Part shown: piece by piece, positions 1 to 64,000 of the stretch
How the letters are laid out: each line of letters begins with the position of its first letter
Numbering within the stretch: the first letter of the stretch is position 1
NCBI GenBank assembly: GCA_025934735.1
Contig: JAICWP010000009.1
Span: 1-64,000 of the forward strand
Source: Terriglobales bacterium
GTDB taxonomy: Bacteria; Acidobacteriota; Terriglobia; Terriglobales; Acidobacteriaceae
Length of the DNA stretch: 64,000 bases
Direction of reading: 5' to 3'
Translations under genes and position numbers: made by a program
Notes under the pieces: model-generated
Database searches by the model: none
Told to the model about the DNA's origin: nothing
What the model saw: only the letters and a program-made list of their open reading frames with translations

Positions 1-140
1 CGGTCCGCGGAGCTGGCGCACTAAAACCGACTTGCCTCCACAAGAGGCGGCAGGGTAGAACAAACTGGTCCCGGAACGGCTACTTCCGTTGGCCGGTTTT
101 GCAGTGATAATCGTTGGCCGCTTTTGCAGTGATCACCGAG
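1..140 (+). mobile_element. IS21-like terminal region (right end, partial)
   Basis: Two near-identical 21-bp direct repeats lie at 88-108 and 113-133, both beginning GTTGGCCG and ending TTTTGCAGTGAT, with one mismatch and a 4-bp spacer. Multiple short terminal repeats of this kind are typical of IS21-family ends. Upstream, an open frame ends with RSAELAH and a stop at 22-24 and could be the tail of the istB-type helper gene, but too little is present to recognise it. The family assignment rests on the repeat layout only; the rest of the element would be off the left edge. Confidence 0.4.
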
Positions 141-194
141 GCTCAAGGAAGTGGCGCTTAGATCGCGTGCTGCGCGACCTCGCATTTTGATTAA

Positions 195-240
195 TGGTGG
201 TCGGGAGAGAGGATTTGAACCTCCGACCCCTGGTCCCGAA
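195..240 (-). other. 3'-terminal tRNA fragment, probably tRNA-Pro(CGG); att-like scar
   Basis: Read on the minus strand this 46-nt segment begins in an anticodon loop (TTCGGGA, giving anticodon CGG), then has an anticodon 3' stem, a T arm (GGAGG TTCAAAT CCTCT) and ends in CCACCA. Nothing 5' of the anticodon loop (beyond position 240) continues a tRNA, so it is a 3' half only. Such 3' tRNA copies are the usual relic left at the far end of an element integrated into a tRNA gene. In this orientation the element would lie to the right. The acceptor stem counts one base awkwardly, so the Pro identity is probable rather than certain. Confidence 0.7.
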
Positions 241-377
241 AGCGGAAACGAAAACGTATCTTGTTGATTCGCTTAGGTGGGTTCCGCGTCGTTTTGCCGT
301 TTATTCGCTGGTTTTTGGCAGTGATTTGGCCCCAGATCGGACCCAAGCTTTCCGGAGGGGAGCCGCCCCGAAAGAAA

Positions 378-965
378 TTACAATGGCGACCTGCTTGGCC
401 GTACGACTAGCCAGTTCGGTGTCGCGTAAATGATGCATGTGTGCTTTGCGAGCTGCTGAACTGTCTCTAATGATGCCTTACCGGAGAGGGGATGATTAGA
501 AACTTTGAATGTGAGGCTCGGTCCTTGCGGGCTTTGTAGCACTTCCAGCTGAAGTTGTCGGAAGAGGTCCTTGATGGACTCCATTCGCGTGTTGGTCTTG
601 AACTTCACAAATATTTCACCGGTAGGCACCTCAACGACGTCTCCTTGTCGCCGAATAGGCACCTCCTCCCAATCACTGCCGAGGCACTGCAATAGGTCTT
701 CCAGCTCGGCGGGGCGTGATATCGAAACTAGGAGAATGTTGTATTTTGGGGCAATGCTATTAGGCCGAACGGAGTAATTTCGAAGACAACTCGGAAGCGG
801 TCCTTTCGTCCGCGACTGCAAGGCAACAATGTGAGCATCATGCGTTTCCGGCATTCCGATTGGAAAATACACCAGAAGCATCAAGCCTACGAATACCGTA
901 AACGGCAACAATGATCGCACACAGATTATTTTGCCTAGCAGCCTGAGCCGTGAACAGCTTTGCAC
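378..965 (-). CDS. Membrane-anchored stand-alone subtilase prodomain-like protein
   Basis: A 195-residue protein with one hydrophobic segment near residues 17-37, probably an N-terminal anchor or uncleaved signal. Residues 115-190 follow the subtilase propeptide pattern: a GEIFVKFK opening strand, a helix, a central strand, a second helix (LETVQQLAKH) and a closing IIYATPNWLVV. The same fold pattern occurs inside the neighbouring S8 protease (about residues 122-188, ending DYSEPNFIT). The gene overlaps the 3' end of that protease gene by 31 bp on the same strand, so they are likely co-translated. Subtilase prodomains act as folding chaperones and inhibitors; a separate copy suggests a dedicated inhibitor or regulator, which is inference. 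No catalytic domain is present. Confidence 0.7.
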   Translation of the reverse strand: MQSCSRLRLLGKIICVRSLLPFTVFVGLMLLVYFPIGMPETHDAHIVALQSRTKGPLPSCLRNYSVRPNSIAPKYNILLVSISRPAELEDLLQCLGSDWEEVPIRRQGDVVEVPTGEIFVKFKTNTRMESIKDLFRQLQLEVLQSPQGPSLTFKVSNHPLSGKASLETVQQLAKHTCIIYATPNWLVVRPSRSPL

Positions 966-2551
966 GCATTCACCCGACCTGCGCCGTAGAGCTTCCTTGG
1001 ACCAAGGGGAGTAGCAGTTTGTTCCACTCTCGCCTTCACCTCAGCTGGCTTTAGGAGCGGCTCCTTCGACAAAATTAGTGCTGCGATGCCTGCCACGTGG
1101 GGCGTGGCGCTCGAAGTACCGTTAAATCCTTCAAAATAGTCTCCATTCACGTAACCACCAGTACCCGTAATGTCGGTCGTGAGGATATGTACGCCAGGCG
1201 CTACGACAGTGACTTCCGGTCCTGTGTTGCTCGCCCACCAGTTCTCCCCATCCTTGCTGCTAAACGTTTTTAACTCGTCCCATTCGTTGCTCGCGCCAAC
1301 TGCGATTACCGGTAGAGTCCCAGCCAGTTTTGCTGGCCACTGCACCGCTGTGCCGTCATTGCCGCTCGCAAATACGAACACTGCACCTCGATGGTTCTTC
1401 CTGCCACTCAGAATACCATTTTGTACTGCGTCATCTATCAACGGATCGTCGAGACCTCCTCCCCAGCTGTTGCTCAGGACATCAGCGCCATGCTGCACCG
1501 CATAGTTTATCCCACGCGCAATGATCTCCGTAGTCGTAACCCAGTCTCCACCGGCTGAATCTGTTTGCGCAATTCGGATAGGCATTATTGACGCCTTGTA
1601 CCCGACGCCTGCTATCCCAATTGTATTGTTAGTGGTCGCAGCCGCAATGCCTGCGCATGCAGTTCCATGTCCGTCCCATGCCTTTGGTTGCTGAGCAGCA
1701 GCAGTTGCCACTTGTGTAATGGCATCAAAGGGCATTACTATTTTATTCTTTAGGTCCGGATGAGTAACATCAACTCCCTCGTCCAAGATGGCAATAATCG
1801 TGTCACTACCATCGGAGTTCTTCCATGCTTGCACGGCGTGGATATCTGCGCCCTGCTTGCTGCCGTTAGCGCCGCGATTTGCAAGCGACCACTCCCGACT
1901 AAAAAACTGATCTGAGGGAAAGACACTTACGGTCGAAAGCGGGGCCGGACCGGGAACTTTCGCATGCACCTTTGGAGGTGGAGGGATGATGGTGATGAAG
2001 TTCGGTTCCGAATAATCGGTACGCTTATCTACGGCAAGGTCGTTAGATACCTGTAACGCTGACATTCCTTGCTTTACTTTCACCAGATAACTACCCAGTA
2101 ATAGTGGAGTGACAGTACCAACTGATGCGATTTTTGTCAGCAAATCGTGATCATCTGTCTTCTTGGGTTTTACTATAACCTCATTTGTTAGGACAACATC
2201 GACCCCACCCAGCGTATAAACTGGTACCGCGTGCCCCATAGATTCAGCTGCGCTAGTAAAATGTGCGCTTGAGGATGAGGTTGGCTCAACTTTCGTCGTT
2301 TTTAGAAGAACTATGCCCCGAGAACTCAATATCGGGTTTTTCGAAATGGTCTCGATCACATGGCCAGAAACTGCACTTGTAAAAACCGCAACGCTTGGCG
2401 CAATGCCCGGCTTAAGCTTTATGGCTAAATACTTCGTAGAGGGTTTTAAGAGAATCTTGTTACCGCCCCGTATCAGTACGGGTTGCTGGGCGGCCGCAAG
2501 GGTCACCCAGATCAAGGTTGCCATTGAGAGTGTTACCCATCTGATGATCAT
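935..2551 (-). CDS. Secreted subtilisin-like serine protease (peptidase S8)
   Basis: A 538-residue protein with a signal peptide ending near AAAQQ (about residue 22). An N-terminal propeptide-like region (residues 30-190) precedes the S8 domain. The triad is complete: Asp257 (ILDEGVD), His295 (DGHGTACAG) and Ser480 (GTSSATPH), with the oxyanion Asn398 in ASGNDG. The start is the ATG at 2551, with TAGGAG about 9 nt upstream. It lies between a trypsin-like protease gene (start of S8 gene only 12 bp beyond that gene's stop) and a prodomain-like gene, all on the minus strand, so this is probably a three-gene operon. It should act outside the cytoplasmic membrane. Substrate unknown. Confidence 0.93.
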   Translation of the reverse strand: MIIRWVTLSMATLIWVTLAAAQQPVLIRGGNKILLKPSTKYLAIKLKPGIAPSVAVFTSAVSGHVIETISKNPILSSRGIVLLKTTKVEPTSSSSAHFTSAAESMGHAVPVYTLGGVDVVLTNEVIVKPKKTDDHDLLTKIASVGTVTPLLLGSYLVKVKQGMSALQVSNDLAVDKRTDYSEPNFITIIPPPPKVHAKVPGPAPLSTVSVFPSDQFFSREWSLANRGANGSKQGADIHAVQAWKNSDGSDTIIAILDEGVDVTHPDLKNKIVMPFDAITQVATAAAQQPKAWDGHGTACAGIAAATTNNTIGIAGVGYKASIMPIRIAQTDSAGGDWVTTTEIIARGINYAVQHGADVLSNSWGGGLDDPLIDDAVQNGILSGRKNHRGAVFVFASGNDGTAVQWPAKLAGTLPVIAVGASNEWDELKTFSSKDGENWWASNTGPEVTVVAPGVHILTTDITGTGGYVNGDYFEGFNGTSSATPHVAGIAALILSKEPLLKPAEVKARVEQTATPLGPRKLYGAGRVNACKAVHGSGC

Positions 2552-2563
2552 CGTCGGTCACTC

Positions 2564-3802
2564 CTATTGATGTGCAGGCCCTCTATATAGGTCTACATGG
2601 AATGCTGAGCTGGCGGTACGAATCAGCCTAACGAGATACCCGGCAGGAGTAATGCCTGCAATGCCTTTGTTTTCAAAGGACATCGATTGAACGCCCACCA
2701 GTACAGGTGACCGGTGGGCGCCCGCCCCGCGATCCATTAATGTAAATACTGGCGCCCCGCTAACACCCGCTGGAATTGTTGCGCCGATAAACCAAAGATG
2801 TAGGTCCCTCGCTTCGGTTAATGAACACGGGACCCCAACTACCTCATGGGGTTTCGAGGACAGAATTCCCGTTAATAGAAAAGGATTGTTTTCCTTCGTG
2901 CCTGCAAAATCCGGCAAGAGCCCAGCCGTCATAACTTCTTGCTTTATAGATATGTCATCGCTTTCGCTCGTGGTAGAAATTACGCGAAAGGGTATATCAA
3001 AAAACCTGTACTTTGGAAGATTGGGAACTAGGGTCGGTGTCAACAGCACCGCGGATAAATCTACCGTCTCGTCGGATAACGTCACGTATTGCTTATTTCC
3101 ATTCTCAACCAAGGGGATTGTTTCATACGCAACCCCACCTCCTGCTTTGTTGAACCGTATGACCACCTTATTGTTTTCGTCGCTGGCGTGGTTACAGTGC
3201 GCCCACGTAGGGTCGAGTACGTGCCTCGCCGTAATGAAATAGCGAAGGAGCTTTGTATGGGCTTGATCTGGAACCGACACAATGAAGCCCGTTGCGTCCG
3301 GAACGTTGTAATGACCACCGTTGGCATCGGTGTTTTCCTTGTAGACGAACAATACAGCGTGCTGAATCACCCACGGACCAGCTTTCTTACTGAGCTGCTG
3401 CTGGGCACCTGACTGCGAAGGCTGTGCCGGTGATGAGGTCAAGGCTTCAGCTAACAATTCATCTACATTGTTGCCTTGCTCGTTGCTTTCACCTTTAATT
3501 GCCTCTTCCACAGTCATTACATCAAGGAGGTCCCCGAGGTTGACACGCTCGTACTTGTCATGTGCGGCCTTCAGCGCCGACACCTCATCAGGGCTTAAGC
3601 ACTTATTTGCGGTGTTCAGCAGATCGGAAAACGATGTTGCCCCCACCCGTCTCTTCCTGAACTGGTCGCAATTAACCCGCTTTGTACAGGTGCTTGCAAC
3701 GGTGGTGATGGTGACCGCAATCAGTGCTGCCACACAATATTTTTTCCCTTTGTATTTGCCAATAGCGGTGTCGGCTTTCGAGTTGATGGTTTCCTCGTGC
3801 AT
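2564..3802 (-). CDS. Membrane-anchored trypsin-like serine protease
   Basis: A 412-residue protein with a hydrophobic segment at about residues 22-38, followed by a charged linker (40-130) and a trypsin-fold domain. The triad can be read as His194 (ITARHVLD), Asp248 (ETVDLSAVLL) and Ser348 (AGVSGAPVF). The GVSGAP form of the serine loop and the long, divergent spacing set it apart from digestive trypsins and recall bacterial trypsin-like proteins found near other effector proteases. Likely first gene of the protease operon, with the S8 gene starting 12 bp after its stop. The upstream gap (3803-4061) separates it from a divergent gene for a secreted protein. No strong ribosome site is seen before the ATG. 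Confidence 0.85.
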   Translation of the reverse strand: MHEETINSKADTAIGKYKGKKYCVAALIAVTITTVASTCTKRVNCDQFRKRRVGATSFSDLLNTANKCLSPDEVSALKAAHDKYERVNLGDLLDVMTVEEAIKGESNEQGNNVDELLAEALTSSPAQPSQSGAQQQLSKKAGPWVIQHAVLFVYKENTDANGGHYNVPDATGFIVSVPDQAHTKLLRYFITARHVLDPTWAHCNHASDENNKVVIRFNKAGGGVAYETIPLVENGNKQYVTLSDETVDLSAVLLTPTLVPNLPKYRFFDIPFRVISTTSESDDISIKQEVMTAGLLPDFAGTKENNPFLLTGILSSKPHEVVGVPCSLTEARDLHLWFIGATIPAGVSGAPVFTLMDRGAGAHRSPVLVGVQSMSFENKGIAGITPAGYLVRLIRTASSAFHVDLYRGPAHQ

Positions 3803-4012
3803 ACAAGAACCGGGGCAACTGAATTATGTTTCAGTCAGGCTTTGCGACGGCGCTGAACCTCTTATCTTGCGTAGAACATCGCCAAAACCAACGGAGACCT
3901 GTAGCCGAAGCGCCGAAAGCATCTCACACTTCGTATGTCATTTCAACAGGGACGAGCAGTTCCGGCTTTCCGAACAAGAAGCTGGGTTTATCGCTGGCTC
4001 CTTGACATGCGT

Positions 4013-4021
4013 GTTATAATT
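4013..4021 (+). promoter_or_regulatory. Extended -10 promoter for the 4062 gene
   Basis: TGTTATAAT at 4013-4021 is a perfect -10 hexamer with a TGN extension. It leaves a leader of roughly 35 nt to the ATG at 4062. A TTGACA at 4003-4008 sits only 7 bp away, too close to be its -35 element. Confidence 0.55.
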
Positions 4022-4061
4022 CGCGCTTTTTGCCCACGATTCCTTGAAGGAGAATACGCAT

Positions 4062-5495
4062 ATGAGGATTGGCATTGAACTGGGTCTCGTCAGCAGGGTA
4101 GCAGCTGTTTTGCTCGTGGCTGTTGGAATAGCATCACCTCAAACACGACAATTTTTAGATGCTCCCGTTGTCAAATCGCAGATTGTGGTTCGATGGAACG
4201 CGAGCACAAAAACGATGCAATGGGCCATAGACGATAACCCGAAGTATCTGAACATTGGGCCGGACACCGTTTTTCTCGCAAAACAGGGAATCTATGTTAC
4301 ATATCCACGTCTTAATCCTTTGAGAGTTCAGGCAACCTCATCCGTTACGGCTGTCGCAGATCCGGCTTTCGCCGCCGTTACGAAACTAATCGAAGCCATA
4401 ACCAGCGTTGCAACCACCGTCGCACCAGGCTCTGTTGTTGCCGGCGCAGCACCCGCTGCGCCAAGGGCACCATGTTCAGATGCACAGGCCGACATTACTG
4501 ACCTCGTGGATTTACTATACGGACCCTCTGGTCAGCCAGGTCAGCCGGACGCTTTAAAGACCGCAGCTAAGGAGTGGATTAAAGCCATTGACGCCAGGTA
4601 CAGCAAGGGTCAAAGCGGGCCGGATGCGATCGGAGGAGTTGTTGAAGACGAAAAAGCGGGGATAAGAGCTGAAGCCAAAACCGTCGGCGACATTGCTGCT
4701 AAGGCGAAAAAACTACTTGATGCTTTTCAAAAATGTGCAGCGAGCGTAGGGGGTCCATACGAAAGATCACTGAAATGGCTTGTACTCTCCAACCCGTCAG
4801 AACGCGTGCAGCAGCTCGCCGACATTTCAGCAGCACTGACGAAGCTAGCAGACACCCTCACCAGCCAGTACGTAGACGAAACGAAGTGGATGGGCACCAA
4901 CAATACGAACTACATCCTCGGTAACGAAATAGATGCGACTGCAGAGAAGATGCAGAATGTCACTGTTAAAGTTGTGAATATTGCGTTTACCGTGAGCTCA
5001 TCGTCCATCACTACGGACCAACCCGCCGCAGGGTCAGCCACATTCAGCGTGCGTCGGTATTCCGCGCTAACCCCGGAGGTTGGAGTAGGTGTCGTATTCG
5101 GCACAATCACACAACCGGTGTTTGGAACAGCACAGAATGCAGCAAAGCAGACCATTGTAGCGAGAAAACCCGATAAATCTGTTTCGGTAAATCCGACAGT
5201 GCTCGTCAATTTTGTATGCAGGTGCGGAAGTGGGTTACTCACACCAATGGCACAAATCGGTGCCGCAGCCTCAAAGGACGTTCCGGCAATTCTGCTTGGG
5301 GCTGGACTTCGGCTGTTTGGGCTGTCTAAAGGCGACGTGGCTATAGGAGGTGGGGCGATGTTCGCATGGGTAAAAGATTTACAAAAGCTTCACGTTGGGG
5401 ACGTTGTAACCGGTACGAACGATATCAACTCAGATCTGGGGTTCAGTAGTCGCCCGAGAGTCGGCGGGTACTTTGCTATTCAGTATAAGTTCTGA
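4062..5495 (+). CDS. Secreted protein of unknown function, possible outer-membrane protein
   Basis: 477 residues from the ATG at 4062, chosen because GAAGGAG lies 9 nt upstream; an upstream TTG is less likely. A signal peptide covers about residues 1-28 (ends near ASPQTRQ). The middle is helical and Ala/Lys rich with a conserved-looking CSDAQADITDLVDLLYG stretch. The C-terminal third alternates small and hydrophobic residues and ends GGYFAIQYKF; a terminal aromatic Phe in an amphipathic strand is typical of outer-membrane barrels. No family was recognised. It is divergent from the protease operon, so a role as target or partner of those proteases is possible but not shown. Confidence 0.7.
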   Translation: MRIGIELGLVSRVAAVLLVAVGIASPQTRQFLDAPVVKSQIVVRWNASTKTMQWAIDDNPKYLNIGPDTVFLAKQGIYVTYPRLNPLRVQATSSVTAVADPAFAAVTKLIEAITSVATTVAPGSVVAGAAPAAPRAPCSDAQADITDLVDLLYGPSGQPGQPDALKTAAKEWIKAIDARYSKGQSGPDAIGGVVEDEKAGIRAEAKTVGDIAAKAKKLLDAFQKCAASVGGPYERSLKWLVLSNPSERVQQLADISAALTKLADTLTSQYVDETKWMGTNNTNYILGNEIDATAEKMQNVTVKVVNIAFTVSSSSITTDQPAAGSATFSVRRYSALTPEVGVGVVFGTITQPVFGTAQNAAKQTIVARKPDKSVSVNPTVLVNFVCRCGSGLLTPMAQIGAAASKDVPAILLGAGLRLFGLSKGDVAIGGGAMFAWVKDLQKLHVGDVVTGTNDINSDLGFSSRPRVGGYFAIQYKF

Positions 5496-5576
5496 ACAAT
5501 TCGATTTTGCCGCCAGTCCGCAATCACCTCGGCGTGGAACCTCGGTACTCCCGCTCTAGTCAAGGTCTGGGGGTGG

Positions 5577-5858
5577 TTAGCGTCGGCGCAAAGGAGAAGC
5601 CGATAGGCCGTGTGAACGTAGAACGGCCAAGAGTCCCGCAATACGAATATTCCCGAATCCGTGTTCGCCGACCGACACCCACAATCGGCTACGTTCGTCA
5701 CCCAAATGGCTTAAGTCTGGCTCAAACGTGAACACGTCATTGGTGAATCGTAGCTCAAGCAGTCCGTGATTCCAAGAAACGAATTCTGCGGTTCCTCTTT
5801 TCGTACACTGACCAGTATTGGCGTCGAATAGTTCTACGATGAGTTGAGTTTTCTTCAT
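5577..5858 (-). CDS. Small protein of unknown function, last gene of the PIN operon
   Basis: 93 residues from the ATG at 5858 (a TTG at 5876 would add six). It starts 21 bp after the stop of the 53-residue gene, on the same strand as the PIN operon. The N-terminal 55 residues look like a real beta-rich protein (LIVELFDANTGQ, LLELRFTNDVFTFEPDL). The C-terminal 35 residues (LRSHGLSASPLRRR) look like out-of-frame GC-rich sequence, whereas another minus-strand frame over 5480-5701 reads more protein-like, so a frameshift near 5700 is possible. Function unknown. Confidence 0.5.
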   Translation of the reverse strand: MKKTQLIVELFDANTGQCTKRGTAEFVSWNHGLLELRFTNDVFTFEPDLSHLGDERSRLWVSVGEHGFGNIRIAGLLAVLRSHGLSASPLRRR

Positions 5859-5879
5859 AAGCCACTCACTCTTCAATGG

Positions 5880-6041
5880 TCAGGCTCTCTTAACCCGCTT
5901 CTTCCGTGCGCGGGCCCACTTCCACTTCGCCTCGCGTTTCATCAGTTCCTCTTTCGATACGCTGAACATCTTACGAACGGCATTGTCGAACCTTTCGGCC
6001 TCGGTGTTACCGGGTACGTTTGGTGCTGGCGCTGGTTTCAT
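5880..6041 (-). CDS. 53-residue basic protein coupled to the PIN nuclease
   Basis: This frame starts with ATG at 6041-6039 and ends with TGA at 5882-5880. The ATG overlaps the stop of the PIN gene in an ATGA arrangement, a hallmark of translational coupling. The protein begins MKPAPAPNVPGNTEAERFDN, continues with FSVSKEELMKREAKWKWARA and ends in a Lys/Arg-rich tail (RKKRVKRA). The Pro-rich start, amphipathic acidic/basic helix and basic tail are compatible with a nucleic-acid or protein-binding accessory factor, such as an antitoxin. No known family was recognised. Confidence 0.75.
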   Translation of the reverse strand: MKPAPAPNVPGNTEAERFDNAVRKMFSVSKEELMKREAKWKWARARKKRVKRA

Positions 6042-6568
6042 TTTGGGGTCTCTTCCTGTTCTTCCCCACTCGACTCGGTACCTGTAAGCAGCAAAGTCGG
6101 CTGCGATGCGGCAGGAGCGTCAATCGGGAAATGCATTTCGGTGATTGCCTGATACTTCTGGAGCGCTGGGTCATACGTATGAAATTGTGAAACCTTGAAA
6201 TGGTCGGCAGTTGCCAGATGGATTGCGTCGGCTGGCTTCAGGGACCAACCTTGTGCGAGAGCCGACCGCATCAGAGCTTTGGCTTTTTCCGCGATCAGCT
6301 GGAAAAATTCCACCAATTGAATTGGGGAGCCTTGACGCCACAGTTTATTTATTTTTTCTTCTTGCTCTGAATCCAAGCTTCTTCCGGTTTGTTCGACGGC
6401 AGCAAATGCGATCTCAGTGATGCTCAATATCGAGGTGATTATGTGAAAATCCTTGCCGCTTCTCTTCATCAAGCCTTCTATATCGGGCAACCGATCCGCA
6501 TACTCATTGATGTACGAGAGCGGAACGCATGCATCCCAATAGATTAGTGGCTTGCCATCACTGAGCAT
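6038..6568 (-). CDS. PIN-domain nuclease (VapC-like)
   Basis: 176 residues from the ATG at 6568 (a GTG one codon earlier is also possible). The PIN acidic residues are in place: Asp13 in the YWDACV opening strand, Glu53 in ITEIAFA, Asp115 in KPADAIHLATA and Asp134 near FHTYDP (numbered with the GTG as residue 1). PIN proteins are Mg-dependent RNases, often the toxin of toxin-antitoxin pairs. Its start overlaps the 3' end of the 279-residue gene by about 11 bp and its stop overlaps the 53-residue gene, so it is the middle of a tightly coupled unit. A ~25-residue acidic, Ser/Thr-rich tail (SSGEEQEETPK) follows the PIN fold. The upstream partner is much larger than a usual VapB antitoxin, so this is not a standard vapBC pair. 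Confidence 0.88.
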   Translation of the reverse strand: MLSDGKPLIYWDACVPLSYINEYADRLPDIEGLMKRSGKDFHIITSILSITEIAFAAVEQTGRSLDSEQEEKINKLWRQGSPIQLVEFFQLIAEKAKALMRSALAQGWSLKPADAIHLATADHFKVSQFHTYDPALQKYQAITEMHFPIDAPAASQPTLLLTGTESSGEEQEETPK

Positions 6569-7397
6569 CACGTATCCTTCTAATCGCTTCCTCGGGCGAC
6601 AGTTTGTTTAGCGAAGGGGCCGCCCCTCGTGCATCCTGATATTCCGCAGGTCCGCCCGGTTCCGGCAGAAGGGAAATGTCACGAATGTCACGGACACTAA
6701 GAGGTCTGCCATTTTCTGGGTCGCGTGCAATCAAACCTTCCACAACAGCGAGCTTGCCCCAGATGCCACGGAGTAGCTCTTTCTTTTCCTCCGTGACGAA
6801 GCACGAAACAGCTTTGTCATAAAGCATGTCGTACAAAGTGAACCGCAGACCTCCACGATTGGTGAGCGTTTGAACCCGACCCTCTATAGCCCCGTATGCA
6901 GGCACAATTGATGGAAACGCATAGTAAGGCGTATACCGTGCGACCACTTTAGGGAAAACCAAAATGTCGGCTGTCTCTTGGTCCCGTGGCTCTACGGTTA
7001 TAACTTTTTCTGTCGGTGCGCCAGTCCTATTCAGGGCGATTGCGTCACGCCTAGCTGTTTGCATCAGTACAGATGGCACACGCTTATCGGGAAGCGACAC
7101 CAATCCGATGGCTGCTTTTTTTACGCGAGGAGAATGGTGAATTTCTTGGTCTTGCTCCAGGGCGGCAGCAACATCCTCATAGCCTAGGACAACATTCTGG
7201 ACTTGCTTTTCTTCTCCTTTGCCCATGGAAGCAACGACTGCACTGCTGACCTGCAAATCCTGAATAATCCACTCCACGGAGGCCCCAGCTTCCTCGTTAA
7301 GGCCTTGTATGAGTTCATTGAAATCAGCAAGGGCTTTGGTGAATGTCTCCAGGGACACTTCGCCGTTGACCACGAGGGTAACCGTATTGTCGGCCAT
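6558..7397 (-). CDS. Unknown protein upstream of and overlapping the PIN nuclease
   Basis: 279 residues from the ATG at 7397, chosen because GGAGG lies 6 nt upstream. The N-terminus (TVTLVVNGEVSLETFTKALA, then DFNELIQGLNEE and VEWIIQDLQVSSAVVAS) reads as a compact alpha/beta domain. A central stretch (AIEGRVQTLTNRGGLRFTLYD) and a C-terminal helix-rich part follow. No DNA-binding or catalytic motif was identified. Similar proteins beside PIN genes are known to me only as hypothetical. As first gene of the operon, overlapping the nuclease, it is the natural candidate for antitoxin, sensor or specificity factor. That role is inference. Confidence 0.8.
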   Translation of the reverse strand: MADNTVTLVVNGEVSLETFTKALADFNELIQGLNEEAGASVEWIIQDLQVSSAVVASMGKGEEKQVQNVVLGYEDVAAALEQDQEIHHSPRVKKAAIGLVSLPDKRVPSVLMQTARRDAIALNRTGAPTEKVITVEPRDQETADILVFPKVVARYTPYYAFPSIVPAYGAIEGRVQTLTNRGGLRFTLYDMLYDKAVSCFVTEEKKELLRGIWGKLAVVEGLIARDPENGRPLSVRDIRDISLLPEPGGPAEYQDARGAAPSLNKLSPEEAIRRIRDAQ

Positions 7398-7512
7398 CAC
7401 CAGCCTCCGGTATAATCAGATTCGGTATTCTGGCGTTTAACAAATCGCCGACACATCAAGTTCAAATGGGGCTCTCCTGCCAGCGAGCCTAATTCTTTTG
7501 TGCTGCGAACAC

Positions 7513-8411
7513 TCACCCTCTTTCCTCGTCGCAGGCGCCCATGAAGTACATCAAGCGCTTGCCCACAATTTGCCTGACCGCAATGTCAAGCCGATCTGAG
7601 CTAACAGGCGTGGCTTTGCTGCCACGGTTATTAAGCGGAACACTTGCTCGTCCAGATAGCGAAACAAATGAGATGGCTCAACACTCACGTTAACTTTGCC
7701 CTCCACGTAGCGAGTCGCATGGTCAACAATCTGGTGCTCATATTCCCCCTGCAGGCCCTGATCGCCGACAAGTTCATCGGTGAACAGAGCCGTACCTGAC
7801 GAGACGTGCGTTTTTACCAATGGCTGAAGAGCCTCCTTCTTCGGGTCGGGAACCACATGCGCACGCACCTGACCTCCGCGTTCCAAGATGCCCATTACGG
7901 TAGTCTTGTCTTCAACATTAAACCCCTGTCCCTTGATACGCCTCGCCCGCACACTCTTATGCATGGTACGTGCTTTACCACGGATAAAGATTTCGTCCGC
8001 TTCGACTTCGCCACCACTAGCACCGAGTTTCACGAGCGAGCCAGTCTGCAAAGCCAACCGGATTCTATGGTCCATAAACCATGCGGACTTCTGCGTAATC
8101 TTCAATGTGCGATGAATTTCCCAAGAAGAAACCCCGTTCTTGCAGTTCACAACCATCCACATGGCAGTGAGCCACTGGTCCAGCCCCAGTGGGGAGTCCT
8201 CGAAAATTGTTCCTGTTTTCAATGTGAACTGAGGTGCATTGTGTTTTTCGCGGCAATGCCAGCGGTTATACTTCTCCAAGAACAACACGTTCGTACTGCC
8301 ACAGCGAGGGCAGGCGATCCCGTTCGGCCAGCGTCTAGCGATAAGATATTCGCGACAATTCTCTGGTTTTGAGAAGTAAAGAATGGCTTCTTGCAGCGTT
8401 CTTGGTTCCAT
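7513..8411 (-). pseudogene. Decayed IS1595-family (ISXO2-type) transposase
   Basis: The first ~260 codons match ISXO2-type transposases: an N-terminal zinc ribbon (CPRCGSTNV, then RWHCREK), the first Asp in GEVEADEIFIRG and the second in LFTDELVGDQG. The usual segment that should follow VEGKVN, carrying the third acidic residue in an ENFWSLLKR-like motif, is absent: the sequence passes straight to VSVEPSHLFRYLDEQVF. After that a one-base loss shifts the frame; the correct tail (NNRGSKATPVSSDRLDIA...) continues in another frame to a stop at 7513-7515. The in-frame stop is at 7551. The gene is therefore inactive. Clear terminal inverted repeats were not found. Confidence 0.85.
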
Positions 8412-8627
8412 GCTGAAATCTTAGGGCAGAACCATTATTTTTGTCAAGTATATTATTGTCATTTTTGTTAGCTTTCTGCTCCCTGACCTGGACCCGGTAG
8501 GCATTGCGGCTATGATCTACGCGCACCCACACCCATTCGCTGATCCGGTCGCTACATCTATCCGCCGGCGCGGGTCGAGCGGCTGATCCGTGTTCTTTTA
8601 ATGGGAAGCTCGAAGGAGTTGGATCAA

Positions 8628-9443
8628 ATGCATCAGGCGAGAGGCCATTCACAAGAACGAAGCACGATCATGATTTGTCTGTTTGTTGTCGTGCTCGGTC
8701 CCACCGCAGTTCTAGCTCAAGCTGCGCTGCCAATCCGTTCCTCTAACTGTGACGTCATCGTTGGACCTCGTTCCGTTCTTAAAGAAATCGCCGACTGCCT
8801 TGCTCGAGCGGATCGCGACTGCAGGCCGGCTGGGTTCCGCTTCAAGCAATTCGCGATGGTTGACACACGTGATGGTTCAGGAGGGTACGTCGTAATCAAG
8901 GATGTCAGGGGTGCGACCCAGTTGTTGCTAATTCCGACACGTGCAATTCCCGGCATTGAGGGCAATTGCCTCATTGATGATCCGGCGGTGCCCAATTATT
9001 TCAGAGCTGCATGGGAAGCCAGTGCTTTTCTGGCCCGCTCCACAATAGAACCGGGGCGCCCGGCAGTAAGCCTCGTAGTCAACCCTAAGCCGGGCCGTAG
9101 GGACGGTCAGCTGCATATACATATTGATTGGCTCCGACAAAGAATTTTGGATCAACTCGCGGATCTAAATCTTCGAGAGAGATGGTCCTCTGTGACCCTT
9201 CAGGTGGATGGTCGCGAGTATCAATACAAAGCTATGCAACTGAGAGATTCGCAATTTAACTTTCTGCCGTTCAAAATGGCCGCTACTGTTCCCGATCTCA
9301 AAGAGCCCATGGAAGATCGAACGATAGTGGTCATTGAGATGAACAGAGGCAGCATGCCGAAGGGATTCATTCTTCTGATCGGCGAGACACCTGATGAAGG
9401 AGAAGTGTTGCAGACAAATGATCATTCTGTTATGGCACGATGA
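8628..9443 (+). CDS. cdh: CDP-diacylglycerol pyrophosphatase (Cdh family)
   Basis: 271 residues from the ATG at 8628, chosen for the AAGGAG 9 nt upstream; an ATG at 8601 lacks such a site. A signal peptide (MICLFVVVLGPTAVLAQA) precedes the Cdh domain. Family landmarks are GGYVVIKDVRGATQLLLIPT, GIEGNCL, NYFRAAWEAS and the HIT-like QLHIHIDWLR motif. The enzyme cleaves CDP-diacylglycerol to CMP and phosphatidate, in the periplasm or at the membrane. It stands alone, between a dead transposase and a dead muramidase, so it is probably acquired cargo. Length is close to the usual ~250 residues. Confidence 0.88.
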   Translation: MHQARGHSQERSTIMICLFVVVLGPTAVLAQAALPIRSSNCDVIVGPRSVLKEIADCLARADRDCRPAGFRFKQFAMVDTRDGSGGYVVIKDVRGATQLLLIPTRAIPGIEGNCLIDDPAVPNYFRAAWEASAFLARSTIEPGRPAVSLVVNPKPGRRDGQLHIHIDWLRQRILDQLADLNLRERWSSVTLQVDGREYQYKAMQLRDSQFNFLPFKMAATVPDLKEPMEDRTIVVIEMNRGSMPKGFILLIGETPDEGEVLQTNDHSVMAR

Positions 9444-9655
9444 ATGTCTCCTTGGCTTGATCACGATTGTTTCCTTCAAGGCGGGACGAGAGTTACCACC
9501 GTCGCTTCGGCGCGCATTGATCTGTTCCTTTACATCAGTCCCGACGTAGAGGCATGCATTCCAAGCCCTACGGCCAAGTCTGCTCTCTGACGCCCAGCTT
9601 GGGTTCATTTGGGTGCAACTCATTTGCACCACTTTTTTCTGTAAGCGATACCAGA

Positions 9656-10142
9656 TCAAGTATTTAGGGTATGACCCTGATTGGTTCGGGACCGTACTGC
9701 GACAAGCCACAGCCAGCACTGTTGTAACACTGGGTCGCTGCTTGTGCCCAGCAGCTCCCTTAGGTAATGGCCGGCATACAGCCCTGGCCATTTCGGGGTT
9801 ACCTCGTGCACATGTGTAGCGAAGGCACGGGCTCCTTCTAGGTTCATGCTTGGCCCTTGAGGATTTGCCTCAAAATCGAGTACCAGCAACGTCCGGCCGC
9901 CTGGTTGAACTGTATTAACAAAGAACTCGGCCTGCGAAATGCCGTCCGCCCCTACCCCGAAGTGGTATGCACCCAAAACGGGCCGGTCGCCTGCGCGCGG
10001 CTTTGATTAGTCCAATAAATGGGATCTTTGTACTGCCATCCCTGCGTTGCCTTATGTATGATGCCGAAAGATCGTCTGAGCTAACGCCACGTTGTAACTG
10101 GCTTTCGATACCACCGCGTTGGAGATTGCTGATCGCACTCAC
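9656..10142 (-). pseudogene. Decayed GH25-type muramidase (lysozyme)
   Basis: Pieces of a glycoside hydrolase 25 lysozyme lie in different minus-strand frames. One frame upstream gives FGIIHKATQGWQYKDPIYWT followed by NQSRAQATG. A second frame (9656-9976) continues GAYHFGVGADGISQAEFFV, VLDFEANPQG and HEVTPKWPGLYAGHYLREL, ending in LWL. The join near 9980 needs a frameshift. The catalytic Asp-x-Glu strand (LDFE) is still visible. Upstream of 10040 the N-terminus is also scrambled. Such enzymes are common phage or island lysins, fitting the mobile context. Confidence 0.75.
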
Positions 10143-10381
10143 TATTTGGAAATTGTCTCTCTTCTAAAGAGTGCAGGTACTCCTCAATGAGGGTCGTACG
10201 CCGAGGCGCATAGCCCATTCAATGAGTGTGTGAGCCCCAACCCTGCCGGATGAAGGAGCATTGCGGGTTAGACGCCATTACAACTCTCATCCTAGCAGGA
10301 AGCGAGGACGAGGTCTGAGCCTTGCACCAGAGTTCGGAAATCGTCTGCTAGGGCCAACCATCATATAAAATCAGCTCTTGA

Positions 10382-11357
10382 ATGGACCAGAATATCAAGA
10401 TATACGCGGACTCGGTGTATGAACAGGCTTGCCTGGAGGCACGCCGGAAAGCACGAGACGAGAAAACGGAATATATGCGGCTTAGGGCTTCTCGGAGCGC
10501 TGCCATGTTTATTCCTGTGAGCGGACCTGACATCCAGCAGATAGTTAAGATCCAGAGCGGATACATCGAGCGCTGCATGACCGCGAGGCTGGAGAGCTAC
10601 GAGAAGGCATATACCGAGGTTGCCGGCACCCCAACGGATGAGGACTTCACAACCATCCTTAACGAGTGCAAGGCCGTAAGATCTCAGACCGTAAAGCACG
10701 CAATTACCGCCCTGACCCAGTTCATCGCTTCCCACGGTGGTGGGGTGCCATTTTTGCCAGATGAAGCACACGTAGAACACAGTTCAGCCCACGCCCACGA
10801 TTGGGTTCTACAAAGATGGAAGACCTGGCGAGCGAAGGCCCAGCTGCAACGATCAGAGTTGAAAAGCGTGGAGCGAGAGAAGCACTTTGATGCCCTGATG
10901 CCGGTCTGTAACCGAGCAGATTTCGATAGGGATCTCGCTGAACTGACTACAAATAGCAGTGAATCGAACCCATTTGCGCTGCTCTTCATGGATCTGGACA
11001 AGTTTAAGTCCATCAACGACGGTCCTGGAGGTCATGAGGCGGGAGATTGCGCCCTTGTAGCGTTCGGAAAAGCGGTGCTCGCCGTAACGTTACGGGGGTG
11101 ACGAGGTCTGTGTCATCCTTCCTAACCATACAGTTGATGAGGCTGTCGGAGTTGCAGAGCGCATTCGCCGCGAAGTACAGGCGATCAAGACGGCCGAGCG
11201 GCCTGATGGACTGAGCACAAGCATTGGTGTGGCAAGCTTCCCTGAATCAACCAGCGATCCATCGAAACTCTGCTCAGTCGCCGACGGCGCCATGTACGTT
11301 TCGAAAAGATCCGGAGGTAATCGGGTCTGCACGGCTGAGCCGGAACGCCCAGGCTAG
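10382..11357 (+). pseudogene. Diguanylate cyclase (GGDEF) gene broken by one base
   Basis: The frame from ATG 10382 runs 239 codons: an N-terminal helical region of unknown type (1-175), then FALLFMDLDKFKSINDGPGG with the substrate-binding GGDEF-domain start, stopping at 11101. One base later the reading frame resumes as YGGDEVCVILPNH, continues through TSIGVASFPESTSDPSKL and ADGAMYVSKRSGGNRV, and stops at 11355-11357. One extra T near 11090, just before the active-site loop, explains everything. The motif itself is intact as GGDEV. The defect could be real or a sequence error; either way the rest looks undamaged. Confidence 0.85.
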
Positions 11358-11406
11358 CCTCGGATGCTGGGTGCAACCGGTTTGGAGATGCGCCAAATTG
11401 CTGAAC

Positions 11407-11479
11407 GGCGGGCAAGTCGGAAGCAACCTTCCAAACGGGCCGGAGGGACTGGAGTGTGAACTCCACTGCCCAGCCCGCC
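11407..11479 (+). other. Three-way-junction-like inverted repeat in the 11358-11705 gap
   Basis: An outer perfect stem pairs GGCGGGC (11407-11413) with GCCCGCC (11473-11479). Inside are two small hairpins, GGAAG-CAAC-CTTCC and GGAGT-GTGA-ACTCC. It sits downstream of the broken GGDEF gene and could be a terminator, a structured RNA or part of a mobile-element end. No U-run follows. The rest of the 348-bp gap up to the tRNA fragment holds nothing I recognise. Confidence 0.45.
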
Positions 11480-11705
11480 ACCTTTCAAACCGCCTCGCAC
11501 GTCGGAGCTCTGCGACGTCTCCCAAAATCTCTGGAGGAAAGCCATGAGCAGCATGATTTGTGTTAACAGAAGAAATTTGGTCGAGTACAGGGTTTTTGTA
11601 ACATCCTTAATAACAACTCGGCGCAAATTGCCCATTTCTGCCTAATGCCGGAACCGGGAAGCCGCTGAAACTGCAGCAGGTTAAGGGTTTAAGGCCGCGC
11701 CCGAC

Positions 11706-11747
11706 CTAATCCATTGGTCCCAGGTTCAAATCCTGGCGGGCCCACCA
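11706..11747 (+). other. 3' fragment of tRNA-Arg(UCU); att-like scar
   Basis: The segment starts inside the anticodon loop (CTAA), continues with the 3' anticodon stem TCCAT, variable loop, T arm (CCAGG TTCAAAT CCTGG), acceptor strand and CCA. The 5' half of a tRNA is absent: the sequence before 11706 cannot form the D arm or 5' acceptor strand. Bacterial tRNA-Arg(UCU) genes are frequent integration targets, and the 3' remnant marks the far end of an element lying to its left. This coincides with the change from island to core gene content. The intact tRNA-Arg should be off the left edge. Confidence 0.75.
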
Positions 11748-11780
11748 CACATTTTCTCCGGCCATATTGAGAATTCGCAG

Positions 11781-12545
11781 TCAGCGCAGTGGAACGGAAA
11801 GTTCTGGGTTCTGGCAGTGCCGCACAAAGCCCTCCCCTAGCTCGCAGCCGGCTTCCATGCCGCGAAACTGGTTCATCTTGTCGTGCAGCCGGTACCAACC
11901 TTCAGGGTCCTGGCTGGCGTGGGCGAAGCAAGCCGCCCGCTTCCGGTCCGCGGTTTTGGTGATGTCAACGTAGTTGGTGGGATGGAACAGTTGTGTCTGC
12001 GTTCCCTGTTCCACTTCAAAGTAATACAGATCAAATGCCTTATGCGCCGCTACCCAGGCGTCATAAACCAGCAAAGAAGCGGCCCGGTGGTCGCGGTGCG
12101 TGTCAATCGGCCAATGGGTGAATACGATGTCCGGGTGTTCGGCGTCTAAAACGGCGCGAAATTCATCGTAGCGCGCGCGGTTGATTTCGGTATTGCCGTC
12201 AATTTGCCCGGCAAATACCGGTTTGGCCTTCAGAATGGCGCAGGCTTTTTGCGACTCCGCGGTGCGAATGGCGGCGGCTTCCGGCGCCGATTTGCCGCGA
12301 ATGCCCGCCTCGCCTCGGGTTAAATACAGGATAGAGACTTCGTGGCCCAGGTCGGTATAAAGTGCGATCGTGCCACCGCAGCCCGATTCAGGATCATCAG
12401 GGTGCGCGCCCGCAACTACTATTTTCAGCGGCTTTGGTTTGGTGCCCGGAGTTTGGTCGCCCTCGGCCTGCCTTGCCAGCAAGGGTAGTCCTGCTGCCGC
12501 CGCCAGCGACTGCCCCAACATTTCTCTGCGCGTCACTTTTCTCAC
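11781..12545 (-). CDS. PIG-L/LmbE-family deacetylase, exported
   Basis: 254 residues from a GTG with GAGGAG upstream. A Tat-like signal (TRREMLGQSLAAAAGLPLLA) suggests export. The zinc site is clear: AHPDDPE near the start (His48, Asp51) and THRDH (His150, Asp152, His153). The family removes N-acetyl groups from sugars such as GlcNAc-inositol conjugates and related small molecules. It is divergent from the nucleoside hydrolase gene by about 190 bp. Substrate unknown; its place at the edge of a nucleoside/sugar locus suggests small-molecule carbohydrate scavenging. Confidence 0.9.
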   Translation of the reverse strand: MRKVTRREMLGQSLAAAAGLPLLARQAEGDQTPGTKPKPLKIVVAGAHPDDPESGCGGTIALYTDLGHEVSILYLTRGEAGIRGKSAPEAAAIRTAESQKACAILKAKPVFAGQIDGNTEINRARYDEFRAVLDAEHPDIVFTHWPIDTHRDHRAASLLVYDAWVAAHKAFDLYYFEVEQGTQTQLFHPTNYVDITKTADRKRAACFAHASQDPEGWYRLHDKMNQFRGMEAGCELGEGFVRHCQNPELSVPLR

Positions 12546-12738
12546 GAGAATTGCTCCTCAGCCCTGAAGTGTTACTTTCGACGAGCCCGGCAGTATAGCT
12601 CAGCGGCATCAACCCGCGGGCGAATTGCCCCCACGATTGACACATTGAAGACCGCAGAGTAGCCTTTGGAGCTTTTTGCTGCGCCAACCCTAATCCCTCT
12701 CGGGCGCGGGTTGCGGACTGTGATGGGGTGACTCAGTC

Positions 12739-13791
12739 ATGAAACTGTTAGTTATCCGCGTGCTGTTGCTCCTGCTCGCTGTCGCAACCTTTGCTAGGTG
12801 GGCGCCATCCCAAACTGCCCCCAAGAAGGTCATCATTGACACTGATCCGGGCACCGATGATGCCCTCGCCATCCTTCTCGCGCTCAACTCGCCCGAAGTG
12901 CAGGTGGAGGCGATCACAGTGGTGCCGGGCAATGTAACCGCGCAGATGGGGCTCGACAACGCGCTCAAGTTGGCCACGCTGGCCAACCGCTGCGACATTC
13001 CCGTGGCCGGCGGAGCCCAGCACCCTCTGGCGCAGAAGCTCGTCACCGCCGAGTTCTGGCATGGCAAGAATGGCCTAGCCAATATCGAACTGCCTACCCG
13101 TTGTCACGCCGACCCACGCTTTGGCCCCGACCTGATCATTGAATTGGTACACAAATTTCCCCACCAGATCACGCTCGTTCCCGTGGGGCCGCTGACCAAC
13201 ATCGCTCTGGCAGTTTCCAAGGATCCGTCCATCGTCCCCCTGGTAAAGGAAGTGATCCTTATGGGCGGCAGCATTTCCGGCGGCAACGTGAACGCGGCCG
13301 CGGAAGCCAACATCTATAACGATCCTGACGCCGCGCAAATCGTCTTCAACGCCGGCTTTGCGTCACTCACCATGGTGGGCCTGGATGTGGGCAACAAAAC
13401 GCTGCTCACGGACCGGCAAATCGCACAACTGGAAGCCGCTCCCGGCCCCATGTCGCACTTCGTGGCCCAGGTGGGACGCTTTCTGCTGGAGCTTTCGCGG
13501 CGTTTTGGGGAAACCGGCACTCCCATGTACGACCCGCTGGCTATGGGCGTCACGCTTGACCCCACGCTGGTTACCACCCAAGCCATGCGCGTGGACGTGG
13601 AAACGCGCGGCCAGTTTACGCGTGGCGAAACTGTGGCCAACCGCACCAATACCGTGGAGCGCAACGTGCTCCGTGGCGATCGCTACGTCATCGAAGGGAT
13701 GGACAAGGTCACGCCCAACGCCAAGGTTTGCGTAGATGTGCAGGCACAACGCTTTCTCGACCTGCTGGTCAGCCGCCTGCACGGGAAATAG
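12739..13791 (+). CDS. Exported inosine/uridine-preferring-type nucleoside hydrolase
   Basis: 350 residues with an N-terminal signal peptide (about residues 1-25). The calcium/ribose-binding fingerprint DTDPGTDD is at residues 34-41 and is canonical. Further family landmarks are TLVPVGPLTNIALA, VKEVILMGGS, NVNAAAEANIYNDPDAA and MYDPLAMG. The enzyme splits the N-glycosidic bond of nucleosides to base and (deoxy)ribose; here probably outside the cytoplasm. It converges on a permease gene with a 6-bp gap. A second, more divergent paralogue lies at 25085. Confidence 0.92.
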   Translation: MKLLVIRVLLLLLAVATFARWAPSQTAPKKVIIDTDPGTDDALAILLALNSPEVQVEAITVVPGNVTAQMGLDNALKLATLANRCDIPVAGGAQHPLAQKLVTAEFWHGKNGLANIELPTRCHADPRFGPDLIIELVHKFPHQITLVPVGPLTNIALAVSKDPSIVPLVKEVILMGGSISGGNVNAAAEANIYNDPDAAQIVFNAGFASLTMVGLDVGNKTLLTDRQIAQLEAAPGPMSHFVAQVGRFLLELSRRFGETGTPMYDPLAMGVTLDPTLVTTQAMRVDVETRGQFTRGETVANRTNTVERNVLRGDRYVIEGMDKVTPNAKVCVDVQAQRFLDLLVSRLHGK

Positions 13792-13797
13792 CCGAAT

Positions 13798-14775
13798 CTA
13801 TCCGTAGGCGCGCGACACCAGAAAAATTGCCAGCCCGTAGAACACGAACATGAAGGTCAGGTAAGCCTTGGCGCGCGGCCCGGACGCCGCGAATTCCTTC
13901 CACGCGAAGATTCCCCACAGCGCGGCCACCATGGGCGCCGATTGCCCGATGGCATAGGAGATGGCCACTCCTGTCAGGTTGGCTGCCGACATATTGAATA
14001 CCGTGCCGATCCCCCAGATGAAGCCGCCGAGCAATCCAAAAATGTGCCCGGAGGCGGGTGCGTGGAAAAAGCCGCTAAAATCCACTGGTTTTCCCACCAG
14101 CGGATGCTTCATGAAGTACACGTTCCAGATGAAGCAGGAAAGCAGCGCGCCGAGAGTTAAAAATACGCAGACGCTGTAAGGCCCCAGGGTGTTGCCACGG
14201 GTCATGGAGTGGGTCACAAAAGGGGCCCACAGCCCCATCAGCACCCCGGAAACGATACAGGTGACCAGGCTCTTTCTCGAGGCAGAACGTCCTGCCGTCA
14301 CCAGGCTGCCATAGGCTTTACCGTCCAGGATCACCGCTATGAGGGCGCAGGCCACGCCCACCGCCAGGAATGCGGCGCTGCCCTTGGGTTGCAGCGCATA
14401 ACTCAGCACCACACCCACCACCAAAGCAATACCGATGGAAATCGGAAACGCGACCGCCAGACCCGCCATGTCAATGGCGGCCACCAAAAGCAGGTTTGCC
14501 AGATTGAAGACCACGCCGGCCACCAGGGCGTAAACGATGTTGGAGCCGTCGGCGGCATGAACATTGTTAAGAAAGCTGGACGCGTTGTGCCCGGTGCTGC
14601 CCATGGTGAAAGCCAGGATCAGGGACACCACAAAAATGCCGATGGCGTAGTCCCAATAAAAGAGTTCAAAACGATAGTTTTTCACTCCCTTGAAGGTGTT
14701 CGCCCACGATCCCCAGCACACGGCACTGGTGATCATCATTACAAGTGCTACGCCCAGGCTTTGCGGTGTGAACAT
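13798..14775 (-). CDS. GRP/ureide-permease-like sugar or nucleoside transporter
   Basis: 325 residues starting at the ATG at 14775, with AGGAGAA 6 nt upstream. About ten transmembrane helices are visible with no other domain. The opening (SAVCWGSWANTFK), ELFYWDYAIG and repeated small-residue helices fit the drug/metabolite transporter superfamily, glucose/ribose porter or ureide permease branch. Divergent from deoC and convergent with the nucleoside hydrolase. The likely substrate is therefore a sugar, deoxyribose, nucleoside or base. Family-level call is firm; substrate is inference. Confidence 0.8.
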   Translation of the reverse strand: MFTPQSLGVALVMMITSAVCWGSWANTFKGVKNYRFELFYWDYAIGIFVVSLILAFTMGSTGHNASSFLNNVHAADGSNIVYALVAGVVFNLANLLLVAAIDMAGLAVAFPISIGIALVVGVVLSYALQPKGSAAFLAVGVACALIAVILDGKAYGSLVTAGRSASRKSLVTCIVSGVLMGLWAPFVTHSMTRGNTLGPYSVCVFLTLGALLSCFIWNVYFMKHPLVGKPVDFSGFFHAPASGHIFGLLGGFIWGIGTVFNMSAANLTGVAISYAIGQSAPMVAALWGIFAWKEFAASGPRAKAYLTFMFVFYGLAIFLVSRAYG

Positions 14776-14976
14776 CGTTTCTCCTTGGCTGTGTCCTGCC
14801 AAACGTCTGCAGGTGCGGCTACTTACTGGCCCAGGCTTAGAAGTTGCAGCACAGGTTGGCAGCAGGGTATCACCGATGGTGCCTGGCGCATCGGCAAGTT
14901 TTGACCCGAAACCGCTGCCGGGCCAATCCGCAAAGGGCTAACCAGGGCCGTCGTATCTGCCGTACAATGCAGGTCC

Positions 14977-15990
14977 ATGCCGGGCGACAACATTACTGCC
15001 CAGTCCACTCCTGAGGTGATCGCCACCCTGGCCGGTCGGCCCTTGTTGTCCAATCGCGGCATGCCGCTGAACCTGGACTGGGTAAAGGAAGTGCGGGTCA
15101 ACACCAGCGCGGTGGAGCGCCGGGCGCAAACCCACGTCGCTCGCCGTACGGTTAAAAAGGAATGGCAGGCGGCCTGGCTGTTGCGGGCCATTTCGTGCAT
15201 GGACCTGACCACGCTTTCCGGCGACGACACCGAAGAACGCGTCCGGCGGCTTTGTGCCAAAGCGCGACAACCCATCCAGCCCGCGCTGGCCCGGAATCTC
15301 GGAGTTGAACAACTCGAAATTAAGATCGCGGCGGTTTGCGTGTACCACCGCTTCGCGGAAACCGCGCTGCGCGCCCTGGAAGGCAGCGGTGTGAAGGTTG
15401 CGGCGGTCTCCACCGGCTTCCCCGCGGGACTTTCCGCTTTGGAAGAGCGGATCGCCGAAGTCAGGCGCTCGGCGGAAATCGGAGTTCAGGAGATTGATAC
15501 GGTCATCACCCGGGCTCATGTGCTCGGCGGGCGTTGGCAGGCTCTCTACGATGAGATAGCTGAGTTCAAGCGCGCCTGCGGCAACGCCCACATAAAAGTG
15601 ATCCTGGGAGCCGGCGACCTGCTCACCCTGCGCAACGTAGCTCGCGCCAGCGTGGTGGCCATGATGGCGGGAGCGGACTTCATCAAGACCTCTACCGGCA
15701 AGGAACCCACCAACGCGACTCTGCCCGTCGGCTTGGTCATGACCCGCGCCATTCGCGAGTACGCTCAGGAGACGGGCATGGCCGTGGGATTCAAACCTGC
15801 CGGCGGCATCCGCACCGCCAAGCAGGCCACCGAATGGCTGGCGTTAATGAAAGAGGAACTGGGGACGCCGTGGATGCGAGCCGAGCTTTTCCGTTTTGGA
15901 GCCAGCGGGCTGCTGAATGATATTGAACGGCAACTGGAGCACCATGCGACGGGGCGTTACTCGGCCGATTATCGCCATCCCATCGCCTAA
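14977..15990 (+). CDS. deoC: Deoxyribose-phosphate aldolase
   Basis: 337 residues, longer than the usual ~220-260 because of an N-terminal extension (residues 1-90). Core motifs are STGFPAG, EIGVQEIDTVI, IKVILGAGDL and the Schiff-base lysine in ADFIKTSTGK (Lys237), followed by VGFKPAGGIRT. It cleaves 2-deoxyribose 5-phosphate to acetaldehyde and glyceraldehyde 3-phosphate. The next gene, an aldehyde dehydrogenase, starts 22 bp downstream, well placed to oxidise the acetaldehyde. Cytoplasmic. The long-form DeoC is seen in other bacteria and is not a sign of error. Confidence 0.95.
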   Translation: MPGDNITAQSTPEVIATLAGRPLLSNRGMPLNLDWVKEVRVNTSAVERRAQTHVARRTVKKEWQAAWLLRAISCMDLTTLSGDDTEERVRRLCAKARQPIQPALARNLGVEQLEIKIAAVCVYHRFAETALRALEGSGVKVAAVSTGFPAGLSALEERIAEVRRSAEIGVQEIDTVITRAHVLGGRWQALYDEIAEFKRACGNAHIKVILGAGDLLTLRNVARASVVAMMAGADFIKTSTGKEPTNATLPVGLVMTRAIREYAQETGMAVGFKPAGGIRTAKQATEWLALMKEELGTPWMRAELFRFGASGLLNDIERQLEHHATGRYSADYRHPIA

Positions 15991-16012
15991 TCCAAGGTGT
16001 GAGCCATAGCGC

Positions 16013-18394
16013 ATGAGCATTGCGGAAAAATTTCTGACCATGGAGTACGGGCCGGCGCCGGAGGATCCCAAGGAGGCGTACGCCTGGTTGGAAGCGCACG
16101 GCCGCCGCTTCGGCCATTTCATCGCCGGGGAATGGCGGCAACCGGCGGACGGCAAGTTCTTTGACTCACTCGATCCCGCCACCGGGGAAAAGATCGCCAC
16201 TGTGGCCCAGGGCTCGGCAACTGATATTGACGCGGCGGTGCAGGCCGCGAAAACAGCTCTTCCCAAATGGCAGGCGCTGAAACCGCACCAGCGTGCACGT
16301 TACCTCTATGCCCTGGCCCGGGCGGTGCAGCGCCATTCGCGGCGCCTCGCCGTGCTCGAAACCATGGACAACGGCAAGCCCATTCGCGAGAGCCGTGACA
16401 TTGACATTCCGCTGGTTGCCCGCCACTTCTACTATCACGCGGGCTGGGCGCAACTGCTGAAGAAGGAATTTCCGGACTACACGGCTTGCGGTGTGGTGGG
16501 ACAAATCATCCCTTGGAATTTTCCCCTGCTCATGCTCGCGTGGAAGATTGCTCCCGCCCTGGCCACGGCAAACACGGTTGTGCTGAAGCCGGCGGAGTTC
16601 ACGTCGCTGACCGCGCTGGCCTTCGCGGAAATCTGCAGCGAGATCGGCCTGCCGCCTGGCGTGGTGAACATCGTCACCGGCGACGGTTCTACAGGCGAAG
16701 CCCTGGTTAAACACTCACAGGTGGATAAAATCGCGTTCACTGGCTCCAGCGAAGTGGGGCGCGCCATCCGCAGCGCCACCGCTCATACCCACAAGCGGCT
16801 ATCGCTGGAGTTGGGCGGCAAATCTCCTTTTGTTGTTTTCGAAGACGCCGACCTGGACAGCGCCGTGGAAGGCCTGGTGGATGCTATCTGGCTCAACCAG
16901 GGCGAAGTCTGCTGCGCCGGTTCCCGCTTGCTCATGCAGGAGAGCATCGCCGAGGTCCTCATCGGCAAAATTCAGGACCGCATGCGCACTTTGCGCGTGG
17001 GCCCGCCCTTGGATAAGGCCATTGACATCGGCGCCATTGTTGCGCCCGTGCAACTGGAACGCATTCGCCGCCTGGTGGATCAGGGAGTCGCCGAGGGCGC
17101 CACTTGCTGGCAGCCGCAGATCGAAATGCCCTCGCGCGGGCTCTATTTCCCGCCTACCCTGCTCAGCAACGTGCACCCGACTTCCATCGTGGCGCAGCAG
17201 GAGATCTTCGGCCCTGTGCTCGCCGCCATGACCTTTCGCACGCCCGCGGAGGCGGTGGAGTTGGCTAACAACACGGTGTATGGGCTGGCCGCCTGCGTTT
17301 GGAGTGAGAGCGTCAATGTGGCTCTGCACGTGGCGGCGCAGCTTAAGGCCGGCGTGGTGTGGGTGAACTGCACGAACTTGTTCGACGCCGCCTGCGGCTT
17401 CGGCGGATACCGCGAGAGCGGCTACGGTCGCGAGGGCGGCAGGGAGGGGCTGCGGGAATATCTGGAACCTTCCTGGTTCAAAGGCGCTCCGGAGCTGAAG
17501 AACGCCGAAGTTTCTGCAACAGGTGCCAGTCCACGCCGGCAGACGCCGGACGCTCTCATTGATCGCACCGTGAAGCTCTACATTGGGGGCAAGCAGGCGC
17601 GGCCTGACTCGGGTTACAGCATGGAAGTGCTTAACCCCAAGGGCGAACTGCTGGGCGAAGCGCCGCTGGGCAATCGCAAGGACATCCGCAATGCGGTGGA
17701 AGCCGCACGCAAAGCGGCCAACTGGTCGAATGCCACCGCGCATAACCGGGCGCAGGTCCTCTACTACATGGCGGAAAATCTTTCGCTGCGCCAGGAGGAG
17801 ATTGCAGGCCGTCTGGGAGCTGCCGTGGGCGACAAGCTTGCGAAGAAAGAGGTCGCGGCCAGCATCGAGCGGATATTTTCCTACGCCGCCTGGGCCGATA
17901 AATTCGAAGGCGCGGTTCACAATCCCCCCTTTCGCATGATCGCCATGGCCTTGAATGAGCCGCTGGGAACGGTGGGCATGATCTGCCCCAACCAGGCGCC
18001 GCTTTTGGCCTTGCTTTCGCTGATCCTGCCCGCCTTGGCCGCCGGCAACACCGTGGTGGCGGTTCCTTCTGAGACTTATCCGCTTATCATTGGGGACCTC
18101 TACCAGTTGTTCGACACCAGCGATCTGCCCGCCGGTGCGGTGAACCTGGTCAGCGGCCACAAGGCGCAGCTTCTGAAGACCTTGGCCGAACACGACGATG
18201 TGGATTCCATTTGGTGTTTCGCTGATGCCGAAAGTGCTGCCGCAGCCAAGGCTTTCTCCATGGGAAATCTGAAACAGGTTTTCACCAATGAAGGGCGCGC
18301 CATAGACTGGTTCGATCCCAGCCAGGGCGAAGGCCGATGGTTCCTGGAACACGCCACTCAGGTGAAGAACATTTGGGTGCCCTATGGGGAGTAA
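16013..18394 (+). CDS. Two-domain (ALDH16-type) aldehyde dehydrogenase
   Basis: 793 residues made of two ALDH modules. The first (about 30-500) is complete: IPWNFPL (Asn169), FTGSSEVG, catalytic Glu266 in LELGGKSP and the catalytic Cys in GEVCCAGSR (Cys300). The second (about 520-793) keeps the ALDH coenzyme-fold pattern (GTVGMICPNQAPLLALLSL) but lacks a catalytic Cys motif and the ELGGK segment and is shorter, so it is probably structural. This matches the ALDH16 architecture. Just downstream of deoC (22 bp) and upstream of a sugar kinase (92 bp), it most likely oxidises acetaldehyde or a deoxyribose-derived aldehyde. Confidence 0.92.
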   Translation: MSIAEKFLTMEYGPAPEDPKEAYAWLEAHGRRFGHFIAGEWRQPADGKFFDSLDPATGEKIATVAQGSATDIDAAVQAAKTALPKWQALKPHQRARYLYALARAVQRHSRRLAVLETMDNGKPIRESRDIDIPLVARHFYYHAGWAQLLKKEFPDYTACGVVGQIIPWNFPLLMLAWKIAPALATANTVVLKPAEFTSLTALAFAEICSEIGLPPGVVNIVTGDGSTGEALVKHSQVDKIAFTGSSEVGRAIRSATAHTHKRLSLELGGKSPFVVFEDADLDSAVEGLVDAIWLNQGEVCCAGSRLLMQESIAEVLIGKIQDRMRTLRVGPPLDKAIDIGAIVAPVQLERIRRLVDQGVAEGATCWQPQIEMPSRGLYFPPTLLSNVHPTSIVAQQEIFGPVLAAMTFRTPAEAVELANNTVYGLAACVWSESVNVALHVAAQLKAGVVWVNCTNLFDAACGFGGYRESGYGREGGREGLREYLEPSWFKGAPELKNAEVSATGASPRRQTPDALIDRTVKLYIGGKQARPDSGYSMEVLNPKGELLGEAPLGNRKDIRNAVEAARKAANWSNATAHNRAQVLYYMAENLSLRQEEIAGRLGAAVGDKLAKKEVAASIERIFSYAAWADKFEGAVHNPPFRMIAMALNEPLGTVGMICPNQAPLLALLSLILPALAAGNTVVAVPSETYPLIIGDLYQLFDTSDLPAGAVNLVSGHKAQLLKTLAEHDDVDSIWCFADAESAAAAKAFSMGNLKQVFTNEGRAIDWFDPSQGEGRWFLEHATQVKNIWVPYGE

Positions 18395-18486
18395 GCCCGT
18401 TGCCGCTTCAGCAGCTGAAATCCTCAGTTGACAGGCTGGGGCACGCTGACTAGACTCGGCCTTCCTCGGCGCTGCCCGCAACGACT

Positions 18487-19443
18487 ATGGCGAAACGCCC
18501 CCGCATCGCAGTAGTAGGCAGCGCGAACATTGATCTCACTACTTTCACCGAATCCTTTCCCAAACCGGGCGAGACCATCTTCGGGCAGAAATTCGATCTC
18601 GGATTCGGCGGCAAAGGCGCGAACCAGGCGGTAGCGGCGCGCCTTTGTGGCGCTGAGGTTGTCATGGTGGCGCGGGTAGGGCGAGACCTGTTTGGCCCGG
18701 CCACCATTGAGAACTTCAAAAAGCTGGGCATAGATGCCACCCATGTCAAACAGGTGGATGGCCTCTCGAGTGGTGTGGCCCCGATTTTCGTGGAACCCAG
18801 CGGACAAAACCGCATTTTCGTGGTGAAGGGGGCCAACGAGGCCCTCAAGCCTGCGGATGTGGACGCCGCTTCCGAGGCATTGCGCAGCGCCGACTGCATT
18901 GTGCTGCAGTTCGAGATTCCGTTGGACACCGTCTACTACGCAATTGGCTTTGCCCGCAAGCACGGTATTCGCTGCATCCTGAATCCGGCTCCCGGCCAGC
19001 CAGTGAAGATGGCAGCCTTGGCGGGCCTCGACTACTTCGTCCCCAATGAGAGTGAGGCTGAAACCATTACCGGGTTGCCGGTTGGCGATATTGCGCAAGC
19101 GAAACAATGCGCCAAGCGGTTGCTGGCCGGCGGAATTCACCGGGTGATCATCACCCTGGGCGCGAACGGGTGCCTGCTGGCCACCAATGACGCAGCCGAG
19201 CATCTGCCCGCATTTCCTGTAAACAGCATTGACAGCACGGGGGCGGGTGACGCATTCATAGGTAGTTTCGCCGTTTTTCTCGCCGAAGGTATGCCCGAGC
19301 GCGACGCTTTGCAGCGAGCTAACCTCTACGCTGCGCTTTCCACTACCGGCGTGGGGACACAGAAATCGTTTTGTGACCGTATCCGCTTTGAGGCCGCATG
19401 GGCGGCCCAATCGCAGGTCCGCTACGCCTCCACTCCGCATTGA
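18487..19443 (+). CDS. PfkB-family sugar kinase (ribokinase or deoxyribokinase)
   Basis: 318 residues, the usual ribokinase length. N-terminal GSANIDLTTF and GGKGANQAVAA, and the C-terminal DSTGAGDAFIGSF with the catalytic base Asp, are the two PfkB signatures. Ribokinase phosphorylates ribose; the deoC neighbour makes deoxyribose an equally good substrate. Likely cotranscribed with deoC and the ALDH16 gene. Together the three would turn free deoxyribose into deoxyribose 5-phosphate, glyceraldehyde 3-phosphate and acetate. Confidence 0.9.
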   Translation: MAKRPRIAVVGSANIDLTTFTESFPKPGETIFGQKFDLGFGGKGANQAVAARLCGAEVVMVARVGRDLFGPATIENFKKLGIDATHVKQVDGLSSGVAPIFVEPSGQNRIFVVKGANEALKPADVDAASEALRSADCIVLQFEIPLDTVYYAIGFARKHGIRCILNPAPGQPVKMAALAGLDYFVPNESEAETITGLPVGDIAQAKQCAKRLLAGGIHRVIITLGANGCLLATNDAAEHLPAFPVNSIDSTGAGDAFIGSFAVFLAEGMPERDALQRANLYAALSTTGVGTQKSFCDRIRFEAAWAAQSQVRYASTPH

Positions 19444-19510
19444 AGCCCTGCTGAAATTTTTATCGACGTATAAGCTCGCGACCGAGAGGGCTTTGCCAAC
19501 CATTTTTCCC

Positions 19511-19539
19511 TTGACAAGCCAGTCCGCGGCTGCAAAATT
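19511..19539 (+). promoter_or_regulatory. Sigma-70-like promoter for the TonB-dependent receptor
   Basis: TTGACA (19511-19516) is followed after 17 bp by AAAATT (19534-19539). It would give a leader of about 130 nt before the receptor ATG at 19679. The -35 is perfect and the -10 weak. Confidence 0.4.
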
Positions 19540-19678
19540 GCTCAGACCTCAGGCTTGATTCGTTTCAACAATGGGCTCCGACGTTGCGGCCGCCGTTGTA
19601 TGCGTGCCCGCCAGGCTCCAGTGGGGTAATGCAGAGATCCTTTCGCTCTTCGGCGTGAGACGCCGACCGGGGGTAACT

Positions 19679-22600
19679 ATGCTGTCTACGCGGACGCTGT
19701 GCAGACTCTTGTCCGGTGCCTTGTTGGTTGCTTTTTGCCCGCTCGCCTACGGACAGGCGACCGGCAGTTTCTTCGGCACGGTCGCGGATACCACCGGCTC
19801 CGTAATTGCGGGCGCCGCCATCACCATCACCGCGCAGGACACAGGCGTCTCCCGCACCGCCAAAACCGATCAGACCGGGCATTATCTGATTCCACTGCTC
19901 CCGGTGGCGACTTACACGGTCAAAGTCGCCATGCAGAACTTCCAGACGGTTTCGCAGGCCAACCTGCGCCTGCAGCTGGACGAGCACCGCGAACTCGATT
20001 TCACGCTTCCCCCGGCGTCGGTTTCACAAACCGTGGAAGTAAGCGCTACCCCGGTGGCAGTGCAGACCTCCGATCCCACTTTGGGTCAGGTCATCACCTC
20101 GGAGCAAGTAGCGCAGCTACCCTTGAACGGACGCGACTTCGTCCAACTGGCTACGTTGACCCCTGGAACCACCCAGGAAACCAACCCGCAGAGCTTTTTC
20201 AACGGCGGTCCCAGCAGTGAGGTTTCGACCCGCGGAACGTATTCGCTTTCCGTGGGCGGCTCACGCGCCCAGAGCACTGACTGGTTGCTCGACGGCAATG
20301 ACAATAACGAGCTGACCGCTGGCGGCATTTCGATCCTGCCCTCGATTGACGCCATCCAGGAATTCAAGGTCCTGACCTTCAACTACTCGGCGGAATACGG
20401 CACCCGCGCGGGTCCGACCGTCCTGGTCACCACTAAGTCGGGTACCAACCAGTTCCACGGCTCGGTGTTCGAGTTCTTCCGCAACACCAAACTGGATGCC
20501 CGCAGCTTCTTCGCCGCTACCAAGGAGCAGTTCAACCTGAATCAGTTCGGCGGAGCTCTTGGCGGTCCTATTCAGAAGGACAAGACCTTCTTTTTCGCCG
20601 ACTACCAGGGCAAGCGCCAGCGCCACGGCATCCCGTTCTTCGGCACCATCCCGAGTCCGGCGATGAGGAATGGCGATTTTCGTGGCGACCCCTTCATTGC
20701 CGGTGGTCTTCTGAGTAACCCTTACTCCGGTATACCTTTTCAGTGTGTGCCCGGCACCGAGAATCTTCCCGCGCCCACCAGCGAGCCCGTCAATCTGGAT
20801 GGAAGTCAGTCCACTGGCACGGCTTGCAACGTTATCCCGGCCACCATGTTCGATCCGGTCGGCAAGAAGATGCTTGATCTGTACCCGAACGGCAGCAACA
20901 CCTTCTCCGCCCTGGGCACGAATTACGCGAACGTTCCCGTGCGCACGCTGGACGAGAACGAGTTCGACGTTCGCGTAGACCACAATTTCTCACCCAGGGA
21001 CTCGATGTTTGCCCGCTTCAGCTACGACCAGGCGACTTCGTTTGTTCCCGGTGGTTCACCGGGGTTTGCCGAGGCCAGCGCCTTCGCCAGCACTCAGAAC
21101 ATTACCAATCACGGCCGCAACGTCGCCGTATCGGAGACGCACGTTTTCTCGGACCGCACCATCAACCAGTTCAACGCCGGCTACAACCGCATCTTCAACC
21201 ACATTCTTTCTTTCGGCGACAAGAGTTGCGAAAGCGCCAAGCTCGGCATTCAGGGCGCCAACCTGGACAGTTCCTGCCCGGGTGCGCCGGCGGGACTCTC
21301 CCAGTCCTCCAAGGACTGCATGAGTTGTGGTCTCAGTTCCACGCTGATGGGCAACTACTGGGCGTTGGGCGATCGCGGTTTCGCTCCCTTCCAGGGCGGC
21401 ACGAACGTTTTCTCCATCTCCGACTCTTTCGACATGATTCGGGGCAGGCACGACATCAAGGTGGGCGGACAGATTCGTGCTCAGCAGATGAATGTTGAGA
21501 CCAATGCGTTCCAGGACGGTTTCCTCATCCCCTTTGGAATTACCGGCGATACTGCCGCCGATATTCTGCTCGGTCAGGTCGGTCTGGGCATACACGATCA
21601 GACATTTTTGGGGGCGGTAACCGGTCGCCGCTGGAAGATGTTTCGCCCATTCGTTCAGGATGACTGGCGGGCAACCAAGGATTTAACCCTAAATCTCGGA
21701 GTGGCTTGGGCTCTGGTGACACCCATTACCGAGGCCCACAACCGCCAGGCCAATTTTGACTTTCGCACTGGCAGACTACTGGTGGCCGGTCCCCTTGCCG
21801 GGCTGAACTGCTCCATCTGCGTCCCCACCGATGGCGCGGTTGGCATACAGTTTGACAAGACCGCGTTCGAGCCCAGGATCGGCTTGGCCTGGAAGCCCAT
21901 GGGCAGCCAGAACACCGCTATCCGCGCCGGCTATGCCATCTACCACGACTCCTCCTGGAACCAGGGTGCGCAGGGCTTGTGGGAAAACCCGCCTTACTTG
22001 GCCGAATCCGACAACTTCAACAATTTTGCGCCCTGCCCGTTCCGAAATACGACGGTTAACTGCGGTCTTTCCCGAGTTTTCCTGCAGCCCAATCTTCAAC
22101 CAATAACCGCCCCTCCGAATCCGGCCACGTTTCCCGGGACGGTGCAGACGCAAAACTTGAATTTTAAGCAAGGTATGATCCAGCAGTTCAATGCCAATTT
22201 TGAACGCCAACTACCGGGAAACGCAGTGGTGACGGTGGGCTATGCAGGCTCGCGGAGCAGCCACATTCTGGTGGACGGCCTGAATCTGAACGTGCACTCT
22301 CCCGTGGCTTGCGGCGTAGTACCCGGGTACACCCTGGGTTGCGGTCTTAGCACCACCAGCTTCCCCTATCCCAACTTTGGGGTGGTCTCCAATAACAACG
22401 ACGTAGGCGCGGCGAAATATGATTCGCTGCAGGTCAAACTCGAGACCAAGACTTCGCGCCATGGTCTATATGCGCTTCTGGGCTATACCTATGCCCGCAC
22501 GTACGATTCCGGTTTACCGGACGGATTGGGTACCCCGCCGGGCGCGACCTATTGGCCTTTGCCCGGAGCACAAAAGCTGGACTGGAGCCTTTCGCAGATC

Positions 22601-23218
22601 AATCTCAACCACCAATTCACGGCCAGCGTTCTCTACAATTTGCCGTTTGGTAAGGGCAAACATTTTGGCGGCAATTGGAGCGGCCCAGCCAATACAGTTC
22701 TGGGCAACTGGGAAGTGGACCTCATCGAGAAGGCCACTTCCGGCTTCCCCTTATTCGTCGTGGACAGCAATAGCTTTGCCTCTGGAGTGAATTTCCAGTG
22801 GAACGGCAACAGCCTGATCCGGCCTAACATGGTCGGCGATCCAAACAAGCCGGGCAATGTGGCCGCGAATCCTACATGCGTGGGCCCGGCGCAGGTGCAT
22901 ATACTTACCGCCTGGTTTAATCCCTGCGCGTTTATGCAACCTGCTGACGGCGAGTTGGGCAACGCTCCCCGCGCTCCGGTTTCTGGTCCGCGCTTCGTCA
23001 ATACGGACCTGTCGCTGATTAAGCATTTCCCGATACGTGAAAAGCTGCAGTTAGACTTCCGGGCGGAGTTCTTCAACCTGTTCAATCATCCCCAGTTCTT
23101 CCTGACTGGCGGCGGCAGCGGAATGCAGGATATAAACCAGCTCGCCAGTTTTGGTGTGGTAAACGAGACGGTGAACAATCCGCGAGTGATTCAGTTTGCG
23201 CTGAAGCTTATGTTCTAA
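19679..23218 (+). CDS. TonB-dependent outer-membrane receptor with carboxypeptidase-regulatory domain
   Basis: 1,179 residues from the ATG at 19679; the frame is open 108 bp further upstream, but that extension hides the signal peptide (MLSTRTLCRLLSGALLVAFC). A CarboxypepD_reg-like domain (about 28-115; TGSFFGTVADTTGSVIAGA) is followed by the plug (VTSEQVAQLPLNGRDF-type motif, YSAEYGTRAGPTVLVTTKSG) and a large beta-barrel that ends in IQFALKLMF. This architecture is strongly expanded in Acidobacteriota, where such receptors are thought to import carbohydrates and other large nutrients. Location beside the deoxyribose genes suggests the ligand may be nucleosides, oligonucleotides or a related glycoside; that is inference. 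Confidence 0.93.
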   Translation: MLSTRTLCRLLSGALLVAFCPLAYGQATGSFFGTVADTTGSVIAGAAITITAQDTGVSRTAKTDQTGHYLIPLLPVATYTVKVAMQNFQTVSQANLRLQLDEHRELDFTLPPASVSQTVEVSATPVAVQTSDPTLGQVITSEQVAQLPLNGRDFVQLATLTPGTTQETNPQSFFNGGPSSEVSTRGTYSLSVGGSRAQSTDWLLDGNDNNELTAGGISILPSIDAIQEFKVLTFNYSAEYGTRAGPTVLVTTKSGTNQFHGSVFEFFRNTKLDARSFFAATKEQFNLNQFGGALGGPIQKDKTFFFADYQGKRQRHGIPFFGTIPSPAMRNGDFRGDPFIAGGLLSNPYSGIPFQCVPGTENLPAPTSEPVNLDGSQSTGTACNVIPATMFDPVGKKMLDLYPNGSNTFSALGTNYANVPVRTLDENEFDVRVDHNFSPRDSMFARFSYDQATSFVPGGSPGFAEASAFASTQNITNHGRNVAVSETHVFSDRTINQFNAGYNRIFNHILSFGDKSCESAKLGIQGANLDSSCPGAPAGLSQSSKDCMSCGLSSTLMGNYWALGDRGFAPFQGGTNVFSISDSFDMIRGRHDIKVGGQIRAQQMNVETNAFQDGFLIPFGITGDTAADILLGQVGLGIHDQTFLGAVTGRRWKMFRPFVQDDWRATKDLTLNLGVAWALVTPITEAHNRQANFDFRTGRLLVAGPLAGLNCSICVPTDGAVGIQFDKTAFEPRIGLAWKPMGSQNTAIRAGYAIYHDSSWNQGAQGLWENPPYLAESDNFNNFAPCPFRNTTVNCGLSRVFLQPNLQPITAPPNPATFPGTVQTQNLNFKQGMIQQFNANFERQLPGNAVVTVGYAGSRSSHILVDGLNLNVHSPVACGVVPGYTLGCGLSTTSFPYPNFGVVSNNNDVGAAKYDSLQVKLETKTSRHGLYALLGYTYARTYDSGLPDGLGTPPGATYWPLPGAQKLDWSLSQINLNHQFTASVLYNLPFGKGKHFGGNWSGPANTVLGNWEVDLIEKATSGFPLFVVDSNSFASGVNFQWNGNSLIRPNMVGDPNKPGNVAANPTCVGPAQVHILTAWFNPCAFMQPADGELGNAPRAPVSGPRFVNTDLSLIKHFPIREKLQLDFRAEFFNLFNHPQFFLTGGGSGMQDINQLASFGVVNETVNNPRVIQFALKLMF

Positions 23219-23258
23219 CGATGCAAATGCAAATTCCTGCGAATCTGATTTAACGGGA

Positions 23259-23279
23259 GCCCGTATTCAGTTTACGGGC
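23259..23279. terminator. Hairpin between convergent genes
   Basis: GCCCGT pairs with ACGGGC around a 9-nt loop, between the receptor gene and the convergent TPR gene, whose stop codon lies inside the stem. There is no clear U-run, so a termination role is only suggested. Confidence 0.35.
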
Positions 23280-24906
23280 GGAAATCCGAACTTTTCCCGC
23301 GCAAGGTATATACGAACTGTTGCATGTGCTGCCGTTCGCGCTCCGTCTCCTGTCTCTGTTCCTTCAGCAACTGGCCGTAAACCTGCATCTCCGACTGAGC
23401 CTTCAGTTTATCGCCGGTTCTCATGTAGGCTTGTGCCAGCCGGTAATGCGCATCCGCCAGCCGCGGTTCGGCGGCGACCGCTTTCTGCCAGGAAGACATC
23501 GCGGCGACATTCTGATTCTTTTCTGCATACAGAATTCCGAGCTGCAGATAGGCAGCACCAAAATTTGGATTAAGGCTGACGGCCTTTAGGAGCAGCAATT
23601 CCACTTGCGCTGAGCTCCTGCCGGAATGCTGGTGCTCTTTCCACAGGCCGAGCGCGTAGTAGTAGTTGGCTTGCGCATCCTCCGGCCGCAGCCGGGCATA
23701 GCGGGCCAGTCGTTCCAAAACGCCCTCCAGCGGAGCGGCTCGGGCGATTTCCATTCGGCCAAGAAATAAATAAGGACGAGAATCCCCAGGGTCCAGATCG
23801 GAAGCCTCGCACACATAGCGGGCCGCCTGCTCATACAATCCGCGCGCGAACGACGCAGTTCCCAGCCCCAGCAGCATTCGCACCGACTTGGGAAAAAGGC
23901 GATTGCCCTGGCTGAAAACTTCGCTGGCCGGCTCCGCCGCGCCATGCACAAGCAGTTCGGCCCCCCAATCGAAAAAATTGGCCTCGCTGGGGCCGAGCCT
24001 TGCCGCTCGCTCATACTGTTGAGTTGCCTCCAGAGGTTTGCCGCGTTTTTCCTGCACATCCCCGGACAAGTGGTGGAGTTCCGCACGATCATTCCCGGCA
24101 AGCAGCGCGTGGACTTGGGTTTGCGCCAGATCGTACTCACCCGCATCGGCGTAGGCGCGCGCCAGGTCATAGCTGCTCTGGTAGTCGCCCGGCTTCAGCC
24201 GGGTAGCCTGCTGCAAATAGGGCAGCGCCTCGCGTGCCCGACCCTGCTCAAGCAAAAGCTCGCCGAAACGCCGGTTGGCGCTGAAGTCGGAGGGTTGGCG
24301 TTCTGCCGCCTCGCGCAGGTTTTGTTCCTCTGTACTCGACGAAGCGGCCGAGGCGGGCGGCGAACTTCCGCCCAGCGCCACTACCTGCCTCGCAAGCTCC
24401 TCCTTGGTGGGGGCAGTCGTGTTGGACCCGTGCCCGCCCAAGCCGGTGCTGTCGGTTACGCCCGCAATGGTGAATTGAGGCTTGTCGAAAAATTCGAGCG
24501 ACCCGGAACTGCTTTTGGCCGCCTCGGATGGCGAGAGGTTGAAGTTTATGCTTTTCCTGATTCCGGCTTCGACTACAAAGGGCCCGGACGATGCGGCGAC
24601 GAATCCCGCCATTTCCGCGCGCGCCGTATATGTCCCCGGACGGAGTGACGTGAAGCCGCACACTCCTCGCTGGCTCGTGCGGCTAACAAGGTCTTTGATT
24701 TCACCCTTGCGCTGCAACTGCACCGTAGCGCCGGAAAGTGGGTGCGCGCTCGAGTCCTGTACCGACACCAGCACTCTGCCTTCTCGCCGCGAGGTGGGAG
24801 TTTGTTTACCGAGGGCAGGAAGGAGTGCAAGCTCGATCAACGCAACCGTTGCAAAGAGAACTCGGAGAGACGCGTAGCGGTTTGCGATCAACTGGACACA
24901 GCGCAT
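23272..24906 (-). CDS. Secreted TPR protein with a carboxypeptidase-regulatory-like domain
   Basis: 544 residues. A signal peptide (about 1-33, ending ALGKQ) leads into a CarboxypepD_reg-like beta-sandwich (about 42-128; VSVQDSSAHPLSGATVQLQR, LRPGTYTARAEMAGF). A low-complexity linker follows, then at least eight TPR units (for example ANRRFGELLLEQGRAREALP and SSYDLARAYADAGEYDLAQT). TPR domains bind proteins; here in the periplasm or at the outer membrane. Convergent with the TonB-dependent receptor, so it may assist it, but no direct evidence exists. Confidence 0.85.
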   Translation of the reverse strand: MRCVQLIANRYASLRVLFATVALIELALLPALGKQTPTSRREGRVLVSVQDSSAHPLSGATVQLQRKGEIKDLVSRTSQRGVCGFTSLRPGTYTARAEMAGFVAASSGPFVVEAGIRKSINFNLSPSEAAKSSSGSLEFFDKPQFTIAGVTDSTGLGGHGSNTTAPTKEELARQVVALGGSSPPASAASSSTEEQNLREAAERQPSDFSANRRFGELLLEQGRAREALPYLQQATRLKPGDYQSSYDLARAYADAGEYDLAQTQVHALLAGNDRAELHHLSGDVQEKRGKPLEATQQYERAARLGPSEANFFDWGAELLVHGAAEPASEVFSQGNRLFPKSVRMLLGLGTASFARGLYEQAARYVCEASDLDPGDSRPYLFLGRMEIARAAPLEGVLERLARYARLRPEDAQANYYYALGLWKEHQHSGRSSAQVELLLLKAVSLNPNFGAAYLQLGILYAEKNQNVAAMSSWQKAVAAEPRLADAHYRLAQAYMRTGDKLKAQSEMQVYGQLLKEQRQETERERQHMQQFVYTLRGKSSDFRP

Positions 24907-25084
24907 AAAGCCAGCGGCAGTGCGGGAATGAGGCCGCCATTTTAGTGTTTCCAGGCGACACCCCGCAACACAGCGCTCAAATGGTCCTGTAATGGCCGGC
25001 TACTCTTCGGATTTAAGAGTAGTGACGGGTGGCGCGCAGGCATTACAATGCGCCACCGTACGCTTACAAAGTCTGAGGTGAACG

Positions 25085-26218
25085 ATGATGCTTGGCAGGT
25101 CTTGGCGATTCCTTGTGTTACTGCTCCTCCTGTCATGTCTCGCCTGCTGGGGCCAGGAGAAGCGCAAGATCATCATTGATCAGGATGCCGCCGGACCCGC
25201 CGGCACCGACCAGCAGTCCATTTTGCTGCTCATCCAATCCCCGCAAACCCAGGTGCTGGGCATCACCGTGGTGACCGGGGACATGTGGCTGAAGGCGGAA
25301 CTCGCGCACACCTTGCGCATGCTCGAGCTCATCGGGCGCACCGACATCCCGGTGGTGGCAGGAGCCGAGTATCCCCTGGTGCGGCGCAAAGCGGATACCG
25401 AGCTATGGGAGCAGCGTTATGGCTCGGTTGCGTGGCTGGGCGCGTGGACGCCGCGCTTCTACCATCCCGCCGACCAACTGGGCGGTCTCCCGGAAGGCCA
25501 GCCCAAAACCAAGCCGCTGGATGAGGATGCCGCCCATTTTCTGGTCCGGTTGATACGCAAGTACCCAGGCGAGGTCACCATTTATGAGGGCGGGCCCATG
25601 ACCAACCTCGCGCTGGCCATTTCCCTTGACCCTGATTTTCCGCGCCTGGCAAAGGAGTTGGTGTTCATGGGCGCCAGCCTGAATCCCCAGACCGACGATC
25701 CTGAGTTCATCAACACGCCGCGCCGCGAGTTTAACCTCTGGTTCGATCCGGAAGCGGCCCACACCGTATTGCGCGCCCCGTGGAAAAGAATCGTGTGCAC
25801 ACCCGTGGATATTTCAGTAAAGACCCGCATTACTCCGGAACTGATCAACCGCGTGAAGGCAGGACATTCCGCGGCTGCCCAATACATCGGCAAGTACGCT
25901 CGCCTGCGCCCAAACTATAACTACTTGTGGGATGAGCTGGCGGCAGCGGCCTGGCTGGATCCCTCCCTCATAACCGCCAAACAGACGCGCTTCCTGGATG
26001 TGAACCTCGACCAGGGCGGCAATTACGGCGATACCCTGAGTTGGGCAGAGGCCAACAAACCCAATCTGGTATCGCAACCCATCGAAGTGCAATTCGACCT
26101 GAATGCGGAGAAGTTCTACAACCTGTTTGTAGCCTTGCTCACGGCACCTACTCCGAAGGCTCACGCAGGCATAAGCCGGACGACGAAACATCAGCCCAGC
26201 TCACGTCCGGCAAGGTAA
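25085..26218 (+). CDS. Divergent exported nucleoside-hydrolase-family protein
   Basis: 377 residues with a signal peptide containing Cys residues near its end (LLSCLACWG), so it could be a lipoprotein. The nucleoside hydrolase fold is clear (KIIIDQDAAG, TIYEGGPMTNLALA, LAKELVFMGASLNP, NLWFDPEAAHTVL). The N-terminal fingerprint differs from the canonical DxDxxxDD: it reads DQDAAGPAGTDQQ (from Asp32), three residues longer and with the last Asp replaced by Gln. Calcium binding may be altered and the substrate may differ from that of the gene at 12739. GAGGTG precedes the ATG. Confidence 0.85.
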   Translation: MMLGRSWRFLVLLLLLSCLACWGQEKRKIIIDQDAAGPAGTDQQSILLLIQSPQTQVLGITVVTGDMWLKAELAHTLRMLELIGRTDIPVVAGAEYPLVRRKADTELWEQRYGSVAWLGAWTPRFYHPADQLGGLPEGQPKTKPLDEDAAHFLVRLIRKYPGEVTIYEGGPMTNLALAISLDPDFPRLAKELVFMGASLNPQTDDPEFINTPRREFNLWFDPEAAHTVLRAPWKRIVCTPVDISVKTRITPELINRVKAGHSAAAQYIGKYARLRPNYNYLWDELAAAAWLDPSLITAKQTRFLDVNLDQGGNYGDTLSWAEANKPNLVSQPIEVQFDLNAEKFYNLFVALLTAPTPKAHAGISRTTKHQPSSRPAR

Positions 26219-26224
26219 GTACTT

Positions 26225-29200
26225 CTACTGCGGCAGTTCCTCCAGCGCTTTCTGTGCTTGCGCGTGTCCGGGCTGTTGTTTGAGCAATTGCAGCAGAACA
26301 CCGCGAGCCTTCATAGGACTGCCTTCCAGGCTGTAGATGCGAGCTAGATTCAGATAGCACTGATCAAACTCCGGAGCGAGGCGCATGCACTTTCCCAGCG
26401 TAGCTATTGCTTCATCGGGACGACCGGTGCGCATATAGAGCACGCCCAGGTTATTCAAGGCTTCCGAATAATCGGGACGGAACTGCAATGCCCTTTGCAG
26501 ATATTGATAGGTGCGCTGGTTATTATCGGCGGCTGCAAAGACCATCGCCAAGCCATAGTTGGCTCCTGGGCTTTCGGGGTTGAGCGCAAGCGCCCGCTCA
26601 AACGTAGTGCGCGCCTTCTCCCACAGCTTCTGCTGCCGGTAAGCATTGCCCAGGTTTTCCAGCGCAATCAGGTTATTGGGACTCATCTGCAGGGCTTTCT
26701 GAAAATATTCTATTGCTTCGCCTACACGACCCTCTTGCGCTGCTATCAGCCCGAGATTGTTCCAGGCGTTGGGCAAAGTATCGGGATAGCTGGCGGGCAG
26801 TTTCACGGCCCGCATAAAACTTTGCTGCGCGTTCGCGGGCTGTCCTTTTTTCAAAGACACGCTGCCCAGACCATAGAGCGCCTCGGCGCTGGCCGGATCG
26901 TCATGAAGCGCAAGCTCGAAAAATGCCTGCGCCTGATCGAAATAGCCTCGCTGAAAAAATACCGAACCATACGATAGGTAATTGCGGCGAAACTCAAACG
27001 TGCTGGTGACTCCCGCAAAAGGCAACGCTCGTGCCAGCCGTTCTGAGACGTTACCCGGCATATGATGGAAATCATCCTCAATTCTTTCCGTATCCGCCGC
27101 ACCCTGGTACACCTTAACAATTTGACCCTGCTCATCAATCAGAAATGATGTTGGCAGCACCAGGTCGCGGTGGCGATCGAATAGATAGCGATACAGGATG
27201 TTGTAAATGGCGGTTACATCTTCGGAACCGGGCAGCACAGGGAAAGGAAACTGTGCGTCGCTCGCCGGTGCGTCAGAACTCCCGGAATCAACTTTCACCG
27301 TGAGCAACTGCAGGCCGTGGGCGGTCCAACGTGGGTGTACCCGGGAGAACTGTTCGAGTTCTTTCGTGCATTTCGCGGACTGCGAGCTCCAGAAATGCAA
27401 CAGAACCGGCTTGCCGCGCAGCGCCTTCAGGTTCCACACTCGACCGCGGATGTCCGGCAGAGCGAAGTCCGGGGCGGCAACAGGAGCCAGCAGCCAGGTT
27501 TCAACTCTGGCGGGAAGCGACTCTGTTTTCTGCGCGACGGCAATGTTTTGAGCAACCCGTGCCGGTGCCCGGAAAGGCTCGAGGCGCGGAGCTTGCGAGC
27601 CCTCTTCCACCCATATCCGGTGGTTGGGCGGAAGGTCGTGAAGTTCCTGCACCAGCCCGCTGGGCCAGCGAATCGAAGCCCGCACCGGCCGTTTCGCTTT
27701 TCCCAGGCCGAAGAATAGCTCTTTGCTGTGCTGGGAAAGAAATCCGGACCCTGCTTGCAACTCGCGGATCTGCTGCCCCGCATCGGTGTGTAACGTTACC
27801 AGGGCGCCGATGGCGTCCCGGTTGCTCCTCGTTCCGCGCAAGCGAAACGCAATCGACGGTGGCAGTTCGTCCATTACGTTCCTCAGCACTCGCAATTGCG
27901 GAGCGTTGCGGTTCTTGAGAAACACTTCCAGACGCCCATCGTAATCGAAATCCGCCAGCGCGAAGGCTCGGCCATCCTCCAAAGAATCGAGGCCGACGGC
28001 CGCGGAGACATCCGCAAAAGTCCCGTCTCCATTGTTGGCATAGAACACGTTGCGCTCGTACCCGCTCCAGGTGCCATCCGCCCGGATCAGTTCGTTGATC
28101 GCGTCCCATCCTTGCTCGTACTGGTGCGCCGGGCTGGCCTGCTGGGGCGAATTGGCGACCACCTGCCGCCAGAAAAAGCTGTTTAAGTCCTGGCGCGAGG
28201 GACCGGAGACCATGCCATTCGCCACATAGAGATCAGGGAAACCGTCATGGTCGAAGTCCCAGGCGTCGCACGACCACGACCACCGGCCCATGCCCACGCC
28301 AGCGGAACTCGTTGTGTCGCGAAAAGTACCGCTGTTGCGAAACAGGGAATTGCCCATGGCGTGCTTGCGATAAAGTGCGCGCACCGGTTGCGGGGCATCC
28401 TTCTGGAATACATCTTGCGTGGAGATGCGCTCCCCTGCCGCCGTCCACATATTGGCCACGTACAGGTCCTGATTGCCGTCCCTGTCATAATCCAGCCAGC
28501 ACACGCCCATGCCCGCCCCGGTGTCCTCCACTCCTTCTTCCTCCGCCACGTCGCGGAAGGTGCCATCGCCCTGGTTGCGGTACAAGTTTTTGCGGCCGAA
28601 GTCGTTCACCACGTACAGGTCGGGCCAGCCGTCGCGGTTATAGTCGTTCCAGCCGCAACAGAAGCTGTAGCGCGTGTTGTTGCGGTTGAGTCCCGCTTGG
28701 GCCGTCATATCACGGAAACTCCCATCGCGGTTATTGCGCATCAGGAAATTCGGTGGGCCGTTCTCCGCGGCGTAATACGGATACGGATAGCGATATTGGC
28801 CGGTCCCCTGATAATAGGCGTAAAGACAGAAATAGATATCGAGCCATCCGTCGCGGTCGTAATCGGCCGCGGCTGCGCCGGTGAACGTGCCTTGCGGAGG
28901 TGCCGCGAACTGAAACGCGTCCGGCCTCTGCCGGAACCTGCCCCCTCCCTGGTTAAGGAAAAGCAGGGGACCCGTGGCGCGCACCACGATCAGGTCCTGG
29001 CGGCCATCGTTATCGAAGTCGGCAAAAATTGCACACGCCGTATTTTCCAGGACGCCTACCCCGGCAGCCTCCGTGATGTCCTCAAACGTGCCGTCGCCGC
29101 GATTGCGGAACAGGCGGTTGGGAAGGCCGGCGGGTTGGCAAATGTAAATATCGTCGAACCCGTCGTTATCAATATCGCCAACGGAGATTCCATTATGGCC

Positions 29201-30118
29201 ATAAATATCAATACCGGAGGCCCCGTCCAGAACCGTGCGCCAGTAGTCGGTTCCGTGCAGCAGTTGCGAGGAATAAGAAGAGTTGCCGCCAAAAGCCTCT
29301 GCTGTAATGTCGGCGAAAATAGGGGCGGAGGAGCGGCTGCGGGTTTCTTCCAGCGCCTTCCATTTGCTCAGCTGAAATCCACTACCGGAGTTTTCCCACT
29401 CCAGGTCCCAGTGGCCGACGCGTTGCTCGCGATAAAACTTATCGCCCGAGCCCGCCAGTTCGTAGCGCACGCGCGTTTGCAGCCCGCTGGAGAAGTCCTG
29501 CCCGGACGACGGTAACGATTGGCCCCTGATGCTGGTCACTTGGAATTCCGCCGTAAGCAGACTGGAAAATTCGCTTAGCCCCGACTGCAGTTCCTGCAGG
29601 AACGCATCTCGTCCCAGGGCCGGCACAGCGGCAAACTTGTTTCGCCAGATTTCCAGCGTCGCTCCCGAACGCACCGCCCGCGATTCAGCAGGCTGCAGGG
29701 CTGTCCCCGAAAAATTCGTTCCTAGAACTTGGGCGATAGCCTCCAACCCGCGCGGGCTCTGCCGCAGCCTGGAACTCCATTGCGAAAGAATGGCTGCGAT
29801 CTGGTCGTAATATTTTTCGCTGACAAACCTATCGTGTCCCGCCTCGGCCTGGAGCAGCGTGGGATCGAGGGAGTCTGGAGTGCGGTAGTGAGGATGCAGA
29901 TGAAACTGCTGGCCGGGAGAACCTAAGTCACGACAATCAGAAGCGCCAACAGCCCCCCACCCGTAGCCGCGCAGGCCCGCGGGAATCAGTGCCGCTGAGG
30001 CTCCCTGGCAGCAGCGAATCAGAAAATCTCGACGGCCGAAATTGACCGCCGGGCGCGGCTTTCCTGGCCGACTCAGCGCAGTCCCCCAAAGGGTGAAGTG
30101 TGGCAGCGAACTTAGCAC
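26225..30118 (-). CDS. CRTAC1-like FG-GAP/UnbV protein fused to redoxin and TPR domains
   Basis: 1,297 residues from a GTG. A Tat motif (GRRDFLIRCCQ, about 28-38) lies near the N-terminus. A helical domain (60-260) is followed by six or more FG-GAP/VCBS repeats with DxDxDGxxD calcium loops (DIDNDGFDD, DYDRDGWLD, DYNRDGWPD, DFDHDGFPD). The ASPIC/UnbV domain has RSNRDAIGALVTLH and IRWPSGLVQEL. A thioredoxin/redoxin domain (FALPDIRGRVWNLKALRGKP) has the CxxC site replaced by SAKC. At least five TPRs end the protein. Probably exported and involved in surface or periplasmic protein interactions. It is divergent from a TPR gene 92 bp away. Confidence 0.9.
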   Translation of the reverse strand: MLSSLPHFTLWGTALSRPGKPRPAVNFGRRDFLIRCCQGASAALIPAGLRGYGWGAVGASDCRDLGSPGQQFHLHPHYRTPDSLDPTLLQAEAGHDRFVSEKYYDQIAAILSQWSSRLRQSPRGLEAIAQVLGTNFSGTALQPAESRAVRSGATLEIWRNKFAAVPALGRDAFLQELQSGLSEFSSLLTAEFQVTSIRGQSLPSSGQDFSSGLQTRVRYELAGSGDKFYREQRVGHWDLEWENSGSGFQLSKWKALEETRSRSSAPIFADITAEAFGGNSSYSSQLLHGTDYWRTVLDGASGIDIYGHNGISVGDIDNDGFDDIYICQPAGLPNRLFRNRGDGTFEDITEAAGVGVLENTACAIFADFDNDGRQDLIVVRATGPLLFLNQGGGRFRQRPDAFQFAAPPQGTFTGAAAADYDRDGWLDIYFCLYAYYQGTGQYRYPYPYYAAENGPPNFLMRNNRDGSFRDMTAQAGLNRNNTRYSFCCGWNDYNRDGWPDLYVVNDFGRKNLYRNQGDGTFRDVAEEEGVEDTGAGMGVCWLDYDRDGNQDLYVANMWTAAGERISTQDVFQKDAPQPVRALYRKHAMGNSLFRNSGTFRDTTSSAGVGMGRWSWSCDAWDFDHDGFPDLYVANGMVSGPSRQDLNSFFWRQVVANSPQQASPAHQYEQGWDAINELIRADGTWSGYERNVFYANNGDGTFADVSAAVGLDSLEDGRAFALADFDYDGRLEVFLKNRNAPQLRVLRNVMDELPPSIAFRLRGTRSNRDAIGALVTLHTDAGQQIRELQAGSGFLSQHSKELFFGLGKAKRPVRASIRWPSGLVQELHDLPPNHRIWVEEGSQAPRLEPFRAPARVAQNIAVAQKTESLPARVETWLLAPVAAPDFALPDIRGRVWNLKALRGKPVLLHFWSSQSAKCTKELEQFSRVHPRWTAHGLQLLTVKVDSGSSDAPASDAQFPFPVLPGSEDVTAIYNILYRYLFDRHRDLVLPTSFLIDEQGQIVKVYQGAADTERIEDDFHHMPGNVSERLARALPFAGVTSTFEFRRNYLSYGSVFFQRGYFDQAQAFFELALHDDPASAEALYGLGSVSLKKGQPANAQQSFMRAVKLPASYPDTLPNAWNNLGLIAAQEGRVGEAIEYFQKALQMSPNNLIALENLGNAYRQQKLWEKARTTFERALALNPESPGANYGLAMVFAAADNNQRTYQYLQRALQFRPDYSEALNNLGVLYMRTGRPDEAIATLGKCMRLAPEFDQCYLNLARIYSLEGSPMKARGVLLQLLKQQPGHAQAQKALEELPQ

Positions 30119-30210
30119 CGGTACCCAGGGACGTCAAGGTTGGTCAGAGGGCGAGATCACTGAGGTCCCAAGCCTCGCCTCTGCGCTGGCTGTGGTAGGC
30201 TACGCCTCAA

Positions 30211-31554
30211 ATGCGCGGGAAAGCGCAGACAGCGAAATCCATTCCGCCCGGGATCAGAATTCTTAACGCGCGCGCGTCTTTGCTTCTGCTCGCCTTGGCC
30301 GTGGCCATTGCTGCGGGCAAGCCCGCATTCCCGCAAACCGCTGCGCAACCTCCTGCCGAGGTTTCCGCGGCCGGGCAGCCCACGACCAGCGCCGCCGCCG
30401 AAGCTCACTTGAGCCGCGGCTACGACGCCCTTAAGCAGGACCAGTACACGGTAGCCGTGGATGAATTTCGCGCTGCGCTTGGCCTGGATCCTACGTTGGT
30501 CCTGCGGGGTCGGTTTCCTCTCGCGGTTGCGCTCTTCGAAATGCACAAGTCTGAGGACGCCCGCCGTGAACTGGAAGCAGTGCGCCAGGCGGTTGGCGAT
30601 CACCCCAACGTGATGTATTACCTGGGCCGCCTCGACCTGCTCGATCACAAGTTCTCGGACGCCATTCGTCACTTCACTAAGGCTGTGGTGAAGCCGCCCT
30701 TTTCCGACACGTTCTACTACCTCGGCTACGCTTATTTCCGCCAAGGCGACTTGCCGGCCGCAGAAAAGTGGCTCAAGCAGGCCGAAGTTGCAACTCCCCA
30801 CGACTCGCGCGTCCCTTACCAGTTGGGGTTCGTCTATCGCCAAAAGGGACTGAAAACGGAATCGGATGCTGCTTTTGCGAAAGCCGAACAGCTTCGCCGG
30901 CGCGATGCCGAGGAGGCCCGCATCCAGGGCGAATGCGTTCAAAAGCTCGACCAGGGCCTGCGCCAGGAGGCGCACGCCGTCTGCGACCAGCTCTACGATG
31001 CCAGCGACGGCGATCGCCTCACCACACTGGGCACGCTTTACGGCCAGCACGGTGACTACGAAGCCGCTCTCAAGCCCTTGCGCCGGGCGGCGGAGCTCTC
31101 TCCGCAGTCGCCGCAGACGCAATTTAATCTGGCGCTGGTTTATTTCCAGCTCAACCGCTTTCAGGAGGCGCGCGCTCCTCTGCACAACGCGCTGCAGCGC
31201 TGGCCTGACTTGTTTCAGCTGAACGCTCTGTATGGCTCCGTGTTGTGGAAGTTAGGCGAAGAGCTTCCCGCTTATCAGGCGCTGCGGCACGCTCATGAGC
31301 TTGGCCCTGGCGATTCCGGAACGGCAGACCTGCTTTACTCCGTGAGCCTGGGGTTGGCCGCGAACAGCCAGAAGCTCCATCACTACTCTGACGCGTTGCA
31401 ATATTGCGAACAGGCTGCCAATGTGCGCCCCGCCGAGCCCGAACCCCATCGCCGCATGGCCAGGATCTATGCGCTCACCGGCCGTCCAGCCCAGGCCGGA
31501 GCCGAGCAAAAGCAAGCCGACCGCCTGGCCCAGAACGCCGGTCATCATCCCTGA
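30211..31554 (+). CDS. Exported TPR-repeat protein
   Basis: 447 residues. A hydrophobic stretch at about 17-32 (ASLLLLALAVAIAAG) acts as signal or anchor. Around ten TPRs run from residue 60 to the end (AHLSRGYDALKQDQYTVAVD, FYYLGYAYFRQGDLPAAEKW, QTQFNLALVYFQLNRFQEAR). No enzyme domain. Divergent from the CRTAC1-like gene, which also ends in TPRs, so they may share a promoter region and act on the same envelope complex. Confidence 0.85.
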   Translation: MRGKAQTAKSIPPGIRILNARASLLLLALAVAIAAGKPAFPQTAAQPPAEVSAAGQPTTSAAAEAHLSRGYDALKQDQYTVAVDEFRAALGLDPTLVLRGRFPLAVALFEMHKSEDARRELEAVRQAVGDHPNVMYYLGRLDLLDHKFSDAIRHFTKAVVKPPFSDTFYYLGYAYFRQGDLPAAEKWLKQAEVATPHDSRVPYQLGFVYRQKGLKTESDAAFAKAEQLRRRDAEEARIQGECVQKLDQGLRQEAHAVCDQLYDASDGDRLTTLGTLYGQHGDYEAALKPLRRAAELSPQSPQTQFNLALVYFQLNRFQEARAPLHNALQRWPDLFQLNALYGSVLWKLGEELPAYQALRHAHELGPGDSGTADLLYSVSLGLAANSQKLHHYSDALQYCEQAANVRPAEPEPHRRMARIYALTGRPAQAGAEQKQADRLAQNAGHHP

Positions 31555-31640
31555 GCAGCAGCCGCCAGCTCTGTACTTCCGGCCTTTCGTCCCGTCTGAA
31601 TGGGTGAGCCCCTCCGCAACTCCGCCGCGGCGCTTCTCGA

Positions 31641-32054
31641 TTACTTCGTCCGGCGCCCTCCCGCCCATTGCGGCACGCCTTGAGCATCGCGCAACACCAG
31701 TGTTTTGTCTTCTTTCTTGACCTCGCGGGCGATCAGCGCTTCGTTCTCTCCCAGTTTCACCTTGGAGCCCAGCACCTCAATTTCATCCCCTTTGGCGAAC
31801 GAGAATCCCTGGCTGGTGATGTACGAAGAAGGCCCGGCGTGCACCTCCAAGCTCCCAACCTCAGTCTTCAACAGCAGGTGGATTCCATTCCAACCGCGTC
31901 GGCCACTGACTTGCTTCACTTGCTCCACGGTGCCCTTGACCGTGGTCTCAGTGCTGGGATCATAGTTTCGCGCCCGCCACGAGCTTTGCGCCTGCACCAC
32001 CATCGTCGAAACAAGCAGGAATGACATCACGACAAGAAAATGTTTTGCTCTCAT
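31641..32054 (-). CDS. Small secreted OB-like protein of unknown function
   Basis: 137 residues from the ATG at 32054 (an ATG 18 bp earlier is possible). Signal peptide about 1-23 (LVVMSFLLVSTMVVQAQ). The mature part has the pattern ETTVKGTVEQVKQV, GIHLLLKTEVGSLEVHAGPS, GDEIEVLGSKVKLGENEALI and LVLRDAQGVPQW, typical of a small secreted OB-like family that is common in soil bacteria and has no assigned function. Convergent with the TPR gene. Confidence 0.75.
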   Translation of the reverse strand: MRAKHFLVVMSFLLVSTMVVQAQSSWRARNYDPSTETTVKGTVEQVKQVSGRRGWNGIHLLLKTEVGSLEVHAGPSSYITSQGFSFAKGDEIEVLGSKVKLGENEALIAREVKKEDKTLVLRDAQGVPQWAGGRRTK

Positions 32055-32370
32055 ATCCAATCTCCTTTGCAACCTCTCGAGCGCGCCAGGATGCTGGTGA
32101 CACGAACTGCCCTAGCATGGCTCGTAACTATTAAATTCGCTCTGCTTGGGTTTGTTACAGAAAAGTAGATCGGTTCGCCTTGTTGACAAGAATAGTTCCC
32201 ACTTCGGGATTGGAACCGACCTTCAGCTCCTGGCCCGGGCGGTGGCATACGAGATACATCCGGCACCGGCAGGAAGGTGCATCGTAAACATTGGGCAGGG
32301 TCGAATGAGGAGTAAAGGCCCTGCTACCGAATTGGCAGTATAATCGTCCAAGAAAGTAGAACTCAGCTGC
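32055..32370. other. Gene-free stretch between divergent genes
   Basis: This 316-bp gap separates the OB-like gene and a small predicted exported protein. The only signal I see is a TATAAT at 32339-32344, about 25 bp upstream of the ATG at 32371, without a matching -35. Confidence 0.4.
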
Positions 32371-32694
32371 ATGCCTCCAAGAAGCTATCGCCGATTCCAC
32401 TGCTTTCGCTTGGCCGTGGGCGGATTTGCACTTTGCCTCATGCTGCTGATGGCCTTCCACGCTCCCGCCGGGGCGCTTGCCTTCCCCGGCCAGCACACCG
32501 CTGGGTCTCACGTAGGTCATTCCCGGCAGCCTTGCCTGGATTCGGCCGGTTTCGACTCGACGCTGCCCCAGAGCGGCTTCTGCCTGGTATTTCTTCCTCA
32601 GCCAACTCGCCAGCCACTCCGTTCCAATCGGATGGCCGACGCAGCGACTCCGAGCGAGTTTCGCCTCTATAACCGACCTCCCCCACTAAGCTAA
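32371..32694 (+). CDS. Small predicted exported protein, unknown
   Basis: 107 residues. A hydrophobic segment (about 15-38) is followed by a Pro/His/Ser-rich mature part ending YNRPPPLS, reminiscent of small, poorly conserved secreted proteins. No ribosome site is visible before the ATG, but a TATAAT lies 27 bp upstream, suggesting a nearly leaderless message. Could be spurious. Confidence 0.4.
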   Translation: MPPRSYRRFHCFRLAVGGFALCLMLLMAFHAPAGALAFPGQHTAGSHVGHSRQPCLDSAGFDSTLPQSGFCLVFLPQPTRQPLRSNRMADAATPSEFRLYNRPPPLS

Positions 32695-32786
32695 CTTCCA
32701 CTGCTTCTCGAGCGTGACCTGCGATTACTTCGCCCAGACACGTCACGGTTGTCATCTCTGTTTTTCCACTTCCGTGGGAGGCGTAT

Positions 32787-33023
32787 ATGAACGAAAAAGC
32801 CAATCTGACTTTGACGTTAGCTGGAAAGGACGGCTCCGCGTTCGTGGTGGATAGCCTGCAAAGCATCTATGCCCGGGTGCAGCAATTGCACAGTTCCGAT
32901 GTTGCCCTGCTGGAATTTACGGTTGTGATTCCCCGTTATCAGCTCAAGGAAGTCCTGCGCACCCTGGCGGAAGGCGCCACCGAGTTCACCTTCGAGGAAC
33001 CTGCGGGTTCCCAGAGCCACTGA
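32787..33023 (+). CDS. Small cytoplasmic protein of unknown function
   Basis: 78 residues with GGGAGG 7 nt before the ATG. Strong beta/alpha alternation (LTLTLAGKDGSAFVVDSLQS, VALLEFTVVIPRYQLKEVLR). It starts a run of three genes on the same strand (gaps of 16 bp, then a 4-bp overlap) ending in a MarR-type regulator. No family recognised. Confidence 0.65.
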   Translation: MNEKANLTLTLAGKDGSAFVVDSLQSIYARVQQLHSSDVALLEFTVVIPRYQLKEVLRTLAEGATEFTFEEPAGSQSH

Positions 33024-33039
33024 CCGGGAGGATCATCGC

Positions 33040-33633
33040 ATGTCACAAACAGGTACTCCTCGCCCCACCAGCACCGTGGATGAACCCCGGGTTAACCGTG
33101 AATCATGGCGCCAGCTGTTGCTGGCTGCCGTGGGCTTCGCCGTGGTCGCCTTCCTCGTCACCGAACTGATGCATCATCTGCTGGTTCCGGATTTGGGGCC
33201 TTATCGAGAAAGGATGATGGCGGAAGGCGGTTCCGCCCTCATCCTGGGAATGCTGGCGGCAAAACTCCTGCACAGTGCTTACCGTACTCGCCAGCACGCG
33301 CTGGCCCGCCTGCAGGTCATTTCAGAAGTCAATCATCACGTGCGCAACGCCTTGGAAGTGATCTCCTTATCGGCGTATATCACGCGCGATGAGGAAGCCA
33401 TTCGCCGCATCATGGAAGGCGTAAACCGTATTGATTGGGCCCTGCGTGAAATTCTGCCACGAGAACGATTTCCGCTTTGCAGCGGGGAACCGCCGGCAGA
33501 CTCCACACCGACGGCTTCTTCCAATCCCGGCACAGCGCCGGGCTCCGGCCATCAACTCGGGGATTCTTTTCCGCTGACCGAGCCGCTGTCGCATGAAGCC
33601 GGCGGTGATGCTGCTGTCGGGAGCGTGCTATGA
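33040..33633 (+). CDS. Membrane protein with histidine-kinase-like H-box but no ATPase domain
   Basis: 197 residues with two membrane segments (about 25-44 and 63-80). They are followed by a helix with EVNHHVRNALEVISLSAY, which resembles the dimerisation/phosphoacceptor helix of sensor kinases (candidate His99 or His100). A second helix (IRRIMEGVNRIDWALREIL) could complete a helical hairpin. No HATPase domain follows; the C-terminal 45 residues are low-complexity. It might be a phosphotransfer partner, a dimerisation decoy or a remnant. Its stop overlaps the MarR start by ATGA. Confidence 0.6.
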   Translation: MSQTGTPRPTSTVDEPRVNRESWRQLLLAAVGFAVVAFLVTELMHHLLVPDLGPYRERMMAEGGSALILGMLAAKLLHSAYRTRQHALARLQVISEVNHHVRNALEVISLSAYITRDEEAIRRIMEGVNRIDWALREILPRERFPLCSGEPPADSTPTASSNPGTAPGSGHQLGDSFPLTEPLSHEAGGDAAVGSVL

Positions 33634-34097
33634 AGACCCGGGATTTAGCCGAACTCAGCTATCACCTGGTCTGTCTGCGGTCACTAGGTTATCGAAACGC
33701 CCGGGAAAGCGGGCTGGCGCCGCGGGAATACGAGCTGCTCCTCGCCATTAAAACTCTGCCGCCGGACACCCGTCGCAGTATTCGCGAATTGTCGGCCAGG
33801 TTGCACATGCAACGCCACGGCGTAGTAGAGCTCGCCACCCGCCTGCAGCGTCGCGGCCTGCTACGGCGTTACCACGATCAGCAGGATGGCCGCCAGGCTC
33901 GCCTGGCCCTTACTGCCCAGGGCGCACGCGTTTTACGCGACTTGGTCAATTGGGAAAACACCCGCCTTCGCTCCTCGGCGCAGGAAGTGCTTTCCACTCT
34001 CCGGCGTCTCATGGGGGAGGTACCTGTTAACGGCAACGGGTTGCCGCCAAGCCTGAAAGGCAAGCGCCGGCAGCCCTCCTCTCAAAGCCGCAAATGA
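33630..34097 (+). CDS. MarR-family transcriptional regulator
   Basis: 155 residues. The winged-helix core is readable: TRRSIRELSARLHMQRHGVV as helix-turn-helix, then ELATRLQRRGLLRRYHDQQD and GRQARLALTAQGARVL as wing. Start overlaps the preceding gene by 4 bp, so the regulator is translated together with the kinase-like membrane protein. The basic C-terminus (KGKRRQPSSQSRK) is unusual. Targets unknown; autoregulation is typical of the family. Confidence 0.8.
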   Translation: MKTRDLAELSYHLVCLRSLGYRNARESGLAPREYELLLAIKTLPPDTRRSIRELSARLHMQRHGVVELATRLQRRGLLRRYHDQQDGRQARLALTAQGARVLRDLVNWENTRLRSSAQEVLSTLRRLMGEVPVNGNGLPPSLKGKRRQPSSQSRK

Positions 34098-34217
34098 CCT
34101 GTCCCGCTCTTGCCGCATCCGAGTCTTCATCCTGGGCTGACGAAGCATCCAAATCCAGGGCTGCAGTGCGCCGCAAGTAACGTCCTGCTAACATTCAAGG
34201 CAAGCACCTTTGGCTCG

Positions 34218-35111
34218 ATGACCTATTCGCTTCATTTTGTTCTCCTGTTGCTGGCTGCCGCAGGTGTGGCCGGCTTTTTCGGCGCCCTATTAGGCGTGGG
34301 CGGCGGCATTTTCATTGTTCCGGCCATGGTGCTGGCCTTCCGCCTGCCGATGAAAATTGCCGTGGCCGCCAGCGTCGTCTCAGTGATCGCCACCTCCAAC
34401 GCCGGAGGTTCCTCCTACGTGGACCAGCGCATCACCAACCTGCGCCTGGCCATGTTCCTGGAGGTACTGACCACCACCGGCGCTCTCACTGGCAGCGTCC
34501 TGGCCCTCTATTTGAATGAATGGGTCATGTCGCTGATCTTCGCAATCATGCTGGGCTACATGGCTTGGGCCGCCTACACCACCCGCAAGCTGGATGACGA
34601 GCGCATCGCTTCCGGCGACTTTGCCCGCGCCCAACCCGACCGCATTACCGGATACCTCGGCCTGCGCGGCAGCTATCATGATTTGGCCGCGAGCAAGGAT
34701 GTGGAGTACGTAGTTAATGGCGCTCCGGTGGGCATGAGCATCGCTTATCTGGCGGGGATTACTTCCGGCCTGCTGGGCGTGGGCGGGGGTGTGCTCAAGG
34801 TCTCAGCCATGAACCGCTACATGAATGTGCCCATGAAAGTGTCGGTGGGCACCAGCAAGCTCATGATCGGGGTGACGGCGGCAGTCAGTTCCATCTTGTT
34901 TTTCCTGGCTGGCCTGATTCACTTCTTCGTGGTGGCACCGGTGGCGCTCGGTACCACCATTGGCGCCAACGTCGGTACCCTGGTCATGAATCGGCTGCAC
35001 AGCGTTGTTCTGAAGCGCATCTTTACGGTGCTCATGCTTTACCTGGCTTATGAAATGTTTGCCAAGGCGCTGGAGCTGGGCTTTCACTGGCACCTGCCCA
35101 GCTTGGGATAA
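34218..35111 (+). CDS. TauE/SafE-family anion exporter
   Basis: 297 residues from the ATG at 34218; the open frame extends 108 bp upstream but that part is not protein-like. Eight or so transmembrane helices with the family's paired GALLGVGGGIFIVPAM and SGLLGVGGGVLKVSAM motifs, one in each half. Transports sulfite, sulfonates or related anions. The DUF1634 gene starts 2 bp after its stop, a pairing seen widely, so they probably form one transport unit. Confidence 0.88.
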   Translation: MTYSLHFVLLLLAAAGVAGFFGALLGVGGGIFIVPAMVLAFRLPMKIAVAASVVSVIATSNAGGSSYVDQRITNLRLAMFLEVLTTTGALTGSVLALYLNEWVMSLIFAIMLGYMAWAAYTTRKLDDERIASGDFARAQPDRITGYLGLRGSYHDLAASKDVEYVVNGAPVGMSIAYLAGITSGLLGVGGGVLKVSAMNRYMNVPMKVSVGTSKLMIGVTAAVSSILFFLAGLIHFFVVAPVALGTTIGANVGTLVMNRLHSVVLKRIFTVLMLYLAYEMFAKALELGFHWHLPSLG

Positions 35112-35113
35112 AC

Positions 35114-35524
35114 ATGCCCGATCGAACTTCATCCTTGGTGACGCCGCCGGAACCACCCGACACCGAGGAGAACGTCTATGTTGACGTTTACCGCCTGCTC
35201 ATCGCCGGCATGATCGTCAGCAGCATCCTCTTTGCGCTGGGCATTGTACTGTCCCTGCTGCATCCACTGTACATCCCTTTGTCCACCCGCTGGGTACGCT
35301 CGCAATATCACGTCACCACAGTGGTGCACGGCATCATGCATGGCGATCCCACCGCCATCCTGCTGGTCGCTACCGTGCTGCTCATCCTCACTCCAGTGGC
35401 CCGGGTGGTCGTTTCTATTGTGGCCTTTTTGGTGGACCACGACTACAAGTTCGTTGTCGTCACCAGCATCGTTTTCCTGGTGATGGTGATCACGGTTATT
35501 TTGGGTGAGCTGGGTCTCACGTGA
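35114..35524 (+). CDS. DUF1634-family membrane protein
   Basis: 136 residues with three or four transmembrane segments (LLIAGMIVSSILFALGIVLS, ILLVATVLLILTPVARVVVS, VVVTSIVFLVMVITVILGEL). The pattern TPVARVVVSIVAF is typical of DUF1634 proteins, which usually sit next to TauE/SafE transporters as here (2-bp gap). Probably a partner subunit. Confidence 0.85.
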   Translation: MPDRTSSLVTPPEPPDTEENVYVDVYRLLIAGMIVSSILFALGIVLSLLHPLYIPLSTRWVRSQYHVTTVVHGIMHGDPTAILLVATVLLILTPVARVVVSIVAFLVDHDYKFVVVTSIVFLVMVITVILGELGLT

Positions 35525-35598
35525 AATTCTTATACCGGCGTCTCGGTGGCTTTCGGGGCAGGGCGTCTTGCAGCGAACTTCTTAAAGGCAAGTGTGAG

Positions 35599-35856
35599 TC
35601 ACGATGCCGCAGCCTGCTGGATCCGAACCGGCAACACAATCAGGCCCCGTTGCCGGTCGTAGGCCAGCGTCATCTGCTGGGCGCAACCCGAGCACAGCCA
35701 GAAGAACTCTACCCGCCGCAGCGGTTTGCGCGCTTCTTCGAGATTTTCCTGTTCTGGACGACCCTGCTGTTCAGCTACTTCCATCTGGTACAGCTTGCCA
35801 TCCCTTAGGTAAAGAAAAAGGGCATTGCAGGCTGGATTGGCGCACTTCGCTAGCAT
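35599..35856 (-). CDS. Small zinc-ribbon-like protein
   Basis: 85 residues. Two Cys pairs (CANPAC near the N-terminus and CSGC near residue 60) suggest zinc binding. The order, KCANPACNALFLYLRDGKLY then FFWLCSGCAQQMTLAYDRQ, resembles a short family seen repeatedly in Acidobacteriota. An AAGGAGG lies just before the ATG. Function unknown. Confidence 0.75.
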   Translation of the reverse strand: MLAKCANPACNALFLYLRDGKLYQMEVAEQQGRPEQENLEEARKPLRRVEFFWLCSGCAQQMTLAYDRQRGLIVLPVRIQQAAAS

Positions 35857-35976
35857 GCAACCTCCTTATTCGACCCAGAAGTCGCTCGGCTCGAGCCTAT
35901 GTGTCGGCTGACCGTCAGTAAGATGCTTCCGGCGGCTCAGCTGTTTTGTGAAGTTCGGGAAAATTTCAGGGCCACT

Positions 35977-36013
35977 GCTCCTGTAACAGCCGTCTAAACA
36001 GGCGGTTAGGAGC
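35977..36013 (+). promoter_or_regulatory. Hairpin sequestering the ribosome site of the ATP-grasp gene
   Basis: CTCCT-GT-AAC (35978-35987) pairs with GTTAGGAG (36005-36012), locking the AGGAG two nt before the ATG; a closing G-C pair (35977/36013) and an inner GCC/GGC pair extend it. A closely similar element precedes the gene at 56012. Candidate translational switch such as an RNA thermometer, ligand-bound leader or protein-binding site. Confidence 0.5.
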
Positions 36014-36014
36014 C

Positions 36015-37322
36015 ATGAATCGCCTAGGCGGCCGCTCATCTGCGAAAATTGTCCTAATGGGCTCCCACCGCGGCAAAACCGTCCTGCTGCTCTCGACTAC
36101 TACCGGCTACCAGACCCGTGCGTTTGTGTCAGCAGCAGAGAAGCTGGGCACCGCCGTCGTCTTCGGCACCGACCGCTGCCACGTGCTCGAAGATCCATGG
36201 CGTGATGGCGCCTTGGCCCTGCGCTTCGAAGATCCAGCCGCTTCCGCGGGGATAGTGGTCGAGTATGCCAGGGCACATTCTGTGGATGCTGTGGTGGCCA
36301 TCGGTGACCAACCCACCCCCACAGCGGCTCGGGCTGCGCAGTGGCTAAGGCTGCCCGGGCACCCGCCTGATGCTGCCGATGTCTGCCGCGATAAATACCG
36401 TTCCCGTGAGTGCCTGCGGAGCGCGGGGCTGAAAGTGCCTAGCTTCGAGCGTTTCGCCCGCAACACCAATCCGCGACAACTCGCATCCGCCATTTCCTTC
36501 CCCTGCGTGATCAAGCCTCTTGCCCTTTCCGGTAGCCGGGGTGTTATCCGCGCTAACGATGCTGAGGAATTTGAGGCCGCCTTCGCGCGCATTAACCGGC
36601 TGTTGGGCAGCCCGGAGGTCGGCGTCCTGCGCGATCCGGCCAGCGGCTTTATCCAAGTCGAAGAGTACATAGACGGAGTGGAAGTCGCGGTGGAGGGCTT
36701 GGTGGATGCGGGCCGCTTGCAGCTATTGGCGATTTTTGACAAGCCCGATCCGCTGGTGGGCCCCTTCTTCGAGGAAACCATCTACACAACGCCTTCGCGC
36801 CTGCCCGCGAGCACACAGAAGCACGCTGGGGATTTGCTGCAGCGGGCGGTCGCCGCCCTCGGACTGTTCCATGGTCCGCTGCACGCGGAACTGCGCCTGA
36901 ATTCCGCCGGTGCATGGATCCTGGAAGTGGCCGCCCGGCCCATTGGCGGTCTGTGCGCCAGAAGCCTGCGCTTCCAGGAGGGCATGTCGCTGGAGGAACT
37001 GATCCTGCGGCACGCGCTGGGAGAAAATGTGAGCCCGGTACGCGAATCCTGCGCCAGCGGCGTGATGATGATCCCCATACCGCAACCTGGATTTCTGGAG
37101 TCAGCGGAAAACGTTGAAGAGGCGGCGCGCACGCCCGGCGTGGAAGCCATTGAAATCACCGCCAAGCTCCGCCAGCAACTGGTGCCGCTGCCCGAAGGCG
37201 CCAGCTATCTTGGGTTCATTTTTGCTCGTGGCGAGACGCCGCAATTCGTGGAGCAATCGCTGCGCGCGGCACACGCGAAGCTGCGGTTTGTGATCTCGGC
37301 AGCGCTGCCGGTGGTTTCATAG
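36015..37322 (+). CDS. ATP-grasp ligase (carboxylate-amine ligase type)
   Basis: 435 residues. N-terminal Rossmann-like domain (VLLLSTTTGYQTRAFVSAA, VDAVVAIGDQPT), then ATP-grasp features: DKYRSRECLRSAGLKVPSF, CVIKPLALSGSRGVI, QVEEYIDGVEVAVEG, HAELRLNSAGAWILEVAARP. The C-terminal part (LRQQLVPLPEGASYLGFIF) resembles L-amino-acid ligases and BL00235-type dipeptide ligases. Product unknown. An internal ATG at 36057 is an alternative start; I keep 36015 because of the AGGAG hairpin upstream. Stand-alone gene. Confidence 0.85.
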   Translation: MNRLGGRSSAKIVLMGSHRGKTVLLLSTTTGYQTRAFVSAAEKLGTAVVFGTDRCHVLEDPWRDGALALRFEDPAASAGIVVEYARAHSVDAVVAIGDQPTPTAARAAQWLRLPGHPPDAADVCRDKYRSRECLRSAGLKVPSFERFARNTNPRQLASAISFPCVIKPLALSGSRGVIRANDAEEFEAAFARINRLLGSPEVGVLRDPASGFIQVEEYIDGVEVAVEGLVDAGRLQLLAIFDKPDPLVGPFFEETIYTTPSRLPASTQKHAGDLLQRAVAALGLFHGPLHAELRLNSAGAWILEVAARPIGGLCARSLRFQEGMSLEELILRHALGENVSPVRESCASGVMMIPIPQPGFLESAENVEEAARTPGVEAIEITAKLRQQLVPLPEGASYLGFIFARGETPQFVEQSLRAAHAKLRFVISAALPVVS

Positions 37323-37402
37323 CACTCGGCATTCAGCCCCGTACCAGGATGCTGGCGACCAACAAACTTGGCGTTATGCTGAGGCCACTTCAGCGCCGAC
37401 GC

Positions 37403-37470
37403 ATCTCGCGCGCAGCGGATCGGAGTAGTGCGCGCGAGATCCCTCGGGCCTGAAGGCCGCTCGGGATGAC
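37403..37470. repeat. Long inverted repeat with second hairpin downstream of the CocE gene
   Basis: A perfect 12-bp stem pairs ATCTCGCGCGCA (37403-37414) with TGCGCGCGAGAT (37429-37440) around 14 nt. Immediately after comes a second imperfect hairpin (CCCTCGGGCC-TGAA-GGCCGCTCGGG). The pair lies between convergent genes. It may be a bidirectional terminator or a copy of a dispersed palindromic repeat. Confidence 0.6.
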
Positions 37471-37479
37471 CCCCGCTTT

Positions 37480-39447
37480 TTAGGGTGTTTTCACAATCGG
37501 CAACTCCACGAAGCTCGCCTCCCCCGGCTCGTGGTACACCCGCTGCGTCGCCTTGCGGTAGTCGCCGGGTTTGGCCCAGAAGATGTTGGGCACAAACGTC
37601 TGCGGATTGCGGTCATAGAGCGGGAACCAACTGGACTGCACCTGCACCATGATGCGGTGCCCGGGCAAGAAAACATGGTTAGCCGTAGGCAGCAGGTAGC
37701 GGTAGAGCAGAGGCTTGTTGGGCGCGATGGGCTTGGGGTCTGCCAGGCTTTCACGATAGCGGCCGCGGAAGATATCGGCCGAAATCATCAGCTGGTAACC
37801 ACCCATTTCGGGCTGGTCGGCGACCTCATCGGGATAAACGTCGATTAATTTGACCACCCAGTCGGAATCGGTGCCGCTGGTGGAAGCCACCAGGTTGGCC
37901 ACCGGCTGACCGCTAACTTTCACCGGCGTGGTCAGCACGTCCGAGGTAAAGGTCAGCACATCGGGGCGGCCGGACTGTTCGCGCTGGTCGTCCACCAGCC
38001 ACTCGGACCAGGTAAAGCCATCGCCGTAGCCGACCGGCTGAATGGGACGGGCGCGGAAGGGAACCGGCTTGGCCGGATCGGAAACGTATTCCTCGTATGG
38101 GACAGCCGCTGATTGCGGAGCGGTGAAGCTCAGTTTCAGCCCAGCATCCAGATAAAGCAGTGTGGGCTTAATGCTGCACCCGCTGGCGCATCCCGCGGGC
38201 CACGCGGACAGCCGCTCCCACCGATTGGTTCCGGTTTCATAAGCCGTGACCGGCGCGACATCGGCTTTGGGAGCTCCATCCTTGAGATATTGGTCGAGAA
38301 AGGGCCGCAGAATGTGCTGGCGGAAGTAAAGGCCGGTGTCGCTGTGGAACTTCAGAGCGCCTAGGGTGCTGGCGTCTTCGATCTCCTGGCCGTGGTGCCA
38401 CGGGCCCATCACCAGGTACACCATGTCATTGTTCTTGTCCTTGGGCTTGATAGCCTTGTAGACGGCGAGGGCGCCGTAGATGTCCTCCTGGTCCCACAGG
38501 CTGTCCACCAGCATAGTTGGCACTTTCAGCGGTTGGGCGCCGAGGATGCGGTCCATGGCCTGGTCGCGCCACCAGGAATCGTAGCTCGGGTGGTCCAGAA
38601 GCTTGCGCCAGAAGCCCATCTGCTCCAGGCCGTGCTGGCGGCCAAGTTCGCCCGCCGAACCCGCCGCCATGAATTCATCGTAATCGTCGTGATGGCTGAA
38701 CCACCACTTGGCGCTGTTGTCGCGCGTGGCCTCCTGCTCGTAAATGTAGGGCAGGTTCTGCTCGCGGAAGGCGCCGTAATGGAACCAGTCGTCGCCCATC
38801 CAGCCGTCCACCATGGGATTCATTGGCACCGCCACTTTGAGCGCCGGATGCGGGTTCACCAATGCCATCAGTGGCAGAAATCCGTCGTAGGAGATGCCCA
38901 GAATGCCGACTTTGCCGTTGCTTTCGGGAACGTTCTTCACCAGCCAATCAATGGTGTCGTAGGTGTCGGTGGACTCATCCACCGGCGTGGGATTCAGCGG
39001 TCCGTGCAGGGGACGGGTCATGACGTAGTCGCCCTCGGAGCCGTACTTGCCGCGAATGTCCTGGTCCACGCGGATGTAGCCGCCTTCGACGATCACCTCA
39101 GTAGCGTTGTCATAGCCTTCCAGAATCGGCCCAAGGTGCGAACTGGCGGCGTGGCTGGTCTGCGCGGTGGCGCTGTAGGGCGTGCGCGTGAGCAGCATGG
39201 GTGCGTTGCGAGCGCCTTTGGGAATGATGATCACCGTGTGCAGGCGCACGCCATCCCGCATGGGAATCATGACGTCGCGCTTGATGAAGTCGAAGCTGGA
39301 AGTGGCGGGCTGGAGCTTGCTGGGCGTTTCGCTGGGGAAATTGGGGTATTTCGGCGTTTCCTGAGCGGCGGCGCAGGCAGCGATGAAGAAGAACGCGCAG
39401 AAACAGGTTGCAACACCCAGTCGAATCGCCGGTCTCGTGTTTCGCAA
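37480..39447 (-). CDS. CocE/NonD-family hydrolase (X-Pro dipeptidyl-peptidase type), secreted
   Basis: 655 residues from a TTG preceded by AAAGGGGA. Signal peptide about 1-28. The alpha/beta-hydrolase nucleophile is Ser186 in GILGISYDGF; the Asp appears in VDSLWDQEDIYG and the His in MGPWHHGQ. The C-terminal jelly-roll (FTSDVLTTPVKVSGQP onward) is the X-Pro C-domain. Family members hydrolyse esters or acyl-amide bonds, including glutaryl-7-ACA and cocaine-type esters. Substrate unknown. Confidence 0.92.
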   Translation of the reverse strand: MRNTRPAIRLGVATCFCAFFFIAACAAAQETPKYPNFPSETPSKLQPATSSFDFIKRDVMIPMRDGVRLHTVIIIPKGARNAPMLLTRTPYSATAQTSHAASSHLGPILEGYDNATEVIVEGGYIRVDQDIRGKYGSEGDYVMTRPLHGPLNPTPVDESTDTYDTIDWLVKNVPESNGKVGILGISYDGFLPLMALVNPHPALKVAVPMNPMVDGWMGDDWFHYGAFREQNLPYIYEQEATRDNSAKWWFSHHDDYDEFMAAGSAGELGRQHGLEQMGFWRKLLDHPSYDSWWRDQAMDRILGAQPLKVPTMLVDSLWDQEDIYGALAVYKAIKPKDKNNDMVYLVMGPWHHGQEIEDASTLGALKFHSDTGLYFRQHILRPFLDQYLKDGAPKADVAPVTAYETGTNRWERLSAWPAGCASGCSIKPTLLYLDAGLKLSFTAPQSAAVPYEEYVSDPAKPVPFRARPIQPVGYGDGFTWSEWLVDDQREQSGRPDVLTFTSDVLTTPVKVSGQPVANLVASTSGTDSDWVVKLIDVYPDEVADQPEMGGYQLMISADIFRGRYRESLADPKPIAPNKPLLYRYLLPTANHVFLPGHRIMVQVQSSWFPLYDRNPQTFVPNIFWAKPGDYRKATQRVYHEPGEASFVELPIVKTP

Positions 39448-39579
39448 GGCTTGGTTCCCCTTTGTTTGCGATTATGTCGAACGGAGGAGTGTACTTGGGG
39501 AGAGAGTTGCGAACAAGCTGCAGCGGTGACCAGCCCGAAGGGGCGAAAGACCGAGCCCCGCGAGGGAGCACGCCTGCTC

Positions 39580-39873
39580 CTATTGCTTCTTTTTCGGCGG
39601 CACGTACTCGGCGGGCAAAGCGGCGCCTTCGCCAAAGAAGAATTGCTCCAGTTGGTTGACCAGGAATTCCTGGTCCTTGGGATTTGCCGGATTGAGGCGG
39701 TACTCGTTCAGCAGAATCTTGCAGTGCTCCATCCACATGGCCCAGGCGTCGCGGGAGACGTGCTCAAACACGCGCTGGCCGAGCTCATTGTCGAAGGGAG
39801 GCTCGTCCAGGCCTGGCAGTTCGCGCTGGAACTTGACACAAAATACGGTGCGGCCGACCGGGCCTTCGGGCAT
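39580..39873 (-). CDS. yggX: Fe(2+)-trafficking protein (oxidative damage protection)
   Basis: 97 residues from the ATG at 39873 (an upstream start at 39897 is possible). The family order is complete: TVFCVKFQRELPGLDEPPF, ELGQRVFEHVSRDAWAMWME, ILLNEYRLNP, EQFFFGEG. YggX protects iron-sulfur enzymes from oxidative damage, with the conserved N-terminal Cys present. Cytoplasmic. Confidence 0.93.
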   Translation of the reverse strand: MPEGPVGRTVFCVKFQRELPGLDEPPFDNELGQRVFEHVSRDAWAMWMEHCKILLNEYRLNPANPKDQEFLVNQLEQFFFGEGAALPAEYVPPKKKQ

Positions 39874-40082
39874 GGAAGGAGAGGAGCAGGAGCTCATGGA
39901 TAAATTATCGCACAGGGGCCTGCCGGGCCTTCAATGCTCGACAGCCACACTCTGTTTGGAAAGAAAGCCGCTCTGCTCCTGCCACTTGCTGCTGACCCGG
40001 TTGGGGTTGTAAGGTGTCCCGTCTGCGAACCAAGGCAATAACGGTTCGCTGCGCTCGTCCATGACCGCCTCCGAGGAGCCGC

Positions 40083-41882
40083 GTGGGACTCACCTCCATT
40101 GACTGGATCATCATGCTGCTGTACTTCGCCTCGGTGCTGGGCATCGGGGCGGTGCTGAAGCGCTACGTAAAATCCAGCACTGATTTTTTTCTGGCCGGCC
40201 GCTCTCTTCCCGCCTGGATCTGCGGCTTGGCCTTCCTCTCCGCCAATTTGGGGGCCCAGGAAGTGATTGGCATGGCCGCTTCCGGGGCCAAGTACGGCAT
40301 CGCCACCAGCCACTTCTACTGGATCGGCGCCATCCCTGCCATGATCTTTGTGGGCCTGTTCATGATGCCGTTCTATTACGGCTCCCGCGCCCGCTCAGTG
40401 CCTGAGTACCTGCGCCTGCGTTTTGACGAGAAGACGCGCGGGTTGAACGCCATTTCCTTCGCCATCATGACCGTGTTCTCGTCGGGCATTTCCATGTATG
40501 CCATGGCACGGCTGATCCAGGTGCTGCACGTGCTCGACCCGATCTTTGACCGCCTGCATATCGCCCGTAGCGGCATCTTTCACGTCAGCATCATCGCCTC
40601 CGCTATCATCGTGCTTGTTTACATTCTGCTGGGCGGGCTGACCAGCGCCATCTACAACGAAGTGCTGCAATTCTTCCTGATTGTGGCCGGTTTTATTCCC
40701 CTGGTCTGGCTGGGCCTGAAGAACGTGGGCGGATGGCACGGGCTGAGTGAAAAACTGCCCGCGGCCTTTACTCATTCCTGGATGGGCATGAGCAGCGCCC
40801 AAACCAATCCCCTGGGCGTGGACTGGTTCGGCCTGGTGGCGGGCCTGGGATTTGTGTTGTCCTTCGGCTACTGGTGCACCGACTTTCTGGTAGTGCAGCG
40901 CGCCATGGCGGCCGATTCCATGACCGCGGCCCGCCGGACTCCGCTGATTGCCGCTTTCCCCAAAATGTTTTTCCCGTTCCTGGTCATCCTGCCGGGTTTG
41001 ATTGCTATTGCGCTGCCCAGCACGGCCGCGCATCTGGCAACCACCAACACGGGCTCGGCGGCCACCACCGCCCAGTACAGCGAAGGCCTAATCCCGCCCA
41101 AAATTGACCCCAACACCGGCCGGCCTCTGCTCGACCGCCAGGGAAAGCTCATCATGGATTACGACCTGGCCATCCCTAACATGCTGTTGCACTACTTTCC
41201 CACCGGCATTCTGGGCCTCGGCCTGACCGCGCTGCTGGCCAGCTTTATGTCCGGTATGGCCGGCAACGTCACCGCCTTCAACACAGTCTGGACATATGAC
41301 ATTTACCAGTCCTACATCCGCCCGCATGAAAGCGACGAGCACTACCTGTGGATGGGCCGGGTGGCCACCGTCTTCGGGATAGCCTTGTCGGTGCTGGCCG
41401 CCTATGCGGCCACGCGCTTTAACAACATCATGGATATGCTGCAGTTGGTGTTCGCCTTTGTGAACGCACCGCTGTTTGCCACCTTCCTGCTGGGCATGTT
41501 CTGGAAGCGCGCCACCGGGCATGGCGCATTCTTCGGCCTGCTTACCGGCACGGTCGCGGCTGCCGTCCATCATGGGCTCACCCTGCCCATAGGCGAACCG
41601 GTAGGCATCAAGGGTGGCTGGCTGGGGCCCATCCTGCACGTTTACCCCAGCGACATGGCGCAGAATTTCTATACCGCCATTTGGGCTTGGACTACCTGCT
41701 TTGTAGTCACCATCGTGATCAGCCTTCTGACCCAGCCGCACGAGGAGAGCAAGCTGGTTGGCCTGGTCTATTCGTTAACCGAGAAGCCCAGCGAAAAGCA
41801 CCTCCGTTGGTATGCGCGGCCGGCAGCGCTGGCCGTCGTCATTATTGTGGTGCTTCTGCTGCTGAACATATTCTTCGGCTAA
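40083..41882 (+). CDS. Sodium/solute symporter (SSS family)
   Basis: 599 residues from a GTG with GAGGAG upstream. Thirteen or more transmembrane helices. SSS landmarks: SSTDFFLAGRSLPAWICGLA, LSANLGAQEVIGMAASGAKY, GGLTSAIYNEVLQFFLIVAG and the C-terminal LTGTVAAAVH. Length fits sugar-transporting SGLT-like members. Galactokinase is two genes downstream, so galactose or another hexose is a plausible substrate. A small two-helix protein gene follows after 11 bp. Confidence 0.9.
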   Translation: MGLTSIDWIIMLLYFASVLGIGAVLKRYVKSSTDFFLAGRSLPAWICGLAFLSANLGAQEVIGMAASGAKYGIATSHFYWIGAIPAMIFVGLFMMPFYYGSRARSVPEYLRLRFDEKTRGLNAISFAIMTVFSSGISMYAMARLIQVLHVLDPIFDRLHIARSGIFHVSIIASAIIVLVYILLGGLTSAIYNEVLQFFLIVAGFIPLVWLGLKNVGGWHGLSEKLPAAFTHSWMGMSSAQTNPLGVDWFGLVAGLGFVLSFGYWCTDFLVVQRAMAADSMTAARRTPLIAAFPKMFFPFLVILPGLIAIALPSTAAHLATTNTGSAATTAQYSEGLIPPKIDPNTGRPLLDRQGKLIMDYDLAIPNMLLHYFPTGILGLGLTALLASFMSGMAGNVTAFNTVWTYDIYQSYIRPHESDEHYLWMGRVATVFGIALSVLAAYAATRFNNIMDMLQLVFAFVNAPLFATFLLGMFWKRATGHGAFFGLLTGTVAAAVHHGLTLPIGEPVGIKGGWLGPILHVYPSDMAQNFYTAIWAWTTCFVVTIVISLLTQPHEESKLVGLVYSLTEKPSEKHLRWYARPAALAVVIIVVLLLLNIFFG

Positions 41883-41893
41883 AGGAGCTGCGC

Positions 41894-42109
41894 GTGGGAA
41901 TTGATATCCGGTTGCCGATTGGGCTCGTTTTCTCCCTGGTGGGAATTCTGCTGACCGCCTTCGGGGTGGCGAGCAATAGCGCGATTTACCAGCGTTCCCT
42001 CGGCATCAACGTGAACTTGTACTGGGGCCTGGTGCTGCTGGCCTTCGGTATCTTGATGGTGGTTCTGGGGCGCCGCGGGATGCGGCCAAGCGGAAAATCG
42101 AGTAAATGA
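41894..42109 (+). CDS. Small two-helix membrane protein
   Basis: 71 residues from a GTG with AAGGAG 8 nt upstream, 11 bp after the symporter stop. Two membrane segments (IGLVFSLVGILLTAFGVAS and VNLYWGLVLLAFGILMVVLG). Probably translated with the symporter; small accessory subunits are common beside transporters. No named family. Confidence 0.7.
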   Translation: MGIDIRLPIGLVFSLVGILLTAFGVASNSAIYQRSLGINVNLYWGLVLLAFGILMVVLGRRGMRPSGKSSK

Positions 42110-42194
42110 GTGATTTGTAGCTGGAAATCTGATATTCGGCCCATCCAAGCTGCCGAAAATTGCTAATTACGAATTACTCAATTACAAATCTTCT

Positions 42195-43340
42195 GTGCTC
42201 CCACTTCCTGACGCTTTCCGCCAGCTCTACGGCCAACCGCCGCGTTTATTCCGCGCGCCCGGGCGCGTCAACCTAATCGGCGAACACACCGATTACAACG
42301 ATGGTTTTGTCATGCCCGTGGCCATTGACCTTGCCTGCTGGGTGGCCATCGCGCCGCGCGACGACCGCCGCCTGGTGGTGCGCTCCCACAATTTGCAGGA
42401 AACTGTGGAACTCGATCTCGATGAGGCTCATCCCCGGCCTCGCAAGTCTTGGACTGACTACGTGCAGGGCGTCGCGGTGGTCCTGCAGCAGAGCGGCCGC
42501 CGCCTGCGTGGCGCCAATGTGCTCATCCAGAGCGAGGTGCCCATCGGCTCCGGGCTCAGCTCTTCGGCAGCCATTGAGGTCGCCACCGGACTCGCCCTGC
42601 TAAACAACTCCGGCGAGCCGATGAAGAAACTCGACCTCGCCCGCGCCTGCCAGCGTGCGGAAAATGAATTTGTGGGCGCGCGCTGCGGCATTATGGATCA
42701 GTTCGCCGCCTGTTTCGGCCAGCCTGGCCATGCCCTGTTGTTGGACTGCCGCTCGCTGGAGTCTCGACCGCTGCCTCTGCCGGCGGAAGTTGCCCTGGTC
42801 ATCTGCGACAGCGGCGTGCGCCACGAACTGGCGGGCGGCGAGTACAACACCCGCCGCGCTCAGTGCGAAAGCGGCGTGCGCGTGCTGGCCCGCCACCGCC
42901 CCCAAATCCATGCCTTGCGCGACGCCACCATGGGGGACCTGGAGCGCGACTCCAAGGAACTGGACGAGGTCGTGTATCGCCGCTGCCGTCACGTGGTCAC
43001 CGAAAATGCCCGCGTGCTCCAGGCCGCTGAAGCCCTGGAAAAGCGTGACCTGCGGGAATTTGGACGTCTGATGGCCGAATCCCATCGCAGCCTGCGCGAG
43101 GACTACGAAGTCAGCTGTGCTGAACTCGACCTGCTGGAGGAGTTAGCCGGCCACAGCGCCGGCGTTTACGGTGCACGCATGACCGGCGGCGGGTTTGGCG
43201 GGTGCACCATCAATCTGGTGGAGAGGGAGCAAGTGGAGGAGTTTCGCCGATCGGTTTCCGTTGGGTACCAGCAGGCCACGGGAAGATTGCCAAAAGTCTA
43301 CGTTTGCGAAGCGGCGGCGGGCGCAGGGGAGACGGAGTGA
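42195..43340 (+). CDS. galK: Galactokinase
   Basis: 381 residues from a GTG; the usual length. GHMP signatures in order: RAPGRVNLIGEHTDYNDGFV (galactose-binding start motif), PIGSGLSSSAAIEVATGLAL (ATP-binding) and ARMTGGGFGGCTI. Phosphorylates galactose for the Leloir pathway; galE and galT are 18 kb away. No ribosome site is evident, and the gap before it contains AT-rich iterated motifs. Confidence 0.95.
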   Translation: MLPLPDAFRQLYGQPPRLFRAPGRVNLIGEHTDYNDGFVMPVAIDLACWVAIAPRDDRRLVVRSHNLQETVELDLDEAHPRPRKSWTDYVQGVAVVLQQSGRRLRGANVLIQSEVPIGSGLSSSAAIEVATGLALLNNSGEPMKKLDLARACQRAENEFVGARCGIMDQFAACFGQPGHALLLDCRSLESRPLPLPAEVALVICDSGVRHELAGGEYNTRRAQCESGVRVLARHRPQIHALRDATMGDLERDSKELDEVVYRRCRHVVTENARVLQAAEALEKRDLREFGRLMAESHRSLREDYEVSCAELDLLEELAGHSAGVYGARMTGGGFGGCTINLVEREQVEEFRRSVSVGYQQATGRLPKVYVCEAAAGAGETE

Positions 43341-43385
43341 GTTGTTGAAGGCATCAAGATTTCACCGCCCTTTGGTCTGGCTCGT

Positions 43386-43440
43386 GAAATCGAAACTCTG
43401 GAACCTTGAAACCTGCGAAACTTTTAAAACATGAAACCTT
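43386..43440. repeat. Iterated GAAAC-type repeat after galK
   Basis: Short units of the form GAAAC(C)TT repeat at 7-10 bp spacing. The segment contains CCTTGAAACCTGCGAAACTT, which recurs exactly (opposite strand) at 59048-59068. Related clusters are at 44014-44050, 44173-44195, 54793-54867 and 55267-55346, all in gaps. Confidence 0.7.
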
Positions 43441-43960
43441 ACGCATGCGCCTGCGCCGGCTGCTGGTAGCCGCCTTCGCGGCTGGCGGCGATACGCTGGT
43501 ATTCCTCGCCCGCTTCTGCTGGCAGCAGCACCCACAGCGTATAGACCCCCAGTGCCGTACCGAAGGGGAGGTCCAGCAACATCAGGAATGCCATGATCAG
43601 GGCCAGCACCCGCCCCCAGGGCCGCACCTTGAGCAGGCCGTAGGCGGTGATGGCGCGCGCCCCGCCAATCGCCAAAAACAGCACTCCCAAAAACAAAAAC
43701 AGGATGGGAGCAAAAACGCGGGCCGGAGGTGGCATGTTCCCAGGGGCCGCGCTCGCCGCGGCCGCCAGCGCGAACATCACCGCCGTCGGAATCATCCAGA
43801 ACCCCGCCATCACGAACCAGAAAATAGCCATCAGGTGCAGATTGCTTGCAACTCGCGTGCGAATCGCAATCGAACTTCTCACATCCGCCACCGTCCGGCC
43901 GCAGCTTGGGCAGGCCAACTGGTCCTGGCCCAACGGTGCCCCACAATGGTTGCAGTACAT
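43439..43960 (-). CDS. Membrane protein with N-terminal zinc ribbon
   Basis: 173 residues from the ATG at 43960, chosen for GGGAGGG just upstream. The zinc ribbon reads MYCNHCGAPLG then LACPSCG. Three to four transmembrane helices follow (LMAIFWFVMAGFWMIPTAVM, FAPILFLFLGVLFLAIGGAR, LALIMAFLMLLDLPFGTALG). Similar DUF-type membrane proteins are common in Acidobacteriota. Function unknown. Confidence 0.75.
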   Translation of the reverse strand: MYCNHCGAPLGQDQLACPSCGRTVADVRSSIAIRTRVASNLHLMAIFWFVMAGFWMIPTAVMFALAAAASAAPGNMPPPARVFAPILFLFLGVLFLAIGGARAITAYGLLKVRPWGRVLALIMAFLMLLDLPFGTALGVYTLWVLLPAEAGEEYQRIAASREGGYQQPAQAHA

Positions 43961-44013
43961 GGGATCCCTCCCCTGTCTAGTGTACGCGGCTAAGACACGG
44001 ATGGTTCCCAAAA

Positions 44014-44195
44014 GCAAAGGTTTCAGGGTTTCAAAGTTTCAGGGACTGAATTTCCAGCGATCCAAACCGGAGGTTCTGAGCTTTGAGTTCATGTCCCATG
44101 GTGCGCGCGAGATGTTTCGGCGCTAAACCATCTCAGCACCGGCGTCCAGACGTTAGAAAGTTGCGGCTGGAACGTGAAACCTTGAAACCTTCCTC
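44014..44195. repeat. GAAAC-family repeats flanking a gene-free gap
   Basis: Units of GTTTCA (44014-44050) and GAAACCTTGAAACCTTCC (44176-44193) lie at both ends of this 180-bp gap. They belong to the same family as 43386-43440. Confidence 0.6.
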
Positions 44196-45197
44196 TCACG
44201 ACGACACCAGTACTCGATCCTCCGATCCGCAAACGCGCACGCAGTTGCGCCCGCTGCGGCGGGAGAGGTACAGGGCGACGTCAGCGGCGTGCAACAGGAA
44301 ATGGGCGCCCAACCTCAGAGTGCCGGCGGCCATGCCGCTGGCTCCGATGCTGACTGCGATGCTCACCGGCCCGGCGCTGGTGCTGATTGGAGCCTGCGTA
44401 ACGCTGGAACGCAGGCGTGTAACCACGGACGACAGATTTTCCGGCGCGATCTCTGGAATGAGGATCAGGAACTCTTCCGCTCCGTAGCGGCCCACGGTGT
44501 CGTACGGGCGTAACGAGGAGTGCAGACGTTGGGCTACCTCCTGCAGCACGCAGTCGCCGACGGCATGGCCGTGCAGGCGGTTGATTTCCCGCAAATGGCA
44601 AAGGTCGAGCTTCAGGATCCCCAGGGCTTTTTGGGTGCGTAGGGCACGTGCCAGCTCGCGGTCCAGGGTGGAGGCAATCATGTCGCGATTGAAAATCCCG
44701 GTGAGCGCGTCGTGGGTGGTGCCGAACTTGAGCGCTTTTTGTGCCGCCTCCAGTTGTTTCAGCAGCTGCAGGATGCGCTGCCCGGCTCGCAGCCGCATCT
44801 GCAGTTCAGACGCGCGGAAGGGTTCCTGCAGGCAATCGTCGGCGCCCGCTTCCAGCCCGGCCGCCACTTCCTGATCTCGGCCTTTGCGGGTGAGCAGCAC
44901 GACGTACGTGCGCAACGATCGCCGCCGCTTGATTTTGCGGCACAGGCCCGGACCGTCCAGGCCGGGCATGTTCTGCCCCACTAACGCCAGCGTGGAACCG
45001 GCGGGCTTTCGCAGCAACTCCAGGGCGTGCTCCCCATTTATGGCCGGCATGGCTCGGTAATCCCAGCCTTTGAGCCAAGCCAGCATGGCCAGTCGGCGCT
45101 CCTTGTCCCCTTCGGCCACAATCACGCGCCAATTCTCGTCGCCTACATCTTCAGCTGCTGCCAGAGGGAGGCTTGCCTCTTCTGTGGTGGTTTCCAT
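44196..45197 (-). CDS. Response regulator with GGDEF domain, degenerate receiver
   Basis: 333 residues: REC-like domain (about 22-140) then GGDEF (about 165-325). In REC the phosphoacceptor Asp is missing: the strand reads LALVGQNMPGLDG with Gly at the Asp position. In GGDEF the substrate start (HDALTGIFNRDM) and RYGAEEFLILIPE are present, with Ala in place of the second Gly, so activity is uncertain. It could be a c-di-GMP synthase regulated without phosphorylation or a signalling scaffold. Confidence 0.88.
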   Translation of the reverse strand: METTTEEASLPLAAAEDVGDENWRVIVAEGDKERRLAMLAWLKGWDYRAMPAINGEHALELLRKPAGSTLALVGQNMPGLDGPGLCRKIKRRRSLRTYVVLLTRKGRDQEVAAGLEAGADDCLQEPFRASELQMRLRAGQRILQLLKQLEAAQKALKFGTTHDALTGIFNRDMIASTLDRELARALRTQKALGILKLDLCHLREINRLHGHAVGDCVLQEVAQRLHSSLRPYDTVGRYGAEEFLILIPEIAPENLSSVVTRLRSSVTQAPISTSAGPVSIAVSIGASGMAAGTLRLGAHFLLHAADVALYLSRRSGRNCVRVCGSEDRVLVSS

Positions 45198-45399
45198 GAG
45201 TACCCCGGGGCGGCCTTTTCCTGCCGACCCCAGGACTATTGTTCACTGAAAGGGGCATGATTCAGACGTGTGGTTACTATCGGTTGGCACGGGTGGTGTG
45301 CCGATTTAGGGCGGGTCCTTTTTTGGAAGAAAGACTTGCGATGGAAGGATTCAAAACGCCGCTTTGTCGCGGCTATCCTCCAATCTCAAGCGAAAAGCT

Positions 45400-46272
45400 T
45401 CAAACTATTTTTCTCTCTTCCACCGGATTGAGCGCGTACTCTGGCGTTTTTCGCGCGTACTGTCCGGTCAGCGAGTTCCAGCGAATCTTCAAGGTTTCCA
45501 GGCCCATTCGCAAGCCGTCTTTCAAATAGCTGATCTTGGTGCGGTCGTCGTGCGCCCACTCCACCGCGATCTCGCGTACCGGCAGCCCGAACTTGCGAGA
45601 CAAAAACAGCAATTCCGGATCAAATCCCCAGCGCTCGATCTTCTGTCTGGGAAATAGGACCTGGGCGGCGTGCGAGGTGAAGGCTTTGAACCCGCACTGG
45701 GTATCCTTGTATTTCAATCCCAGCAGCGCCCGCAGGTGCAGGTTGAAAACCCTTCCAAACAGCTGGCGGTAGAAGGGCTGACGCTCGGTTTGCAACTCGC
45801 TCCGCAGCCAGCGCGACCCGATGGCCACCTCAGCGCCCCCGGCCAGCGCGGCGAACAACTTTTCCGCTTCGTAAATGGGTGAGGACAAGTCGGCGTCGCT
45901 GAACAGCAGCAAGTCGCCATGCGCGTTTAGCATCCCGTGGCGCACGCTGTAGCCTTTACCCTTGTTGCCAGGATTCTGCAGCAGCCGGACCGCCGGGTGC
46001 CTCTCGGCATAGCCGCGCACGATCTCCGGCGTATCGTCCCGTGAGCCATCATCCACCACGATGACTTCCGCGTTCCACCCTTGCTGCCCGATATAGCCCA
46101 GCACCTTGTCCAGCGTCGCGGTAATGCGCTGGCCCTCGTTGTAGGCGGGGATGACGATGCTGTAAGTGGGTCGGTTGCTCAGAGTGCTCGCCATGCCGGT
46201 TGCCAGAACGGTTCCCAGTCCGACTTCGATGGTACTGCTTCGGCGACGGTTAGCAAATGCACGCCCAGACAT
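45400..46272 (-). CDS. GT2 glycosyltransferase (dolichyl-phosphate glucosyl/mannosyl type)
   Basis: 290 residues. GT-A fold with YSIVIPAYNEGQRITATLDK, EVIVVDDGSRDDTPEIVRGY, LLLFSDADLSSPIYEAEKLF and GSRW. The C-terminal KYKDTQCGFKAF and KFGLPVREIAVEWAHDDRTK are typical of polyprenyl-phosphate glucosyl/mannosyl transferases. No transmembrane helix is obvious. Transfers a sugar from a nucleotide donor to a lipid carrier, probably for surface glycans. Confidence 0.9.
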   Translation of the reverse strand: MSGRAFANRRRSSTIEVGLGTVLATGMASTLSNRPTYSIVIPAYNEGQRITATLDKVLGYIGQQGWNAEVIVVDDGSRDDTPEIVRGYAERHPAVRLLQNPGNKGKGYSVRHGMLNAHGDLLLFSDADLSSPIYEAEKLFAALAGGAEVAIGSRWLRSELQTERQPFYRQLFGRVFNLHLRALLGLKYKDTQCGFKAFTSHAAQVLFPRQKIERWGFDPELLFLSRKFGLPVREIAVEWAHDDRTKISYLKDGLRMGLETLKIRWNSLTGQYARKTPEYALNPVEERKIV

Positions 46273-46312
46273 GAGTGGATAGATGTCTGAAAGGCCAGAG
46301 ATGATGCCGCCG

Positions 46313-47353
46313 TTATGCTACTTGTATCTGCGCGGCCAGCATTTCGAAGAATTCGGCTACCAGATCCCCATCCCACAGCCCCGCCTTGGCCTCATCATGC
46401 ATGGTCTGCGCCGCTTCGTCATGGCTAAGCGCGGGTTTATAGGGCCGCTCGGTGCGTAAGGCGTCATACACATCCACCACCTGCAGAATCCGCGACAAAA
46501 GCGGAATCTGCCGCCCCACCAAGCCGTCCGGATACCCGGTGCCATTCCAATGCTCGTGGTGATGCCGGATGATGGGCAGCACCAGGCGCAGCGACTTCAG
46601 CGGCTTGCAGATGTTTTCTCCCGTAATGGGGTGCCGCTTCATGATCTCCCACTCTTCCGGAGAAAGATTGGCGCCCTTTTTCAGGATTTCGTCCGGCACC
46701 TTGATCTTGCCCAGGTCGTGGAGGTAGCCTCCGCGGCGCAAGGCCACCACCGAAGCCTCGTCCAGGCCCATCCTCCGTCCCAGGTCGCCGGCATAGCGGG
46801 CCAGGCGCTCGCAATGGCCTTCGGTATAGGGATCGCGCGCCTCCACGCTCAGGCCCAGGGTACATAGCACCGCCTCGGCATTTTCCAGTTCGTCGGTGAA
46901 TTCTTTCAGTTTCAGCAGCGACTTAACCCGCGCAAACAGTTCCTCGGGGAAGATGGGCTTATTCAGGAAATCGTCCGCACCCGCCTCAATACCCCTCACC
47001 TTATCTTCGCGGTCGGTCAGCCCGGTGATCATCACCACTGGAATCAGTCGAGTAGCCGGATCGTCCTTCAATTCGCGGCAAAGCTCATAACCGGACTTGC
47101 CGGGCATCACCACGTCCAGCAGGATCAGGTCGGGATGATGCTGGCGAATCTTCTGTTCCGCCTGCTCTACCTGCAGGGCGACCACCACTTCATACCCCTT
47201 GGTGGTCAGCAACTCCCTCATTAGCAAGGCGTTATCGGCGTTATCGTCCACCACCAGAATGGTGGTGGTGCGCCGCGGCAGAAGTTCGGGCATCTCCGGA
47301 TGGGAAGAGGAGAGCAGCAGATTGGTTGCATCCAGCGGCGGGGAGAACTTCAT
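46313..47353 (-). CDS. Response regulator with HD-GYP phosphodiesterase domain
   Basis: 346 residues from the ATG at 47353; an open frame continues upstream, so the start is uncertain. REC domain with ILVVDDNADNALLMRELL and the phosphoacceptor in PDLILLDVVMPGKSG. HD-GYP domain with HDLGK, KRHPITGENI and HHEHWNGTGYPDG. HD-GYP enzymes hydrolyse c-di-GMP, so this opposes GGDEF proteins such as the one at 44196. The TTER at the REC/HD junction suggests a phosphorylation-controlled switch. Confidence 0.92.
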   Translation of the reverse strand: MKFSPPLDATNLLLSSSHPEMPELLPRRTTTILVVDDNADNALLMRELLTTKGYEVVVALQVEQAEQKIRQHHPDLILLDVVMPGKSGYELCRELKDDPATRLIPVVMITGLTDREDKVRGIEAGADDFLNKPIFPEELFARVKSLLKLKEFTDELENAEAVLCTLGLSVEARDPYTEGHCERLARYAGDLGRRMGLDEASVVALRRGGYLHDLGKIKVPDEILKKGANLSPEEWEIMKRHPITGENICKPLKSLRLVLPIIRHHHEHWNGTGYPDGLVGRQIPLLSRILQVVDVYDALRTERPYKPALSHDEAAQTMHDEAKAGLWDGDLVAEFFEMLAAQIQVA

Positions 47354-47464
47354 GGCCGTAAACCTGTGACGCAGCATTGTAAGGCTTATGAGCCCGCCTT
47401 GCAAAAGGCCAAACAGCTCTGCCTCACCCTTGCCTCTGTCCTTTTTCCGGATTAGGCTGAGCCC

Positions 47465-48097
47465 ATGGGCCGAGTAGCGCGTTGCCTGTTGATCCTGGTT
47501 TTGGCGGCCGCACCGGGTTTTGCTCGCCAACACCGGATTACCTGGGGTAAGTGGTTGCCGGTGAAATGGTTTGTGGGGCCGACCGACGATAAGGTGCAGC
47601 CCATGAACGTGCGGGTCCTATACGTGGACGGCCACGTTAAGGACTTCACCACCGGCCAGCCCTATGACGTCACAGACCAGCTGTTCGTGGTTCGCCGCGC
47701 CTACCGCCTCAATGACCAACTGCCTGAGGACGCCAATAAGGTTCCGCACTGGAAGTGGCAGCGCGGTGGCTGGCTGCTGGTGGACCGCGGCAGCGGGCGC
47801 GTTTCTCAACTCAAGCTGCCCGAGTTCGATCCCTTCTACTCGGTGGCCAGCTGGTACCGCGATTACGTGGCCTACTGCGGCGTATCTGATGACGCAGAAA
47901 AGGTTTACGCGGTCGTCACCCAGCTTGGACGCAAGAAGCCTATCCTCCGCCAGGACCTGGGAGCGGCTTCCAACTCCGAGACGCCCGATTCCGAATGCCC
48001 AGCGCCCACCTGGCAGCGCAGCCCTACCCGCGTCACTTTCCAGCCGCGCAGCGGCAAGCCTGTGAATTTCACCATCACCAGCCGACCCGGACAGTAA
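47465..48097 (+). CDS. Exported protein of unknown function
   Basis: 210 residues with a signal peptide (about 1-21). The mature part is rich in Trp and basic residues: KWLPVKWFVGPTDDKVQPMN, RVLYVDGHVKDFTTGQPYDV, LFVVRRAYRLNDQLPED and ASWYRDYVAYCGVSDDAEKV. No family assigned. Convergent with the ABC permease gene. Confidence 0.75.
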   Translation: MGRVARCLLILVLAAAPGFARQHRITWGKWLPVKWFVGPTDDKVQPMNVRVLYVDGHVKDFTTGQPYDVTDQLFVVRRAYRLNDQLPEDANKVPHWKWQRGGWLLVDRGSGRVSQLKLPEFDPFYSVASWYRDYVAYCGVSDDAEKVYAVVTQLGRKKPILRQDLGAASNSETPDSECPAPTWQRSPTRVTFQPRSGKPVNFTITSRPGQ

Positions 48098-48125
48098 TTG
48101 AAATGAACACCGCTCTCAGCATGGG

Positions 48126-50588
48126 TCACTCATACCGCAGAGCCTCTATCGGGTCCACCCGCGTAGCCCGCCGCGCGGGAATGTAGCAGGCGAGAATGGC
48201 CACCCCCGCCAGCACCGCCGCCACCGCCGCCAGCGTCAGCGGATCAAAGCTGCCTATACCGAATAGGAATCTGTTCAGAAGCCGCCCAACAGCAAATGCC
48301 CCCGCCAGCCCCAGCACCATCCCGGCTCCCACCAGCACGGCTCCCCAGCCCAGAACCATGCTCAACACTCTGCCGCGGCTAGCGCCCAGCGCCATGCGGA
48401 TTGCGATCTCGCGCGTGCGCTGTGAAACCGCGTAAGCGATTATGCCGTAGAGACCCACCGAGGCCAGCAGTAATGCCGCGGCGGCAAATATCGTGACCAG
48501 GATCATGTAGAATCGCCGCGCCGCCGTGGACTCACCGATCACCTGTTCCATGGTGCGCATTCCGCTCACCGGCAATTGCCGGTCGAGCGACCATACGGCA
48601 GCCCGTACCGCCGAAGCTTCGCTGGCCGGATCTCCTGCCGTGCGCACCGCCAGGTTCATGGAATGAAAGATGGTCTGCAGGTCATCGTCCGAGAGTTGCA
48701 GGTAAGGAGCATAGGTGTGAGGCCGGGTTTCGGCGTCCAGCGGGCCGGGTTTGACATCGCCCACCACGCCCACGATAGTCAGCCAGGGTGCGTCTGACTC
48801 CGCCGGTCCCCACTTGAGGCGCCGCCCAATGGGGTCCTGCCCGGCAAAATATCGCTTGGCGATGGACTCACTGATGATCACCACCGCAGGCGCGCCCACC
48901 ACGTTGGCGGAGTTGAAAAGGCGGCCGCGCAGCAGGGGAATTCCCATGGCCTGGAAATACGAGCCCAGTACCGCTGAATGCAAGTCCGTATTCAGGCCTG
49001 CTCCCGGCGGCGGCCGATAACCTTCCACGCTGAAAATCCTGTTCCAGCTGCTCTCCAGCGGCAGGTCGGTAGACAAGCCTGCTGCCTCGGCTCCCGGCAG
49101 CCGTTGCAGGCGCCGTAACAGCTCCGTGTAGAAGCTCCGAATCTGCGGGCCGTAACTGTACTGCGATCCGGGAAGAGTTACGGCAGCGGTAATGACGTGC
49201 TGAGGACGGAATCCGGGGTCAACTTCCAACATGCGCTGGAAACTCCGGATGAGCAGCCCGGCGCCGACCAGCAGCACCAGGGCCAGCGCGACCTGGGTAA
49301 CCACAAACGCGGAGCCCAGGCGGCGGCGCTCGCGGTTATGGCTGGAGCCGCGGCCGGCTTCCTTGAGGCTGTCGTTCATATTGGTGCGCAAAGCAAAGAA
49401 CGCCGGCGCCGCGCCAAAAATGAGTCCTGTAACCGCCGATACGGCAAAGGCGAAGGCCAGGACACGCCAGTCAATGCCGGCTTGGTGCAATTGGGGAAGA
49501 TTGGAAGGAACTAGGGACACGAGAACGCCCGTTCCCCAGGCAGCCAGCGCCAAGCCCAGCGCGCCACCCAACACCGCCAGCAGAACCGTTTCAGAAAGCA
49601 GTTGCGTAACCAAGCGGCGGGCATCGGCTCCCAGCGCCATGCGCACTCCCAGTTCCTTTTGCCGGCTGCTGCCCCGGGCCAGCAGTAGATGGGCCACGTT
49701 GGTCACCGAAATTAGTAGCACCAGCACCACCGCGCCCAAGAGGATCAGCAAGGGATCGCGCACTTGGCCCACGGCATCGTCGCGCAGCGGTTGCACCACG
49801 CCGAACATCTGTTCCACGCTGCGGATCTGGACGGGATAGCTGTCGAAGATGCGCTGCGCGATCAAATTCACGTCCGCCTGGGCCTGCTGCAGAGAAACCC
49901 CCGGGCGCAGCCGGGCGACTGCTCCGTAATTAAAGTCGTCTCCCGCGTCGGCTTTCTCTGCGGCGGTAAAGGCCATCGGTACCCAAAGCGCTGGTGCAGC
50001 GGCGCGGCTGGGCCGGGGCGGGAAGGCAAAGTTCGGCGGCATAACGCCGATAATCATGTACGACCTGCGGTCTAACTCAATGCTCCGGCCGAGCACGTCG
50101 CGCGCGGCGCCGAATTTCTGCTGCCATAGCCGGTAGCTCAGCACTGCGGCATAGCGGCCGGGCTGATCTTCATCCTGGGAAAAGGTGCGGCCCAGCAGCG
50201 GCGAAACTCCCAGGATCGAGAACAAGTTCCAGTTCACACGGGCGGCGCCGATGCGCTCCGGAGAGCCTTCGCCGGTGAGGTCGAGGTTCATTTCTTCATA
50301 ACCCGCAACGCCGGTAAAGGTGCGATTTTCGCGGCTGAAGGTCAGCACATCGGGCGCGGGGAGAGGGAAGGGCTCGGGGGCAATCCGCGGAATGCGCTCC
50401 TTAAGCAGAGCCAGTTTGCCGGGCGCGGCGTACGGTAACGGCCGGAACAGCACCCCGTTCACCACGCTGAACATGGCGGTGGTGGCACCGATGCCCAGAG
50501 CGAGTATTATCAGAGCAATGGCAGTGAATCCTGGCGAACGCCGGAAAAGGCGCAGGCCGTAGCGGATGTTCTGTAGCAAAGTGTCCAT
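48126..50588 (-). CDS. ADOP-type ABC transporter permease
   Basis: 820 residues from the ATG at 50588; the frame extends 72 bp upstream without a ribosome site. Two MacB-type periplasmic domains and two FtsX/MacB permease blocks in tandem. The opening DTLLQNIRYGLRLFRRSPGF, then GIGATTAMFSVVNGVLFRPL, and SRQKELGVRMALGADARRLV are the acidobacterial duplicated orphan permease pattern. No ATPase gene is adjacent. Probably part of an efflux or envelope-maintenance system. Confidence 0.92.
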   Translation of the reverse strand: MDTLLQNIRYGLRLFRRSPGFTAIALIILALGIGATTAMFSVVNGVLFRPLPYAAPGKLALLKERIPRIAPEPFPLPAPDVLTFSRENRTFTGVAGYEEMNLDLTGEGSPERIGAARVNWNLFSILGVSPLLGRTFSQDEDQPGRYAAVLSYRLWQQKFGAARDVLGRSIELDRRSYMIIGVMPPNFAFPPRPSRAAAPALWVPMAFTAAEKADAGDDFNYGAVARLRPGVSLQQAQADVNLIAQRIFDSYPVQIRSVEQMFGVVQPLRDDAVGQVRDPLLILLGAVVLVLLISVTNVAHLLLARGSSRQKELGVRMALGADARRLVTQLLSETVLLAVLGGALGLALAAWGTGVLVSLVPSNLPQLHQAGIDWRVLAFAFAVSAVTGLIFGAAPAFFALRTNMNDSLKEAGRGSSHNRERRRLGSAFVVTQVALALVLLVGAGLLIRSFQRMLEVDPGFRPQHVITAAVTLPGSQYSYGPQIRSFYTELLRRLQRLPGAEAAGLSTDLPLESSWNRIFSVEGYRPPPGAGLNTDLHSAVLGSYFQAMGIPLLRGRLFNSANVVGAPAVVIISESIAKRYFAGQDPIGRRLKWGPAESDAPWLTIVGVVGDVKPGPLDAETRPHTYAPYLQLSDDDLQTIFHSMNLAVRTAGDPASEASAVRAAVWSLDRQLPVSGMRTMEQVIGESTAARRFYMILVTIFAAAALLLASVGLYGIIAYAVSQRTREIAIRMALGASRGRVLSMVLGWGAVLVGAGMVLGLAGAFAVGRLLNRFLFGIGSFDPLTLAAVAAVLAGVAILACYIPARRATRVDPIEALRYE

Positions 50589-50780
50589 TGGTGGTTCCGC
50601 GACAAAGAAAGCTTCTCCCGCTCGGAAGTGCAATCGCGCTGCCAGCTCTAAGCCCTGCAAGCCAATGGATATATGGTATTTAGCTGGGCTTGAGCGACAT
50701 TCCTGTCCGTTTTCGGAATCTACTGTGCGGAAGCGGACACCCGTCGGCAGAACTGCCGGGACATGGATTCCGGCGCGGAA

Positions 50781-51644
50781 TCACACCTGCAACTGCTTCA
50801 GGTAAGGAACGCTGGCCCGCATCATCTCCAGGTCCATCTCCACGAAATAATTCTTAATGCCGCCGCTTTTGGCGGCTGTGAAAATATTCTTCCAGTCCAG
50901 CGTGCCTTGGCCAACGGGCACTATCTTCCTGGTTTTGGCGGACCAGCCTTGCACGTGCATGGAGATGAAGCGGCCGGGGTATTTCCTGAAATACTGCGCG
51001 GCATCGTATCCGTCGCTGATGGTGGAGACCTGAAATTGGAACTTCACCAGCTTGGGATCGAGTAAGCGGAATAACAAGTCGTAGGTGCGTTTGCCGTTCA
51101 CCTGAGACAGCTCAAAGTCCTCATTGTGCAGGCCTTGCTGGATGCCCGCCCTGGCTGCGCGTTCGCCAATCCGGTTGTATTCCTCGGCCGCCCGTTTCAC
51201 ATCATCCATGATGGGATGCTTCGGGCCCTCCATGCTGGGCACCAGCATTTGCGTCAAGCCCACATCCTTTGCCCAGCCAATGCGGCCCTGCTGGTCTTTC
51301 CTGAGCTCATCCATGGTGAAGTGAGAACTCACGCAGGTGACGCCGGCGTCAGCCAGAATTCTGCGCAACTCCGAACCTTTGTACTTGGCCAGACCGGCGA
51401 AGCCGGAGTCGGCGTAGCCCACGGGCGAGCAGAGCTCGACAGACTGAAAACCGGCTTTGGCGAGGGTCTGGATGGTGCCGGGAAAATCCTTGGCAATCAT
51501 GTCCCTCACCGGCCAGGTCTGGCATCCGATGGGCAGCCCAAGTGGATTGGCGCGCAGTTCCGGCACAGCTATGGAAAAAAGGCCGGCTGCAGCGGCCAGT
51601 CCGGCGGCGGTTTTGCAGAAGTCTCTTCTGGAGATTGCGGACAT
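50781..51644 (-). CDS. Sugar phosphate isomerase/epimerase-like TIM barrel, exported
   Basis: 287 residues from the ATG at 51644. A Tat-like signal (SRRDFCKTAAGLAAAAGLFS). AP-endonuclease-2-type TIM barrel: GCQTWPVRDMI, KAGFQSVELCSPVGYADSG, GLHNEDFELSQVNGKR, VKFQFQVSTISDGYDA and YFVEMDLEMMR near the C-terminus. The ATG overlaps the TAA of the upstream oxidoreductase gene (TAATG), so the two are translationally coupled. Confidence 0.88.
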   Translation of the reverse strand: MSAISRRDFCKTAAGLAAAAGLFSIAVPELRANPLGLPIGCQTWPVRDMIAKDFPGTIQTLAKAGFQSVELCSPVGYADSGFAGLAKYKGSELRRILADAGVTCVSSHFTMDELRKDQQGRIGWAKDVGLTQMLVPSMEGPKHPIMDDVKRAAEEYNRIGERAARAGIQQGLHNEDFELSQVNGKRTYDLLFRLLDPKLVKFQFQVSTISDGYDAAQYFRKYPGRFISMHVQGWSAKTRKIVPVGQGTLDWKNIFTAAKSGGIKNYFVEMDLEMMRASVPYLKQLQV

Positions 51645-53257
51645 TAGAGTTCCCATCCTTTGCGGCGTTCCGGGCGAATAAATTTCTGGGCGGCATCCGC
51701 GTTCACCGCCTTCATTTCGGAGCGGTTCCAGATCAGCTTTTGTCCCAGCATCGCAGCTACGTTCCCGAGAAGCAGCGTTTCGGTAACCATACCGGAAAAT
51801 TCAAAGTTCCCACCCGGCTTTACCTTGCTTCCCTTACAGGCGTCGAGCCATTCGCGTTCATTGCCGGGCGAGCGGGGCAGGGTCTTGGGCGGTGGTTTGA
51901 ATGCATCCATCTTGGCCTGCGGAATCAGCTTCGGATTCGAACCATTGAACCCGCAAAGAATCTTTCCGCTATCGCCGATGAAGAGCAGCCCTTCGTCGTC
52001 CTCTTCACCTTCTCCCCGGAAGGGACGGTTGGGCTCCAATTCTTCGGGACGTGATGGCTTCAACCCACCGTCGTACCAGGTGAATCTCACCGGTGGCATC
52101 TCAGCGCGGGCGGGGAAATCGTAGTAGATAATTGAGGCTAGGGGGTAGGTTTCCTCGTAGCGATCGGTGGAGCTCGCTTCCAAACTCGCGGGCGCCTCAA
52201 GCTTCAGCACGCGAAAAAGTGTGTCGAAACTGTAGGAACCCATGTCGCCCAGGGCGCCACAACCAAAATCAGCCCACCCCCGCCACATGAAGGGGGCGTA
52301 AACGTGATTGTAGGGACGCTCCGGCGCCGGGCCCAGCCACAAATCCCAATCCAGGCCCTCGGGCACGGGCTCTGCGTCTTTGGGACGGTCAACTCCCTGT
52401 GGCCAGAAAGGACGGCTGGACCAGTTGGCCACCTGGCGCACCGGACCGATGGCTCCGCTCCAGATCCATTCGCACAACAGGCGCGTATCCTCCGAGGCCT
52501 GGTTAGCAACCGCAATCTGAGTGGCGACTCCGGTCTCGCGCGCGACTTCGGCCATGCGCCGCGCTTCGTAGATGGTGTGAGTCAACGGCTTCTGGCAAAA
52601 GACGTGTTTGCCCTTCTTCATGGCTGCGACGGAAACCGCCGCGTGCAGGTTGTCGGTGGTGCACACAACCAGGGCGTCCAGGTCTTTTTGTTTTTCCAGC
52701 AGCTCGCGAAAATCGCTGAAAGCCGAACAGCCGTGGTAAGTGCCGGAGCGCTGCTTCGTGCCGTAGTATCCCTCGACAATCTTCTGGCAGGGCTCGCGGC
52801 CGGATACGCCGTTGGTGGCCCACAGCGAGTGATTCAATTGCATGGGCTCGTCGGGACTGAGCCAGTCCCAACCGGAGCTGACGCCCAGCAATTCGCGCAC
52901 CGAATTGCAGAATTCATGGGTATCCCATTGGGGATGGCCAGCGCCGCCCTGGTTCGCATCGCAGACCGCCACGCCTTGCACATCGGGCTGCCGCAGGAAG
53001 CCAAGCATCACGCGCTGGCCCTGCGAGCCCACGCCGACAAATGCGATATTGACCTTATCGCTCGGCGGAACATAGCTAGAGCCGCCCAGCACGTGGCGTG
53101 GAACAATTGCAAAGCCCAGGGCTGCGCTTGCGCTTTGCGCCAGAAACTTGCGGCGTGAGATGGAGCCCTCTGGCGAGCTTCCCGATCTGATCTGACCCTT
53201 CACTTGGCCTCCCGGGCTGCGGTCCACGGGCGCCGCAGGAACAGAGTGGTTTATCAC
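51644..53257 (-). CDS. Gfo/Idh/MocA-family oxidoreductase, Tat-exported
   Basis: 537 residues from a GTG. Twin-arginine motif SISRRKFLAQSASAALG at about 33-49. NAD-binding start VNIAFVGVGSQGQRVMLGF, the GGAGHP and QKPLTH motifs (HVFCQKPLTHTIYEARRM) typical of the family. The substrate domain ends with WLDACKGSKVKPGGNFEFSG. Such exported members probably use tightly bound cofactor on sugar-like substrates. Overlaps the isomerase gene by TAATG. Confidence 0.9.
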   Translation of the reverse strand: MINHSVPAAPVDRSPGGQVKGQIRSGSSPEGSISRRKFLAQSASAALGFAIVPRHVLGGSSYVPPSDKVNIAFVGVGSQGQRVMLGFLRQPDVQGVAVCDANQGGAGHPQWDTHEFCNSVRELLGVSSGWDWLSPDEPMQLNHSLWATNGVSGREPCQKIVEGYYGTKQRSGTYHGCSAFSDFRELLEKQKDLDALVVCTTDNLHAAVSVAAMKKGKHVFCQKPLTHTIYEARRMAEVARETGVATQIAVANQASEDTRLLCEWIWSGAIGPVRQVANWSSRPFWPQGVDRPKDAEPVPEGLDWDLWLGPAPERPYNHVYAPFMWRGWADFGCGALGDMGSYSFDTLFRVLKLEAPASLEASSTDRYEETYPLASIIYYDFPARAEMPPVRFTWYDGGLKPSRPEELEPNRPFRGEGEEDDEGLLFIGDSGKILCGFNGSNPKLIPQAKMDAFKPPPKTLPRSPGNEREWLDACKGSKVKPGGNFEFSGMVTETLLLGNVAAMLGQKLIWNRSEMKAVNADAAQKFIRPERRKGWEL

Positions 53258-53319
53258 AATCAGGAGCAGCGTGGATACTGAAACCTCGTAACCGCCGCTT
53301 ACGGGAGTCTCTTTCGGAG

Positions 53320-54795
53320 TTAACTGGCGGCGCGGGCATGCTCGTAGGCATGGGCGACGCGCAGAATCGTGCCTTCGTCGAAGTGCTTGCCCAGAACCTG
53401 CAGGCCCACTGGAAGTCCTTCGCGAGACTGCCCACAGGGCACGGAAATGCCGGGAATGCCCACCAGGTCAGCCACCACCGTGAATATGTCCGCCAGGTAC
53501 ATGGCCAGGGGATCATCGGCCTTCTCGCCGAGCTTGAAAGCGGGTGTCGGGCTGGTGGGAGTCACGATTGCGTCCACGTTTTGAAACGCCTGATCGAAAT
53601 CGCGCGCCAGCAGGGTGCGGACTTTTTGTGCCTTCAGGTAGTACGCGTCGTAGTAACCGGCGCTGAGAGCGTAGGTGCCAAGCATGATGCGGCGCTTAAC
53701 CTCGGCGCCGAAGCCCTGGTCGCGGGTGCGGCGGTACATTTCCGCAAGCGTGCCCGCCTCCGCCGCGCGGAACCCGTAACGCACGCCATCGTACCGTGCC
53801 AAATTCGAGGAAGCCTCAGCGGTGGCGATGAGGTAATAAGCCGGAATCGCATATTCGGTGTGGGGCAGGGAGACGGGAACGATCTCGCAGCCGCACTTTT
53901 GCGCCAAAGATTGGATCGCCGTCTGGACAAGAGCGCCAACCTCCGGGTCGAGCCCTTCGCCAAAATATTCCCTGGGTACGCCCAGGCGCAGCCCTTTCAC
54001 CGGGCGGCCAATCTCCTGGGTGTAATCGGAAACCGGCACTTCGGCGGAGGTGGAGTCCATAACATCGCGGCCGGCGATGATGCGCAACAGCAAGGCGGCA
54101 TCTTTCACTGTCCTGGTGATAGGTCCAATGTGGTCGAGCGAGGAGGCAAAAGCGATCAGGCCATAGCGGGAAACCCGGCCATAAGTGGGCATGAGTCCGA
54201 CTACGCCGCAGAACGCAGCGGGCTGGCGAATGGAGCCGCCGGTGTCGGAGCCAAGCGCCGCGACCGCGTTACCAGCAGCCACCGCTGCCGCCGAGCCTCC
54301 GGAGGAACCGCCGGGCACCCGACTGAGGTCGCGTGGGTTGCACACCGTGCCAAAGGCGGAGTTCTCGTTGGAGGAGCCCATGGCGAACTCGTCACAGTTC
54401 GTCTTGCCCAGCAGCACCGCGCCTGCCTGCTCCAGGCGAGCCACCGCCGTGCAGTCGTAAGCGGGTACGAAGTTGCTCAGAATTTTCGAGCCTGCGGTGG
54501 TGCGCACGCCCCGCGTGACCATTACGTCCTTGATGGCCAGCGGCACGCCAGCCAGAGGAGGCAGAAGCTCACCCTTGTCCGCGAGCGCGTCCATGCGCGC
54601 AGCCTGGGCCAGGGCACGGTCTTTGGAGAGTTCCAGGTAGGCGTGGATGTTCCCGTCTTCGCTTTGGATCTTGCGGAAGAAGCTCTCCGCCAGGGCGGTG
54701 GCGGTAATTTGCCGCTCCTGCACGGCGTTGCGGGCGGATTCGATAGTGAGAAGATTCAGGTCCAAGTAGTTCAGTGTGATCTTTTCAGGCCGCAA
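53320..54795 (-). CDS. gatA: Asp/Glu-tRNA amidotransferase subunit A
   Basis: 491 residues from a TTG, the usual length. Amidase signature intact: GVPLAIKDVMVTRG with the catalytic Lys, GSSNENSAFGTVCNPRDLSR, VPGGSSGGSAAAVAAGNAVA with the Ser-cisSer-Lys triad, and TDTGGSIRQP. The exact start is uncertain. GatC is encoded just upstream on the same strand; gatB is elsewhere. Makes Gln-tRNA(Gln) and Asn-tRNA(Asn) in the cytoplasm. Confidence 0.93.
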   Translation of the reverse strand: MRPEKITLNYLDLNLLTIESARNAVQERQITATALAESFFRKIQSEDGNIHAYLELSKDRALAQAARMDALADKGELLPPLAGVPLAIKDVMVTRGVRTTAGSKILSNFVPAYDCTAVARLEQAGAVLLGKTNCDEFAMGSSNENSAFGTVCNPRDLSRVPGGSSGGSAAAVAAGNAVAALGSDTGGSIRQPAAFCGVVGLMPTYGRVSRYGLIAFASSLDHIGPITRTVKDAALLLRIIAGRDVMDSTSAEVPVSDYTQEIGRPVKGLRLGVPREYFGEGLDPEVGALVQTAIQSLAQKCGCEIVPVSLPHTEYAIPAYYLIATAEASSNLARYDGVRYGFRAAEAGTLAEMYRRTRDQGFGAEVKRRIMLGTYALSAGYYDAYYLKAQKVRTLLARDFDQAFQNVDAIVTPTSPTPAFKLGEKADDPLAMYLADIFTVVADLVGIPGISVPCGQSREGLPVGLQVLGKHFDEGTILRVAHAYEHARAAS

Positions 54796-54867
54796 AGTCT
54801 CACAGTTTCAGAGTTTCGGCCCAGATGATGGCGGGTTAAACCTTGAAACATGCGAAACCTTAAACCT
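54793..54867. repeat. GAAAC-family repeat between gatC and gatA
   Basis: Iterated GTTTC and GAAAC units (CTCACAGTTTCAGAGTTTC, then CCTTGAAACATGCGAAACCT). It separates the two gat genes by 112 bp. Confidence 0.6.
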
Positions 54868-54907
54868 ATTCGTTCGCTACCAGCTCCTAGGAACGAGCGA
54901 GAGGGCC

Positions 54908-55246
54908 CTACTTCTCAATCACCTTCGGCACTTTGAAGAACTCTCCATCACTCTGCGGTGCGTTCTTCAGCGCCTCCTGGCGCTCCAGAGAGGGGCGCAG
55001 GCCGTGGAGAACATCGTCGCGGGAAGCATAGGCAAAGCGCTCACTGCTGGTTTTGGCCTGGTCTACGCCATAACGGTCGGAAACTTGCGCCATCGGCGGA
55101 ACGTCTGTTGTATCCAGCTGGTTCAGCCGGTCCACGTAACCCACAATCGAGTTCAAGTCCTTGAGCAGGCGAACCCGCTCCTCAGACGTGAGCTCCAGGT
55201 TGGCCAGTTCGGCCACGCGCAGCACGTCGGCTTCGGTTACTTTCAT
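54908..55246 (-). CDS. gatC: Asp/Glu-tRNA amidotransferase subunit C
   Basis: 112 residues. Family pattern: TEADVLRVAELANLELTSEE, LLKDLNSIVGYVDRLNQLDT, DVPPMAQVSD and REDDV-like ASRDDVLHG. GatC wraps around GatA and GatB as a structural subunit. Upstream of gatA, 112 bp apart with repeats in between. Confidence 0.92.
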   Translation of the reverse strand: MKVTEADVLRVAELANLELTSEERVRLLKDLNSIVGYVDRLNQLDTTDVPPMAQVSDRYGVDQAKTSSERFAYASRDDVLHGLRPSLERQEALKNAPQSDGEFFKVPKVIEK

Positions 55247-55266
55247 AAGTTTGCTGGTTTAAGATT

Positions 55267-55346
55267 TTCCGCTATGGTTTCACGGTTTCGCAGATTTCAG
55301 CCGCAGCGTTACCCTGCGCGCAACCGGAAACCTGGAAACTTTCAGC
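55267..55346. repeat. GAAAC-family repeat upstream of gatC
   Basis: Units GTTTCACGGTTTCGCAGATT and GGAAACCTGGAAACTTTC lie in the 112-bp gap between gatC and the DciA-like gene. Confidence 0.55.
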
Positions 55347-55358
55347 CTGTTTCGCCGC

Positions 55359-55661
55359 TTACGACTGTGCTCTTTGCCTCAGCTCTTCCGGCAGTACGAA
55401 ATTAATGCGGCGGACATTATGGCTGGTGAACTGATTCACCGCCGCCAAGTACTGAGGGGCCAGGCCCAAAAGTTGGGTACGCCAGGTTGCATCGGGTACC
55501 TGCACCCGAAGAACGCCGTCACTGATGTCCAAGGCTTGGGTTTTGTCGGCTACCGCAGTGCCGCACACCAGCGGCCAAGCCAGCACCGCAGCCTCATCGG
55601 CGGGGGCCCGGCGTAAAGAATCAGCAACTATCTTCTGCAGGCCCGCTCGAGCGTGTTCCAT
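55359..55661 (-). CDS. DciA/DUF721-family protein
   Basis: 100 residues. Pattern LQKIVADSLRR, AVLAWPLVCGTAVADKTQAL, GVLRVQVPDATWRTQLLGLA and VRRINFVLPEEL is the DUF721/DciA fold. DciA helps load the replicative helicase in many bacteria lacking DnaC; short forms may not do so. Cytoplasmic. Confidence 0.85.
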   Translation of the reverse strand: MEHARAGLQKIVADSLRRAPADEAAVLAWPLVCGTAVADKTQALDISDGVLRVQVPDATWRTQLLGLAPQYLAAVNQFTSHNVRRINFVLPEELRQRAQS

Positions 55662-55985
55662 GTTGACCTCGCTGGGTTAGGAAAAGGTTTGCCCGTGCTT
55701 TCGTTCCGGGCAGGTCCACGCAACTCGATTGGCGTTGGGCGAGCACCGAGGAACTCGCCATCCGGGCGAATGGGGCGTGGTCCCGCCTCAGTTCGCCTTA
55801 CGGCTGACCTTAATTTCCCGATTGTAGCACCGCTTCCAATATTGAGCTCTGTTTCAGAGCTGCGCGCGGCCAAACCTCCTTGCGTCCGGGTGCGGATTAG
55901 CTCGCTGGATAGCAAATGCTATCTTATCGCCCCAAGCAACAGGATAATAATGCCTTGCCCCGCAAGCCACTCGGGTGTAGTGTGG
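55662..55985. other. Gene-free stretch between divergent genes
   Basis: Nothing coding is evident here. Promoters for the DciA-like gene and the pseudo-receiver should lie in it, but no clear pair of hexamers was found. Confidence 0.4.
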
Positions 55986-56011
55986 GGCTCCTAACGGGTG
56001 GGTTAGGAGTT
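55986..56011 (+). promoter_or_regulatory. Hairpin sequestering the ribosome site of the receiver-like gene
   Basis: CTCCTAAC (55988-55995) pairs perfectly with GTTAGGAG (56002-56009) around a 6-nt loop (GGGTGG), and two G-U pairs can extend it to the base before the ATG at 56012. The AGGAG site is fully buried. Compare 35977-36013. Confidence 0.6.
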
Positions 56012-56362
56012 ATGACCCGGATTCTCTCGGTTTCCTATGATTCGGCGCTGCTGAGCAGCCGCCAATTGCTCCTGGAAAGCCTCGGTTGCCAAGTCATCTC
56101 CGCCCATGAGTTTGAAGAAGCTATGCGCCACTGCAAAAGCGGCGCCACTTTCCAACTGTTTGTCCTCGGTCACTCCATCCCTCAGACCGAGAAAGAAGCT
56201 CTGATCGCTGCCTTTCGTGCACGCCGCTGCGCTCCGGTGATTGCTCTAAAGCGTTTTGGCGAGCAGCCTGCGACGGCCGCCGATTTTCTTATTGAGCCCG
56301 ACCCGAGCCAGTTGCTGAAGATCGTTTCCCGGGTTGTTTCCGAGCGCGCCGCCTCTGCCTGA
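56012..56362 (+). CDS. Receiver-like protein lacking the phosphoacceptor
   Basis: 116 residues from the ATG at 56012, chosen because of the AGGAG two nt upstream. The fold matches CheY: RILSVSYDSALLSSRQLLLE, FQLFVLGHSIPQTEKEALI and APVIALKRFGEQ. The phosphoacceptor Asp is replaced (VLGHS) and the acidic pocket (normally DD) is YD. It is likely a phosphorylation-independent receiver, used for protein binding. Confidence 0.75.
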   Translation: MTRILSVSYDSALLSSRQLLLESLGCQVISAHEFEEAMRHCKSGATFQLFVLGHSIPQTEKEALIAAFRARRCAPVIALKRFGEQPATAADFLIEPDPSQLLKIVSRVVSERAASA

Positions 56363-56416
56363 AGCACGCTACGAATCTGCTGCAGATCGGGCCGCATACG
56401 TGCCAACTGCTGACTG

Positions 56417-57748
56417 TTAGGTACTTGGCTTTCCCGCCGCAAACTGCTGTCGTACGAACTCAATTGCCTGCTCCTGTGTGTGCAGGCGTCCTTCCAACTG
56501 AGCGTCCTCCACGGCGGCGAGAATTGCCTTGAACTCCGGCCCTGGCTTGTAGCCGGCCCGGATCAGTTCGTGGCCGGTGAGCAGCGGGCGCGGCCGAAAC
56601 TGGTCGGCGGGCGTGGATTCAAATCGCTGCTTCACAAAGTTGTAGAGCGAGAGATCGCCGTGGCTGGAGAGGCAGTCCATGCGGTGCAGTTGCAGGTGCT
56701 CAGGAAACCGCGGCAGGCGCATGAAGCGCTTCAGGGTGGATTCTTTCATCTTGAGCGCGTCGGCGAAGCGCATATGGTTGGCGACCAGGGCGGCGATCTG
56801 CTCGGTGTCGTCGTTGGAGAAGCGCAGGCGACGGCAAATCTCCTCGGCCATGCGCACGCCCACGGATACGTGGTCGTCGAACCGAATGCGGTCGGGCGCC
56901 ACCCGAAAAGTGGGCGGCTTGCCCACATCATGCAATAGCGCGCCCCAAGCCAGGGTTTTAGGGCAGGGATGTGGCAGTTGCTCCAGCAGAAGCAGAGTGT
57001 GTACCCACACGTCGCCTTCAGGATGAAACTGCGGCGGCTGTTCCACTCCCTTCATGGCGGAAATTTCGGGCAACACCTGCTGCAACAGCCCGCTTTCATC
57101 CAGGAGTTCGAAGGCACGCCGGGCGCGGCCTTCGATGAGCATTTTCGTCAACTCTTCTCGGATGCGCTCGCAGCTGACCTGATGGATGAGGGGCGCCAGG
57201 CGCTGGATGGCGGCGAAGGTTGCAGGCTCGATCGTGTAGCCGAAGCGCGCGGCAAACCGCACGGCGCGCAGCATGCGCAATTTATCCTCGCGGAAGCGCT
57301 GCTCTGGGTCGCCGATGGTTTGCACCACGCCGTGCCGAATGTCGGCCAGTCCTCCCACGTAATCCAGAACCTTGTCGGCGATAGGATCATAGAGCAGGCC
57401 GTTGATGGTGAAGTCGCGGCGCTGCACATCTTCCTGCGGGCTTGAGGTGTAGCGGACCTGGTCGGGATGGCGGCCGTCGCTATAGCCAATGTCGCTGCGG
57501 AAAGTGGCGACTTCGATGGTAGCGGCCGCCTCATCGGACGGGACCAGCACCACGCCGAACTGCGCTCCCACGGCGTAGCTGCGGGAAAAAATGCGCATCA
57601 CCTCGTCGGGCCCGGCGTCCGTGGCCACGTCATAATCGGCGGGCTTGCGGCCCAGCACCAGGTCGCGCACACATCCGCCCACCAAGTACGCCTGGTGACC
57701 GGCTTGGCGCAGGGTACGGACGATCGAGGTGGCGGCATCGCGGGACAT
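56417..57748 (-). CDS. CCA tRNA nucleotidyltransferase/poly(A) polymerase family
   Basis: 443 residues. Class II nucleotidyltransferase start: AYLVGGCVRDLVLGRKPADYDVA with the catalytic DxD, then FRSDIGYSDGRHPDQV, RRDFTINGLLYDP and FREDKLRMLRAVRFAARFGY. HD domain: WGALLHDVGKPPTF. Presence of an HD domain fits CCA-adding/repair enzymes. Cytoplasmic. The gap after its start carries CTAGCTGG-type repeats. Confidence 0.9.
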   Translation of the reverse strand: MSRDAATSIVRTLRQAGHQAYLVGGCVRDLVLGRKPADYDVATDAGPDEVMRIFSRSYAVGAQFGVVLVPSDEAAATIEVATFRSDIGYSDGRHPDQVRYTSSPQEDVQRRDFTINGLLYDPIADKVLDYVGGLADIRHGVVQTIGDPEQRFREDKLRMLRAVRFAARFGYTIEPATFAAIQRLAPLIHQVSCERIREELTKMLIEGRARRAFELLDESGLLQQVLPEISAMKGVEQPPQFHPEGDVWVHTLLLLEQLPHPCPKTLAWGALLHDVGKPPTFRVAPDRIRFDDHVSVGVRMAEEICRRLRFSNDDTEQIAALVANHMRFADALKMKESTLKRFMRLPRFPEHLQLHRMDCLSSHGDLSLYNFVKQRFESTPADQFRPRPLLTGHELIRAGYKPGPEFKAILAAVEDAQLEGRLHTQEQAIEFVRQQFAAGKPST

Positions 57749-57750
57749 GG

Positions 57751-57820
57751 TGGTAGTTGAGTAGCTGACAAGCTTTCTACCTGGCTAACAAGCCAGATAG
57801 CTAGACAGCCATCAGCTAAT
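57751..57820. repeat. CTAGCTGG-type iterated repeat 5' of tsaD
   Basis: Iterated AGCTG/GGCT/TAGCT units with internal palindromy (CTGGCTAACAAGCCAG) fill the gap between the CCA-type gene and tsaD. A related block is at 59110-59140. Confidence 0.5.
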
Positions 57821-57854
57821 GTCGAAATCCTGCGTTCCCTAATAGTATAGAGAC

Positions 57855-59000
57855 ATGCCCGACGCCTACATTCTCGGCATCGAGAGCTCCTGCGATGAGA
57901 CCGCGGCGGCGGTGGTGCGCTCCGGCGAGCAGGTGATCTCGAATGTAGTTTTCTCCCAGATTGCCACGCACGCACAGTACGGCGGCGTGGTGCCGGAGTT
58001 GGCTTCACGCGAGCACTTGCGCGCCATTGTGCCGGTGGTCCGCAAAGCTCTGGACGATGCCAAGCGGACTTATCAGAGCGTGGATGCGCTAGCTGTGACT
58101 CAAGGGCCGGGACTGCCGGGCGCGCTGCTGGTGGGCATCAGCTACGCCAAGGCGCTGGCTTTCGCGCTCGACAAGCCGCTGATCGCGGTCAACCACCTCG
58201 AGGGCCACATCCACGCGGTGCTACTGGAGGAAAAGCAGAAAGGCAACCGCGAGATGCGCTTCCCCGTGCTGGCGCTGGTGGTTTCCGGCGGCCACACGCA
58301 CCTCTACCTGGCCGAGGAACGCGAGCGCGGCTGGACCTATCAGAATATCGGGCACACGCGCGACGACGCCGCCGGTGAGGCATTCGACAAGGTGGCTAAG
58401 CTGCTTGGGATGGGCTATCCGGGAGGCCCGGTGATTGACAAGCTCTCCAAGTTCGGCGAGCCGCACGCAGTCAAATTTCCCATGCCGCAAATCAAGCACC
58501 GCGACCGCCGCGAGCAGGGCCAACCGGAACCGGAGGGTCCCCGCTTTGATTTTTCTTACAGCGGAATCAAAACCAGCGTGCTGCGCTATGTGGAGAAGAA
58601 CCAGCTGCAGGCTGCGATTGCAGCGCGGCGACGCAAATTGGCCGCTATCGCCAAGCCCAGCGTCGAGGAGTACCGCGCCGCCTGCGAGCAGTCCACGCTG
58701 GATCTGGTGGCTTCCTTCCAGCGCACCATGGTGCGGGACCTGGTGGAGAAGACCCTGGCTGCCGCCCGCGAGTGCGATGTGGCTACAGTTTTCGTGACCG
58801 GAGGGGTGGCGGCCAACAATGAGTTGCGGCAAACCTTCGAGCAGGAGGCCGCCCGCCAGGGCCTCCCCGTCTATTTCCCCAGCCGCCAGCTTTCCACCGA
58901 CAACGCGGCTATGATCGCGGCTGCCGCTTATCCCAAATTTCTGGTGCAGGATTTTGCCCCGGCAGACTTTTCGGCCGAAGCAGGGATGAGGCTGGTGTAG
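57855..59000 (+). CDS. tsaD: tRNA N6-threonylcarbamoyladenosine synthase subunit
   Basis: 381 residues. ASKHA-type start ILGIESSCDETAAAVV, ATP site region TQGPGLPGALLVGISYAKAL, metal-binding histidines in NHLEGHIH (His114, His118) and VTGGVAANNELRQTF near the C-terminus. Transfers the threonylcarbamoyl group to A37 of ANN-decoding tRNAs, with TsaB and TsaE. No strong ribosome site. It is bracketed by iterated CTAGCTGG repeats on both sides. Confidence 0.95.
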   Translation: MPDAYILGIESSCDETAAAVVRSGEQVISNVVFSQIATHAQYGGVVPELASREHLRAIVPVVRKALDDAKRTYQSVDALAVTQGPGLPGALLVGISYAKALAFALDKPLIAVNHLEGHIHAVLLEEKQKGNREMRFPVLALVVSGGHTHLYLAEERERGWTYQNIGHTRDDAAGEAFDKVAKLLGMGYPGGPVIDKLSKFGEPHAVKFPMPQIKHRDRREQGQPEPEGPRFDFSYSGIKTSVLRYVEKNQLQAAIAARRRKLAAIAKPSVEEYRAACEQSTLDLVASFQRTMVRDLVEKTLAAARECDVATVFVTGGVAANNELRQTFEQEAARQGLPVYFPSRQLSTDNAAMIAAAAYPKFLVQDFAPADFSAEAGMRLV

Positions 59001-59040
59001 CTGGATGGATGGCTGAATCAGGACGGGCACCAGTTGGTCG

Positions 59041-59140
59041 AGGTTGCAAAGTTTCGCAGGTTTCAAGGTTTCAGAAAGCGCAGTTCGAACCAAGAAGTCT
59101 TGAAGGCTTTGCAGCTAGATGGCCAGCTAGCTGGCTACCG
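59041..59140. repeat. GAAAC-family copy next to CTAGCTGG repeat 3' of tsaD
   Basis: 59048-59068 is the exact reverse complement of the unit at 43404-43424. It is followed at 59110-59140 by GCAGCTAGATGGCCAGCTAG and CTGGCTACC. The stop of the CheY-like gene lies in the second block. Confidence 0.65.
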
Positions 59141-59519
59141 TTGTCCCCAAGGCGGCACTCAGTGCGATCAGGAGCTGCGCCTCAATATCTATATCCTTGA
59201 AAATAGCGTAGTTGGCGCGCTTTTCACTCTCCTGGAAGCCGCTCTGCCGCCCGGCCAGAATCACGATGGGGATGGCTGAGGTGCGGGGGTCAGCCTTCAG
59301 GGCTGTGATGAATTCACTGCCCGACATGCGCGGCATCTGCATATCGGTGATGATGATGTGGGGGTCCACCCGCGTCAGGATCTCCAATGCTTCCACGGGG
59401 TTAGTGGCCGATTCCACGGCAAATCCCCGCTCTTCCAGAAAGCGGCAGACAGTATGCCGGATGAGCATGGAATCGTCTACTACCAGGGCCACCCGACCAA
59501 TTGGCAGGCTCTCACCCAT
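59127..59519 (-). CDS. Single-domain CheY-like response regulator
   Basis: 130 residues. REC fold with VALVVDDSMLIRHTVCRFLE (acidic pocket), phosphoacceptor Asp in HIIITDMQMPRMSG and IPIVILAGRQSG in place of the usual LTA..K: the switch Thr is Ala and the conserved Lys is not in its usual position, although FKDIDIE follows. No output domain. Works through a partner. Confidence 0.88.
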   Translation of the reverse strand: MGESLPIGRVALVVDDSMLIRHTVCRFLEERGFAVESATNPVEALEILTRVDPHIIITDMQMPRMSGSEFITALKADPRTSAIPIVILAGRQSGFQESEKRANYAIFKDIDIEAQLLIALSAALGTTVAS

Positions 59520-59666
59520 GGGAAAACCTTAGCAAAGGGGGCCCGCGCCAACAATTCAAAACGGGATTTAGGAGGTTACGTTGGTGACTAAGGTGGGGTA
59601 CCGGGGATGGCCAAACGGACCCCTCCCTCATCGTGGCGACAGCAGGATCACCGACAGTGGAGGCGC

Positions 59667-59867
59667 TCAGGCTTCGTTGGCAGGGGTGCGCTCTTCGATG
59701 GCCATGTCCTTGAATTCACTGGCCTCAAAGATGTCGCCGCATTCGAGGCACTCGACAAATTCGGAGTCCTCTTCGCGGGCGACAATCTGCACCCGTGGAT
59801 GCCGACACTGTGGCTTCATGCTGATACTCGGATCGAGGGCTGGTGGACGTCGTTGAACCGTGCTCAT
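59667..59867 (-). CDS. Small zinc-ribbon-like protein
   Basis: 66 residues from the ATG at 59867 (CGGAAG upstream). It contains MKPQCRHPRVQIVAREEDSE and FVECLECGDIFEASEF; the two Cys of CLECG plus the Cys and His in QCRHP could bind zinc. Similar short proteins occur in Acidobacteriota; function unknown. Confidence 0.7.
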   Translation of the reverse strand: MSTVQRRPPALDPSISMKPQCRHPRVQIVAREEDSEFVECLECGDIFEASEFKDMAIEERTPANEA

Positions 59868-60023
59868 AACTTCCGGGCATCCCTGGAGGGGACCCAAGGC
59901 GCCTTCGCCGGAAATTGGTGGGTATTTTAGCCCGACTTTGGAGGATGTCAATAGCCTAAAGTCGGTGCCGTGCATAGGGCCCGAAGCTTTGTTTCCCGAT
60001 TTGGGTATTTTGCAGGCCTCGCC

Positions 60024-61208
60024 TCAGTGGCCGGGGGAGAGACCTGGGCGCGAGTTCCCTTGCGCCGTCTGGGAGGCGAGCGGCATGGGGTAAATGCCCA
60101 CATCGCGGGCTTCTGAAATGGGAATGCGCACCACCTGAGCCGCCGAATAGCGCTTCATCGCCAAGCCGGCGGTCCGTATTGCCTGGTCGAAACTGGCGCG
60201 GCCGATCAACGCCGTTTCAATAAACAGATACTGCTGAGATTCCGGCGCCACCCGCACCCCTATATAGGCGTGATGGGGAACCAGCACAATCTCCGGCTCC
60301 ATGCCCAGGTTTTCGAAGAGCGAGGCATACATCACAGCGCCGTCAATGCAGTTGGCGGAAATCTGCCCCAGCGACTCGTGAGGCGTGCGCACGCGCTCGC
60401 TGATGTCGGCGTTCCGGCCAAAGGTCATGGAACTCTTTACGTAAGACACGCCCGTGACCTGCAAAGCACGATAGATGGCTCGGGCCTGTACGTAGGTGGA
60501 TAGCTCCTGCTGGGCAACGTTCCTTCCTTGCTCGTAACCTGGCAGCCGCCGCCCGGGAGCGAATTCCTTGGCTCGGCTCAGCACCTGCTCCACTAGAGGA
60601 TCGTGCGGCGTTACCCAGGACGCGATGAAGGGCGCATACTCGAATTTCGGCCCCCAGTAGATGTCGTCGGCGGAGCGCAGACGGACCGTCACCGTGCGCG
60701 TGAACAACAGCTTGCCCCGGGCATCGCGCACCGTTACCAGCGCGGTGGCAGCGGTGATTTCCCGGTTCTTATACAGGCGAGGATAAAACGTGGGCGCGAA
60801 CAAGAAGGTGCGCACGGCGCCGGCGTCTACATCCACGGTCTGAATCTCTTCGTCGCTCCAACCCAGCACCTTCACCGCGATGTGGTTCTCCAGGGTAGAG
60901 GCGGTGGAGTTGGCAATCGTGACTTCCACCGCGCCCCAATTGCGGTCATCGGGCCGCTGCAATGAGGCATAGTTGGCGAAAACGGGATACACCTCACCAT
61001 CAAGTCCAACCTTAATTTGATAGGTGGGCTCGGGCGAGCGGGGCTTGAGCGCCGGCGAGGAGACCGCCTTGCTCGCATCCATCGCCGGACTGGCGGCAAT
61101 CACGGTAGAAACTGCCAGCAGCAGCACAAGGGCGGCAGTCCCCAGGAAAACACGGCCAGAGTTGTGGGTGGGCACACTCCAGATTAGCTGGCAGCAACGC
61201 GGAAGCAA
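60024..61208 (-). CDS. Exported transglutaminase-like protein
   Basis: 394 residues. Signal or anchor segment about 20-38 (RVFLGTAALVLLLAVSTVIA). A beta-sandwich domain (65-180) is followed by a transglutaminase-like core with candidate catalytic Cys in ISANCIDGAVMYASLFENLG, His in VLVPHHAYIGVRVAP and acidic residue in LFIETALIG. Family members act as proteases or amidases on peptides. Substrate unknown. Divergent from galE. Confidence 0.78.
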   Translation of the reverse strand: MLPRCCQLIWSVPTHNSGRVFLGTAALVLLLAVSTVIAASPAMDASKAVSSPALKPRSPEPTYQIKVGLDGEVYPVFANYASLQRPDDRNWGAVEVTIANSTASTLENHIAVKVLGWSDEEIQTVDVDAGAVRTFLFAPTFYPRLYKNREITAATALVTVRDARGKLLFTRTVTVRLRSADDIYWGPKFEYAPFIASWVTPHDPLVEQVLSRAKEFAPGRRLPGYEQGRNVAQQELSTYVQARAIYRALQVTGVSYVKSSMTFGRNADISERVRTPHESLGQISANCIDGAVMYASLFENLGMEPEIVLVPHHAYIGVRVAPESQQYLFIETALIGRASFDQAIRTAGLAMKRYSAAQVVRIPISEARDVGIYPMPLASQTAQGNSRPGLSPGH

Positions 61209-61309
61209 TCGAGCATAAGCCTTAGATTGCCAGTACCTGCGAGGATACTCCCGGGGCGAGGACTGGGTGCTAGGTGCCAGGCGCCGGCAACTATTACACT
61301 GGCACGCGC

Positions 61310-62290
61310 ATGAGGATTCTGGTCACCGGAGGTGCCGGTTACGTCGGCAGCGTGGTCGCTGCCGAGTTGCTGCGCGCTGGCCACGAAGTCGTAATCTATG
61401 ACAACCTCAGCCACGGGCATCGCCGCGCAGTTCCGCAAGGCGCCGAACTGGTGAACGGAGAAGTAGGGGACCACGAAGCTCTCGGCCAACTCCTGCAGCG
61501 GCATCGTCCGGAAGCGGTCATGCACTTCGCCGCGCTCATCGAGGCGGGCGAATCCATGGAGGCTCCGGAGCGCTACTTCCGCAACAACACTGCGGGTACG
61601 TTGAACCTTCTGGAATGTATGCTGCAGCACGGGCCGCGACGGCTGGTGTTCTCCTCCACAGCCGCCCTCTACGGCAATCCCGAGCGCACGCCCATCGCGG
61701 AGGATGCGGCCCTGCGCCCGACCAATGCCTATGGCGAATCCAAGCTGCTGGTGGAGCGCATGCTGGGCTGGTTCCACCGCATTCACGGGCTGCGCTACGC
61801 CAGCCTGCGCTACTTCAACGCGGCCGGAGCGGCTGGGGAACTGGGCGAAGATCACCGCCCCGAGTCGCACCTGATCCCCATCATCCTGCAGGTGGCGCAA
61901 GGCAAGCGCCCCAGCCTTGCTATTTATGGCACGGATTACGAAACGGCGGACGGCACCTGTATCCGCGACTACATTCATGTCGCCGATCTGGCTTCGGCGC
62001 ACGTGCTGGCCGTGGAGGCGCTGGCCACACTCGACCAACTCATCTACAACCTGGGCAACGGGCGCGGGTTCAGCGTGCGCCAAGTGGTGGAGGTGGCGCG
62101 CAAGGTGACTGGGCACGCCATTCCGGCGCAAGATGCTCCCCGCCGGCGAGGTGACCCGGCGGTGCTGGTGGCCAGCTCGGACAAAATTCGCCGCGAACTC
62201 GGCTGGCAGCCGCGCTATCCCGAACTGGAGCAGATTGTGGCCAGCGCGTGGGAGTGGCGGCGGAAACATCCGAATGGGTACGAGGAATGA
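61310..62290 (+). CDS. galE: UDP-glucose 4-epimerase
   Basis: 326 residues from the ATG at 61310; the frame is open 36 bp upstream. NAD site TGGAGYVGSVVAAELL, catalytic Tyr141/Lys145 in TNAYGESK, SSTAALYGNP and LRYFNAAGA. Interconverts UDP-galactose and UDP-glucose. galT begins about 110 bp downstream on the same strand; galK is 18 kb away. Confidence 0.95.
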   Translation: MRILVTGGAGYVGSVVAAELLRAGHEVVIYDNLSHGHRRAVPQGAELVNGEVGDHEALGQLLQRHRPEAVMHFAALIEAGESMEAPERYFRNNTAGTLNLLECMLQHGPRRLVFSSTAALYGNPERTPIAEDAALRPTNAYGESKLLVERMLGWFHRIHGLRYASLRYFNAAGAAGELGEDHRPESHLIPIILQVAQGKRPSLAIYGTDYETADGTCIRDYIHVADLASAHVLAVEALATLDQLIYNLGNGRGFSVRQVVEVARKVTGHAIPAQDAPRRRGDPAVLVASSDKIRRELGWQPRYPELEQIVASAWEWRRKHPNGYEE

Positions 62291-62401
62291 TATTGCCGTT
62301 CCAATCTGCCCGTAAGGCGTCCATTTACATGCGAGGTCCTTCGACTCGCGCTCCCGTCGCACGCACGGATCGTATTCGCTGAAGATGATTGGCATTAAAG
62401 C

Positions 62402-63436
62402 ATGCCGCTTGATCTAACTCTCGACCCACATCGCCGCTTCAACCCGCTCACGCGCGAGTGGGTGCTGGTCTCGCCACAGCGCACGCAACGTCCCTGGCAG
62501 GGGCAGATAGAGGCGTCGGCGCCCGTGCATGTGCCGGCGTACGATCCGACTTGTTATATGTGCCCGGGGAATGCCCGAGCCGGCGGGGCACGCAATCCGC
62601 AGTACGCCTCTACACTGGTTTTTGAGAACGACTTTCCGGCACTGCTGCCGCAAACCCCCGACGCGGTGCTCGACCTGGAACAGCGCGGCCTGATGGTGGC
62701 CCAGGGCGAGCCGGGAGTGTGCCGGGTGATCTGTTATTCGCCCCGTCACGACCTGACCCTGGCCACGCTGGATGCAGGCGCGATTCGCGAGGTGGTGAAG
62801 CTATGGACGGAGCAGTATTCCGAGTTGGCGGCGCTTCCACCCATCAACTATGTGCAGGTGTTCGAGAACCGCGGCAGCATGATGGGGGCCAGCAATCCGC
62901 ACCCGCATTGCCAGGTATGGGCCAATGCCACCATGCCTAATCTTCCGGAAAGGGAACAGCTGGCGCAGCGTGATTACCATGAGGCGAGCGGTTCATGCTT
63001 GTTATGCGATTACCTGCAATTGGAAGCGCGGCAGGCGGAGCGCCTGGTGGTGCAGAACGAGCACTTCCTGGCTCTGGTCCCTTTCTGGGCGATATGGCCG
63101 TTCGAAACCATGGTGCTGCCGCGGCGGCACCTGACCGGCATGGACCAGTTCACATCCGCAGAAAGCAATGCCTTGGCAACACTCCTGCAAGGCTTGACCC
63201 AGGCCTATGATCGCCTGTTTAACGTGTCATTTCCTTACTCCATGGGCTTCCACCAGCGGCCCACCGATAACGGCGCACATGAGGAATGGCACCTGCACGC
63301 CCACTTCTATCCGCCGCTGCTGCGCTCGGCTATAGTGCGCAAATTTATGGTGGGATATGAGTTGCTGGCTTCGCCGCAGCGCGACATCACGCCGGAAGAG
63401 GGGGCCGCGCGCTTGCGGGAAGTTATCGGCGCGTGA
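62402..63436 (+). CDS. galT: Galactose-1-phosphate uridylyltransferase
   Basis: 344 residues, usual length. NPLTREWVLVSPQR start, CYMCPGN zinc site, catalytic His in SNPHPHCQVW (HPH at 167-169, His169 nucleophile), FWAIWPFETMVLPRRH and the C-terminal EEWHLHAHFYPPLLRS. Transfers UMP from UDP-glucose to galactose 1-phosphate. Works with galE upstream and galK at 42195. Its stop lies 11 bp before the convergent Cys-rich gene. Confidence 0.95.
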   Translation: MPLDLTLDPHRRFNPLTREWVLVSPQRTQRPWQGQIEASAPVHVPAYDPTCYMCPGNARAGGARNPQYASTLVFENDFPALLPQTPDAVLDLEQRGLMVAQGEPGVCRVICYSPRHDLTLATLDAGAIREVVKLWTEQYSELAALPPINYVQVFENRGSMMGASNPHPHCQVWANATMPNLPEREQLAQRDYHEASGSCLLCDYLQLEARQAERLVVQNEHFLALVPFWAIWPFETMVLPRRHLTGMDQFTSAESNALATLLQGLTQAYDRLFNVSFPYSMGFHQRPTDNGAHEEWHLHAHFYPPLLRSAIVRKFMVGYELLASPQRDITPEEGAARLREVIGA

Positions 63437-63447
63437 TCAAGCGCTGG

Positions 63448-63816
63448 CTAAGCAGCCTTACGGCGGCGCGCTTTGGACTTCGCCCGGGCTGGCTTGCGCC
63501 GCTGTACCCGGGTTTCGACGGTAGCGCCGGGATATTGCCGCACAATGCGTTTTTGCGGAATCACCGCCACCTCCTCCACTATTTCGGTTTCTCCAGGTTC
63601 TTCGCCAAAAATGCCGGCTATGTAGTTCTGGCGGCAGTGGTCGCAGCAGAAGTGCACCGCCAGATAATCGACGGCGCGGGCTCCATCCCATTTTGGCAGA
63701 ATGGTGACCTCGCGGCGGGCAGCGGTTACGCCGATGTTCTCGGCGGCAAATCCCATAATCCAAGCCTCGTTCTTTTCTTTCAGGCGGTGACAGAAATCAC
63801 ATTCATAGCGGACCAT
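63448..63816 (-). CDS. Cys-rich zinc-binding-like protein with basic tail
   Basis: 122 residues from the ATG at 63816, preceded by GAGGTG; longer in-frame starts lack a site. Cys pairs in YECDFCHRLK and FCCDHCRQNY suggest a zinc site. A Lys/Arg/Ala-rich tail (RRKPARAKSKARRRKAA) may bind nucleic acid. Function unknown. Confidence 0.7.
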   Translation of the reverse strand: MVRYECDFCHRLKEKNEAWIMGFAAENIGVTAARREVTILPKWDGARAVDYLAVHFCCDHCRQNYIAGIFGEEPGETEIVEEVAVIPQKRIVRQYPGATVETRVQRRKPARAKSKARRRKAA

Positions 63817-63955
63817 GGCGCACCTCAAAGACATTGGATTCCATTTATCCCCGCTCGTGATGCCCAACCTGTGCTGTCCAGCCGCTCTCCTGACTCGACT
63901 ACCTTGCGCCGAGCAGGGTAAGCTAAGGGTTTTCACGAACACGGGAGAAGCGTTC

Positions 63956-64000
63956 ATGCGGGAAGCGGTGCGGCGTCTGTGGCCGGAACTGGACTGGATC
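63956..64000 (+). CDS. Start of a gene cut by the window edge
   Basis: An ATG at 63956 with GGGAG 9 nt upstream opens MREAVRRLWPELDWI and runs off the right edge. Too short to identify; the start looks like that of small HD-type phosphohydrolases, but this is a guess. Confidence 0.5.
   Translation, partial: MREAVRRLWPELDWI

What the first reader, a model, noticed from the sequence alone, without database searches (positions are those of the whole stretch)
5577..7397. Overlapping PIN-nuclease operon with an unusual 279-residue partner and a 53-residue coupled protein
A 279-residue protein (6558-7397), a PIN-domain nuclease (6038-6568), a 53-residue basic protein (5880-6041) and another small protein (5577-5858) lie in order on one strand. 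The first two overlap by about 11 bp and the second and third by ATGA; the third and fourth are 21 bp apart. Seen directly: the overlaps, the PIN acidic residues, the ribosome site of the first gene. Known: PIN proteins are RNases of VapC type. Inferred: the large first protein or the small third one acts as antitoxin, sensor or specificity factor. A VapB-like antitoxin is not present, so this is not a standard vapBC pair. It sits in a mobile island, as defence or addiction modules do.
Basis: partly seen in the sequence, partly recalled or inferred. Interest (0 to 1): 0.72.

Follow-up and report, generated by a model that had tools for sequence, protein, structure and literature searches.

The report
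Nuclease passenger of an IS1595 transposon
The overlapping genes are cargo of a decayed jumping gene (IS1595 type): a cutting enzyme (PIN nuclease) always paired with an undescribed nucleic-acid-binding-like partner protein, plus a tiny basic protein that goes with the jumping gene rather than with the nuclease.

Summary
The four ORFs and their overlaps are real, and the unit is not accidental. It is the cargo of a decayed IS1595-family transposon whose transposase (7551-8411) and left end (8460) lie just upstream.

The 279-residue protein and the PIN nuclease form a separable two-gene module. In 23 distinct loci (Acidobacteriota, a Methylobacterium plasmid, viral contigs) this PIN subfamily is preceded by a partner-family gene, nearly always overlapping. 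Three other loci are complete IS1595 transposons (8-bp target duplications) carrying the module.

The partner matches no Pfam family. A confident AlphaFold model (pLDDT 81) shows an N-terminal alpha/beta domain plus a C-terminal OB fold (best matches SSB, PriB).

The 53-residue protein accompanies IS1595-borne modules only (9 of 9 versus 0 of 14). Relatives occur in IS1595 elements without any PIN gene, including an intact element in this genome. So it is a transposon accessory, not the antitoxin.

Transposase and cargo relationships disagree, so the pair is exchanged between IS1595 lineages.

Likely function (inferred): a nuclease with a nucleic-acid-binding controller, acting as addiction or defence cargo. 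The fourth ORF has no support. The window transposase lacks the catalytic-Glu segment and is frameshifted.

The parts
8412..8460 (-). Left end of the IS1595-type transposon: inverted-repeat motif GACAATAATATACTTGACAAA, overlapping the transposase promoter (-35 TTGACA)
   Evidence: Same motif at the ends of L011, pMOC1, L031, L032, L033, L060 and L073; only such match in the window
7551..8411 (-). IS1595-family transposase, inactivated: segment with the catalytic Glu missing and frameshift near the C-terminus
   Evidence: PF12762 E 2.6e-20, PF12760 E 9.4e-10; alignment to five relatives
6558..7397 (-). 279-aa partner protein: N-terminal alpha/beta domain, disordered linker, C-terminal OB fold, two helices
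   Evidence: Family of 21 aligned members; no Pfam match; AF2 pLDDT 81; OB-fold matches
6038..6568 (-). PIN-domain nuclease, overlapping the partner gene by 11 nt
   Evidence: PF01850; 23-sequence subfamily with conserved acidic residues; nearest solved relative VapC 7by2
5880..6041 (-). 53-aa basic protein, short form of a small protein linked to IS1595 elements
   Evidence: homologue in intact own-genome IS1595 element L073, z 7.7
5577..5858 (-). 93-aa ORF, no known relative; membership in the unit not supported

Best explanation
A decayed IS1595-family transposon carrying a passenger operon. Shown: (1) partner plus PIN is a conserved, separable two-gene module whose two genes diverge together; (2) several IS1595 lineages carry it inside their inverted repeats; (3) the 53-aa gene tracks the transposon, not the nuclease; (4) the partner has a predicted C-terminal OB fold. 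Inferred: PIN is an active endonuclease, probably an RNase as in VapC. The overlapping upstream partner binds it and, through the OB fold, senses or presents a nucleic acid, either holding the nuclease off until a trigger or aiming it. The pair then works as addiction or defence cargo that makes loss of the transposon, or infection by competing elements, costly. The 53-aa basic protein probably assists or regulates IS1595 transposition.
For: Same order IS1595 - partner - PIN - small in L011, plasmid pMOC1, L041, L056, L060 and the L050 remnant. Complete ends: L011 TSD TTTGGCGA and pMOC1 TSD AATCGGAA, both 8/8 with TIR 19-20 of 25; L062 TSD ATTTCTTT with TIR 24/24; L060 TIR 21/24 without TSD. 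Every confirmed PIN hit in viral contigs has the partner upstream; other VapCs of the phylum have ordinary short upstream genes and no partner. OB fold. Small gene 9/9 with IS1595 versus 0/14 without, and in IS1595 elements lacking PIN: L031, L032, L035, L036 and intact own-genome L073. Discordance: transposase versus PIN identity r -0.27, versus partner -0.44, PIN versus partner 0.76; small versus transposase 0.39, versus PIN -0.16.
Against: The right end in the window was not found, so its exact extent is unknown. Fourteen of 23 module copies have no IS1595 in the fetched flank, so IS1595 is a frequent but not obligatory carrier. Nothing here tests toxicity, nuclease activity or partner-PIN binding. 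The OB match is a fold, not a function. PADLOC does not recognise the window proteins. Mantel tests rest on six elements.
Confidence: 0.6

Rival explanations
1. Toxin-antitoxin module in the strict sense: PIN is a VapC-type RNase toxin and the OB-fold partner is its protein antitoxin; overlapping translation makes the antitoxin first; the module addicts cells to the transposon.
For: Gene order, overlap, conserved acidic residues and mobile carriers; VapC is the nearest solved relative; the pMOC1 copy is annotated VapC.
Against: The partner is 225-300 aa with an OB fold and no recognisable VapB-type DNA-binding domain; no toxicity data.
Confidence: 0.4
2. Defence module: the partner senses phage or plasmid nucleic acid through the OB fold and switches on PIN cleavage.
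For: Mobile carriers, frequent in contigs classed as viral, OB fold, exchange between carriers.
Against: No PADLOC match for the window proteins and only two marginal partner hits among 21; neighbours of non-IS1595 copies gave no defence signature.
Confidence: 0.3
3. Transposition helper: partner and PIN process DNA ends or RNA for IS1595 itself.
For: Recurrent carriage by IS1595 elements.
Against: Most copies lack IS1595; many IS1595 elements lack the pair; transposase and cargo do not covary.
Confidence: 0.08
4. The 53-aa protein is the antitoxin of PIN.
For: ATGA coupling to the PIN gene and basic character.
Against: Absent from 14 modules without IS1595 and present in IS1595 elements without PIN.
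Confidence: 0.07

Closest known systems
IS1595-family insertion sequences and transporter IS (tIS) with passenger genes (Siguier et al. 2009, cited in PMC11891212 and PMC7986276; family features in PMC8101967)
   Same: Zn-ribbon plus DDE_Tnp_IS1595 transposase, 8-bp target duplications, inverted repeats, passenger genes
   Different: Passengers named in the papers read are regulators, methyltransferases and resistance genes; a PIN/OB-fold pair and a recurrent small basic accessory gene were not found described
VapBC toxin-antitoxin systems (VapC, PDB 7by2)
   Same: PIN domain with conserved acidic residues; two overlapping or adjacent genes with the partner first; mobile context
   Different: Partner is 225-300 aa with an OB fold, no VapB-like domain found; toxicity and neutralisation untested
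OB-fold single-strand binding proteins (SSB, PriB)
   Same: Predicted C-terminal barrel of the partner (Z about 9)
   Different: No detectable sequence similarity; extra N-terminal alpha/beta domain; binding untested
Phage proteins with DUF6575 (BFVD A0A8S5QA00)
   Same: Weak structural match along most of the partner
   Different: No sequence match to any Pfam family; TM-score only about 0.3

Membership tests
IS1595-family transposon (tIS) | Zn-ribbon and DDE_Tnp_IS1595 transposase | tested here: met
   Window: PF12760 and PF12762 over cut-off, NF033547; gene inactivated
IS1595-family transposon (tIS) | Terminal inverted repeats and 8-bp target duplication in the window copy | tested here: inconclusive
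   Left end motif found at 8460; no right end found
IS1595-family transposon (tIS) | Terminal inverted repeats and 8-bp target duplication in relatives carrying the same cargo | tested here: met
   L011, pMOC1, L062
VapBC toxin-antitoxin | PIN domain with conserved acidic residues | tested here: met
VapBC toxin-antitoxin | Small VapB-type DNA-binding antitoxin gene | tested here: not met
   Upstream gene is a 225-300 aa OB-fold protein without Pfam match
VapBC toxin-antitoxin | Toxicity of the PIN protein neutralised by the partner | not testable with these tools
   Needs expression experiments
OB-fold domain (partner C-terminus) | Five-stranded barrel with helix between strands 3 and 4 | tested here: met
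   Model strands 167-179, 185-190, 195-200, helix 203-212, strands 216-225, 232-243; OB-fold proteins fill the match lists
Known anti-phage defence systems (PADLOC) | Match to a PADLOC protein model | tested here: not met
   Window proteins: none at E up to 1; partner family only two marginal single-member hits

The most novel reading that the evidence does not exclude
An undescribed class of nucleic-acid-sensing PIN nuclease system (OB-fold sensor plus PIN effector) that circulates between IS1595 transposon lineages as selfish cargo, on elements that also carry a previously unnoticed small basic accessory protein of IS1595 transposition.
Probability: 0.35. Interest if true: 0.75.

Novelty: new variant of a known kind. 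Interest (0 to 1): 0.6.

Why it matters
A recurring cargo module swapped between transposon lineages is unusual. If the pair is a toxin-antitoxin or defence system, it would show how insertion sequences become self-retaining or compete with other elements, and it defines a partner family absent from Pfam. The small gene suggests that part of the IS1595 family has a second conserved gene beside the transposase, although the family is described as having a single transposase gene (PMC8101967). Both points can be tested directly.

Tried and rejected
Phylum-wide searches with single sequences found no partner relative and only ordinary VapCs. Plasmid and phage tblastn with the partners gave nothing beyond pMOC1 itself. 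First inverted-repeat scans failed because the right ends lie beyond further cargo. A window right end was sought with end profiles, duplication pairing and the L073 end: none. The first AF2 model, with 3 sequences, was poor (pLDDT 50) and was not used. The N-terminal domain fold is unassigned because the OB domain filled the match list. Fourth ORF: no relative. Viral contig L003 holds the C-terminal half of a partner and the first codons of a PIN at the same overlap, flanked by a short repeat: a rearranged copy or chimera, used only as a lead. Rejected: 53-aa protein as antitoxin; standard VapBC.

Full report
OBSERVATION. The four ORFs, their order and their overlaps are as described. The PIN assignment is sound (PF01850, E 3.7e-8). 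None of the other three has a significant Pfam, NCBIfam or PADLOC match.

FROM ORPHAN TO FAMILY. The 279-aa protein gave no relatives at first. Its conserved C-terminal stretch found a viral contig (L003). The two-sequence profile then found an Acidobacteriales MAG locus (L011) with the whole arrangement: IS1595 transposase, partner (51% identical), PIN (56% identical, same overlap) and a 40-aa Lys-rich ORF coupled by ATGA. The L011 PIN found plasmid pMOC1 of Methylobacterium oryzae, annotated IS1595 transposase - hypothetical - VapC - hypothetical. PIN profiles then found about 20 viral-contig loci in two scans; all carry a partner-family gene directly upstream, mostly overlapping. Counting duplicates once there are 23 modules, one of them (L043) in another Acidobacteriota genome. 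Caveat: these loci were reached through a profile of this PIN subfamily, so the statement is about the subfamily. Ordinary VapCs of the phylum have short, unrelated upstream genes and no IS1595.

TRANSPOSON. L011 and pMOC1 are complete elements with perfect 8-bp target duplications (TTTGGCGA, AATCGGAA) and matching inverted repeats. L062 has identical 24-nt repeats and the duplication ATTTCTTT; there the transposase N-terminus is fused to the partner. L060 has inverted repeats but no duplication. Eight-bp duplications are the IS1595 norm (PMC8101967). In the window the transposase lies just upstream on the same strand, and the left end motif GACAATAATATACTTGACAAA is at 8460. The right end was not found. 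The transposase lacks the segment with the catalytic Glu and is shifted near its C-terminus. An intact-looking relative (66% identical) with 8-bp duplication GAAGGTAA sits elsewhere in the genome (L073).

SEPARATING THE PARTS. Identity matrices of six complete sets show that transposase and cargo do not covary (r -0.27 with PIN, -0.44 with partner), whereas PIN and partner do (0.76, permutation p 0.06). The window PIN is closest to that of L011, but the window transposase is closer to those of L041 and L073. The small basic protein occurs in the nine IS1595-borne modules and in none of the other 14. Fisher p is 2e-6, computed with 13 non-IS1595 loci, or 3e-5 if L039, whose IS1595 evidence is weak, is discounted. 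Relatives of the small protein sit in IS1595 elements without PIN: L031, L032, L035, L036, probably L033, and L073; L063 looks like a right-end remnant. The window protein aligns to the L073 protein with z 7.7 (0 of 2000 shuffles). Caveats: the small proteins are short and fall into a long and a short form; leave-one-out support for the 15-residue motif is good for L039, L056, L060 and pMOC1, modest for the window and L041, and weak for L011, L050 and L062. Some non-IS1595 loci have short flanks (L040, L043).

STRUCTURE. With 21 sequences AF2 gives pLDDT 81 for the partner: alpha/beta domain 1-122, disordered linker 125-161, barrel 163-249, two helices. The barrel matches OB folds throughout the list (SSB 4dam Z 9.3, 84 residues, rmsd 4.3; PriB 1txy Z 9.2, 73 residues, rmsd 3.0). 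Models without a clear match typically peak at Z 7-8, so the assignment rests on the consistency of the list and on the strand order. BFVD gives weak matches along most of the partner to phage proteins, including a DUF6575 protein.

MECHANISM. Shown: operon, partnership, transposon carriage, exchange between transposons, predicted OB fold, conserved PIN acidic residues. Inferred: PIN is an active endonuclease; the partner binds PIN and a nucleic acid; the pair is addiction or defence cargo; the small protein helps or regulates transposition. The pair is unlikely to be needed for transposition itself, because most copies lie outside IS1595 and many IS1595 elements lack it.

LITERATURE. IS1595 elements with passengers (tIS) are known (Siguier et al. 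2009, cited in PMC11891212; tIS also in PMC7986276). A search for IS1595 together with PIN domain found no paper describing this module. Subscription papers are not covered, so prior description cannot be excluded. From memory only, not tested: similar proteins seem common in bacterial genomes as hypothetical proteins and 'VapC family toxin'.

Noticed in passing
L062:3928-6343: IS1595-type element with identical 24-nt inverted repeats and an 8-bp duplication in which the transposase N-terminus is fused in frame to the partner, followed by PIN and the small gene.
   Followed up: partly
L011:7300-7420: tRNA-like sequence inside the L011 transposon (matching acceptor ends and T-arm, enlarged anticodon region, as if interrupted); ARAGORN does not call it.
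   Followed up: no
L041:5579-6784: Directly after the small gene of the L041 element: a DNA methyltransferase-like ORF with an apparent restriction-type C-terminal part (read from the sequence only).
   Followed up: no
L042:4322-4996: Partner variant whose N-terminal part is replaced by hydrophobic, probably membrane-spanning segments, still followed by PIN.
   Followed up: no
L044 (G074:C321): Partner-like C-terminal match (E 2.4e-5) in a 408-codon frame with no PIN of this subfamily in the fetched stretch.
   Followed up: no
L073 (G000:C2) and L074 (G000:C16): IS1595 elements elsewhere in this genome with perfect 8-bp duplications (GAAGGTAA, AATTGTTT); L073 carries the small basic gene on the opposite strand and no PIN.
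   Followed up: yes
window:935-3802: Subtilisin-like serine protease ORF (935-2551, read from the sequence) next to an ORF with a weak trypsin-like Pfam match (2564-3802), same strand.
   Followed up: no
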